Program-made: the position numbers and the translations under genes
Assembly (NCBI GenBank): GCA_010645155.1
Contig: JAAGOF010000323.1
Coordinates: 937,845 to 1,001,844 of the forward strand
Direction of reading: 5' to 3'
Origin: Tigriopus japonicus
Taxonomy: Eukaryota; Arthropoda; Copepoda; Harpacticoida; Harpacticidae
DNA length: 64,000 nt
Part shown: positions 1-64,000 of the stretch, piece after piece
Layout of the letters: each line of letters starts with the position of its first letter
Numbering within the stretch: the stretch's first letter is position 1
Notes under the pieces: generated by a model
Told to the model about the DNA's origin: nothing
The model's database searches: none
The model's input: the letters and a program-made list of their open reading frames with translations, nothing else

Positions 1-1541
1 TTCTGGTTTCTGGCTTTTTGTGTCTCTGCTCGGTGGCTTGTGGAATCAAGAAGAATGATTCATGGCTTGCCCTGGCTCACTCCACAGTGAGAGTCCATGG
101 GAGAGCTTCCAATTAAATATTCATCGAGACCAGCACCAAAACGACTAAAACGTTGGAGCGACCAATAGAGTGGTAAGGCGGTTGAAGATCTTACATATGA
201 AAAGAGCTCATGAACAAGAAATGTTAGGGATGAAGACTTTATTGTTTTTGCGTTATGCATTTTTTATTTTGTTAATTTGAGTATTTTTTAGGGCCTTTCG
301 CGTTTTTTGCTGTCGTTTCTCTTGTAAGGGGACTCTAAGAAGAACTTTGAACAGACTCTGTCCCGCTTTAATGAACCGTGGATCCACAACGGCCGCAACT
401 TGGTCATCTGGAATGGATGTTCCAAATCATATTTAATGACTCTTCCATCGAATAGAACACTCAATGACTCAGAAACATTGCACTAGTTCCTGAAAAATAC
501 GAAAAATTTGCCTTATCCTTCATTAACGATGATATTTAACAACCAAGAAGTTTATTATGCACAAATTGAGACTGAATTTGTAAGTGGTTCCAAATTTGCC
601 GTTTTTCAGCTACTTATGGTTAAATTCCAGTGAGAGAGGGCACCTTCAGGGATTTTTCACATAATGAAACAATTTTGGCGAACGCCTCTTCTAAGTGGGA
701 TATCTCGAAGATTTGGTACACAACTCAATGACACGCACAGTAATAACAGCCTATCCTGAGGCACAAATCCCTCTCAAAAGAAAAGGATTAGCAAAGGATC
801 AATTTTAGATGAAAAATGATTGCTGAGGGTGATGCTTCTGTTCTACGCCAAACAAATACAACTCTATAGACCGGATTCATCAAATAGTTCATATTGTCCC
901 CACAAGAGGGTGCTAAAAGAAACAATACTAGTCTAATTCTATTCGACAACGGTGTATGTTATGGAGAGAAAATGGCAGTTAATTACACTTTAAATCAAGG
1001 TTGCTTTGCAGCCAGTAATCTGCTGGCTTCAAATTCTAAACATGCATAATGAATAAGCAAAAAAGTGCAAATTATGTGCTTCTAAAAACCCAAGATGGGA
1101 CTTACATGAATAAAGTTTAAAATTATGACAGGTCAAATATCACAAGATTGAACTAGAAAACAAGCATTGCACATTTTTTATATTTGTTTTATTACACGGC
1201 GATTTCATTTCTAAACCGATCTTTCTAGCCTCTTGGTCCCTTTTCCTTCTACATTGCCATCTAGCGGTCAAATATGGAAACAAGATCAAAGGCGCTCCAT
1301 ACAACCAACCAAGGAAATCGTAAGACATGGAAGCCTCCGCTCAGGCGTTCAGCTATGGATTTTTTATAAATCGAATTCCATTCAAGTAAATGACTTTGTT
1401 TTGATAAGAATGATTAAACAATCAAATAAGGCTGTCGTTTGCTGAATTTCAGCATGGTACATTACTCCATCCACGAGAAACAACGTTTCCAAATTTGCTA
1501 CAGTCGCAATACATACGCGCGGAAACGAGAAAAAAATTGAC

Positions 1542-1571
1542 CCTACAATCGTCCTTTTGGACGATTGTAGG
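1542..1571. repeat. Perfect 13-bp hairpin with TTTT loop
   Basis: The left arm CCTACAATCGTCC (1542-1554) is followed by the four-base loop TTTT (1555-1558) and the exact reverse complement GGACGATTGTAGG (1559-1571). No histone gene or small-RNA gene is visible next to it. It could be a small mobile-element terminus pair or a structured RNA element; the sequence alone does not decide. Confidence 0.75.
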
Positions 1572-1883
1572 TGCAAATGTTCGGTCGGAAGAGCACTCTA
1601 TGCTCTACGCCTCAAATTACTCTAACTGCCACAAATTTCAGTTGATCAAGTTGAAATTAAGCATGTGAGCTTTGCATTACCAATTAAACACTTGGTTTGA
1701 TAAGATTTTTCTCTGTCTAACACAGAATTCGAAAAATGGCCTTTGCCGGTAGCCGAGGCATCCAGGTGTTTAGTGATCCTTGAACCAACCCAAAAATATA
1801 TCCATCCACTCTCATAATTCACAAACAAAAGCTGCCGGGTCATCGTAGAATGAAGAAGGGATCCACACTTTTATTGTGTGTTT

Positions 1884-1945
1884 TGGGGAGTCATCGACCA
1901 TGGTGAGAAGCACGTGTCCCTGGGTTCAAATCTCAGATAGATGAG
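1884..1945 (+). repeat. tRNA-like (SINE remnant?) segment
   Basis: Bases 1920-1936, CTGGGTTCAAATCTCAG, fold as a tRNA T-arm: a 5-bp stem (one G-T pair) closing a TTCAAAT loop. GGTTCAAATCT resembles the RNA polymerase III B box. I cannot build a full cloverleaf or a good A box upstream, so this is not a tRNA gene. A decayed tRNA-derived SINE is the likeliest explanation. Confidence 0.3.
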
Positions 1946-4900
1946 CCTTTTCCATCCTCATCCTTGGGGAGAAAGGGTTGCAAATGTCGTTGGCAATGTG
2001 CTTGCTCATTTCCTGAATGAAGCTTCAGTGAGGGTGGGTGGAAGAAAAAGAAGTGATCCTTTACATTTGCTTGTATGTACTACGGTCGTCCATCTGCTCG
2101 TTTGATGTTGTTACGTACGACACAGAACGTCTACCCTGTTCATGGGAAGTCATTAACTTCGCCGTCCACTTTCTCAACAACAATAACACCCTTGGGACTT
2201 GGTTATGTTGGTTGTTGGGGATCAAGATACCCGTTCATTGAGCTGTGCGATGTTTTTCCATGAAACAGTCTTTTGGGAAATCAGCAGCTTGTGCTCAAAA
2301 GCTTCAGAATGTAATATTAGCCTTGCAAGTTCACAGGCTTTACGAAAGCTAAACGTTTATCCTGGAACATTCTAAGATTGAAGTTTGATTTTGATTTTTT
2401 GCCACAAGCAAGTATGAGTCCTAGCTTTGTGCAAGCTCAATCATCTTGGTTTCTTACAAAAAAAAACTAAGCTTCACGCAAACTGCGAACGGTCAATTTG
2501 TGTTTTCAATTGTCAACCAACACTCGCCTGGTACCTTAGACGAAATAGGCCATAAAAGTACGTTTTAAGTACAATCAAAGATAATCTGCTACAACAATTG
2601 TCCTTCACTATCTGTCTTATTGTTATATCGAAAAATAAATCTCCAATCAAGAGATGCACTAAATGGTTTTTTTCGATCAGGGCCAAAAGAACTCTTGGAA
2701 GTTGGAACTAAAAGTACAATCAAAGTTTGATATCAGAATTTTTGATTGAAGAACACCCCTGGCGCTGACCGAAACTTGTCAGTACATTAAGTTTTTTTTT
2801 GTGATAATTTCTTATCAATTTGAAAAGAATCTTTCTCCTAACTCCTCCTAGTGATGGACCGAGAGGTTCATAACCGTAATGCAAATAGTTTCAGAGGTTT
2901 TTGGACCCAAAACTCTTTGCTTTTGTTTTCAAACTCCATCTATTAAAATGGATGTCTACTTACGGTTTCGATTTCAGTAGTCATAACCGAAACCGAAACC
3001 AAAAGCGCTTTTGGTACATCACAAACGGACAATATTCTTACATCCAGCTTTAACTGTATTTGGGACACTCTTCTATCCAGTATTATTACATCCAGTCTTG
3101 ACTGTAAGGAATTTTTTATACCCAATTTTTAAGCTCGTTTATTTTTTTGCGATGTCTCAAACATCAGCATGGTCACAGAAATGATATAAAAGTAGAAAAA
3201 ATGTGCATTATTTCATGTTTTACACAGATTCAATTGAATATGTAGTTCCATTAATAGTCAGTCTCAACTGAAGTCCGCCTTTCTCGATCCAAGTTTCCGT
3301 ATACATCGTACATGCAGTCCTCGGTCATTAGGAAAATCCCTGGCTTAGTGTTAAGTTACCTTTACGACAATTGGCAAGCTGTCCCGTAATTGTGATTGTT
3401 ATCGCAGCTGCCAGATCCAGGAGATACCCAACCAACTTGGGATCAAACCAGTCACGATGCTGGTGATGGCATCTTGGATAAGATCAACATTTGTCATATG
3501 GCAGAGACAAACAACGATTCCAATTGAGGGTGTCTTTGTTATCGTGTCCTCATCATTCAAGACCGATCGATCGCTGGTTTACTTTTTAGTCATTTCCATA
3601 CACGAGCAAGAAAGTAGTGAATGCTGAGAGCGGGAACTTCCATGTTAATCAACATCCATTGTGTTTCTCCATGAATCTCGAGAGCAATCTATCAAACCTT
3701 TTTATTAGTCAAATCAAGAGCTACACAGTGGACTAGTCTCATGATAAATATAAGAGAGATTGCGGCTCAGAAAGTGCGTACTAAAGTCTTGGGCAGGGTT
3801 AGGATGAGAGGGAGGGAGACAATTGGCAAATTATGCAATCATGCAAAAGAGCCATCATTCTTATTCCAACGCTTCTTTGATTCCCCAGGATCCCCATTCC
3901 ATCCCTGACTGAGGAGGAGATTGAAGTCTGAATTGCAGAAAGAAGAGAGGGAACAAGTGAGTAGTGAGAAAGCGAGGGAACCCGACAATCTGCTGACGAG
4001 GACGAATATGTTAATAGAGTGTTGTCGAATCAGACTCAGGGATATTTACTGTAGACAACAAAGTGCTGGTGAGATCAAATGTGCACTTACTATTTATGCT
4101 TTCTATATATGGGACTTCATTTTGCAAAATATTTACCAACGGTGATGCGACCATATCGTATCAGTAGTGTTGCCGTTTTTGACCCACACTCTGTTTCTAT
4201 GTTATCTATAAAATTAGTTATGGAACTCATTTTGTTTGACCAGATCTATAATGTCTTGTAATAGCAAACAAGCGTTGGACTGGCGGAGTAAAATTTATCA
4301 AAGACATAACTTAGAAGTTTATCTAATGGCAAAAAAGCCCAATACGCCCAAAAAAGCAAAGGGCAAATTTTTCCTTGCCAGGATCTATTTTTTTCCGCTC
4401 AACCCTTAATCGTGAATGATCTAATAACGCAGAAAGTAATAGTACTTTCTTTCACAAAAAGTAGCCAAAAATGGGGTGATTGTAGTTTCAAGTAGTCTTT
4501 ATGTTTCATTTTCAAAAAGAGATATCATCACTTGCATCGCTATTTAGTAAAGTCCTCTCACCAGCCCCTCTGAAAGTGTCAAAAATAATCGTTACTCGAT
4601 TTTGTGTGTGAAAACACCCAAAAACAAACGGTAGCATCAAGGTGAAACAAATTACTATCTAAAAGCTACAACAACGAAATAGCTGAACATAGTTTTGCAC
4701 TAGGAAGAGCGGAATGAAAGGTCTACCATTCATTTTTATCGCGCACTTTCCTGCTCACTTACTCAATCCTAAACACGATTGTAGTACAGTTCTAGATACA
4801 GAAATGCCACTTCGGTTAGGTTACTGAAGATTTACTTTGAACACATTTCATCAGTCCGGCAGCTGGGATGCCAAGTGACTTGATTCCTTATGCATTTCTC

Positions 4901-6693
4901 TTGTTCTAGCAAAACATTCAATGAGCAATTCCACCACTGACTCTCTGAAATCGCAAATTTCGATTTTGAATCACGTAACTAAGTGTGCTCTACTTTGAAT
5001 CCCATCTCAAGAGCGGTTTCGGAGCGTCATTTCTCCTAGAACTCTAGATTGTACCACAGGAACAAAAGGGTTCATCAGCGTTTACAAAGGGATTCATTTC
5101 GATAAGAAGTGCATACATGTGGAAACAAATCCAAAATGAAGGTCGCTTTCCCTTTCTATGAGCTTCATCGTAACCCATGTCTCAAGACCAGTTGGAAAGG
5201 TGCCTTGGGTCATAAATTCAGTGCAATAAGATAGACCGAGGATATGAGCGAGCACACAACCTTGGTCCAATTTGAGATTGGCGTGCTGTTATTAAGGACC
5301 CTGGGTTGGTCCACGTATTTGACGTGCCGTGTTCCATCCAAGACGTGGCTCGGTTTCTACGTTTGTGTTCCAGGGATTGCTGGCATGATTTATTGAGTCA
5401 CTTTTTGTCTTGTGTACGAGTTATGGGACCCCACAACTAGGCCAGACATACTATACTATGTAAGAAATCGTCCCTTGGCTTTTTTACGCAAAAACTAAAG
5501 CCAAACCAAGGTACAGTCCGACTCAAAAGTGTTCTGGTAAATGAAACCAGCTATAAATGGCGACGGTATCTTAAAACAACATGGCAAGTCAACCCTTAGT
5601 AATCGATCGTTGGGATTTAGTTGGGATCTTTTAAAAATTTTATCACATTTTAGCAACAAAGAAAAACTTGAGTAAGAAATTCCATGAATTTATTTTTTTC
5701 GAGCTTGCGTCTCGATTCATATTTTGGATTGAGGAGCAGTAATGGGACATGAAAAAATGTATTTCTTAGAGAAATGATGTCAATCTTTTCCTCTCTACTA
5801 AAAATTGAGGTAACAGGCTTCAGTGATTTTTATTTTGGCTCTCGGTCCATTGCTATTTAGATTGAATATTCTTCAATTTTTCTGTTTCCCAAAAAATGGA
5901 TAAAAAAATTATGGAAACAGGCTGTAGTAACTTTTTCACAGGTCACGAAAAGAACCCGCACCCAACACGATAAATAATATTGCAACGGTAGAATGGCGGT
6001 CAGGGGGGGAGGGCAAAATTATGACCCAAACAACTATCTAAGAAAAGGTTTTTTTTGAGTTTTGACAAGAATTTTATTATCACAATATAAATATGTTGTT
6101 GGTACGCTACGAACACTGGGATCTAATCAAAAAGGCTTTTGACACCAAACTGATAGGGAATATAATAAGTAAAGGATATTGATAAAGGTCTTGAGATTTC
6201 CTGTTTCCTAAGATGAATTGATATAATCTCGATTCCTGGAGTCGCGGATGTCAAAAATCTTGATCGAACCGAGAACAGGTTGGTGACACTTTGAATACTG
6301 AGTAACATTAGGGTATTTTGCTATGATGTTAACCACTTGAGACAACGGGAGATTGTTGGACTAAGGGTCACTTGGACTTGTTTGGGCAAGATGAAGAGGT
6401 ATGGTATGCGAATATGAGTGGGAGAAAATGTCTTTGGTTTAATGGTTTCCGGAGAAATTATGCAGTGGCCTTGCTTGCAAGAGCTTCCTAGTAGCTGAAT
6501 AACATGCGTTTAGTTGCCTGGTTGGTTTCGTCACATGGAGACCAGGGACAGAACAAAGAGTGAGGAGAGAGGAAAGCAAGGTTGGTTGTTGGTTAAGCGA
6601 AACTGGTTTGAAGCTAAGTTTCAGAATGAATCTTCGATCTGGATATATTGGTTGTTCCTTGTTTTGACAAAATGGTCAGTATCTTTGAAAAGG

Positions 6694-6797
6694 TTAAATA
6701 TCGGAGGGGTGGGCGTGGTGACTTTTTCGACCCTTCCGTTTCGGATCTTCCATAGACTTCTGGGAAGAAACATCAGTACTAGTCTTTCTTGGATTCC
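6694..6797 (-). CDS. Atrn: Attractin proposed last coding exon
   Basis: Exon 14 ends TTAG at 8163 before GTGAGA, leaving one pending base. At 6800-6798 a pyrimidine-rich tract ends in CAG and the next 104 bases continue in the required phase for 33 residues to TAA. The peptide is short, polar and basic (PKRKGRKSHH), like the short basic tail of human attractin. The alternative is no splice and a stop at 8131 after nine residues. A 1365-bp intron (6798-8162) holding no other recognised gene separates the two. Transcript data would settle which is used. Confidence 0.5.
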
Positions 6798-9700
6798 CTG
6801 CAATGGAAAAGGAAGAGATCTGGTGAATTTCATTGCAAAACAAAGTACATCCCATGAATCTGAAGGCTGAAGCCTTCAATTAGCACAAGAGAAGGACATT
6901 GAAATTTAATTGAACAAAAATATGCAAAATAGGAATCCGTGCTGAACATATTAGGACTCAAAACCTTCTACCGACTTATCCATAACCGATGCTTTAGCAA
7001 TTTCCGCGCACGAAAAGGATATTCCAATTTCATTGAAGTAACACTTTCATTTGGGAAAACTATTTTTTCTTGTTGTTCAGACATGCATTTTTTCAAGACT
7101 TTGGTTGATCCGACTTGAAAACACGTCGCCACGGGTTTTAACAGTGATAGAGAGAAAAAGCCACATAAAACGACAGTACAATATTTAGATCAAGTAATAA
7201 CAGGAAAACCCGCAAATTTGAAAAATAAAAGGTCAAAAAACCCCGTGCTTTTTGCTCATACATACAGCGGAAGAATGCTCTAGAAATGACATTTTTGATC
7301 CATTGCTTGTTCATTCCTATTTATTTCTTACTTTTTTCATTTTTACGATCGCGTTTTTCTCTTCGTCACGGTTTTATTTAACCAAATTGCTTTGAGTTTT
7401 TCCTTCGTTTTACTTTTCATTTTGTTCTCTCCTCTTTCAGGCTTTACCCTTTTTACATTGCGTTTTTTGAGTGGCTCCCAGAAATAATAAAAATTACACT
7501 AAGCAAAACATTATCATTTTTAACTTGATTAAAATTCTTCTATTTCCTCGTTCCGCCCTTTAGCCATTTACATTTTAAATCAAAAAATACTCCTTAACTC
7601 ACATCTAAATAGACGTATCAAAATTTACGAACATGGGAGTGATCACCGTATCATTTTACGGAATTGCTGCCGTTAGCAGTGTAGGCTTGCCAAAAAAAAT
7701 CTCAGTTTTCGGTCTGATTTTCGAAAAATGTTGCATTTATGGACAATGGCATGTTTGAGAAGTATTGCAACGTAATTTGAAAACAAACGGAGAAATTGGA
7801 AGCCTTCAATTTAACAAATTATTTGTTTTTATGTTTAGTTGCCCTAGGAACCGATCTCCTCTGGCCATCTTGTTATTCAAAGTCGGGCATTCCTCATTTC
7901 AAAGTTCGGAAGAACCCTCTCAACTTATGTTGCGAAATTTTAGATAAAAGTAATAAAACATATTTTTTTGCTAAAACAATGTCAAGAATTGCTATTTCAA
8001 CTTCAAGTTGTGCAGATAAAAAAGGCATTGTTGCAATCACTAGGCCTAAACCTTCATTTTAGTTACCTCGCACGTTCATCAGAAACACAGGTCTTCCGAA
8101 CTTTTTCTCCCGCCAAAAATGATGACGTCACTAGTAATTGCTGTAATTAATAATCGTCTCACCTAAGGTAACTAAAGCTGATGCCACAGCGATACCCGTG
8201 TAGCCTGGCGGAGCATAGGGTTGACCTCCCGTGGGCAACCTCACCACCAACGAGAGCACAGCAGCTCGGTTGTCTTCGCACGGCTCTAATGCAATTGGAC
8301 TTGGACGGTAGGATTTCCGCTTCCGCTTCCTCACCTGACCCCCACCGGTTCCTCCACTCGTTTGGTCAACTCCCGTGCCGGGATTCGAACCCCCAGACTG
8401 CTGCTGTTCACCACTGGGAATGCTGACTGGGATGAGATTTGAGCTCATAGTGAGGGAAGGAGCCGATGCGGAATTGCCCGTGAGACTTGAGCTGGACTTG
8501 ACGGCGTCCGGAGGGATGGGTTCCAGTTCCACGAGGACGGAACCAAACGGTCGACTTGCCATCTGTTCCATCTCCACGAAGAGTCGTTGCCGTCGACGGT
8601 ATCTGTCATACCTTTGTTTGATTTTCCAAAGCACCGCAGCCACCAGAAGAAGTGCCAGAAAGCAGCTACAAGAGGGAAGATATACATGTTTTATGCCAAG
8701 TTTACTTGAGATTTTCGGAGGAAGGGTTACCCGACGTCTAAGGGCTGCATTCCACATGTTTAGCACCAATTTATGATCAACTCTCACTCAAAATGTCTAC
8801 AACCTTCCCGGGGATTCGAGTCTCCCAAAATACCGATGATGCAAGTTTTTTTGCTGCTGATTTGGGGGAACAGTTTCTTTGTAGTAAAAGGTGGAACTGG
8901 GACAACCCAAATTCCAAGTTCTACTAAACGGAACATTTTCCAACAGCAACAATCTCAGCAACCTCTTTTATAGTTATTGCATCACTTCAGAAAAAGGTAC
9001 TTACGTGGAGAATGTTATGAAGAATTGAAGCAAATCTAACTTTGGATGCTGAGAGAACGATATGACGATCCATAAGGGCGGTTCGAAATCGTAAACATAC
9101 ACATAAAATGTCGTGTTGGAAGCATCGCCGAATGAAAAGTCTTCCTTAGCAAAGCGCTCTTTGAACGTGGAACAATTGACATCCGTGTAAAGTTGCTCTT
9201 CACGGATTTGCTTCCGATTTCCGGGAGCATGACGAAAAGTCAAGTTCATCTAAAAAGTAAAAGATCATACTTAGAGGAGGAAAACAAAATATAATTAACA
9301 TTTGATTACTATCATACCCGAGCAGGAACTGAGCAAGTGATGGAGAAATCCACGTCCACATCAGATTTGGTCGGATCGTTCTTGAAATTAATGGCGGTGA
9401 AATGGCGGTCATCCGATTTGGAGAGATTAAAAGTGAACTGATAATCAATGGTCAGATGATCTGAAAATGAAAACACGACATTGAAAGTAGTGTTATGAAG
9501 CCGTTCTAATGTCAACTTACAGAAACAGGAATCCTTGACAGGATCTCCGACATAGTGATTGTTTTTATCGCAAGACTCGCAATGATCTCCAATGATTCCT
9601 TTGGTAGTGCAATGACACTTTCCAGTCTCGTGATTACAAGCTGAAGCTTGACCGTTGCACTGGCAGGCTAAAGCAAAATAAATATTATATATATCAATCA

Positions 9701-12700
9701 TCCCTCATTAAGTTCGTATTAGCTTCGGAACTTACCTTGACAACTACCCCCATTCACAGCATCACCAAAGTAACCTTTGGAGCATCTCTCGCAATGATCT
9801 CCGTCGGTGAAGCCCTCGCAAGGTTTGTCACAGGTGGATTTCTCCATCGTGCAAGAACTGTGTCCGTTACACTCGCAATCCGGACAAGTGGTGAAATGCC
9901 AACTCTTGCCATCACTCTGTGGACATTGATCATCGGGCACCCATGCATAGTGTCCATGACCCCCTTGATTGACTCTTTTGAGGGGACTGGCTGCTCCTCC
10001 CACCATGCAAGTGCCCAAACCAGTGAGAGACCCATCGTCACACCAACCACAACTTGGATTGGAGCGACAGGACTTGCAAGTCCGGTATCCAACACAGATA
10101 TCATCGGGCACGGTTTCTGGAACATGATTTGGATTTGACACATTGTTTCAATGATTTAGGTTCCAATTTAGTCGGGAGGTTATTCCATGAAAAATTTGAT
10201 TTTTTTCAAGATGAAAATGGGAAATTGATGTTTTTCAAAGTTTGTGTTCTTTCTCACTTTACCAATATCATCTGTTTTAATTTTTGATTTTCCTATAATT
10301 TTCTAACAATTGCGTCTCGAAAACTGTAATGCACTCCTTCTAAACTTTAATCATCCTTGTCATTGGCACATCGACGTACCTACGAGGATTCGAAAAACGC
10401 GAAAATTGGACTGCAAAATCTCACAAAACCTTTGCGTGAAAATCCCTCGACTCCCATTAATACGAGGTAAGCGAAAAAGTTGATCTTCAAAGTGCCTTAC
10501 CATTTTTGCTCGGAACCGGGCATTCGTCTTTTTCCGTGGTCCAATCCATACATTGGCCGTATGGAAACGATGCCAAGTAAGCGTTCCGGTCAATACACAT
10601 GTGAAGGTTCTTGCACCACATGCAAAGACCATGAGTACAATTCATGCAATTGGTACGCTCACTGCAAGCCGCAGGACAAGCATTGCCTGAAACGAACAAG
10701 AATTAGGGAAGTCAATCAATTTGATATGGCAGGATTGGAACTTGAGCAACACTTCTTTTGATGATCAGATTGGTCTATTTCAACATGATACAGGGATAAT
10801 GAGAGATGATCTTCGTGGGCGGCACAACAGGGGTCGATGGACTCGGTCACGGGTTCTTGGATATTGAAAACGAAATGCCCAATGATGATACCGAAAATAG
10901 TACACAAGAACAATTCCAAGGAGTAGGTCATGACGACCAACATGGCTAGATAACCCAAAAACAGATTGACCCCAAAGCACCCGATCATGCAAAGCTTTCG
11001 ATATTTGCCATGGACTTTGCGAGAAACACGGCGTCTGAGATAGATCATGAATTCAATTAGAAATCCCAGAAACATCGTGACCAAACATCCGCAGGCAAAT
11101 TTCCACCGAGTGTTCAAGGTCCAATAGCGGATGAAGAGAATGATGCAAAATCCGTTGTTCCCTGAGGCCTCGAAGCCTCCCATAAGCATATCTGTGGCTC
11201 CTCGACAGAATAAATCCTCGTTTGGAACATTTTGTTTGAGTTTGACAGCCTTGGAACATTCCCAATGACAAGAGGGGTTCATGGAATCGGCGAAACATGG
11301 ATCTTGAGCGGCAGTCACACACGTGAGGTTGTCCTCAGTGGAATCACAATCGTCTGGAACACTCAAGCAACCCATCCAACAATAAGCTGAGCCTTCTTCA
11401 CACGATTGTTCCATGACGCGGGTCCAGTTGTCAAAGACAGTTTCAGTTTCTGACGAAAACATCTTTCTACTTGAATCGGGAACGGTTCTCTTGAATACCT
11501 GATCAAAGGTTAGAAACTTTTGGGAACGATCTCCAACCGGCAAAATGGGGATGGCTTCATTGGGAACAACTTTCATTCGGGCATAAACCGTTCTATTTTT
11601 TATTCTTGGATCCATAGATGGAACTGCATGAGGGGTGGCCCAAAAGTCCGGGTGTTCCACGCCTTGAAATAACCAATCCGTGGTTCCCAGTCCCATTAGA
11701 ACTAAAATCGTGGATGGCACCAAGTGTTTCGTGGAAATCGTGTTCCCATTTTCGAGCTTTATTGTTAAAGGGTGATCCGGAAACGGCGTCAAAATGAGAA
11801 AGAGCCCATTATCTCGATGAAATGGCACCATAAAACTCTTGGAGTCCCTTTCTGGGCCGAAACGATGATGATACACATTGACGTGATCTTTGCGAGGAGC
11901 ATCACTCAAATTGAAGGCCTTCTCACCAACTTGATATTGAAATGGGCGATCATCTCCTCCTTGGATCAATTTAACCACTTCCAATTCGATCTGGTCAAAG
12001 ACATTGGACAAATGATGCATCGGCAATGAAATGCAATCCGGATACTCTCTTTCCTCGGTGGCAAAAATTTGACGAGTAGCTCCATCCAACATTTGAACTT
12101 CCGACAAGCCTTTGATTCCACGAAAACATCTTGGAGCACTTGCTTTCAAGTCATTCATAGAATTCTGAACGCCTTCTTGCTCTTCGAAGCGAACCCCAAA
12201 ACAAGATATTTTCTTACTGGGGTCGATCCTTAAAAGATCCGAAGATTTCTCACCCTTGACGATCAATTTCAAGTCATTGAAGGTCACTTCTGGAATCTTG
12301 GGTGGAACACGTATCCCTTGTAATTGAGAGCTCGTAAATAAAACAAGGAGAACACACAAGAAAGTCTTCATCATGAAAGAGTTATTTTAACTTTGTTTGC
12401 TTCGAGGACTGAAATCACGGCATGCTTTGGCATTAATCAAGACACTTCCTGTGGACTTTCCTAGATTACCCCAAGAATGATATTGAATGAGAAAATGAGA
12501 AGCGACGATTATTACCGCAAACTAGTTTCCAAGATTCCAAATTCATCCGTCGAACATAGATTACCCCCGGCAAACATGGGGTTCCATGTATGTCGTTTTA
12601 GTGAGAAATTCGTTACCCCTCTGTGTCAACAGTGTTATCGGGATTTTCTCTTCTAGTACTGTAATCTTACCTGATTCTTCGGTGAGATTCACGTTGGCCG

Positions 12701-15700
12701 TCTTTCTTCTCGTTTCGCGACATTTGCTCACTTTGGCCGATTCCCAAGTGCATCCGGATCTCGGAGAACACGAATGACAAGAGTGAAGAGCCCCACACCA
12801 TTCTTTGGGCGTGGCTCCTAAACCCGCCTCCACACATTCCTCAGTGCGTTGATAGGTTCTCTTCTCTTTCTCTTCACAAGCAGGACTCCATGTACAATGG
12901 TCATGACACCAAACACAATCTGATGTAGTCGATACACAAGCAGTACACGTGTCTAAAGACTGACACACGGACGTGTTGTTATTAGGAGCCTCGTGATTCA
13001 GACATGTCTCCATTCCTTGAGAAAGAAAGAAAAAAAGGTCGTGTTTAGATTTGTTTGAGAAAAAATTAGGTGCCAGAAATCTTGTTGACTTTCGAGTATG
13101 CAAATAGAGATTAGATCTGCATTCTGGGCAAAATTCAAATTGATTTGGCAGTTGCTCAATCACAAAAATGAGTAATTTGAAAAAGATGGGAATTCCACTC
13201 TTTAAATTCATTTGACTTTGAGTCCGAGCAGGGCTTGATAAAGCATATAAATGCTAATTTGGAAGAATGCATTTCTGATCTATTTTCGTTCAGTTGGTTA
13301 ATCTCTCTGATATTTGTGTAAGACGTGCAAAATGCTTTTTTTGCAAATTCCAACCTGGGAAATGAGATTTTTAAGGACTTTCCTGGAAGTGGAAAATCTT
13401 GAAAATTCTTAAGGCTTACCAGATTTTAGACGATTTGCAGGATGTCGGAGACACTGATCTCGTTTCGTGTCCCATACACATTTAACGCCAACTTTGCTCT
13501 TGAGGCAAGCGGCTCTGTTTTTGAACATGTTGCAATCCCCGGGATGAAAGGCAATCAAATCATTCTTCAACACCCCATGGAAGCCACCATGGATCAACAT
13601 GGTGTCATTCTTTAGAACCGTTGTATGACCATATCTAAAAAAAGAGTAGGAAAATACAAAACCATTCTACGTTGGTGCCATCCGTTCGTCTCTTACCGAG
13701 CCAAGTCCACGTCAAGGTTTTTGGGAATGGCATCTTGTGCATTGTGCCACTTATCACATACGATATCGTAGACTAGAAGATCAGCGGAGAAGCATTTGGC
13801 TCCGTGACTAAAGGAGGTGTCATTATGGGTGTTGCCACCAAAAACAATCATGAGACCATGTGAGGCCACCGCAGAATGAAGATAGCGATACGAGCCACTA
13901 AAACTATGTCGAGTCCTGCAAAAGTAATCGGTATTGAAAGCTAGCCTAATCATCATCCCAATGCTTGTCTGTCTCACCATGTCCTTGAGATTGGATCGAA
14001 GGAGAACAATTCATTAGTGATGACCGCCGAAGAAGCCAAATTGGAGACAAATCCGCCGTAGACGTAGATCTTGTTGGTGATCTCGTCCCAGACTGAACTA
14101 TGTCCCAAACCACCTCGAACAGGAAATCCAGATGTTGGCACAATACTCCATTCGTTGTTGCCTAAGAAAGGAATCCAATTCGTTTATGAATTGTACCGTG
14201 ATTTTTCGCCGCTCTTTAAGTGGAGATCGGAATCTTAGCTAATGAAAAATGGAAATAATGGCTAATTTTTGGTTGAAAACTCTTTCGAAAAAATGAGGGG
14301 ATCGTAGCCCTAAAAATGATTTTGCAGCAAGATTCATATGATGTTAAAATTCAATCTTTTCTGAGAGCCATGATTTCCCATTTAGGATTTTAAAGAAAAC
14401 TAACATTCGCTTCACCTAGATGGCTCTTGCATGATTTATCATGCCCTTAACCCATCCTACTAGAGTGCCCTCTCTTGTTCTCAAAATGAACAACTCGCCA
14501 TCAGCGCAAGCCTTCTTAAGGAAGCAAAGTTGAGCTTCAATCTCAGAGAAAAATGACAATCAGCGCCATCTTGAGAAGGAAACATTTGTGGGTGCTTCTG
14601 TAAAATATTTATACTCGATTTGTGATTACTCAGTGTGACTTTTTACTTTTTGAACACACTAATATCGTAGTAGCTGAAGAGAAATCCATTTTAAGATGGA
14701 AGCTGCAATTTTGGTAACAAATCAAAGTTGAGGATAGATCTGAAATCAAGGGACTTTGCCCCTGTTTTGCCTCCATCTAGTGGCGATTTTTGTAATTTTC
14801 AATTAACTTTCTTAACAGAATAATTTTAAAAATCTAAAAAACGAGGGAAAACCGAGAAGGTTTTTCTTCAAAGTTGGAAATAGTTTAATTGTTCCAAAAC
14901 AGTAAGCTACAGTAGTTTTGACCAATTAGTTTTTTAGTTCTAAAAATCATTTCAACTATATCCAACCAAATATCCATTCTCCTTACCAAAATGATATTCT
15001 TGAACAGTGTCGAGATATCCGTATTTTGGCGAATGCCCAAAGATGACAATCATTCTGTTGGAAACCACGGTTGCAGTGTGTCCCATACTATGAATGGGAC
15101 CACAGAGCTTGTGGTCTTCGTTGATCATACACTGACCACTCTCGGTTTCCACTCGATCCCAAGAGAGGAGATCTAGATCGAGTGCCCAAAGCTCTTTTGA
15201 GGTGTGCCCGGATCGCATGGTACCCCCGTACATATAAATCTGGAACACGACGAGAAAAGTTGGAACTTTCAATGCAGATCTCAAAGTTTAAAGTTCTACA
15301 GTTTGCCACGCTTCGGTTCTTCAAACAACTTGTTCTAACTCGAGAGGATTCAAATTTGATCCTCTGCTAACAAACAATTAGTTAAAAGCCGAAGCTTATA
15401 ATGCCCATACATTAAGAAAACTAAAGGGGATTTGCTTAAAGTACAAATTAAACTCTCATATTTTTGACGGAAAAGCCGAAGAAGCCCTACAATAATTGGC
15501 AGTTCCGTCAAAATGACGTCAAAAGCAATTTCGTCTTGCCACCGTCAATCTTAATGGGCTTCCAGAAATACTCGCAATGAAAAGCTCCATCCACCAACAC
15601 TAACAACAACAAAGGCGCGCAATGCTCTAACACGCCAAGCAAAAACCAACATGAGGCCATATTATTTCCATTCTAGCCTCATTTCCCATACTCATTCCTA

Positions 15701-18700
15701 TTACGATTTGAATGATGATCTCGGATCTTACACGGTAGAGGGTTGTTATAGTTTTAAAGCCCAAAAAAGCTTTACACTGGTGAATTGTAACAAGTGAGAT
15801 CCAACACCTAATTTGTGGTCCAAACTGGTGTTTACCTTATATTTTGTATTCGTTGTCTAAAGAATCCAAGCAAAATTTAGCCCACTAATGGGCACTCAAA
15901 GAACGGATTTTTTCGGAATAAACTTGCTTAACCCCAACAAGCAGAGTAAAACTATTTTTGAACCTCTGACAATTGCAACACCAAATTTCTGCATTGCTAG
16001 TCCAGCACATAACAGTGGGTGCTCTTGGGAGTATCATTCTTGTAAACAATCAAAGGTTCACAGATCAATCCGATTTTAGAAGAACCCGCTGTTACCCCAA
16101 ACTATTTTCCTCAGTAATATTTATACACCATAATTATCCATATCATGTATCAAAATTGATTCTTGGTTTGTCATTGCGACACTAATAATGGACAATCCTG
16201 AACCTTTACAGACAAGTATTATACTCAGAAGAGACAACACCCCCCATAAATCCCACCTTTCTCTCATGGATAACCGCCGAATGTCCGTATCGGAAGCTCG
16301 GACCTTTATTCGATTTGGCCTTCACTTCCTGCCAATTGGCTTGGGCCGCCGAGAGGTCATCCAGTCTGTCAATATCCAATTTCAAGACCATATGTCTGGG
16401 CTGATGGTCGAACGTCTCACCCCCAATCACCCACATTTGACCGAACTCATCGATCATGGAGGCGTGCGAAGTTCGAGCCACCGGAACCTCAGCCGAGGGG
16501 TCATCTCGGGTCAACACGCTCCAATAGCCGTTACTAACAGCTTGTGAGCACGATTCGCCCGTCCAACCACTGAAGCAATCGCATCGCTTCTTTCTTTTGT
16601 CACACACGCCATGAGGCACATTGTCCAATGAGGCGCAATTATTCGGACACGCCGGAATAGAACAGGCCGGCCCTTTGAAGTCCTCGTCACATCGACACTC
16701 GCCCGTGCTTTCATCACAAGAGCCGTTGCCTGAACAGGTCTGGTCATGACGTTCACTAGGACAGGCGTTCACACTGAAGGTGATGTTGAAGCCCGTCATG
16801 TTGTAGGCTACGTCTGAATAGAAATGGAGTAACATGGACCCGGAGGTCCCGATGAGCTCGGGCACGCGTTGGATTTGGTATCGATCATGTCGGACCATGC
16901 CCGAATAAACGGCTTTGAGATCGGAAAAGACCTGGAAGAGGGGGAAAAAATATGAGAAGGCGTATTTTGGTATATTCGATTTACGTAGAGTTATAGCTGA
17001 GAGTTTATTTTTAGACCATGATTTCGGAGAAAAGTGGTGGTTGGCGGGGTCATGATGGTGAAACGTTTGAAATTACGCCTCAAAGCTTTCGTGTACTGTA
17101 CAATATGCGAGTCAAAAGCCCAAGATGAGGATGAATACAAACGCCTAAAGACGTCTGCTCGTTTTTATTACCATTTTGGAACAAATAAACAACATTTAAA
17201 ACAATCCTACGAAACCCTTTTCTGAACATTCATCTGTCCAAAAGAGACGATTAGCAGAACACATCCAAGAACACGTGGCCATCAACAGACAAGAGCCTTA
17301 TTAACATGACATTGCCAACTTATTTTGGTTCATAACAAATCTTTGAAGGTACTGTATACCTGACATAAATTGCGTTTTTGGCAAAAACACCATCAAAAAC
17401 GAAAGAGCTGTTTTGCTCTGATACCGTTCGTCAGTTTAATGCAGTTGCTTGTTACGGCTTTTCCAGCAGAGAAAGATCACCCGCCTCTTGACTAAGAGTA
17501 CAAATGGGTTTTCGTAACTAGGGGTACGTATTATGAGTTTGGAAGTGAATCGGCGACTTTTCCTCCTACTAGTTCTGATCCGTTTCGAGGCCATCATCCT
17601 GGCTCAGACACACGGAGACCCAAAGAGATGAGGATTGAGGACACACTGCTCACCGAAGACGAAAGGCCTTGATGAAAAAGGGCTTTCCTTTTGGCTCTTT
17701 TTTAAGAGACTAAGAGAGAGAAGGAGAGCAGAGGTCACACATCTCGCCTGAAGGAGAGGCCTTTGTCAAGCCTTCAGATCCAATTTGCCTCACTTCATTG
17801 CTTACAACCTCTTAAAATTGTCGAAATGAAACCAAGTTTCCGACAAAAGAAATTTGTATAAGTTTGAAGCCCCGTCAGCCAATAGCTTTAAGATCAAAAA
17901 ACGACCATTGAATCGAAGTACGTACACTGCAATTAAGAGAGTGGTCCGATGTCTTTTCAGTAGTTGTGAAGATCAACAATCATTCTAAGATGTAGGTCAA
18001 TGATACGAGACGAACTAGAGAACAACGCTAGGAAATACAGTTGTAGGAATTACGTTGAATGGCTCAGTCCATCTAGGTTTGTCCGACTTTTGTTTCACAG
18101 ACAACTAACTACCTTGGTTCTTGATTGCCGTCGAGAACTTCATTCAAACTTACCGAGTCGCCATCAAAGATGTAGAGATGATCCCATCCGCACTCAGTGG
18201 CAAACTCTTTGATGTGAAGACGGATTTTGGCATTCTCGATGGGAGACTCGATGAGCCAGGTGCATTTGGAATCCACGGTATAATTTCCAATAGCATCCGC
18301 CAACCAACCTTTGGTACTATTCAATCTGGAAGACAATAAAGCCAGGCAAACGTTTCAGTATTTAATCAATCATTTTGGCTGGATATGCGAATGTGACATT
18401 TTGTAAAAAATCTTTTTTTTTGTTACAGAAGCCAATATCGAGCGGTTCGAGATACTGGTAGATTTGGCAATAAACTTTTCAATTAAAACCACATCGGGAA
18501 GAAAAAAATATATGTATTTGTTTACTTGAAAAACTAACCGTATGCTAGGGCAAGAACATCTAGAATAGAGAAATTCTAGATGTCCGTGGCTAGGGGTATG
18601 CAGAGTATGCGCAATCAGCATTAACAGAAATGAACATCCTCGATCACAATGGCTGCTTTGATCTACATTTTATCGTGTATGGATTACTTAAATATTTTCA

Positions 18701-21700
18701 TTTCCTCATGCAGGTTTGGTAAGTTTGAAGTGCATAAATTCGTGGTCTCGTTACTCAGACATTAACTATCGCAAACCTGACTTCAAACCAAATATGACGT
18801 ACTTAATGTGAATAGATTTGGGGATTGTGAGAGGCAGGTTTGAAATGAACTATTTTATTCAAGGTTCATTCATTCACTTCATGTTTGAGTAACAATAGCG
18901 GTGTATTGACCTCTTTTATGACATTTCGTCGGATGCAAAAAATCTACCCTTCAAAGAGGTTTGCTCTTGTCAATGATCTGTTTCCAATAAAACCATAAAG
19001 CTCTTTTAAATCTCATTTTGGATATCTTTAACGTTTATGAATCTTATTGACAACAGAGAAGCCGTAGGTTCTCCTGAGTTCAAAACTGTATGCATATGGC
19101 TCTTCCGTTTTGGTTTGGTAAAGTTTAGTTACAACAACATGAACATAAACAAATAAGAGGATGTTACGCATTTGCTTGCCCTACCAAATAAATTAACATC
19201 CATACTGTTTGATTGATTGACTCCACTCTCAAAGCAGCTCCTTTCAGCAACATCAGCAAGCCGAAAATGATGTTTTGGAAAGAGAATATCTATTCAAATT
19301 TACATACAAGTGAGACCCAGTTTCTTCTTTCAGTTTTCATCTATCCGTTTGTACCGATACACCAGAATTTCTCTTTTTTGCTTTTGATGTTTTACAGTTT
19401 ACAATGTCTATCTTCGATCCCAGGCAACGTTGGATGACGATGATTTTCTAGCCTGCCTGGCATTCCATACGCGTTTTCAGTGATCAAATTTGAACCCACT
19501 ATCGCATTCCATTACGAGGATTTGATATTTTGTCCAAAGCTTCGAAGCTTGCCTAGCTTTGCGTTGTATTTAGTAATCCGTGGGATCAATCCAAAATTAG
19601 CCTATCACTCACGCGAACACTTATTTTACAATGTTTACAAATAATTAGTCCGAAACGCAATCTCTGACTTCATCTCAGTAAACATGGCACCAAACATCAG
19701 GGAAACACGGTGTAAAACTATCGTTGTTTTGTTTGCTTTTTGGCGGATTTCCTAATCCAAAACTCAATTTTCGAGGGCTCTCATTAACACAAGTACGTTC
19801 AAAAGTGAAATGAACGAGTATTGGAGCAGAAAATGGATTCGGATGCTATTACGCAAGATGAAATCATGACGCGGAAAAAGCACGAAAGGCCAAATGTTCG
19901 CTCAAAATAGTTGAATGGAGTGTAAACTGAGCGAGATTGTGGACTAAAATCAGAAATCAATTGACATTGAAGGTGAAGCCATATGCTGGAAAAGAGTACA
20001 TTAACATAATCGTACTACCTCGATCGTGTAATAGAAGCTCCGCATGATAAACGCGGATCTTGGCTAACCATCCTTGACGAGCTTGGTTTATTCCCCCACA
20101 TCATGACGTTCTTTATGCAAGTGGGGAAATTCTGTGGCAGAGATTAAGCGTCGTCGAATTCATATCTGAGTCGTAAAGACTAGAGAAATGTCGACCCATG
20201 AAAGTGGGAGATTATCGATAGTTGCCATGACATTTAGCAGAAATTGCAAAAAACGGAACAATTTACTAGAACCTTCCAACGCCTCCATCCAAATCGAGGC
20301 AAAAACAACAACGGTTCTCATTCAGCTGTCATCAAGCGCAACCACAAGAGAACGTTCATAAATGTGTAATTTCTCAACTACAATAAGCGCGAGTATTGCA
20401 AGTGAACAAATAGTTATTAGGGATTTATATTAAGTATTCAGAGATGTTTTTGAGGAGGTACTATATGATGATTATGAACGACTTTAAAGAAATGCAAGCA
20501 ACTGATATGTTGATAAAGTTGAAAGATTCAACATATCGTAAATTCGAATGACTGGTTATGATGCCTTAATAGAGTGTGATAAAGAGAATCCTGAAAACAT
20601 AACAAATTTCTTGTTTGTGGGGAATACAATTCAAGTTTTCTTCATCTATTTTCCACAATTTCGGCAGAAGACAAACAAAACTAAACAGGATTTAAGGTCA
20701 TTTTCGATTCATATTATGCAACATGAAGGCCAAAAGAAACTGGGTTTATACTCATCTTTAATACAAGAACACAACCCAATCAAAGCCAATATTGGTTCGG
20801 GCTTTTTATAAGCATTATTCCCTAGGTCAAGTGGTCAAACACGTGCAAAGAATGCCCCAGGGATGATACAAAGGTGAAATTGCATCCAAGGCTTTGGTTC
20901 ATTTGCAATCCCCACGATAATTTCATTTGGGTTGGATCAGAGACAAAAGGCTCTGCCATTCATTCCCCAATGAATATGAACACTCTAAAGATTCATGATG
21001 AAGGCCAAGAAGCACTGAATTTCTGGAGTGAGAGGCTAACGATGAGGATTATGATTTCCTGTAGGATTAATTCAATTGCGTTCTTCTGCATACTAGACCT
21101 GGCTTGTATTCAGTAGACTACGTATTTCAATTTTCAGCTCAATCGAATGCCGGAGTGAAAAGTTATGCCTTCTCAAACTTAGAAACTGAAGAGAGCATAG
21201 AATGAATGAGTTCGCCCTTTTGTGGCAAAACAATTACCAGAAAAGGGCTAGTTCATTCATTCTCGGTAAAAGTTGCATTGAACTTTGAGTGAGCATAACT
21301 TTTGACTCAGACGTTCGATTGAGCTGAAAAATGAAATACGTGTTTCACTTAGTATAAGCAAGGTCTCATTTGCAGAAGAACGTAATTGAATTGTTCCTCC
21401 TGGAAATCATGAATCCTCTCGTTAGCATCCCAGTCCAGAGAAATTTATCGGTTCTTGTGAAGGCCAGTGGCTGTAGTTTTCAATAATACAGATTCATGAA
21501 AGTATGGCTTGTAAAATCATAATGGTAAGATTTGAAAGATTGTTTATACTATAATAACTCCCACATTACTATTAGCGCCACCGTTTGTTACCAGAAGAGG
21601 GCATTTCTGAATCAATCCTCTCAAATGAGTTATCCAAATGGGCGTGGAAATCAGAGAGCATATTTTCTTTTTAAGAATTTGTACAAAGTTGCCAAGGAAA

Positions 21701-21882
21701 GCTTTGTTTCCTCTATTGTATAAAAAGAACATTAGCAACGGTACAAATTTACGGATACATTGGAAGGAGGTCAAATAAGCTTCGAGGAATGTTTTCGTTT
21801 CAACAAAAAAGAAAGAAACACTACATTCTACCAATATCGATCCAATGAATGGTTTCCATTGCTAATTGATGTTCGTATCAAG

Positions 21883-21927
<45 letters not shown>

Positions 21928-23186
21928 TCTTTCCCTCTGGAAGTTGCCGGAATTTGGGTTGGATAAACATTGCTCTTGAGCTGGATATTTTGGGTGGAAG
22001 AACATGGAGAGGAGGCCTACTGACTGATTGCCTCTCTTCATTCCGGGAAACCAAAGTGAAGAGCCTTCTTTTTGACTTGATTGTCGATCAATGGTTAATT
22101 GAAAATGATTCCAAGCAGACATTATGTAAAAAATTGATCCTCACAAAAAATGTATCCTTGAACTTTTTGTTGGAGTGACTCACGTAGAATTAACTTCTGG
22201 GGCGTAACTCAGTGCTAAATGAAGCGGGTTTTTTTCTTCAAAAAATCATAAAATAAGTTGGATTTAGCTCATCTTCGAGCATGATTAAGAATGGTTTGCA
22301 TATTACAAACCTCTGTCCAAGCATCTAGTATCTAATTTAAATAATCTCCGATGAGCACGAGACGAGGATAATTTAAGTCATGCTTGGTTCTTGACCTTAG
22401 GAAATGGATATCATAGAGATACTGGATGATGCCCGAGTAACAAGTCCTTAAGACATTTTGATTATGGTCAAATCCTTGAGAGCCAATTTTGAATGTCGAT
22501 CCCATATCATACAATTGGTATAATGTAGGATGCAAATGGTATAACGACCGGGCCTTGAAATTTTCAAATTCCAGGTTTTAGATTTGGGCATTATTTCTGG
22601 ACCTCTAGATGTCGGACGACCAACCATTTAATTGGCTAACTGGGAATTGATGTCTAACTGGTATTTACAACCGTTTCACAAATCGTACCATCCGAACCTT
22701 TGATTGAGAAGACACCAAATTGCAACGCATGCCTGTGAAGTCAGTCAGCCTATTGGAATCAAAACAAGAAATACTGTTCACGCCGTTCAGCCTCAATATT
22801 TTGGAGCTTTTATAATTCGTGCACTCATCAACCTCCTTATCCCTTCTACAGATTGGCAAGCCATTCCCAATCATGACCTTGTTCGTGTCTTACTTGATTT
22901 TTCCGCCACAAAGATGGCACTCTCGTCCCCGCCATCCGGGAAAACACTGACATCGCGCGGTCAACTCATCGCACACGCCATTGCCGCACGGACTCGGACA
23001 CGGCGAGGTCGGAGGCGTGGCCGGCGTGGACAGCAAGGCCTCGGACTGACCCAAAGTGGCACCACCCCCACTCAAAGTGGGCGTGACATCCGTGCCCAGG
23101 CCTCTTTGCGAAGCCCAAACCTGCCAAGGATGGAATGAGAGCAAACAGATCCCCCAAACTAAAAGCGGCCAAGGCCAATGAGCCAT
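6694..23186 (-). CDS. Atrn: Attractin (membrane form), 15 coding exons
   Basis: Large single-pass membrane protein of the attractin/distracted family. Exons I reconstruct: 23186-22894, 18325-18154, 16931-16257, 15239-14987, 14161-13978, 13915-13697, 13634-13420, 13015-12671, 10686-10501, 10116-9736, 9667-9521, 9460-9318, 9249-9005, 8665-8163, 6797-6694. All junctions are GT-AG with matching phase, giving about 1354 residues (human 1429). Order: signal peptide, EGF (about 62-93), CUB, two EGF modules, six kelch blades (about 300-640), PSI repeats, laminin-type EGFs, membrane segment (about 1153-1170) and a cytoplasmic tail keeping the family block PIALEPC...AAVL and SGLAVASALV-like residues. 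The C-type lectin module of human ATRN is absent between residues 785 and 786, where the intron holds another gene. The last exon is proposed from phase fit and a basic tail; read-through of exon 14 would instead stop at 8131. An insertion rich in Ser/Gly lies in the tail. Confidence 0.93.
8381..8391 (-). other. Perfect Pol III B-box match inside attractin exon 14
   Basis: On the minus strand these bases read GGTTCGAATCC, a full match to the tRNA B box, inside the coding exon for the cytoplasmic tail. The flanking Ser/Gly/Gln-rich peptide of about 60 residues has no counterpart in human attractin as I remember it. This may be chance or a trace of a tRNA-derived SINE absorbed into the exon. 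No A box or cloverleaf was found. Confidence 0.3.
10275..10280 (-). other. Possible ATTAAA poly(A) signal for the nested transcript
   Basis: On the minus strand ATTAAA occurs in the intron between attractin exons 9 and 10. If the nested gene ends here, its 3' UTR would contain all of host exon 9. This is only a weak hexamer match; another ATTAAA lies near 10347-10352. Confidence 0.2.
10716..12374 (-). CDS. Nested gene: 2OG-Fe(II) dioxygenase-like ectodomain fused to CTR copper transporter
   Basis: Uninterrupted 552-residue frame wholly inside an attractin intron, on the same strand. Residues 1-20 are a signal peptide. Residues 30-280 look like a double-stranded beta-helix dioxygenase: His186-x-Asp188, distal His249 and Arg261 fit the HxD...H...R metal/2OG triad. 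Residues 325-390 are Cys-rich (ten Cys). Residues 394-506 match the CTR/SLC31 family: TDMLMGGF, a first helix ending in LRRR, a second with MLVVM (MxxxM, 478-482) and a third with GIIIG (GxxxG, 495-499). The tail has Cys/His pairs (CC 516-517, CC 542-543). CTR proteins import Cu(I) as trimers; an oxygenase head would sit outside the cell or in the lumen. The stop lies 29 nt before attractin exon 9 with no AATAAA between, so its 3' UTR probably runs into host exons. The CTR call is firm, the oxygenase call fair; activity is inference. Confidence 0.85.
   Translation of the reverse strand: MMKTFLCVLLVLFTSSQLQGIRVPPKIPEVTFNDLKLIVKGEKSSDLLRIDPSKKISCFGVRFEEQEGVQNSMNDLKASAPRCFRGIKGLSEVQMLDGATRQIFATEEREYPDCISLPMHHLSNVFDQIELEVVKLIQGGDDRPFQYQVGEKAFNLSDAPRKDHVNVYHHRFGPERDSKSFMVPFHRDNGLFLILTPFPDHPLTIKLENGNTISTKHLVPSTILVLMGLGTTDWLFQGVEHPDFWATPHAVPSMDPRIKNRTVYARMKVVPNEAIPILPVGDRSQKFLTFDQVFKRTVPDSSRKMFSSETETVFDNWTRVMEQSCEEGSAYCWMGCLSVPDDCDSTEDNLTCVTAAQDPCFADSMNPSCHWECSKAVKLKQNVPNEDLFCRGATDMLMGGFEASGNNGFCIILFIRYWTLNTRWKFACGCLVTMFLGFLIEFMIYLRRRVSRKVHGKYRKLCMIGCFGVNLFLGYLAMLVVMTYSLELFLCTIFGIIIGHFVFNIQEPVTESIDPCCAAHEDHLSLSLYHVEIDQSDHQKKCCSSSNPAISN
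14162..14986 (-). other. Attractin intron 4, no content recognised
   Basis: This 825-bp intron splits a kelch blade between exons 4 and 5 of attractin. I see no secondary gene, repeat array or conserved structure in it. The neighbouring intron 15240-16256 is also featureless to the eye. Confidence 0.6.
16932..18153 (-). other. Attractin intron 2, no content recognised
   Basis: This 1222-bp intron interrupts the CUB domain after the Asp-Gly-Asp-Ser residues. Only short random frames are present and no repeat or RNA gene stands out. Confidence 0.6.
18556..18583. repeat. Perfect 11-bp hairpin
   Basis: ACATCTAGAAT (18556-18566) and its exact reverse complement ATTCTAGATGT (18573-18583) flank a six-base loop AGAGAA, in attractin intron 1. 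The function is unknown. Confidence 0.7.
21010..21450. repeat. Large imperfect foldback (inverted repeat, about 200-bp arms)
   Basis: The two halves are imperfect reverse complements around a centre at about 21231. Near the loop, GCCCTTTTGTGG (21214-21225) pairs with CCAGAAAAGGGC (21237-21248). Further out, GAATGAATGA pairs with TCATTCATTC, AAAAGTTATGC with GCATAACTTTT, TTTCAGCTCAATCGA with TCGATTGAGCTGAAA, and GTTCTTCTGCA with TGCAGAAGAAC. Outermost, GGCTAACGA (from about 21033) pairs near 21418-21427. By eye the arms are about 80-85% identical. It could be a foldback transposon/MITE or, if transcribed within the attractin pre-mRNA, a hairpin-RNA source of siRNAs. Confidence 0.85.
21884..21926. 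repeat. Tetranucleotide microsatellite (GCTT)n
   Basis: About eleven uninterrupted GCTT units in attractin intron 1. It opens long Leu/Ala/Cys or Lys/Gln/Ala/Ser frames on both strands that should not be taken as genes. Confidence 0.95.
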
Positions 23187-23371
23187 GATGGGTGCTTGAA
23201 CACACCCCCAGACCCCCTAGACACGCCCACTAACGCATGAGCTTAGCACTTCACTAATGGAGCGAGAGATGGATCGCAGCCCCGCCTACCCCACGAGGCG
23301 TGTTTGTTTCGAGTCCAAGGGCGGTGGTGGGTGGGCTGGAATCGTTTGAGGCTTCTCTTATTCTTGTTCCA

Positions 23372-23397
23372 CACTCACTCACTCACTCACTCACTCA
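23372..23397. repeat. (CACT)n microsatellite upstream of attractin
   Basis: Six tandem CACT units about 190 bp upstream of the attractin start codon, probably in the promoter or 5' UTR. Confidence 0.9.
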
Positions 23398-24999
23398 TTG
23401 TGTTATGCATTGAGTGTGACTGCAAGACTGCATACATACAACTGACTCGATCTATCAGTTAGTGTGTCAGAAGACTGAGTGAGATGGGAGGGCGGAGTTG
23501 CCAGATTTTATTTTGAAGGAATATTGCCATTGGATGAAGTAGATGGCACTTTTGACCATTTGTTATGTGGCAATTTTGGTGACAAAGACAATCGATGGAA
23601 AACAGTTTAATATTGAAGTAAAATTTTATTTCTATTGTTTTTGTCCCGAATATATGAAAATTCAGTCGTTTGCTAAAAGGCATAAAATAGATTTGTAAAA
23701 TGACAGGTTTTAAGTATGTATTTCATTAGAGAAAACTAACTTGCAACGTACAAACAAGAGAAGGCAAGAACGCGAATTTTCAAAGATTTTAGGAGTTAAC
23801 TGATCATTTTCGCACTTAGTTTTACCCTTGAAGAGAATATCCTCAGTTGATAATTATTGATACCAAACTGATTCAAAGGTAACTATTTGTTTGTTTGTTT
23901 TTCAAATTCGCCCTATGATGCCCTAACACTGGTTGTCAGTAAAAAGTAAAAAGTAAAAGTCTTTTGAAATGAATTCCTCAAAATGGGCAAGAAAAATGAA
24001 CTCAAGTTCAAAGCACGGTAAAATGTAACTTATTTGCCAAGATCGAGAAAAATGCTGTATTCATTTGGAGTTAGTAATAGTTGCCGTAAAGTTAGCAATT
24101 TGAGAAAAAAATATATTTAAAAAAATAATGACCCAGGAGAGTTCTGGCTCGAGGGGAAAATTCTTTGCCATTTTTACTAAAAGTGGCATCAAAACTGTCA
24201 TGAGGCAACCATGGAGCAGAGAAGAACTGTCTGTACAGTACATACAGTAAGCATTAGTTCGGTGTGCCAGAGATGGCTAGCCAAGAGGATGCAACAACAG
24301 TTGTTTGCATGATTCCAAAAAGGACTAGCTGATAAGGTGTTAGAAGTCATTTTTTTCACGATACAGTGAATTGATACATAAAGCATCTACACATCTTTAA
24401 CTAATGCTACCCTGCCTCTTTCAGTAGGCTAAAATATGATTGTGGACACGTTCGATTATTTGGACACTGACAATTTTCGTGACATCTGCAATTGATGGAA
24501 ATACATGGTGCACAGTTTTGTAAAATTTCAAATAAGCTTGATTCCTTCAAAATATATTTGATGAAGTGCCTTGAGCTATGAGCTTTGATTGAGAGTAATG
24601 ATTACAGGGCGGGAAAAAGTTGGAAAAACGCTGACGGCAGGTTTTTTAATTAACAAATATGGCCAAAAAAGTGTTTTAGCTTTAAATGGCTTTTAAAGTT
24701 ATTTTTCTTCTCAATTACTCAAAACTTTACTGGGAACTTTTCGCAACAGGGAATTCCATTCCTTGTAGCATTAATGAAAAAATAAGCAACCCACCAAAAA
24801 AAAATAAGTTTCTTAATGGGCCAAAATTATTGGGTTTGTTTTCGTTCGACTACATTTTACTCTCAATTTTTCAGGTCAAAAACTTTTTGACTCGTTCTTT
24901 CACCTTGAAAATATTGAATTTGAGTTTTTAAAAATCGTTTTTTCCTCTTCAAATTTGTAGAAAATACGAAAATAAGTTAAACATTGGTTTTGAAACTTC

Positions 25000-25150
25000 A
25001 TTAGCCCAAAATCACAAATAATGTTTTTCAAAAGTTTCAAAAGGAACTTTTTCCTCGTTGTTCTTGTAATGAAATTTTTTAGCCCAAAATCACAAATAAT
25101 GTTTTTAAAAGTTTCAATAATGAACTTTTTCCTCGTTGTACTAGTTATAA
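25000..25150. repeat. 78-bp direct tandem duplication, two copies
   Basis: The block beginning TTAGCCCAAAATCACAAATA recurs with a period of 78 bp (AGCCC at 25003 and 25081), followed in both copies by AATGTTTTT, AAAAGTTTCAA and AACTTTTTCCTCGTTGT. By eye the copies differ at a handful of bases. It is non-coding, and the recent local duplication explains it. Confidence 0.85.
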
Positions 25151-25763
25151 CCTATTTCTCATCATTATTGGAACAGTGCTACAAGATAAATAAATAAGTA
25201 GTTTTCAGGTAATTTCTTCTCAAATTTCTTGCAAAATTCTTCTGTAGGGCCGGTTTGGATTTGGAAGCTGAAGTTTGTGTCCTCGCGAGAGAAGTACTTT
25301 GGCTGAGGATGTAGATTTGAGGGAACCAAACCAAGGGCGTCTGAGAACTCAGCCGTCAGGTTGGTCATATTGACTGCAGCGTGACCAGGTTAGAGTTTAA
25401 ACCGCAAATTGAATCTATTTTCGAACCGAAAGATACTTGGTAACTTTTATTATAGCCTCTTTTGGCTGCTTTGTTGGACGGAAGACGGAATTGTGCCATC
25501 TTAAAAAAAGAATTTGCCGTCTTTAGTATTTGTACATTTATGAAGTAAGCAATGAAGTAAGCATTCTGGAGAAAGCTTCATAACTACAAAACTACAACCA
25601 GTTTCTGTAGGTTTTTTTTACAAAGAGGTAAATTTAATAAAGGAGGAATAATCATAATAAATACATATTAAACATTCCGTCATTTTTCCGAAAAAAATAA
25701 GGATACCATGGAAAATTATCAAGATTGGTTTCATCTTTTTTTGAGAATATTCAGCTTGGATTT

Positions 25764-25939
25764 CAGACCTGTTCAAGATAGTATTTTCCGCAAAGTATCT
25801 AAAAAAAGATAGTTTAAGATACTTCTCAAAAAATGTATCTAGATAAAGATACCTCAAGATACTTTTCTGAAGAAGTATCTAGATATAGATAAACTATCTT
25901 TTATCTTTTATCTAGAAAACATAATTGAACAGGTCTGTC
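25764..25939. mobile_element. MITE-like element with perfect 13-bp terminal inverted repeats
   Basis: CAGACCTGTTCAA (25764-25776) faces its exact reverse complement TTGAACAGGTCTG (25925-25937). GGATTT occurs immediately left of the element (25758-25763) and again two bases past the right repeat (25940-25945), so it may be a target-site duplication. The interior of about 150 bp is built from short inverted and direct AGATAC/GTATCT motifs and has no coding potential. This fits a non-autonomous DNA transposon; the superfamily is unassigned. Confidence 0.7.
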
Positions 25940-26649
25940 GGATTTATACAAATATAGCAAAAAATTTCGAAAAAACAACTTTAAACAAGTTCTCCGGCCT
26001 GGCCATACTAGTTATATGTCACTTGATTGCACTTGAGCGAAGGCAAAAGCACGAACAACACGACTCGACCAGACTGGCGCTCGTTCCGTCATAAGGGAAC
26101 AGATTCACGGACTGTTCCTCAAGGATGAGTGGAATCCAACGTCAGGGTGGCCAAATCTTTTGCATTGTAAAAGGATGGGTTCCAGTCAGTGGTAAAAGAT
26201 GACGCTTAAGCACGACAAATTTGAGGGATCGACGGATATAACTGTTCATTGTCCAACGGGAAAGGAAAGAATGTCTGTTTAATACAATGTCGCCACCTAG
26301 TACTTTTTCACACTATTTTGATTACCATTGTTCCATGTCTTGGCAATTTTTTGCGCTATTTGCAAGGGGTTAGCACCGACACTTTTTGGGAGGCATTATT
26401 TTTCTAATATTGTTAAAAAACATTTATTTCTTTTTTGGGGAGGGGAGGCGGGGTTGGCTACTATGGCAGTTGATTTGAATGAAGTGTCCCTCACAAGAAA
26501 AAAAATCGAAGGAATTTTAATCCTGCTTGAGGTTATGAGGTTCAGAAAGTTGAGAAGAACGTGAGAGCTAATGAAAAAAATTACTAGAAGAAATAATCTT
26601 TAAACTCCAGAAACTTTTGAGTTGTTAAAGCAATCCTGCACACTTATTT

Positions 26650-27722
26650 ACATTTGGTTGATCAGTTAACGTGAGACCTTCTATCAAGTGTAGAGAGAAC
26701 CCGTCCCCGATTCAAGTGGAAAAAGGGTGTTTTCTCTGAAACTGAAAATGTATTTGACAACTGGACCCGTGTCATGGAACAATCATGTGAAAAAGGCTCA
26801 GCTTATTGTTGGATGGGTTGCTTAATTGTTCCAAACAATCGTGATTCCACTGAGGACAACCTCACATGTGTGACTGCTACTCAAATTCCATATTTCACCG
26901 ATAACATGAACTCCTATTGTCATTGGGAATGTTCCAAGACTATCAAACTCAAACTAAATGTTCCAAACGAGGATTTATTTTGTCGAGGAGCCACAGATAT
27001 GCTTATGGGAGGCTTCGAGGCCTCAGGGAACAACGGATTTTGCATCATTCTCTTCATCCGCTATTGGACCTTGAACACTCGGTGGAAATTTGCGTGCGGA
27101 TGTTTGGTCACGATTTTTTGGGCTTTCGAGTTCAATTCATGATTGTTGTATTCCCTCTTATGCTCATACTCTTATGCTCGTGCTTGGTCAAGTCACATAT
27201 ATATCCATGTATATATAACCCTCGCTCAATATGAATAAAGCATTTAGTCATCACCACCATACCACTCCATGAACATACAATGATCAATCCTAGACGCTGT
27301 GTTTCTCGCAAAGTCCATGGAAAATTTTCGAAAGCTTTGCATGATCGGTGCTTCGCGATCGATCTTTTTTTGGGTTATCTAGCCCAAGATATATATGTCG
27401 TCACTCCTGACTTACTCCTTGGAATTGTTCTTGCCTTCTATTTTTTGTATCATCCTTGGGCATTTCGTTTTCAATATCCAAGAACCCGTGACCGAGTCCA
27501 TCGACCTATGTTGAACCACTCAAGAAGTTCATCTCTCACTATCCCTGTATCAATCAATCAATCAAAAAAGCGTTGCTCAAGTTCCAAACCTTCCATATCA
27601 AAATTGACTGACTGCCCTAATTCCTCTACGTTTCAGACATTTCTTGTCCTGCGGTTAATAATGAGCGTTTATGAGGTAACCAAATGCATAAATAGTACTC
27701 TAGTTGCAATAGTTGCACTATA
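26650..27722 (+). pseudogene. Inverted partial copy of the nested dioxygenase-CTR gene
   Basis: Copy in opposite orientation of the 3' half of the gene at 10716-12374, from about the codons for residue 290 through the stop. It continues past the stop through the attractin intron end, the exon-9 splice acceptor (TTTCAG) and the first bases of exon 9. It was therefore made at the DNA level, not from mRNA. The dioxygenase domain is missing. The frame is open from 26774 through the first membrane helix, then breaks at TAG/TGA-type stops near 27140. About 141 bp of unrelated DNA, bounded by ATGAT (27139 and 27280), is inserted between the first helix and the RRR loop. Further shifts affect the later helices. 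Two linker Cys are replaced by Arg and Tyr. A partial transcript of the intact linker-helix part cannot be excluded. Confidence 0.88.
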
Positions 27723-28139
27723 GTACTGCATATTGTAATTCATGTGTTTGAACGATTTTTTTTACACTTTTAAGTAATTGAAAAGCTATTAGTTACGATA
27801 CACCATCATTTCAAAAAAAGAATGGACAAAATACCAAAAAAATTGAAGTAAAAAAATTCAGCAGCTTTCACATGTCCATAAAAATGCCGCAGAAACGCCA
27901 TTTCTACCCCGACCCTCATATTCTTTGCACCTCTGAATTTGTACTTTTGGATAGGGAAAGATTTAGCTCATCGAACAAAACCCTGGGAAAAAGACCCCAT
28001 CAAAGTTGGATTTGGATAGTTAGAATGAAAATTAAGGATACATTTATTGTATAAACCATGATGTTCTTCCATTTTTAGGATGAGCTTGAAAATTCTTGAG
28101 TGTGCGTATAATTTTTATTTGAATAAAAAATCTAAACAA

Positions 28140-28243
28140 TTGTGTTTGAAATGAATTGTGGGCCCACAAACCTTCGAGCATCTGTTTAGTGGGCCCAAGA
28201 TAAATTTGATGGGCCGTGACTCAAAATAGGTTGCCGACCCCTG
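28140..28243 (+). mobile_element. hAT transposon terminal fragment
   Basis: The segment ends with GGTTGCCGACCCCTG at 28229-28243, the reverse complement of the CAGGGGTCGGCAACC terminus characteristic of many hAT elements. It is preceded by the typical GGGCCGTGACTCAAAATA and repeated GGGCCC-containing sequence. No matching opposite terminus is visible in the window, so this is a truncated or solo end. The 8-bp target duplication cannot be confirmed without the other end. Confidence 0.75.
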
Positions 28244-28594
28244 ATGTAGCAGAACCAAATAGATGGGTTTATGCAAGGATCACTAAATACCTTAATAAAA
28301 TGTCTTACGATTTCCTTGGTTTATGCAATAATTGGCTGGGAGGCAGGGTGGGCATTTTTCGATATAGAGAGAGTTTTGGACACCTACCGTATGTGTCCAA
28401 AAGTGTCCAAAAGTCCAACAAACGTAAAAGAATGGTATCCAAAGCAGACAAAAACACTTGAACTGCAAAATTGAATGTAAATGAATGAATGGTTTTATAA
28501 TTAATCAATAGTAGTTCTAATATTGAAGACGTTACTTGGCAAAATAAACCATACATATTATGATTACTTCAATCTTTGGCCAAGAGGTAATACA

Positions 28595-28912
28595 CTCTTC
28601 TTTTTGGACACTTTTGGACACTCTTCTTTTTGAACACTTTTCGATAATTTTCTTTTTGGACACTTTTGGACACTCTTCTTTTTGGACACTTTTGGACACT
28701 CTTCTTTTTGGACACTTTTGGACACTCTTCTTTTTGGACACTTTTGGACACTCTTCTTTTTGGACACTTTTGGACACCCTTCTTTTTGGACACTTTTGAC
28801 ACTCTTCTTTTTGGACACTTTTGGACACTCTTACTTTTGGACACTTTTGGACACTCTTCGTTTTGGACACTTTTGGACACTGTTCTTTTTGGACACTTTT
28901 GGACCCAATGCC
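28595..28912. repeat. 26-bp minisatellite, about 12 units
   Basis: Units of the form CTTTTTGGACACTTTTGGACACTCTT repeat about twelve times, described here as two ten-base halves around TTTGGACAC. One unit (28782-28806) is a base short and the second is diverged. Because 26 is not a multiple of 3, all frames cycle every three units and stay open on both strands, producing false proteins rich in FWTLLDT or KSVQKCPK. An inverted stretch of the same motif (GTGTCCAAAAGTGTCC) lies at 28394-28409, about 190 bp upstream, so the region could form a stem. Confidence 0.95.
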
Positions 28913-31216
28913 TTTTGAACATTGAACATGGGTGGACAAGATGTCCATAAATCAAATGCCCATCCTGCTGGAAGGTCATATTACAAAATAGTTGGATGTA
29001 ACAATAACAATAATACATGCTCCAAAATTTGTACCCTCACACAAAATTTTGAACTTCTCAGTACCCATTGGACGGGAAGGAACAGAAATTTTGTGACACA
29101 CCTTTAAGTATTGACTTAAAGGTTGTACAAAAGTTCCTTGCTAGTGGTGCTTAATTTTTTTACAGACTCGAAGCATGAACATAATTGTTGTTTTAATAAC
29201 GAAAAAGAATATTGCTCTCTTTCAAAACTTCTGGAATTTTAGACCTCTTCAATCTTCACAGAAGCTTAGTTTGAGAATTGCTGTCCTCGGCACTTTCATT
29301 CTGGATGACAATCGAAAAAGAGAGAAAAACAATGAGTGGATTTAAAGCTTAAGATATTAGAACCAATGTGGTCAAAAATTTGAGAGAAAGAGTATTGTAT
29401 TGGATTGTATTTTAGAGATATTTTGTGCATTTGAAGAGATTAGTAGATAATGATTTGAGATCTCAACTATCATATCAGTTTAATGAACTAAATAAGAAAG
29501 GACCAAGGATTTGCCGTTCAATGTGTGAGGTCCCAAATACCTGAAAGCTTTAGAACTTCAATTAAAATCAAGCTCCAATATGCACACACTGCAATTATAG
29601 AATTTGTCATAACTATGGATTGCTAGTCTTGATAAAGGAAGAGAAACATCAAGTGTTTCTAGTGCAATGAGTCTCCCTTTCATGTTTCATGTAGACTTTT
29701 CAAATTTGATTCACAGCAACAGACAAAAAAAAAATGAAAATATATGTCTGAAGACTAGATGAGTCGTTTCAAAATCTGTGCTAAATATTCCCATTATTTC
29801 TGTTCTAAAACTAACATTTTAAACTCACATTCACAGGTTACATCAAAATAGCTCAAAAATGCACAAAATATCACTTGAAATACATTTTTTTCTGTGTTTT
29901 TTCTGTTTTTTCTTCCCATAATTTGTGTTAAAACTCACATTTCAGACTTTGGCCTTTGGAAACTTTGACAAAAAACAAGTCCGTTGATGACTGATTTTTT
30001 TCACATTACTTGTTTGCTACGCATTGTTTATTTAGCCTTTGAAATTCAAAATATTATTAAAGTAAAGCAACAGTAAAGATTTTTGAAAAGCATTATAGTA
30101 AAAACTAACTTTAAAAAATTGAATTGAATAATAATATTACATTTTTTCCAGTTAAAGAAAGACCAGAGAAAGTAACACAAAAAAAACACGTCAGTAATAT
30201 AGAGAGTACAATGCTGCTAGGGTGAATTGGTGGGTGAATTTGAAAAGTTGGTTGGTTTAGTAGAGGATTTGTTTCTCTTGGCTGTTTTGTGCGGGAAAAA
30301 CGATCGATTTTGATGTTCATGGACACTTTTTTGATTTAATCGGAATTGGGGGAACCCACGAGTTCGACATTCTGACAGTTTTCGGAATGTTAGATAAAAT
30401 TGGCTCACGCAACCTCCAAAGCAAGAGTTTAGAAAAAATAGCCAAGACTTTGCGGCCAAGGAGGTTACTTTTCACTCCACCTAGTAAAACATAATGTTTG
30501 GTTTCTTACAAACCTTAAATTCTTCAAGAAATCACTTTTTATAATTGGCATCAAAAATTGGTACTGCATGGCTGCCAATTTTTGTTTTCTCTCATTTATT
30601 TATTTCACAAAAAGTGCATTAGAAATTTTCGAAAGCAAAGTTTGTAATTAGTTGGGGCAAGTAGTAGAAAAATATATTTTGTATCAATTTCAGTAAAATT
30701 AAAGTCAAAATATAGATTCAAATATTCACTAATGAGCATGATAGCCGCTGCAGTCCCTTTTTGTATTTGAAAGAGTTGCATTTTTCTAGCATTTTCCATT
30801 TCCAAAATTGCATTTTTTAGCATTGATTTGACTTTAGCTAGTAGCATCGTCGCTTCAAAAAAAAAGTTGCCCACTCTGCATAAAGCCCTATTGAGCATTT
30901 CATTCAGTTCCTTATCTCAATTTTGACTGAAGTATTTTTTTCTGACTTAAATATTCGAAGCCATATTATTTTTTCATTGAAACAACCAAAATATTTTAAA
31001 AATCGAGGAAAAGCGGAGAAATATATTTTTTAAATATTTTACATTAAAAATATTTCCGGACGCTACTGATTAAGGCAAAGAAGAAGTAAGGCGGATTCAT
31101 TTCTTCGAATTTTATTATCATTCGAGTTTTAACCAACGTGATGCAAAAAGTAATTGTATGTATTTGTTGGTTGCAGGAAGCTCGAGTTTAAAATATGAGA
31201 TCAACCGCTTGTTTAT
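28913..31216. other. AT-rich intergenic DNA, nothing recognised
   Basis: About 2.3 kb of AT-rich sequence with homopolymer runs. Short frames exist on both strands, but none has a recognisable domain or plausible splice partners. Confidence 0.6.
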
Positions 31217-32520
31217 TTATTGTTTCATTACAAATGCATCCAAATCATTATTAGGCCCCAAGGGATTCAGGAATTCAGCATCGTCTTCGGACACCTCATT
31301 TTCATTATCGTTTTCCTCCTCTGGGTCCTCTTCCTTTTCGTCATAGGGATTGGTAACATTTTCGGCCACTTCGTTACAAAGAAAAGGATTCTTCCGGATA
31401 CTGGCACGTACCAATCTTTCCCTTCCTCGTCGAGTTATGGTGTCATTGCGTTTTAAGGCCCCCATTCCTTGTTCCTTTTGACATCGCCTCTTTGAATCTT
31501 CACATTGGAATAATCGAGCATCGGGATGCACGAGCAATTTAATTACGAACTTTAATCCACCATAATCTTGGACCTTTACCACGGACGATGAATCCAGGTC
31601 ACAAAGATCCGAAAATCAAAACCTCCTCGTCCACTTCAATTGAGCAGACAAATGGCAATTGTAAAGTCATCTTTTAATAGGTATCTATGGACCCGATGAA
31701 GAGCGGTTTTGTCATTAAAATCAGTCATGACCAAATTAGTGCATTCAACAAGAACCGATTGGGTACGTTAGTCACATGACAGCAACCTTCAACCTTGTCC
31801 AGAAAACTTAAAGTCATTCCGTTTGGATTTTTCTCACGGCACATAACCTTCAGATACTACATTCGGAGTGTCCGATCCATTTTCTTCCAATGCCCATGCT
31901 CATGGGACTACCCTTAAAATACTGGTCTGTCCCAAATAGATCAAGATTTTCCTCCGTTCTGTGATCATGTGGCACAACGGGCACAACAGATCCATCTCGA
32001 ACTCGAGAAATAAAATATCTTTGGCCGTGTCGATGAATTGCTTGTAGTTCTGAAACACTGCATTTCTCGCGGTTACGACACTTGTCTTCCGATCAAGTAT
32101 GGATCACAGATCATAAATGGACGTTATATGATTTTGGGCTGTTGAATGGATGCTCTTCTTTTGTCATTAAATTCCGGGTCTGCCTATACGAGAGGCCGAA
32201 ACGGGCACATACAAATAACCTTGTGTTCTTTGATCCATTCTTGTGGACATAGAAATATGCATGCACCTTCAAGAGTAATTTCTTTCCATGTTGAAAAGCT
32301 CGCAAATTAGGAGCCGAAGTTCTGGAATGACGTGCATTATCAAAATTGTGCTAGAATATGATCTAAAAAAGTATACATATGTCCCGATGAGCGTTTGTTA
32401 TTGTGGGATAAACGGGGCTCATTGAAAAGGTGACTCCCGAAATCTACCGCGTTTATTTGACCGATCGTGAAAATAACGACGAATCCAAGCGAAGAAGTAA
32501 TGGGGCACGGCTTATATTTC
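31217..32520 (-). pseudogene. Decayed protein-coding remnant of unknown family
   Basis: On the minus strand, protein-like stretches follow one another but change frame. One at about 32305-32111 includes KVHAYFYVHKNGSK and ends at a stop. Another at about 32090-31925 includes a CPLCH motif and can be read in two frames. A third, at 31582-31217, ends in a run of about 24 acidic residues and a stop. Stops and shifts separate them, so this is either a pseudogene, an old mobile-element gene, or a gene whose introns I misread. I do not recognise the family. It ends just downstream of RPS23. Confidence 0.4.
32452..32457 (-). other. Poly(A) signal of RPS23
   Basis: AATAAA on the minus strand about 80 bp after the RPS23 stop codon, at the expected distance for 3'-end formation of a compact ribosomal protein gene. 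Confidence 0.6.
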
Positions 32521-32537
32521 ATAGGAAACGTTAGTAC

Positions 32538-33544
<1,007 letters not shown>

Positions 33545-34606
33545 CTTGCGATTCAAAGGCTCTTAACGAATCCCTTAAATGGTGAGGCGTGTGCACAGCG
33601 ATAGATTCCGCCGGAAAAGGAAGATCGTAAATATCAGCTGATTGTAATGCGAAAGAAAATGCGCAAAAATAAACATTGCCAAAAAAATATGCTTTACTCA
33701 TTCTTTTTAATATAGTAAAGAGGCGCTATTTCAAAAAAGCAAGGTTAGGAATTAAAACTCAAACATGAACGATCTAAAAAATGAGAATTTTTCTTTCGCC
33801 TGTTTTCACGCAACCTATTTTGTTATTTAACCTTTTGGGCCAACATTAAAAAACTTTTATCCAAACACCCTTATCGTTTATCTTTCAAAGAAGCATGACC
33901 CACCTTAGGGAACGCGCAATTTAGAGGTCGACCAACGGGTTTTAGCCGCATAATCAGGTAGAAGGTAAATATCATGACGTGTTGACAAAAATCCCTTTTC
34001 TTCACAGGATGAGCAACCTGAAATGCAATTTCTGGATTTTGTTTGTGTTAAAGCGTCATTTGACTTTTGACAAAAGTGAAATTAAGCGAGAAAACCGCCA
34101 ATAACAGAAACCAGGAAAGTTGAATTCAAAACTTAAGTCGTTGTTGAGATGATAGTGCTCTAATTAGAGCACTAGTTGAGATATCCTTAGAATACTTCAA
34201 AATCAAGCGTAATTCTGAATCGAGATTGTCAAGTTGGGTTGAAGTTGAGCTTTTTTTTCTCTGGGATTCCTAGAAAAAAAAGTCAAATTACTTTTTGTAG
34301 GGGATGGTTACGCAAAGTTCGCTTTGGTTTGTGGGTTCAATTTTAATATCTAATAAAAAATTGTCCCCCAATGGTGCTAAAAATCATGGGAATTTATTGA
34401 GATCAAGATTATCAATAGAATGGGGCTTTATTGATTATTAAACATGGTCACTCATCATTCTAAATGTGCCATTCTTTCATTTTTTCAAATCCCGCTTCAA
34501 TAATCATGAAATAACGGAGGCTTTGTCTTACATAAGATTACAAAAATTGCATTAAAATTCACTTTTGTTGAGTTATTTTGATTTGATTATCAAACGTTGA
34601 TTGTTT
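33545..34606. other. Divergent intergenic region between RPS23 and FDXR
   Basis: Both genes start outward from this segment of about 1.06 kb, so it must contain both promoters. No TATA box in a good position is evident for either. A 20-bp perfect palindrome inside it is listed separately. Confidence 0.6.
34154..34173. promoter_or_regulatory. 20-bp perfect palindrome with TAATTA core
   Basis: AGTGCTCTAATTAGAGCACT reads the same on both strands. It lies about 430-490 bp upstream of the FDXR start in the shared upstream region. The TAATTA core is a generic homeodomain site; a dimeric factor site is possible but untested. Confidence 0.4.
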
Positions 34607-34660
34607 ATGATTGGTTATCCTAGTCTTCATCAACAAAGATTTTTTCACATTTGCTCCAGC

Positions 34661-36106
34661 ATGTTCCGCTCATTTCTCGGTCTGCGATTGAGATCTCAGG
34701 CTCACCACTACGCCCTTCTTTCACGTTCCTATTCATCTTCTCCTCGTATTTGTGTGGTGGGATCGGGTCCAGCGGGTTTTTACACCACTCAGCATTTACT
34801 CAGTCATGGTCCACCTCAATTACGAGTGGATCTTTTGGAGCGATTGCCCGTTCCATTCGGTTTAGTCCGATTTGGCGTGGCTCCCGATCATCCCGAGGTA
34901 AAAAATGTGGACCATACCTTCACTAAAATTGCCAAAAACCCAAGGGTCAAGTTCTATGGGAATATCAATGTGGGTGTGGACGTGAAAGTCCGTGAGTTGC
35001 GCCAACTCTATGATATTGTCATATTGGCTTATGGTGCGGCTCAAGATCGAAAATTGGAAGTACCCGGCGAAGACCTCTCCAATGTGGTGTCAGCCCGAAG
35101 TTTTGTCGGGTTCTATAACGGGCTCCCCGAGGATTCGGGTCTAAAATTGAATTTGGACGTGGAAAATGCGGCTGTGATTGGTATTGGAAATGTGGCCTTA
35201 GATGTGGCTCGAGTCTTGCTTTCCCCGATTGATACCCTCAGAAAAACGGATATCACCGAAGCGGCTTTAGCTCAATTGGCGACTAGTCGGATAAAACGAG
35301 TGTTTGTGATTGGACGACGTGGGCCCTTACAAGTGTCCTTTACCATCAAAGAGCTCCGAGAAATGGTGAACCTCGAAGGATGCATACCCAAACTAAACCC
35401 GGATGATTTTCGGCCCATTCAGAGCATTGCTTCATCGTTGAAAAGACCTCGGAAGCGATTAACCGAGCTGATGGTGAAAACCGCCTTAGAACCTCCTAGT
35501 GAAAAACAACTCAAACTTTGGGGAAATGCTCAAAAGTCTTGGGAACTTCGATTATTACGTAGTCCTTTAGCCATATTGGGTCAAGATTCTCAAGTGTCAG
35601 CTCTTCAATTGGGTGTGAATCGGTTGGAGGGTCCTAATCTCACTGAAGACCAAAAGGTCGTGTCAACGGGTGAAACTGAAACTCTCGAGTGTGGTCTTGT
35701 TCTCCGAAGCATCGGTTACAAAAGTGTCAAAGTCGAGGACGGGATTCCGTTTGATGAGAAACGAGGAATTATTCCCAATACGAACGGCAAAGTTCGCGAT
35801 GAAATGGGACTTTATTGTTCAGGTTGGTTGGCCACGGGTCCCAAAGGAGTGATAGTGGACACCATGAATGAGTCCTTCCGTGTTGGTGCTCAAATCTTGG
35901 AGGACCTTCAACACGGAAATATCCCAGTAAGTGAAAATAGGACAGAAGAACTAAAGGCCGTTCTTGACCAACGGCAAGTGAAAGTGGTGGACTTTGTGGA
36001 TTGGGAAAAAATCGACGAGACTGAAAAGAAATGGGGTGCTTCTAAGGGAAAACCACGAGAGAAAATCACGGAAGTTCAGTCACTAATATCTACGGTAGAG
36101 CGGTAG
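34661..36106 (+). CDS. FDXR: NADPH:adrenodoxin oxidoreductase, mitochondrial
   Basis: FAD flavoenzyme of the mitochondrial matrix that passes electrons from NADPH to ferredoxin for Fe-S cluster and steroid/ecdysteroid P450 chemistry. Numbered from the ATG at 34661, the first 27 residues (MFRSFLGLRLRS..., basic and Ser-rich, no acids) form a mitochondrial targeting peptide. GSGPAG (34-39) is the FAD Rossmann motif. The family block FGVAPDHPEVKNV follows, then the NADP-binding GIGNVALDVARVLL with GxGxxA, then GWLATGPKGVI near the C-terminus. The length of 481 residues matches human FDXR (491). An in-frame ATG at 34607 would add 18 residues; I prefer 34661 for its targeting peptide. The gene is a single uninterrupted exon, whereas the vertebrate gene has many introns. 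No break is seen, so it looks functional. Confidence 0.96.
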   Translation: MFRSFLGLRLRSQAHHYALLSRSYSSSPRICVVGSGPAGFYTTQHLLSHGPPQLRVDLLERLPVPFGLVRFGVAPDHPEVKNVDHTFTKIAKNPRVKFYGNINVGVDVKVRELRQLYDIVILAYGAAQDRKLEVPGEDLSNVVSARSFVGFYNGLPEDSGLKLNLDVENAAVIGIGNVALDVARVLLSPIDTLRKTDITEAALAQLATSRIKRVFVIGRRGPLQVSFTIKELREMVNLEGCIPKLNPDDFRPIQSIASSLKRPRKRLTELMVKTALEPPSEKQLKLWGNAQKSWELRLLRSPLAILGQDSQVSALQLGVNRLEGPNLTEDQKVVSTGETETLECGLVLRSIGYKSVKVEDGIPFDEKRGIIPNTNGKVRDEMGLYCSGWLATGPKGVIVDTMNESFRVGAQILEDLQHGNIPVSENRTEELKAVLDQRQVKVVDFVDWEKIDETEKKWGASKGKPREKITEVQSLISTVER

Positions 36107-37238
36107 CAATGTTCATTGACTCTGATTGTTAGTGGTTTCATACTTATAAAACTAATCATTTTGGCATGTTATTCACAACTTACAAAAAATACATTATTGG
36201 TCAAAAATGAGAGAAGCCCCGTATTTCATCTTACTTTAAAGTAGATGCATGTTAAGCATAACTCGAGGAATTTCGCTTTTTCTTCCGTAACCCAAAAAGT
36301 GTCAAAATTCCTGGTATTTTTGCTCCGAAATATTGAGTGATGCTCGACATAAATCATTCGCACCGTCCAAGTTTGATAAAAAAATATTGACGACATGATC
36401 CGACCTACTTTAATATCAAGAAACACCATACTTTAAAGGTACATTTTGGTCGGCATTGTTGAATGGTGTTATCAAAAGTCCATCTCATGTCCAATTTTTC
36501 TGCATCAACCTTTGAAACTTAGTAGTTTACTGTCAATAAAACATACTCTTAGAAGAACGTAATAGTTAAAACTTTTATTTTTTTCAATGCGTCCTTGTTT
36601 TAGCAGGGTTCGTGGTCACTCATTATTGTTCAATAGGATGATGCCACAGAAGCATGTATTGATGCGCATCTGGCACAAAAATAGGAACAGCTTTCTAATG
36701 TTTCGTTCATTTTTAACACTGACGACGAGCACAAGTTTGATTGGTGTTGGGTAGGTAAGGAGGTCATTCTTCGCCAACAATCCGTTTATATCGAAGAACA
36801 ACAGCAAGTTAACATGTTTTTAGGCAAAGGACCGGAGCAGAAATGAAGATGTGTGTGTGTGATTCTTAACGGAAAAGGGGGTCATCTTGTTGACTCAAGA
36901 TCATGATAAAATAGATATTTTTCTTGGATTGCGACGATCTTTTAAGTTAAGAGAAATAGCAGGGGATTTGTACTTGATTCAAGAGCAAAACACATTCAAT
37001 GAAGAGATGATATCGGGTGGGTGGGTGTGTAGTTGGACCCGCAAAACGGGGCAACATTGCGAAGGGCATCACATGCACAATACAGACGAGAAACAATAAT
37101 GATAAGAATAATAATAGTAATAGTATTGTTGTTGTGGTTGAAGTCGATGATGTCTTCAGTTGAGATCTCCATTCATTTGTATCACTAGGGACGAGAGTAA
37201 GAGACAGAGAGGGCGGGTCATTGGGATCTTGTCATCAC
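36107..37238. other. Intergenic between FDXR and CtBP, tail to tail
   Basis: The two genes converge here, so only 3' UTRs and terminal signals are expected. AATAAA at 36535-36540 is the FDXR poly(A) candidate, about 430 bp past its stop. Nothing else is recognised. Confidence 0.6.
36535..36540 (+). other. Candidate FDXR poly(A) signal
   Basis: First good AATAAA on the plus strand after the FDXR stop codon. Confidence 0.45.
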
Positions 37239-40650
<3,412 letters not shown>

Positions 40651-40975
40651 AAATGAAAATCGGAACTTCCTCTCTGCGAAACATTCTGCAGGATGTCTGA
40701 TCGCTAGATAGAGAGACCGAGTTGCCAATGGAATTTCCTGTGTCGAAGCATGACGCATACTCCTACTCGCTTGCTCGCTAGAGGTAATATTTTGAACATA
40801 TCAGAGGTAAAATACAGGATCACAGCCTCAGAGGTGGCCTTCTATTCCAGTCCACTTCTCCGGATTTGTGAGCCCGTCGGAGGAAAAAAACTTTGATCCG
40901 AACACAAATTTATTTTTCCATGGAAAGCAGTGTAAAAAAAAGTTCTTTCGGAGACCGCGATAGCGAGACAGGGAC

Positions 40976-42880
40976 GAAAAGTTTCCCCTAATGTTTCTTG
41001 TCTTCGCTGATGTTGAGAAGAAGGCCAAAAAGAGTGGCTGGAGACAGACAACGATGGAAGCGGGAACTTCAGGACCCACGTGCTGAACACAAAAAATGGA
41101 TGAAAAAACTTCGTGGTGCGAAAAAGAAGACCAAATAGAAAGAAAGAGAGAGAGAGAGCAGGAACCAGCGGTATTTTCTTCCCAAATTTTATCTTTTTCC
41201 TTCGTCGGTTTCTTGGTCTCGCCGTAACAATAACAAAGAGCGATGACCAAGTTTTGATGCGGGTCTCCAAAAACAACCAAACTTTCGTTCCCAAACCGAA
41301 AAGTTGGACCTTTCTCCCTTCGGCAAATCTGAAATCATCCTTCTCTCTGGTGGTGTTATTGTAACGCAATGGAGGTGGTTGTAGTGTTTGGCTCTTTGTC
41401 TTTTAGGACTGAAAAAAAGGTAAGTGACACGAAAAATGGCTCCATCTTCTCCCATTTAGTGCTTTCCTAGAAACTTTTGACTTTTCCTTGGTCGAAGCTG
41501 GTGGAGCCGGTTGGGTAATTAAAAGTTTGCCTCTTTGTATTTTCCCTCGAGCAGAATATTAAGACTGGGATTAGCCAGACTTTTGGGACCTAAGGTGGAC
41601 AGTTTCAAACACTCACAATTCTACATTCTGAGGCTCCACAATGACTCTTATTACTTCATAAACAACCGTTTCAATCAATCAACTAATGAGCAATATTTAA
41701 GGCCACTCCCCTGTATCGAAATGCATGAACCACGCTTGAAATGCAATGCAAAGTGGGTCCAAGATTTGATTCCCAACCTTGCGCAATTCATGACTTAAAT
41801 TACGCAGGTTTCTGGCAAACTAGGCCAATGTGCTTTCCAAATATGTGACCCGTCCAAAATAAGGCAGAGGTGCTCAAAAGTGTGGCTGGTGGCAAGCCAA
41901 TCTACCCTCAAAATGAGAGACAAAGTTTTGGCCCTCCGGCTCTAAAAGAAAAGGCCAGGGAAAAGTTTTCATCTTTCGAAAAGTTGAGACAGAACTGAAT
42001 GAGTTCGAGCAAAACACCGACCAACTTGTTTCGAACTTTTCCATGGTAAGAGCGCCAACTTTTTGCTTTGTGGAGCTTCTTCGGCCACGGAGAACACTCC
42101 TATTTGAGCACATCAAATGAGTTAAGGATTTTTTTTCTTTCAACTTTTCTCGTTACACCTAGATTTTTGTCCAAACATTTTCTCTGCCAACAAGATTATT
42201 GTGACAGCCAAAGGTAAGCGATGAGTTTTCCTTCTTTCAAGCACATGAATTAAAAAAAAAAAAACAATTTGAAGGAATCTCGAAAAAGTGTCATCTCAAC
42301 CGATAATCCAATCATTTCAAAAAAATCCGATCTTAAAGTGCACATTTCTCAAATATGAATCAGGACTTCAAATCAACCCTTTATTGCCGGTTCCATCACA
42401 ATCGCCACCATCGATCCTGACGATCTTATTTCTGGATAGAAAGAGGTGCAAGAACTTCTCTCCGCTGTTACTCATATTCCGTACAAGTTTTTACCCACTC
42501 GCTTAAGAAGCAAGTGAGGAAAACTTTTAGCCCTGGTCGCTTTGAAAGGAATCAGAAAGTTTCTACCGACAGCTTTGGGCTCTACACTGGGCCGTCGTCA
42601 GAGGCCTTTACTCTCCTACTTTTGGGTGGAACCAACGACGGACGGTACATGATGCACTCTGAACCTACCCACCCACGTCCTTATTCACTCACAAAGCACG
42701 CAGGTCGTCGTCAACCGTCGAAGTACGAGGGTAAAACTTCTCCAAAGTAGTCGGGGAATGAAGAGAGCCAAAGGACCATTTCCTTGCTGATAGTTTTCTA
42801 ACTTTTCCAGAAAGTTTAACGAGCAAAAAAACTTTCCGGACTCGCCACCGAGGAAGGCTTCAGCGGGGAAAACTTTTCGG
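40976..42880. promoter_or_regulatory. Cluster of GAAAACTTTTC-like motifs
   Basis: Variants of the near-palindrome GAAAACTTTTC recur in either orientation, for example at 40976 (GAAAAGTTTCC), 41470, 41961 (AAAAGTTTTC), 41977, 42032 (CGAACTTTTCC), 42141, 42519 (GAAAACTTTTAG), 42554, 42800-42836 (three) and 42868 (GAAAACTTTTCGG). The spacing is irregular, so this is not a tandem repeat. A homotypic transcription-factor site cluster upstream of CtBP is possible; AT-rich chance matches are the alternative. Confidence 0.35.
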
Positions 42881-45159
42881 TAGAAAAGCCTCCTTTTTTG
42901 TTGGATTGTGTTTTCAAATTCTGAGACATGTTCAACCAAGGACATTGGCCAACCGACCGACCGATCAACACAACCCCTTCGCTATCCTCCTGTCAACTCT
43001 TTTCCCGACCGAGTGGAGGTCTGGAGAGAAACCAGAATGCTCATAAATCTCGCTCGTCTAGCCTGTCCTTTGCAACCATCCCTTCATCCAGGTGAGAGAG
43101 GCGTCCCTTTGCCCCAACAAGAAGACTTCAGAAGAAGAAAAAACTTGGCTACTACCAATGCATTATTACCAGAGGACCAAGACTGGTTTTGTTTCAAGAT
43201 CATTAATCTCGCCATAGAGACACACACTCACATACTTGATGGTGTCTCCTCCATTCGTTCAAGCCAATGGATCACAAAACAATCATAATTTCCACATTTG
43301 TGACTACTCCAACTTCAATGGCGTGGCGTCGTAACAAACTCGTGGTGGAAGTGCGTGAGTGAGGTAAATGCATCGTTTTCCGATCTTTTTTTACCAACGA
43401 CCCACGTGAAAATCAACCGCTTCACCTTCTTCATTCAAGGTGCCGTCATTTCCTTCTCGATCCCGTAGAGAAGTTTTACTCTGAATCTTAATTTCTCCCC
43501 CATGCAAGCCAGTCAAGAGACACCTTTTCCAGGTCTGAGAGACTATTCCCAAATCTCAACTCCATGTATGCTACTATGCGACTCTCTTTCTTTCTTTCTT
43601 CCCTTCTTCCCTTCTTCTTCTCCCTTCCTTTCTTTCTTTCTTTCTCCTCAGAAAGACCACGAGATTCAAGTGAGAGGATGCAGGAGGGCATGAGAATTTG
43701 GAGGGATCCTAATATTCGCGACACCTCTCTCACCTGTCCTAAAACAAGACTCAAAACTCACCTCCAATGATCATTGATCGCCCTCCCAATCGATTTAACC
43801 CTAACCCGCCCACTTTCAGCCTTTGAAAAGACCCTTGGAATCCCAAAGTTGGCGTTGCGTTCGCGAAGTTTTCCCTCCTTTCAAATGCTCGCATCGAGCG
43901 AGACCAAATTCAAGTTGGCGTCTGACAACGTCGTCCACCGACCGACACACACAGGGAAGCTCTCGGAGAATGTGAGGAGGAGCGAGAGGAGTCCGAGGAG
44001 CTCGACTAGCAACGACGGGCAGAGGAACTACTACCTCATACGAGTTGTGCTTTTACCAGAAAGGGCAAGAGAATCATGGTCGTTGAAGCTCTGCGGCGCC
44101 CTCTTTCATGTACCGAGTATGTCGTGTACGTGGGGAGTAAGTCGTTTTGCCGTCGACGAATAGGGGTCGCACGATGGACCTGACAACAATCATGGCAGGG
44201 ATAAAAGACGATATGTTACGAAGAAGTAGTAGTATAGTAGTGAACACGACGACGAACGACTTGGCTATCAGTTCTGGACCTCTTAACAGGTTGATGACAA
44301 ACTTGTCATTCCATTGGTGTGCATCCTTGGAGATGCCTACATGCATTGATTGAGCCGCGAGGGTAGAAACCTTGACACTCATTTAGATTGTCCCCAGATG
44401 GTGCTATCATTAAGAAAGTAGTCCATGCGAGCATGGACCGAAAGGCGGCAATCTTGAAGCCACCCCAAAATAGAAATGTAGGCTATGGAATTAGAGCCCG
44501 CGTGTCCCTGATATTCCACTGGACCTAACATACTTTTTCTCACGGTATAAACGAACCAAATATGTTGGTTGTGTCATCAAGGTTAATGTCACTCTAAATA
44601 CTAAAATAACCCTTGCCACACTCAAGTTTGGAACAACTCAAAGGTTTCTTACATACATTCCAGACACCGATTTATGATACGCTGAAGACCGAAAACCGGT
44701 CAACTTGCCAAGGTTCTCTCTGTACAAATTCACGATCTTGCGGAGAATTCCAGACCGGTCTTGAACTCGTTTGAATTCTGTGTATCGAAATCCTTATCCC
44801 AGCCAAAAATACATCCATCCCATAACGATACAATCGTGTAAAAACCTAGAGTGAGGTTTGGACTCCTTAATTGACCGGCTTTCTACAGCACTTTAATTTC
44901 ATCCTCTCTGATTTTGTGCAATCCAACCCGTTATTCTCTAACTCAGGATGGTCAAGGACACTGTACACTTTTTCATGATTACAATTTGACCCCTAAGCAC
45001 ATCAAATGGAACACATATTTGTTTAAACATGGTTAGGTGCTTACCTTCTGTTAGACCAGTCGACGCAACAAAAAACTGAACTTGTGAAATGCAGGCAAAC
45101 ACGTGGAACGCGAGAGTGGAACAACACTGTTGTCAAAACTTAGCCAACTGATTTCGACT

Positions 45160-45199
45160 CCGAGGTCGTCGTCGTTGTTGCTGTTGTCGTCGTCGTCGT
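45160..45199. repeat. Interrupted (CGT/TTG)n trinucleotide tract
   Basis: GTCGTCGTCGTTGTTGCTGTTGTCGTC-type repeats over about 40 bases. A similar pure GTC run lies at 47893-47912. Both open Ser/Val/Arg/Gln-rich frames that look artefactual. Confidence 0.85.
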
Positions 45200-46256
45200 T
45201 GGTGAACTACTCCCACCAAAAGAACAGCCCCACTTTCGCCCGGATAAATGGTTCTCTCTCTCCAATTGTTGCTTCCAAAATGTGCCCGATTACCGAAATG
45301 TGGTTCGAGCACTTGGAGCGCGAGAGGCAACGGGCGGGTGAACAGGGATAATGGTATGGTTCTACTAGTAGTGTTTGTAGTTGTAGTAGCGGCTACAATG
45401 GTTAGAGGAGCTGGAAGTCGAGCAAGTCGCTTGCGATCTTCTTCTCTTTGAAACTCGCAGTACGGATATTTCGTCTTCTCTTCGTCCTCGTGGTCTCTCA
45501 CTGACTGACTGACTGAACAGCAAAGCTGAACTACTGAAGCTGATGGTGATGATCATTCCTAGCAAACTCGCGGACTCTTTCTCTTTCAGCTCGGATTCCG
45601 GCCTCAACGAGTCTGTCGAGATAGGGCATGGAGCTTTTGCAGGAGTTGATATAGCGTGCCCAAACAAAAGGGGCGAGGACGGGAATGAAACGACGACGAC
45701 GACCAACCGAGGGCTTTGTTATGTATGTATGTGGAGACGGACGTATGTACCTAGCTACATATGGAGTGAAGTAGTCACCACTCAGTGACGCTTTTTCGCG
45801 CACTTCAATGATCGGGGTAATTCAACGCGATCGAGTTGCCAAAAGATAAATGGATGGACTTTAACTTGGGATGCCGTTACCGTTGAGAAGCGCTCTTCGA
45901 CATCTGAAATAACCGCACAAATATTTTGTGCCATGTTTTTGATCGCCCTAATTGGGTGGGAATAGGTCACACTGAATTTTACTGGTTGGAGATGACGTCA
46001 TGAAAAGGATCAGGACCTGAAATGCTCATGATGGTCACAGATATATTTTTATAAGAAAAATGGTTTGACTCTTGTTTCTTGAAGGAGATGTGTTCCTTAA
46101 CTAAAATATTGTTTGCTGGAAATTTGACATCCACTCAAAACAATGGCAACATGCACGAACTTTAATTATGCTTGAAAAACATCAAATGAGTGCTTTTGAG
46201 ATTCCAGATTTAATCTTCTTCAAAAAAAACCTGGTGCGATTCAGAAGACTCAAGTC

Positions 46257-46640
46257 TCAAGAATTGAGAGACTTGGCATCAGAGCCCAAATCAGAATGAG
46301 AATATATTTCTTCTTTATCACCATCCTGATCATGGTTATCATCCAGCTTCCAGTAGATACAGGTGGTGCATGAAGCACGTTGGTTACTACAAGATCGTGG
46401 TTTGGAATGGTGCATCATGCTGGCCAAGCAAAAATAGTAGAGTTTTCCCTGGAAGCTGAAACCAGTTATGGTACCGCAATGAGAAGGAGTGCGACAAGGC
46501 ATCATGCTTGGAAGTACAACTAAGGTACCTCCTCAGTCACTGTGCTGTTGATAGAATTGACAACTAGAAGCAATTTCAAGGCCAAGAGGACGATGCCAGG
46601 AAGGGAAATCCTGCCACCTCCAAGGATGAAACAATTTATT
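46257..46640 (-). other. Possible small secreted Cys-rich gene, frame uncertain
   Basis: A minus-strand stretch encodes a hydrophobic leader-like segment (LPGIVLLALKLLLVV, about 46605-46560) ending with TVTEE. In the next frame, after GGT at about 46529, comes a region with six Cys (PCR, HCG, FCL, SCS, CTTC) and an acidic tail, stopping at 46257. The two parts are one frame apart with no room for an intron between them. This may be a frameshifted pseudogene, two exons of different transcripts or chance. I do not recognise a family. Confidence 0.25.
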
Positions 46641-49600
46641 CCATCCATCTCATGTAGTATGGACACCTCCACGCAAGCTTGAACATCTGACCCGTTGAGT
46701 GAATGAACGAGCTCGGAACACGATCTAAGCTGCCTCAATCCATGCCTGACATGATGTATCTACCAATGTCACTTCTTCCCCTGTATTTTGTTCAGAAATG
46801 TGGAATTTTGTCCACTGGGATAACAGCCAGCATTTCCTTCTTGATATTCAACAGCTTCATCCATCCGTTATTGCCCTCTACTCGTTACGAGCTACTCCAG
46901 GAGCTATACCTCATCCTCACTCGCATTCACATCTATACACACACACACCAACGCTTTTCCCAGTAAATTCAGGTTAATCACTGCCTTCCTCGAATGGAGA
47001 ATGATCCCCGGACGACGACAACCACGACGATCTAGTGAGGACGATGGGTGAATCGGGAGGAGTACGAAGGAAAAAAAGTAAGAGGACGTTGTTATCCAGG
47101 GTGTCGTCTCTCCCTCGGTCGTCTTGAGCTTTTCGAGCGCGACACACTGTCATCATTCCGAAGTTTCGTCTTGGCATTCAAAAACTTGTATCTGGAAGCG
47201 GTCTCATTTCAGCTCACAGAGAAGCAAGCCAAGTGAGTGGTTCTCCAAGGCCAGGTACAACTTTTCTCCCCTTGCAAACAATTCCAAAACGCAGACATTG
47301 GACATAGCGCGCATAGGCTGATGTCAGAGAGTACAGACGGGAGCCACTACTATCAAAGTTCAAGGCTTGGTTCTTGCGATCGCTTCTATGAGACGGAGGA
47401 GGGAACTTTGCCCTCTTGATTATGTCAATTAACCACCCTGGCAGCTTCCGAAATAAAACGTTCAAATCTCGTGAGCAAATATGCTTGGGAGTCAACTTTT
47501 GTCGAGGTGCATTGCACACCTTTAGCTCCTACTTGCGCGTGTGTGTGTGTGTGAGTGAACGAGTTTTGCTGTGAGAGCGGGAAAGAGGAACGGACATCAT
47601 GCAAAGGCATAACACGAACGACAGCTACCCAATGCAGCCCGAGGTGATTCATAGAGCAGACTCAACAAGAACATCATGTAATGACAAGAAAAGAACCTCC
47701 AAAGGCCCATCTAGAGCACTAGGTCCATCAACAGTTACTGTTTGAATATCTCGTAGAGGGTAGAAGAAGTTTGTGTGCTAGAAGACATCTTGGAAAGTGT
47801 GTTCTATGACGCTACGGCAAGTTGTTATATAGTTCACAAGAAGCAGCTCGAGCACTTGGTGTTGGAAAAGGGAAGAACAAGAAGACGATGAACGTCGTCG
47901 TCGTCGTCGTCGTAGTTGAGCGGGTCTCTTGGCTAATCCTGAACTTTTTTGATGTAACTCAGACAGGGAAGACATTACCAGGGTTCCTTTGCCAGATATG
48001 TCGATCAAAATGACATTTTCTGTTTATCACCGCAAACTTTAAAATCACATAGAGAATCCAAAGATCCGGTTTCTTAAAGATGGAATATATTCGAATTTAT
48101 ATTTGGCACCCCTGTGCCACATATTCCCTTTTCCTCTCGAACAAAGTTGGAATAAAAGAGCTATAGCTGCTGGGCGCCTTTGCTAGGCTGCTGTTAACAC
48201 TGACACAACGAAGAAATTACGGCGCTCCTAAACTTTTCAACCGAACTTATAGTTCGCGATGCTTGGCCAAGAACCCCATTGTTTTAATACAACTTCCCTG
48301 TGGATCTCTTAAAATATTTCACACCTCTTCATAGTGCAATTTCCAATGTTAAATAACTTACTTTTCGTGTCAAATCTTGGTGGATTCGAAACAATCGCGA
48401 AATTAACCTGCCATCAAAAGCCACGTGACTGGCCGACTTTTCTCGCACCATCCATGAGTTGCGAGCGATTCTTTTGGTCATAGAATCCAGTGTCCGTGAT
48501 CCTGGCTGCTCTTGACTTGTTCCGAGATTTTTATAGGGCGTGCGCAAAGCGTCTTCCCATCGACAGATAACAGATCCATCCATCTATGTATCTCTACACA
48601 CATTCTACATACGAGTATCAGAGTGACCCTTAGGAAGCAACCTGTTATAGCTAGCGGTCAGCTTGGAAGACACGGATATATGTTGGAGGTGAAATCATCT
48701 GTTTCCAACATGTTACTCAGATTTTATGAAAAACATTTTTTGAGACTTGTACTCCTCTAGGTCGCCAAGTAACCGGATGCGTTTTTATCATCGGTTTTAG
48801 GTAACAAACAGATGTTTTGACATATGAAAAAATGAGGAGAAATTGTTCAAGTCTTCTAGAAGCTTGAGATACGAAGCGTGATTACTTGGAATTGAGAGAG
48901 AAAGGAAAATACGTGATAATTGTGACAAGCTAGTTCAACTTGTTCTCAAATGAATGATCCTGTTGCTGAACAGCTCGCAATTGACGTGTTGTAAAGCCTG
49001 CTTTTTTGTGCTGGATCACGTAGAAACAGCAAATTATCTCTGACCAAGTTTCAATCCGTCGGATACCTGCGGTTCAGATTGAATTACACATGGAGTTACG
49101 CAATCACAGTGAACAATTAACTCTTTGCTACACTTTAAAAAAGAGGACAGTTCAAAAGGATTTGGTTCATTTTACAAAATTATGTATCTCATTACGGAAA
49201 GAGGAAGACCGTCATGTGGTTAGTTGGTTACACTCAGTTTTGCCTCGGTCCAAACTTTCCAGACAGTTTTAGTCTAGTGGTTAATGAGTTTGAAAGTAGA
49301 CCAAAACTTGTTCAACTTAAAAATAAAAAAAAACGTGGCTCCTATTAATTGCCAAGGGGGTTATCAATCAGTTATTGTTTCATTGCAACAAGCCTTTAAT
49401 GGGTTTCTCGACTCAGAATAATCTTCTCTCTTCAGATCGTGATTTAAACAAAATTGTTGAGCGAATGTGTGTATTTAGTCAATCTTGTTTGTTGAAAAGT
49501 GTCGTTCGTCTACAGTCATAAAGTCGAGAATCTAGTTATAGGCAAAGAAAATGAAGTCGCAATCACATAGGATTGTGCGTATTTTGGTATGTTGCGATTG

Positions 49601-50212
49601 AAACGAAAGCTTGAGTCAAAACGAAGTTCAGAGAGAGACCCCGATGATTATTACTACTAAGGATGGCGTTTAAATAGAAAGCATTATCTTTCTTCCTTTG
49701 ATTTATCAAGATGAATCAGAGCTTTTTTTAAAAAAGACTGTTGTTTTCATTGCTTCATCTTAGTTTCAAAGTGCTACAAATGCGCTAACAGCCTAACAAA
49801 AGAATCATTCATTCAGAATATGATAGGTTTAGCGAACTGTCTGAGAAGTTCCGTAGAAAGTAGAACGGTCCTCTCGAACAATTTGACTGTCGGAAACTGC
49901 CCTTAAACGGAATAAAAGTTCAAGTAATATCAGAGAAAAACTCGTTTTGAAGATTAAAAATTTCTTAAAATAGCTCTAATTTTAAGGCTCGTACGTTCGA
50001 CTGATTCTTTAGCTACGTTTTATACTCAGGTCATACCTAAGCTTTATAAAAAAAATACTTAACAATGCTATGCAACTGTACACCACCTTTCTAGCATTTT
50101 ACAATGCACCTTTTTCTTCTTGTCTTGAAAGCACCGAGAAATCAGATGAAATGGAAACAAAATTTAAACTGGAAAGTTGCTTGTATTTATCATCATGATA
50201 ATGCTAAATAGA

Positions 50213-51466
50213 TCATTGACATTGAAAGTTGGAAGCACCTTTGACCGTAAGATATCCATCCGAGAAAACTTCGCTCTTGTTAGCCACATTCAAAGCCAGA
50301 GCCATCAATTTTTCAGCCGCCAAAGGATGCCAATCTCCAATAGTACAACCCAGATTCTCTTCCTCATCGTAATAATGGCACTTCTTTGTCAATCTCATTG
50401 AAGGCATATACTCGTAAATGTGGATTATACGACAATGCCTCAAGGCCAATATCAGGCCCAAAAATCCGGAAGAAGGTGGATTAGGAAGCAGAGGGAAACG
50501 GTTGTACGATTGGAGCCAATTCCAAATGGACCACAGAGACTCGGGTCGAAGCAGATACAACTCCTCATTCGGTCTCATAAGTCGCTTTGAGAAGAAGGTT
50601 TCGAAGAACGGATAGTCCGGATTGGTGTACCATTGAGCCGTTGTGGAGTTGTAACCAGACGGATCCCACACCAAGACCGGTGCTTTGGAATACATCTTGG
50701 TTTTGGACTCGAGGAATCGGAATTCAGGCTTGCCAACCACCTGACTATTGACAATTCTGAGCGAGGTCTTCGATCCCACATCTTTCTCATAACCAATCAC
50801 AGGTGCGTTATTGAAACGTATGATGAAATCGTTTCGATCGATTCTGGCGCCCAATCCGGATTTGGATAATGACCCCGAACTCGATACGACTCCACAAGAG
50901 TCAAAGGTCTTGCCTTCAAAGATCTGCTTGTCCATAAAATAGCGATCTAGTTCCTGAGTTCGGAAGAACGGGTCGCCTTTGACAAAAGTGGCCAATTTGG
51001 CTCGTTTCATGGCCGAGCACACCAATTTCTCAGGAGGATCTTTGGGCTGCATCTCAAAGGTCCTGGATCCATTGTAGTTCACTCGATAAGAGTTCTTGAT
51101 CTCGCCCGCGTCAAAGCTCTTGCCAGTATCTGTCACAGCATTTCTCAATTGACTCACGATTTGTTTTTCATAATGACTAACATGTTCCATCAATTTGTCA
51201 TTGGGAATCTGAAGATCCGGCTCTTTGGGTTTGACTTCTGAATCTTGGCTATTGAGATGAATGGGGTGGTTATTGACGACAAATGAATTGGTCGTTTCAT
51301 CGAAATGGATTCCGACCACAGGCCCCGCATTTCGGGAACGATATGCGTTCTTCTGAAGCTTCTCAATCCGGATCCAGTAATGTTTCCACAGGATATAAAC
51401 ATACGCCAATGAGCCGGTACAAAGTAGAATGAGGAACACACACAATAAACTTGCCAGAATCTTCAT
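50213..51466 (-). CDS. Sialyltransferase, GT29 family (ST6Gal-like)
   Basis: Golgi type II membrane enzyme that transfers sialic acid from CMP-sialic acid to glycan ends. It is one uninterrupted 417-residue frame. Residues 1-7 are cytoplasmic, 8-27 the signal anchor (SLLCVFLILLCTGSLAYVYI), then a stem. Sialylmotif L spans about 190-240 (CGVVSSSGSL...GARIDRNDFIIRFNNAPV). Motif S is about 329-352 (PPSSGFLGL...RHC), motif III is HYYD (364-367) and motif VS is HPLAAE (380-385), so all four catalytic motifs are present. Cys191 and Cys345 fit the conserved disulfide. Motif L spacing and the RIVNSQV segment resemble the beta-galactoside alpha-2,6 group. The start ATG lies 69 bp after the mL43 stop on the same strand. 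Protostome sialyltransferases are sparse, usually one gene per genome. Confidence 0.94.
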   Translation of the reverse strand: MKILASLLCVFLILLCTGSLAYVYILWKHYWIRIEKLQKNAYRSRNAGPVVGIHFDETTNSFVVNNHPIHLNSQDSEVKPKEPDLQIPNDKLMEHVSHYEKQIVSQLRNAVTDTGKSFDAGEIKNSYRVNYNGSRTFEMQPKDPPEKLVCSAMKRAKLATFVKGDPFFRTQELDRYFMDKQIFEGKTFDSCGVVSSSGSLSKSGLGARIDRNDFIIRFNNAPVIGYEKDVGSKTSLRIVNSQVVGKPEFRFLESKTKMYSKAPVLVWDPSGYNSTTAQWYTNPDYPFFETFFSKRLMRPNEELYLLRPESLWSIWNWLQSYNRFPLLPNPPSSGFLGLILALRHCRIIHIYEYMPSMRLTKKCHYYDEEENLGCTIGDWHPLAAEKLMALALNVANKSEVFSDGYLTVKGASNFQCQ

Positions 51467-51535
51467 ATTATTTCTTTAAATTTAGCACTAGACTGGTCTC
51501 TGAATCGTTCACGAAGACTTGAGAGGAAATCAAAC

Positions 51536-52783
51536 TTATTGGGTCTTCTTCTGAACCTCAAAAAGATCTTTCAGTTTTTCAGTGGCGGTTTTGGGAACGC
51601 CAAATGGAGCCGAATACTGATCCTGAAAGTTCAAAAGTACAACATTAGGCACTTAAACGAGATATTGATGCACCCAAAAATTTGGAACTCACATTTGGAA
51701 ATTGGCTCACAGCCACACTTGGATCTGCATGAGTAAACGGATGCCATATTCCTTGAATGGAAGTGTGGTCCGTGTAATGTTGTTTCTCTTGAATCTGGAA
51801 CTCTTTGCCGGAATGATAGTGCAAAGAATCAACAGTCTCCAACACAAATTTCAAATCCTTGCCTTTCAAAGGATAATAATGCTTCTCTCCATTCACTAAA
51901 AAAGGTAAAATTCATGATGAGACCCATTTCGGTCTTATCTTATGATGAATAATCCTTGAAATACTACTTACAATATTCGGCCACAATTAACGGGTCTCGA
52001 TGGCGTCTCGGTTTCAAATAGAGACAAACATGAGGATTTTTCTGAGCGAATCCGACAACCTCCCTTTCGATGAATTGTCTAACAAAAAAGTAAAGCCAAT
52101 ATGTCAACAACTGATCAACAATGAGTCAAAATTGTTAGCTTTGTAACTGGTTACAATATTTGGACAGTTAACAAGCATTTCTTTCTGATCGGTTTGCTCA
52201 AAGTCTAAGTGCAAAATATCTTTACAAGTAGTCACAAAACCTTAATCAAATAATGGTTGAAATGTGGTAACCAACCCCCGAGATATCTTGCTTTATTCAG
52301 AATAATTTCCAAGAAAGATCACTTTGGTCTGGGTTTTTATAGCTTTTGATTGAAAAACTCGGTGAAACGGCATTTAGTTTACGCCTCATATTAAAACAAA
52401 AAAAATAGAGTTGAGCTCGCAATCTGTTGGTTTCACTTGAAGATTTCAAGTGGTTGAACATTAAATTGCACGACAATGAAAACAAAAGCTCATTTTCACA
52501 TTTTTTGCAACGGATCTAATGACCATTTCTTGGCCACTATCCTGGGCCATCTAGCAGTTTAACAATTTGATAACCACTATTCAAATACACGATTTACTTC
52601 TTCATGACTAGTTCTTAGAATAAACTCGACGTTTTCTCACCTAACTCCGACGGATGATCCGGATTCCTTGCAAAACTTGAAAGTGACCCGTTGGAGTTGC
52701 GGGATGAATCGGCCCAGACCATTCTTCAAGGGCGCATTGTTGAAGATGAATCCGTGCTTCAAGAAGAGAGAACGACTGGACAT
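51536..52783 (-). CDS. MRPL43: Mitochondrial ribosomal protein mL43
   Basis: Structural protein of the mitochondrial large ribosomal subunit with the thioredoxin-like L51/S25/CI-B8 fold. Four exons: 52783-52641, 52078-51972, 51895-51693 and 51622-51536, each GT-AG. They sum to 540 bases, 179 residues plus stop. The family blocks are [15 protein letters not shown] near the N-terminus, the [15 protein letters not shown] segment in exon 2, VAEYLNG across the exon 2-3 junction, and [15 protein letters not shown] in exon 3. Reading through exon 3 would give a false end at 51645; the spliced exon 4 ends EVQKKTQ. The downstream sialyltransferase starts 69 bp after this stop, and no AATAAA lies between them. 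Confidence 0.95.
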
Positions 52784-54852
52784 CGTTTGTCTTTGGGAAA
52801 AGGGGGAAACAAAAAATAATTGGGGCACAGACGTGTTCCAGAAGATTGACTCGATCCAAGCGAACCAAGTGCTTGATGAGAAAGCTCAATGGAAACAAAA
52901 CAAACACAGGGTGCCTGAAAAACCAGCGTGATGTTCGTGGAAAATGCCGAAAAATTCATGAGTTGGTGATGCCTCATAAATCGCATTTTCTTAGTAAGAT
53001 ATCGTCATTTTTGCCCAAATGCTTGAATTATAAAGAAATTGTTTGCTGTGGGAATCATGTAACTTGCTCTTAGATGAAAGGACTCACTTTTATGGGTGTG
53101 TAAATTGAGTGTCGAGATTGATTTTTTCATTCATTGGGCCAAAAATGCATATTAAAAAATAGAAGCACGATTTAAAAGTAATGGGACTGGCCCGAAGTTT
53201 GATCAGGTGAGCATTTTAAATCATACCACTAGTGGTAAAACAGGGCTGTTGGCTGTGCTACGTTGCTCAGCCCATTTTGGCGAATCCAAGTTTTGCCCAT
53301 TTAGCCGTCCATTCTATGATTCTAGGTCCCTGGAAACGATCGATATTTCACTTAAAGATACCTTGGCTGAAATTGGGCCAATAATATGCACAATTCATTG
53401 TTTGGGTGACTAAATTAAAAGCAATTAAGCAAGCCTTTTGTTGTGACAAAAATAGGACTTAACATTGATCCAAATGATAATTTATAGACGCAGATTTGTT
53501 CAGTGGTTACTAAAGAATCAAATCAATATTTTAAAATGTGGCCCATACACAAAAATGAAATAGTTTTTAATGTTTCTTTCTGGTTATGTAAGATTTTAGA
53601 TGACTCATTTTTCAGTGAACAAACTGAGCATATTATCAATCAGGTGTAAGCAGAGGTATGAAGACTTAAAATATGGATCGTTTCCAAGGACCTAGAACCA
53701 CTGAATGAACGCTTAAATGTAAAAAAAAAATGGATCCGCCAAAATCGTCTTGATAATTCAGCACAGCCAACAGCCCTGTTTTACCGCTAGCAGTTTGATT
53801 TAAAACACTCGCAGCAACCTTTGTCATGTTCCATTCTCCATTTACTTATTGATTGTCCTTGATTGAATAGACTGAAACTTTGAAAATTACGGCTTAAAAA
53901 CAGTTTAGAAGCATTACTAGTGTTCCTTGATTGTACTCTTAATGTCAACCAGAGAATTTTTTTTTTCATATTCTCACGCATTTTTTCATATTATTTTTGG
54001 ATTTCAACTTACCTTTCATGTTTTGGCAAAGTATCAAATGGCCATTTTCAGGCACCCGTTAAAACATCCCTGATTAAGAGTACATATCTTCTCTAATTAT
54101 ATCAAGCAAAAACAAATGTTTTTATATGCATTATGATATGCGTGCTTACTGTAAAGCTCCGCTTTAAATATATGTCAAGGTAAATCGTCACTTAGATATA
54201 TGATCGCAAGATATTATATATTGGCCTACGTTCAATCTCCTCTCATAATGCCCTCAAAAAGTATCCAGAAACAAATATTTTGCAAGAGAATTCAAACTAT
54301 GATCCAACTCACAATTTGAATTGGTTAGCACCCAAAGGAATTGGTTCAGTCGAGTGTGTGCCCACCTACACCTTTCTATGGGCAGCGGTTGAAAGCACAT
54401 GGTGGTCAGTGTAAATATGGTTGACTGCAGCATGCTCAGAATAAAAGGCACTATCCCTGGAGGGTACATACAAAGACTGCTTTTGGTCATGATTCTTTTC
54501 TCTTTGTCAAATGCCTGAGGTTAGAATGATCCCCACCTCAAGGTTAGAGCTTCACTTGCCTTATGCAATGCAAGTCCTTTTGCTCGGCTTCAGCCTTGAG
54601 AGTACAAATTTGATGCGAAGGATTTGAGGATGAGAAGTGAGCTTTTTTTCTTATTCAGACACCACCAATAATAGCTTAGTCAGACGCGGATTTTTTTCCC
54701 TTCCATTTGAATATGTTTTTATTTCGGCTATAACAATTCCCAATTGTCATTCCCCTGATTTGCTACTCCATTGCCATGAGATGCAGCTTTTTTTCTCCAG
54801 ATTAATCTTATTATTTCTGGGTGACAAACGGTAGGTTTGTCAGTCGGCGAGA
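52784..54852. other. Intergenic, contains an inverted-repeat element
   Basis: This is the upstream region shared by mL43 (minus) and the secreted DUF2135-like gene (plus). Apart from the 602-bp element at 53209-53810, nothing coding is supported. Confidence 0.6.
53209..53810. mobile_element. Non-autonomous element with 51-bp terminal inverted repeats
   Basis: Bases 53209-53259 and the reverse complement of 53760-53810 align over 51 positions with six mismatches by eye. The inner 21 or so positions (GGTAAAACAGGGCTGTTGG and on) are identical. Total length is 602 bp. The interior of about 500 bp is not repetitive and has no transposase-like frame. No convincing target-site duplication is seen. 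This suggests a MITE or deleted DNA transposon; the family is unknown. Confidence 0.75.
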
Positions 54853-57423
54853 ATGAGGACACGTCGCAAGTTTGTACTCTTTTTTCTTCTGCCATGCCTT
54901 TTGGAACACCTAGTTGTCGCATTTCAGATCTCGTAAGCATTAAATCTTACACTTCCAGAAGCTTATGAAGACATGACAAGCGACGAAGTGAAGCACTGTT
55001 AAGTGATGTTCCGACACTTATTCGAAATTATGCATTCTACATTTCAGGGACCCAACGGAATGCATGGATAACAAGATTTGTATTATCCAATCCTCTTTGA
55101 CCTCACCCATTTGTGTCGGAGGTTTTTGTGTGGCCAAAACTGATCTTGAGAAGGATGCTTGTAGGTTCCATTCAGATTGCAATGAAGATCAATCTGTTTG
55201 CGCTTCTAGTAGGCAAATGCACGTCTGTGTGCCCAGAATAGGTTATCAAGCACCAATTTGCCGAGATCATCATAACTGTTATATTCATGACCAAGGTAGA
55301 GTATGAAATGATTCAACTTCAATGATTTGTTTCGAAAATCCTTCTTTGTTTCTATTTCAGAGGAGAGAATTCTTTGCCTCAAACCCTCTGATGAGGAGAC
55401 CTTGGGGGAAATTGGATTTTGTCTCCCTAGATTATGTCAAGTCTTGACAGATTGCGAGAAAGCAACAGGTTGGAGGGTGAACTGTATTGAAGGTACAGGC
55501 AGGTCTTTCTTTTTTTACGACTAAAAGCGACTAATTATGCAATGGGTAAAAATGGTTGGCAAGTGTATTAGAAAATCTGGTGATTTATAAAAAGAGTTTA
55601 GGACTAAGGAACAAGTTTTTGCATTTGTCATTGATACTAAACATTGCATGTGCTGTAAAGGCTGAACAAAATTGTTAAGAAAGTGTGTCTTTAACTCAAT
55701 CACATGGGCAAAAAGCGTTTTATCTGAAATATCTCAAACGTACATTTTGTTACATTTGGGCCGAAAATTACGAAAAAAATAATTCTGAGACTTTTTTCTC
55801 CCTCAATGAATTAATTTTTCACTTATCTAATGTGGATTTGTCCTTTTTTAGGTCAACAAATTTTGTTATTCATGTCTAAGAATTACTAGGTTATTTTTCA
55901 GTTTCCCTAACAAAATGTTTTGGCAACCTTTTTAGGTAGGACATAAATTTTGAAAAAAGAAGTTTCTGAAGCCTGAAAGCGTGAATAAATTTGTTTTTTT
56001 TCCTAGATTAAATCTTTAGAAAACTCAAAAAAACGAAAGCCGAAAAGCGTTTTTGGGCCTTAAAAGCACCTAAAAAGTATTTTTTGAAGTCTTGGGTAGA
56101 AAATCATATTCCTCGCCTTAATCATCAGGAAAAGTCAATTCCATTCCAATCGTTCTTCGAAAAGTTTTCGCCCATGGAGATTCCCCCAGGATAAATAATC
56201 AACCCAAATGACCATTTTGATCCAGGTGTGTGTTCTTACTCGAATGAGACGCTTCCAAACCGTCGCATTCTGGTCCACGTGGACGACTCGCTCTCTGGAA
56301 AGGGATTGGAAAAGGCTAGCGTGACATACCAATGCCTTAATGGAAGTACCACGCTTCAAGGCACGGAAGTGACAAGGGAAAATGGTTTAGCCAATCTGAC
56401 AGTGTCACCAGATTGCTCGGAAATGAAGGTGGTGGTTATCTCTGATGGATACGCTGAAGGTCAAGCCATTGTTCCCATCTATCGTGTCGACCTCGAAGGC
56501 CATCTGGATCACGGTGATGAAGGAGAAAATGAGGAACGGGATACGGAAATTAATCTGTCTTTGGCGCCAAAGGTAATCAATCCACGAATCCCAAGACTTC
56601 AATCTAATCCTAATAATTTGTGAGCCGACATGTCCTCCTTTGGCTCTTGACAGCATTTTGGAAAGGACGTGATCATTCGAGCAGTTCTTAATTGGGCTTC
56701 GTACCGTCGAGACTTAGACCTTCATGTGGTGGCCTTCGATCCCAAAGGTCAAGTGAGTTGCCACGTAAGCCACTCCAAGAAATATTGCCCCCATATGTCG
56801 CTAGACCGAGATAACACAAAAACGGGAGACTTCGGCTCGGAAACCATTTCTTTTACCAAAGGATCAACCCAAAAGGTTTGCCCAGTTGACCATAAACCAG
56901 TTCAGCCTTGCTTTGAAGTACCACAATTTTTTTCACAGTATTTGGTCTACGTAAAAGTCTACCCAGAATATCGATATCTCTATAATTCTGGAGCGAGAGT
57001 CACTTTGTATTCCGTTGGAGCCATCACAGTCCCTGTAACATTAACTGGGGTCGCAGCAACCGGCAAGTAAGTTTCTTATTGTCGGCAAAGTCGACCTCAT
57101 TTATGACTTGGATGCCTTTTTTTTGCTTATAAATATGAGAAAAGGTCACAAATGACGCGACATTGATAAAAATGAATAGTAAATTGAGGTACGTTTGAAT
57201 GCCGTTCGTCGTCATCACGTTGAAATAGGAAAAAAAACAAAAAACAAAAAACAGAAGTACAAAAAGTAAAATATGAATCGGGCAAATTTCACTTTTGTTT
57301 TCTAGAGAGCGCATTTGGTTAGTGGGATGTTTTTATGGAAGTCTGGGATTGCAATCTTGGATGGAAGTCAACGTGGCCATGCATAGAAAACCCATCAGTT
57401 CAGATTGCGAACCAATTTCTTGA
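54853..57423 (+). CDS. Secreted Cys-rich protein with DUF2135/YfaP-like domain
   Basis: Six exons, all GT-AG and in phase: 54853-54932, 55048-55295, 55361-55492, 56226-56572, 56654-57066, 57306-57423; 445 residues. Exon 1 encodes a signal peptide (RRKFVLFFLLPCLLEHLVVA). Exons 2-3 carry about 17 Cys in disulfide-type spacing. Exon 4 (about 155-269) looks like a beta-sandwich carrier domain with an acidic, Glu-rich end. Exon 5 has LNWASYRRDLDLHVVAF, a His/Cys segment and LDRDNTKTGDFGSETISF, matching the W..RDLDxH...LDxDxT.G.GxE pattern I associate with the DUF2135 (YfaP) domain of bacteria and many marine invertebrates. The protein is extracellular; no enzymatic role is known to me. The exon structure is strong, the domain call moderate. 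AATAAA at 57503 is a suitable poly(A) signal. Confidence 0.8.
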
Positions 57424-57502
57424 AAGTGGAAAAAGGAATGCTATTGCGACGTTACGAGCAAATTGTGTTATGTTGAGCAACAGTTACTCCTATGATTAGG
57501 AA

Positions 57503-57508
57503 AATAAA
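57503..57508 (+). other. Poly(A) signal for the DUF2135-like gene
   Basis: AATAAA 80 bp after the stop codon. A second lies at about 57542. Confidence 0.55.
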
Positions 57509-59343
57509 TGAACGACTTATGTTTTGTATTCAAAGCTCTCAAATAAATGCACCTCCATTAAATATTAGTTTTCGCCATTAGTCAATTTTGGCCATAACAA
57601 GACGTTTTTGCTCGCTTTTGCAATATTTGTCATGTTGACCAGCAAATAAGTAGTTCGCTGGACAACTGTTAAAGGACTTAGATTGGTGCGTAATCACATT
57701 GAAAATAAAAATGAAGATCGAAAATTTTAAAACGCAAACCAGTTACCAAATTTTGAGCAACTTACAATTTTCTTTGTTAATAATTTTTGGTTTATTTATT
57801 ATTTCTATTGTTTACATTGTCCATTTTTGAGACTAAAAATGGGGTTATTTTACTTACAAGAAATTTACATTTGTATTGTCATAAGATGTCATTATTATGA
57901 TTATTTTTAGATCGACTTCATGACTTGTTGGATTTGTTATTATCACATGCAAGTTTGACCTTCGCGGTTGTTGGGACATCCTTGGACTTTAATACTCGTA
58001 GTAATCGTTGTTTTTCTCATCTACCGTACGTACATATGATGAACTTTAATATTTATCTAGTCATTAAAACAATCATTTAGACATTCAATTGAACAATGCA
58101 CGTCAGTAAATTGGGAATACAAAAAAAACTCTACGAATTGCAGGAAAAGAAATAGAGTGTTTTTTTGTACACACACCTTTTGTTGCCAACAGGTTTTATC
58201 TTGTTTAATTTCTTTCTTTATAACAGGGGTCTTACTAAGACTCAAAACATACTGAAAAAATACATGCTATAAGACAGTTATGAGCTGCAGAGAATTTGCA
58301 TTTCATTGGTCCAGAAGACTATTTTTATCGTTGAAACAATGTTTTTCGGATCAAACTCCAGGGAAGTAAGGCCAACAGGCAAAGGAAATTTGACGATAAC
58401 ACGGTTTGGCGGTCCAAGTGTAGATTGTGACGGTTTTAGTACTGATACATCGCACTCCAAATGCATTTGGATTGCGTTCACAACCAATAATACTCTAGTC
58501 AGAACCATATAAAAAGGCTGTGATATTCATGTTAGTCAACAGTAATAAAGATATGATCTCGGGGGCTTCACCCTTCAAAACTAAAAAAAAAAACAAATGG
58601 CCCATCTTTGAGAGTGTTGCAAGTCAGGATACTTAAGAGTCCATTTCCAATCCAAAATTCCGCCCTCCTTCCCTTGAAGGACAAATACAAAGGCACTGTG
58701 CCAACTGTCCCAGTTATTTCATCGATGTTGTGATCTCAGGCATGCCCAAGGACTCCAACAGGGATTTGTACAAAAACAACTTCTTTTCATTAATATGTTG
58801 GGATTCTCAAACTATAAATTTGAATAAAAAGACTATCGAAAACTACAATACTTTTAGAGTCTTAACGGGTCTGAAGTTGGTTCGCCCGCCAACTCTATAC
58901 TTTAACAGGGAAGTACTAAAATTCGTTGAAAATGCACGGAAAAAGCAAAACACGTGTGTTTATACGATACAGGGTGTACCCTCAAAATTGAGAATCGGTT
59001 CTCTTAGATTGCAAAAAAGTGATTTTACACTAATACAATATCACGTAACTTAGTAAGTTAACAGAAGTTCAATTTTCTAAATGGCTCCCTGTGGTCTTCA
59101 CAACGGCCTTAAATCTTCCAATTGCAGTCCCAGCACAAACACGAACCTATTCTTCAGATATACTTTGATCAGCTTGGCCTTTGCAAGTAAAATGCCATTC
59201 ATGTGAGTCCCTAGAGCCCAGTATCTATGCAAAATGTTTTTCCACAGTGCGTTGTAAACAAATAATTTACGATCAAAATGAGTTGTAGTTTTTTGAAGGG
59301 TCACATGATTAGGTCAGTGATGCTTAAAAGATAAGATAATCAG
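57509..59343. other. Intergenic, no supported gene
   Basis: AT-rich sequence. Frames such as 58278-58508 (minus) and 58730-59053 (plus) have no recognisable motif, signal peptide or splice partners and are not called. Confidence 0.55.
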
Positions 59344-59384
59344 TATAAAAGAAAATGAAATTGCCGGCAACCCTCAGATCAATC
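59344..59384 (+). promoter_or_regulatory. TATA-Inr core promoter of the serine protease gene
   Basis: TATAAAAG at 59344-59351 is followed 32 bases later by an initiator-like TCAGATC (A at 59376). The start codon is at 59385, so the 5' UTR would be only about 9 nt. Spacing and motifs are those of strongly expressed arthropod digestive enzyme genes. An ATG at 59355 lies upstream of the predicted start site and is ignored. Confidence 0.7.
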
Positions 59385-60496
59385 ATGAAGGTCCTCGTTC
59401 TTCTTGCGCTGATGGCTGGAGCCATGGTAAATATATATAATTCATGAAATCATTTTTTCCCGCAAATAGCACTCTATCTTGAACATGTAGGCCTCCCCGG
59501 CCAAGTATCCCGTGATTCGGGACTTGTCCAAATACCAAGACAGAAGTGTCCTTTACCCTGGTATCTTCAAAGGAGTCGACAAGCTCCACAGACCCAACTT
59601 GAACTCAAAGATTGTTGGTGGTGAGGAGGCAGTTCCTCATTCGTATCCCTTCATCGTGGGCATGTTCATTGATGACTTGTACTTTTGTGGGGGTTCTATC
59701 TTGAGTAAGATCGCATCTGAAGGCTTTAGTTTTATCAAAACGGTTAAAAAAGGCATTTTTCTCTCCAGATGAGAACTGGATCTTGACCGCCTCTCATTGC
59801 ATGGACGGAGCCAACTCTGTCGAGGTGATTGCTGGAGCTCACAATATCCGCCAAGATGAGCCAACTCAACAAAGAATGGTGTCTACTGAATACACTGTCC
59901 ATGAGGGATGGACCAACAATTTGGTCGAAGGATTCGATGTGACCGTGATTAAGCTGCCTCAATCCTTGAAGTTCAACGGTTAGATTCTTTATCTCGCTAA
60001 CAGGCATCTCTTGCGAAATACTAATGATCTTAAATCATCATTGTAGATAACGTTCAGCCCATCACCCGCACTTCAACCGAACCCGATGTTGGTGATTTGG
60101 TCACAGCTATTGGCTGGGGCAAGCCCAGTGATTCTGCTGCTGGTATCAGTGACACTCTCAATTTTGTGGATGGATTGGACATCATTGATCGAGGTACTTG
60201 TGGAGCCACTTATGGCTCTGTCCTCAGTGAAGATATCATCTGCATCAGCGCCAAGGACGGTCGTGGAACTTGTAACGTAAGTTTAACACGGTATTTGTAC
60301 CGGTTGTGGGCCTTCAGAACGGTCACACTCTTTCTCTGTTTAGGGCGATTCTGGCGGTCCATTGGTGAATTCCAACGGTGAATTGGCTGGCGTCACCTCG
60401 TTCGGTGCTTCCATTGGTTGTGAGCTTGGCTTCCCAGACGGATACTCCAGTGTGGCCAAATTTAACTCGTGGATTGATGACAACATTTCAGCCTAG
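59385..60496 (+). CDS. Secreted serine protease, brachyurin/chymotrypsin type (S1A)
   Basis: Digestive-type endopeptidase. Five exons: 59385-59426, 59491-59704, 59769-59978, 60047-60276, 60344-60496, phase-consistent, 282 residues. Exon 1 is a signal peptide; a propeptide follows to Lys54, and IVGG (55-58) is the new N-terminus after trypsin-like cleavage. The triad is His95 (TASHC), Asp142 (GFDVTVIKL) and Ser235 (GDSGGP). The residue six before the Ser is Gly229, chymotrypsin position 189, not the Asp of trypsins. With GTCNGDSGGP and GCELGFPDGYSSV (Asp near 226), this resembles crab serine collagenase (brachyurin), which has broad specificity. Only two disulfide pairs plus the Cys221-type bridge are obvious. 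AATAAA follows at 60532. All catalytic residues are intact. Confidence 0.95.
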
Positions 60497-60531
60497 GCAG
60501 TTTTTTATATAATTTCTTGCTATCAAACCAC

Positions 60532-60537
60532 AATAAA
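60532..60537 (+). other. Poly(A) signal of the serine protease gene
   Basis: AATAAA 36 bp after the stop codon, giving a very short 3' UTR that matches the very short 5' UTR. Confidence 0.75.
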
Positions 60538-63320
60538 AACTGAGTAAGAACTCAATATACAAGGTGGTGTTTGGTGCTTCCGTCTCTTTTTTTCGTACGT
60601 GGAACACGGCGGATGTTTTGGAGGAGCGACGAGAGGAAAAGAGAAATTTAAGACAGTGGGAAGCAGAATCCACCCAAAAAGAGTGTCAGTTGCTAAAAAG
60701 TGAGTCAAGGGGTGAAAGGTGCAACAATTTACTAAGTTGTTCCCAGTAAGCGTCCGAAGTTAAAGTTGACTTGTAAGTATTGTTAAAGTATGTATATTAT
60801 GTATTTTGTATTAGATCTACCAGTAGTTGTTTCGGCTATACATGGAAGAAGAAAAGGAACAAGTCTTCTTTCGTCTTTTTCATGAGGCTGGAATGGGTTG
60901 TATCTAATTTTGTTCCACATAATGTGAAAGACTCCACGTGAGATGAGAGAAAATGCAATTTCCGAATGAGCCCATATTGTCAGAGGTAGAAACTTTGCAA
61001 ACTGTCTAAATTGAGCACTCGGAACACTTGAGCACCTCATCAAAGTGGAAGAGAAAGACAAGCAGCAGTACGATTCTCAGGTAGCAAAGTTAGAATCTCA
61101 AATACTCTAACTGCGAACAAAATTGTGAAAGGACAAAGTAAAGAAGAATCTTTGGCGCCGGATCCTTTCTAAATTGGAATATACTTCCAAAAAGGACTCG
61201 AATCTCAGACTTTTCCCAATCCTTACGTCTCATGTTCAAACCATCATCTTGAGATGTGTGAAAGTAGCTTCAAAAATATGGGCGCTAGAGTCATAGATGA
61301 AGGGCGGAAATAGAGAGAGAGAGAGAGAGACCTATCAAAATGCGATTTCATCTCCATCACGATTCATCGATTGATCAAGCATCTGACATTAGCCTTTTTG
61401 CCTCGAAATGACCCGAAGTCTCGTCTCCAATATCTCGGATCGTTGAATATATTTTTGTTTTTCCTGCCTTGCCTTTTCATATGACACCTCATCAGGTGGT
61501 CCAATGAACAACGAAACGTTGTTTTCACGACGACGTTTTCATAGAAGTAGTAGCCATTCCATTTTGATGAAAGTCAACTTCGATACTTTTTATAACACTT
61601 GTAATTGTAATAAAACTCCTATTAAATAAACTCTTTACTCTGCTCATGATGAAATTTGTGCTCAATGGACCTCTTTAAATACAGTATTCATGCTTCCAAC
61701 GAGGTTAAGGACTCACGCAGCCTACAGTACTTCAGAAAGTTAAATCTCACAAATGGAAAAGGCAAAAGCTTAGATTATCACTTGGATGTGACTCAAAAAA
61801 AACTCTAGCAAGAAGTGCTGAAAATCTCAAGGCTCTTGTTGGCTTTTCTTTAACACAATGACATTAAAATTCAAGCAACTAGCCTTAAAACGGTACAACG
61901 TATTTCAGTCAACCCCAACGAATATTCAGTTATATAATTCAGCAAGTATGAAATGGTCAAAACAAACAAAGAGACCCATTTTAAGAAGTAATCTGAATTA
62001 TGATTTTGCATATTGAAATTGAGGAAATTTTAGCTCAATGGCTATTTTTTAAAGTTTTTTCTATCAGTGATGTTAAATTGAACTGTTTCATGACGATGAC
62101 ACAGAAAAGCTCATAAATGGCTAACCCATCGCTTTGTCTTGCACTGTTTTTGATCAACCATAACCAATTCAAACGATCATTTCGACTTCGATATTTGTAA
62201 AAGTGCCCGTGGGAGCATTTGTGGAAATCTTTTGTCCCAAAAAATAGGCTCAGACAGGGAGAGTATTTTTCTTTCATTTTCCTCCTCATTTCTTCAAAGC
62301 ATCCCAAAACACGCCAACAAACAGCCTAGAGATGGTCAGCAAAAGATACCACGGATTGAGAACGTGAAATGGGTAAAAATGATGCACCGAGGGGAAGTAT
62401 TGTGGTTGGAACAAGTAGAAATGTGCCTGATGCGACAAAATGTCTGATTTTTTCCAAATGGTGGCTTAAATATTTCTGAACTTTTGTCCTGTTCGTCAGT
62501 TTCAAACGACATTCAACCAGTTAGCTCAAAAATGACAAACTCCATATTAAGTAAGGATCATAACTCATAACCATAGGAAGGACAGATTGCCAGAAAACTT
62601 TGCAATACTTTTTAAGTAAATCTCCTGGAAAAGGAAGTCCCAAAAAGTTTGAGAAAGATATAGAAAAGGAAAAAAATGCAGTCAAATTAGGGAAATGAGG
62701 GAGGGTAAAATTTGAAACAAATCGATTGCCTTTGGTCGTCCATCCCCTGAAAACAGACATTCTTGGCAGATTTAGTCCTAGTTAACAGTGATTATTGCAA
62801 CACTCTTTTTAGAGCTTTGGTGCTGTTTCCATTCATTTTTGCAACAGTGAGGGATGTTTTATGAGGTCCTTCGGAAAAAGGGAAAACCATCCAAAAGAAG
62901 GAAGATGCACTCCTCATTTGAGAAGTACTGATAACACCATTAAAGGCTAGGATGAAGGATATGACAAAGTAGGTCATTAAATAAAAATTCTTCTTTTTAT
63001 GACATCTCGGACAATCAGCATCATTTTCTTTTGAATTATAGATTGCTATTGACATTTTGGGATGGGGACAGGTTTAGGATGTAAAAGCCAAAATGCTCAA
63101 GTTCTCGATCTTTGTTCTAACACGCTCATTGGTGGTGCAAAATTTAAAACACAATTCTGGACTTATTTACCGCCACCATATTGGGTAAAGGAAAGCGAGC
63201 AAAAAAGTTTGTCCATTAGCGAACCCGGTATTTATCTACCTTTCAGAGCAACCTTTTGAAAGGCGTTGCTGCAAACTTTTTTCCATGAGAACTCTTTACA
63301 AAAGGAATAGGGAAATACAC
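60538..63320. other. Intergenic, no supported gene
   Basis: A GA repeat tract lies at 61311-61331. No coding region, RNA gene or organised repeat is otherwise recognised. Short frames overlap on both strands. Confidence 0.55.
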
Positions 63321-63339
63321 CTGATGTATAGTATACGAT

Positions 63340-63661
63340 GAAACCTTTCCTTCAGTGGTTTATCGGGAATTCCTTCCCCGAAAATACCTTCTCGTATTGG
63401 CACCAGAGCGATTGACAGACGGAAGGAGCACATAAGTGATGCGGGTGACATTAATTTTGACGCTTCTGTCGCCACCAGATTGGATCCGGGAGCAATCCAT
63501 GTCATTGGAAAATCCATCCTTTGAAGAATCTTACCGAGTTCCATTTGTTCCCGGAAGGAACCACAAGGAAGACGGCACCAATATCTTCCATCAAGGCCAA
63601 CATTGATATGAAACCCCCACGCTACAAATTCGAATGCTCCTCGTACATTGATGAACAAGGT
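63340..63661 (+). other. Possible exon(s) of an unidentified gene running off the window
   Basis: After CCTTCAG (about 63346-63352) one frame is open for about 54 codons, including GDINFDASVATRLDPGAIH, and stops at about 63522. A frame one base over continues through EFHLFPEGTTRKTAPISS and KPPRYKFECSSYIDEQ to a good donor, CAAG|GTAAGTAG at 63660. Composition is coding-like and GC-richer than the surroundings. The frame change means a misread splice, an indel or a pseudogene. I do not recognise the family; the minus strand is also open here. Confidence 0.25.
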
Positions 63662-64000
63662 AAGTAGTGTGATTATACAAGGGATTTTTCTTGGGAATAA
63701 AGTTGTACTATGACACCAAAAGAGTTATGGCCTTGAAGTATACTGATCTAACGAGAGTTTAGGGATTCTAAACTTTAATGATGAGAGAGACAGGCCAGGT
63801 TCTAAATTGCAAGAGCGAAATCCAAGGTTTTTTTTTTTCAAAGTTAAACAGACCTGAAAGCTCTGAATAGCTATGTTCAAAATTTATTTTGAATATGGTA
63901 CTTTTCTGAAATGCGCTTGCTTCATACAAGATAAAATCGTTGGCAACACAACCATTAACAGTATTAGTAGTATATGATTGCACCCGATTTTGGAGGCCCC

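Follow-up and report, generated by a model that had tools for sequence, protein, structure and literature searches.

CTR proteins form trimers. Members of the CTR/SLC31 family (PF04145; salmon Ctr1, 6m97) have three helices in the Ctr1 fold, an MxxxM and a GxxxG motif and a methionine motif before TM1, with a short Met/His tail as the ectodomain of ordinary CTRs and an HCH at the C-terminus of ordinary CTR1. The reduction of Cu(II) before uptake by CTR1 is called unclear in the abstract of PMC8867124. The IPNS-like and plant 2OG-Fe(II) oxygenases (DAO, 6kun; GA2ox3, 6ku3; IPNS; DAOCS) have an HxD...H iron triad, a membership feature of the IPNS-like group, and an Arg in an R-x-S motif. IPNS homologues ending in FYY have been proposed as coelenterazine makers in ctenophores, with a signal peptide predicted in Mnemiopsis, by Francis et al. 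2015 (PMC4488382).

Here we describe a gene of the copepod Tigriopus japonicus whose product shares with CTR proteins the three helices in the Ctr1 fold, the MxxxM and GxxxG motifs and the methionine motif before TM1, and differs from ordinary CTRs by an ectodomain of about 400 residues with a predicted oxygenase fold, by a Cys-rich linker and by a DPCC, in place of HCH, near its C-terminus. Its head has in common with the IPNS-like and plant oxygenases the predicted fold, the HxD...H triad and an Arg in the RxS place, but it is recognised neither by PF03171 nor by any other 2OG model, carries R-T-V instead of R-x-S, and is apparently secreted and tethered to a channel. Like the ctenophore proteins, with which it was compared through the motifs given in PMC4488382, it is an apparently secreted animal oxygenase of the IPNS kind, whereas it has no FYY tail, RELEHXD or GAIELFYY; one CTR-less branch of its relatives does end in FYY. 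In agreement with the earlier note, the papers listed by literature searches (subscription papers and preprints lay outside their scope) include none on a protein of oxygenase-CTR architecture or on copepod copper proteins of the IPNS type.

The window, that is, the whole stretch of 64,000 nucleotides analysed, corresponds to contig C27:937845-1001844 of a 194.85-Mb assembly. The fusion gene occupies positions 10716..12374, exactly the coordinates noted before, as a single exon encoding 552 residues, unbroken from ATG to stop. The strand, on which the earlier note was silent, is the minus strand (12374..10716), the plus-strand reading of the same interval being full of stops; all features of the gene given below lie on the minus strand. 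Of 40 order-1 Markov versions of the window, none had an ATG frame longer than 227 residues (median of the longest frames 153), and relatives match to E 5e-184, so the frame is far from chance. The protein ends in PAISN; P0002, which was taken from a different source collection but may come from the same species, is identical to it. A signal peptide (residues 1-20; 12315..12374), also proposed earlier, is probable by eye, residues 2-17 being hydrophobic and helical in the AlphaFold2 (AF2) model.

By the tests passed, the C-terminal part is a CTR, with putative Cu(I) transport. PF04145 scores 40.4 bits against a curated cut-off of 25.3, and the membrane domain (residues 423-504; 10863..11108) is modelled as three helices in the Ctr1 fold. 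Both motifs previously read there were found: the MxxxM selectivity motif of TM2 (M478-M482; residues 478-482, 10929..10943) and the GxxxG packing motif of TM3 (G495-G499; residues 495-499, 10878..10892). Ahead of TM1 lies a methionine motif, DMLM (residues 395-398; 11181..11192), conserved as DMxMxGF in 22/22 CTR-bearing rows, with MGMLM in another fusion of the same genome (L003). The C-terminal DPCC (residues 514-517; 10824..10835) is likewise present in 22/22 rows, whereas the ordinary CTRs of this genome end in HCH or HCS. The linker between head and channel had been counted as having ten Cys; nine of them, including CWMxC, do fall within residues 325-390 (11205..11402) and are invariant in the 22 rows of alignment A4, but the tenth, C410, belongs to the start of the CTR part. 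None of the matches listed for the linker plus CTR model covers the linker, an absence that does not in itself argue for a new fold.

The ectodomain (residues 25-300; 11475..12302) was modelled with the double-stranded beta-helix that the proposed 2OG-Fe(II) relationship implies, its eight strands in the right order and with block pLDDT values mostly of 85-97. The best 50 PDB fold matches listed for this model were all 2OG/IPNS-type oxygenases. In profile-profile comparison the head matched pieces of canonical 2OG enzymes; over the whole core the alignment was weaker, with a global probability of 38%, and of 9% with three pieces. Searches with single profiles did not recover a match to 2OG-FeII_Oxy or related families. 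No Pfam 2OG model, PF03171 included, was reached by the window protein (P0001), by 10 relatives or by sets of 13 and 39 head sequences; NCBIfam gave no 2OG model in 5 or 39 sequences, and PHROGs gave nothing for the head. A phmmer search of PDB produced no head match; its best hit, Ctr1, fell within the CTR part (E 0.28). A profile search of PDB sequences found none for the head either. The claim of a 2OG-like head is thus carried by the fold together with the weaker profile-profile comparison.

The four residues singled out earlier, H186, D188, H249 and R261, stand where they had been placed and do not vary across the 28 rows of alignment A1. They were also counted in a larger set of 79 rows (of 99 proteins, 11 were left out as short fragments and nine, P0002 among them, by name). 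The HxD motif (residues 186-188; 11811..11819), aligned to the HSD of canonical enzymes, keeps its His and Asp in 79/79 rows each. The distal iron ligand His249 (11628..11630), aligned to the histidine of HRV, is retained in 78/78 covered rows, with one gap. Arg261 (11592..11594), retained in 77/77 covered rows with two gaps, takes the place of the co-substrate carboxylate-binding Arg and aligns to the R of RQS, a placement obtained only in the global mode of the profile-profile alignment. Two residues further on, where the serine of RxS would stand, V263 is Val in 75 rows, Ile in 1 and Ala in 1, with 2 gaps. Moreover, Y168 is present in 79/79 rows, and K162 and H164 in 78/79. By predicted fold and ligands the head is IPNS-like, and by test it is not a member of PF03171.

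Proteins annotated as IPNS-like were also top-ranked for the head in a viral fold library, which we read as a shared fold only. The head profile A3 found no relative on prokaryote contigs, nor A1 any on viral contigs, which argues against contamination within the reach of the method, namely close relatives. One archaeal locus that emerged from a scan with a canonical 2OG piece was set aside and not used.

The same architecture recurs elsewhere. A homologue search over 4333 candidates gave 28 proteins, 22 of which (P0002 counted in) carry a precomputed PF04145 match; a profile search gave 29, and a head-only profile 77 at E <= 1. The CTR motifs occur in 21 further proteins; the head is present, wholly or in part, in 20 of these, and the remaining one, P0030, begins in the linker. 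The fusion is present in a second Tigriopus protein and in three transcriptome proteins of relatives labelled as complete open reading frames (P0018, P0020 and P0021), in which the two halves are not split. Named relatives include P0003 and P0005 of Tigriopus californicus and P0024 of Lepeophtheirus salmonis, and our reading is that all relatives are copepods. We take GFUD01 to be a calanoid transcriptome, and P0020 and P0021 are presumably calanoid transcripts. The nearest orthologue, P0003 (LOC131880360; 396 aa, 68% over 72% of the query), ends in its annotation at DMLM, without the CTR, and that of the salmon louse, P0024, breaks off within the CTR part; for both, either a gene-model error or a real loss would explain the missing sequence.

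This is a real enzyme-transporter architecture whose head constitutes a new oxygenase branch, and in the oxygenase-like fold and its fusion to a CTR we have high confidence. The head represents an oxygenase family in marine crustaceans that the profile libraries used here missed. The fusion, common to related crustaceans, could mean that copper uptake and oxidation are coupled at the cell surface.

The best overall explanation, which we favour with moderate confidence, is a CTR transporter carrying as its ectodomain a complete non-haem iron oxygenase of the IPNS/plant 2OG fold that is catalytic and whose oxidation is coupled to copper entry. The protein would enter the secretory pathway, its head facing the lumen or the outside, and the Cys-rich linker, with putative disulfides, would hold that head by the channel. 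In a CTR trimer, three heads would then ring the mouth of the Cu(I) channel on its outer or luminal side. The full retention of the metal ligands and the Arg in the rows examined argues for catalysis, and judging from these residues the head is quite likely to be an active oxygenase, using Fe(II), O2 and probably 2-oxoglutarate. Its substrate may be a peptide or small molecule encountered at the mouth of the channel; most likely it would bind copper or control the redox state of copper, as this offers the simplest reason for tethering an enzyme to a Cu(I) channel. A direct coupling of the oxidation to copper entry is only tentatively proposed, and the roles suggested for the head in the earlier note (metal sensor, reductant or metal-loading site) are hypothetical. 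A CTR with a redox-type head in cis provides a natural experiment on Cu(II) reduction, its head being accessible to deletion, mutation and assays.

The pocket of two His and one Asp might instead belong to a non-catalytic receptor: copper or iron would be captured or sensed there and then passed on to the channel, or the channel would be gated. Such a role would fit the fusion of the head to a metal channel, the loss of the RxS serine and the binding of copper by the human CTR1 ectodomain, as described in the abstract of PMC8867124. We consider it unlikely, because no covered row lacks R261 or any of the ligands, CTR-less relatives with no channel to feed included, which fits catalysis better than metal handover.

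Those CTR-less relatives form a set of 15 rows (SH-aLRT 99) in a quick tree of the 79 rows, a tree with several long branches and with nine rows of odd composition, all of them within the 15. The set nests in a larger one of 25 rows (SH-aLRT 99) together with the CTR-bearing P0017, P0020 and P0021. Eleven of the 15 carry CWPHT, and ten of these end in CWPHT[EQ]KC, preceded by a basic pair; P0066 continues into another Cys-rich stretch. The octapeptide is conserved in this CTR-less branch (P0068, P0070, P0075-P0080, P0083, P0085 and P0097), and may be what is left of the CWMxC linker, or else a cyclic peptide that is released.

The occurrence of CTR-less, apparently secreted relatives would also suit a precursor whose oxygenase head is cleaved and secreted, head and channel then acting separately. 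The window protein does have a stretch between head and linker modelled with low confidence (residues 297-315), with basic pairs, KR at 295 and RK at 303. We regard this as rather improbable, as the nine invariant Cys are what would be expected of a linker that holds the parts together.

The other 4 of the 15 CTR-less rows are the P0071 group, three of which (P0071, P0087 and P0092) end in KKRAFLLNFYY, P0073 being cut short. These three have a signal-like N-terminus and no CTR; as near-copies they were counted as one clade, and P0071 is its only full FYY protein, since P0087 and P0092 miss stretches of the head (P0092 that with R261). Among the 99 proteins, FYY endings were found only in these three and in P0061, all without a CTR in the available sequence. 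At family composition the chance of FYY at a given C-terminus is 2.4e-5, for a pattern noticed after the fact, and a chance origin of these endings is unlikely. The idea that relatives ending in SCG/TCG (12) or CK/ECV (9, of which 8 are in the tree) are CTR-less enzymes was put aside, as their endings look like translation running past the edge of a phase-2 exon into the intron (GG|GTAA, AA|GTAA); the FYY of P0061 may have the same cause.

Tessler et al. 2018 (PMC6140675) report that the copepod Metridia lucens makes coelenterazine by a molecular path that is not clear, that no FYY oxidoreductase was retained and that three transcripts ending in FYY could not be matched clearly. Because no 2OG profile recognises P0071-like proteins here, they could have been missed in that work. 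In the ctenophore IPNS homologues the C-terminal FYY is the proposed core of coelenterazine. P0071, P0087 and P0092 are possible candidates for luciferin synthesis in copepods, a lead and not a result, and their branch is a concrete place to look for copepod coelenterazine synthesis. A broader scheme, which we put forward as improbable, would give copepods one family of secreted oxygenases of IPNS-like fold with two uses: tethered to a CTR, oxidation of a copper ligand that feeds the protein's own pore; and free of it, in the FYY branch that groups with P0017, P0020 and P0021, the making of the luciferin coelenterazine from the protein's own FYY tail, behind a basic site, much as has been suggested for the ctenophore proteins.

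Besides the window gene, two fusions of this genome are intact in a single frame, L002 (536 aa) and L003 (571 aa), three in all. They stand beside at least two ordinary CTRs, L009 (C7:3972274) and L010 (C27:743072), whose ectodomains are short and rich in Met/His. As these coexist, the fusion adds to the ordinary CTR and does not replace it. L010 shares its contig with the fusion gene, at a distance of about 200 kb, and there are two more partial CTR matches, L011 (C7:6747941) and L015 (C40:112702), the latter with stops. L005 (C18:685631-686662), which matches residues 52-374 at 31% and contains two stops, may be a divergent, an intron-bearing or a dead relative of the head domain. In the window itself, a degenerate partial copy of linker and CTR part with stops lies at 26696..27600 on the plus strand (pieces of 80% and 61%). 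The segment 26696-27660 of that strand repeats, in degenerate form, the fusion gene's 3' half and, as judged by eye, also the beginning of the next attractin exon; it is an inverted segmental duplication at a distance of about 15 kb.

That exon belongs to an attractin-like gene, an intron of which (10687..12670, minus strand; CAG|GTAAG donor and TTTCAG|G acceptor by eye) contains the fusion gene on the same strand. In a domain scan of seven flanking pieces, 9315-9701, 9722-10141, 10493-10687, 14955-15284 and 16209-16898 matched models for attractin GBD, attractin EGF, PSI, attractin beta-propeller and EGF; 12564-13211 matched none, and 8134-8787 only a sub-threshold one. A mere 29 bases separate the fusion-gene stop from the next attractin exon, with no AATAAA or ATTAAA among them; as the nearest downstream (10351 and 10281) lie beyond that exon, the 3' end of the fusion gene probably overlaps the host gene. 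This nesting and the CTR-less T. californicus annotation might suggest a false gene prediction, an assembly error or a dead copy, which is hardly credible and already contradicted by a single open frame that requires no splicing, the identical P0002, the two intact paralogues and the head found, at least in part, in 20 of the 21 further CTR-motif proteins. A TTTCAG immediately 5' of the fusion ATG is a possible acceptor for a 5' UTR exon. Elsewhere in the window, two long single frames resemble, by eye, an adrenodoxin-reductase-type enzyme (34601-36106, plus strand) and a sialyltransferase (50213-51466, minus strand).
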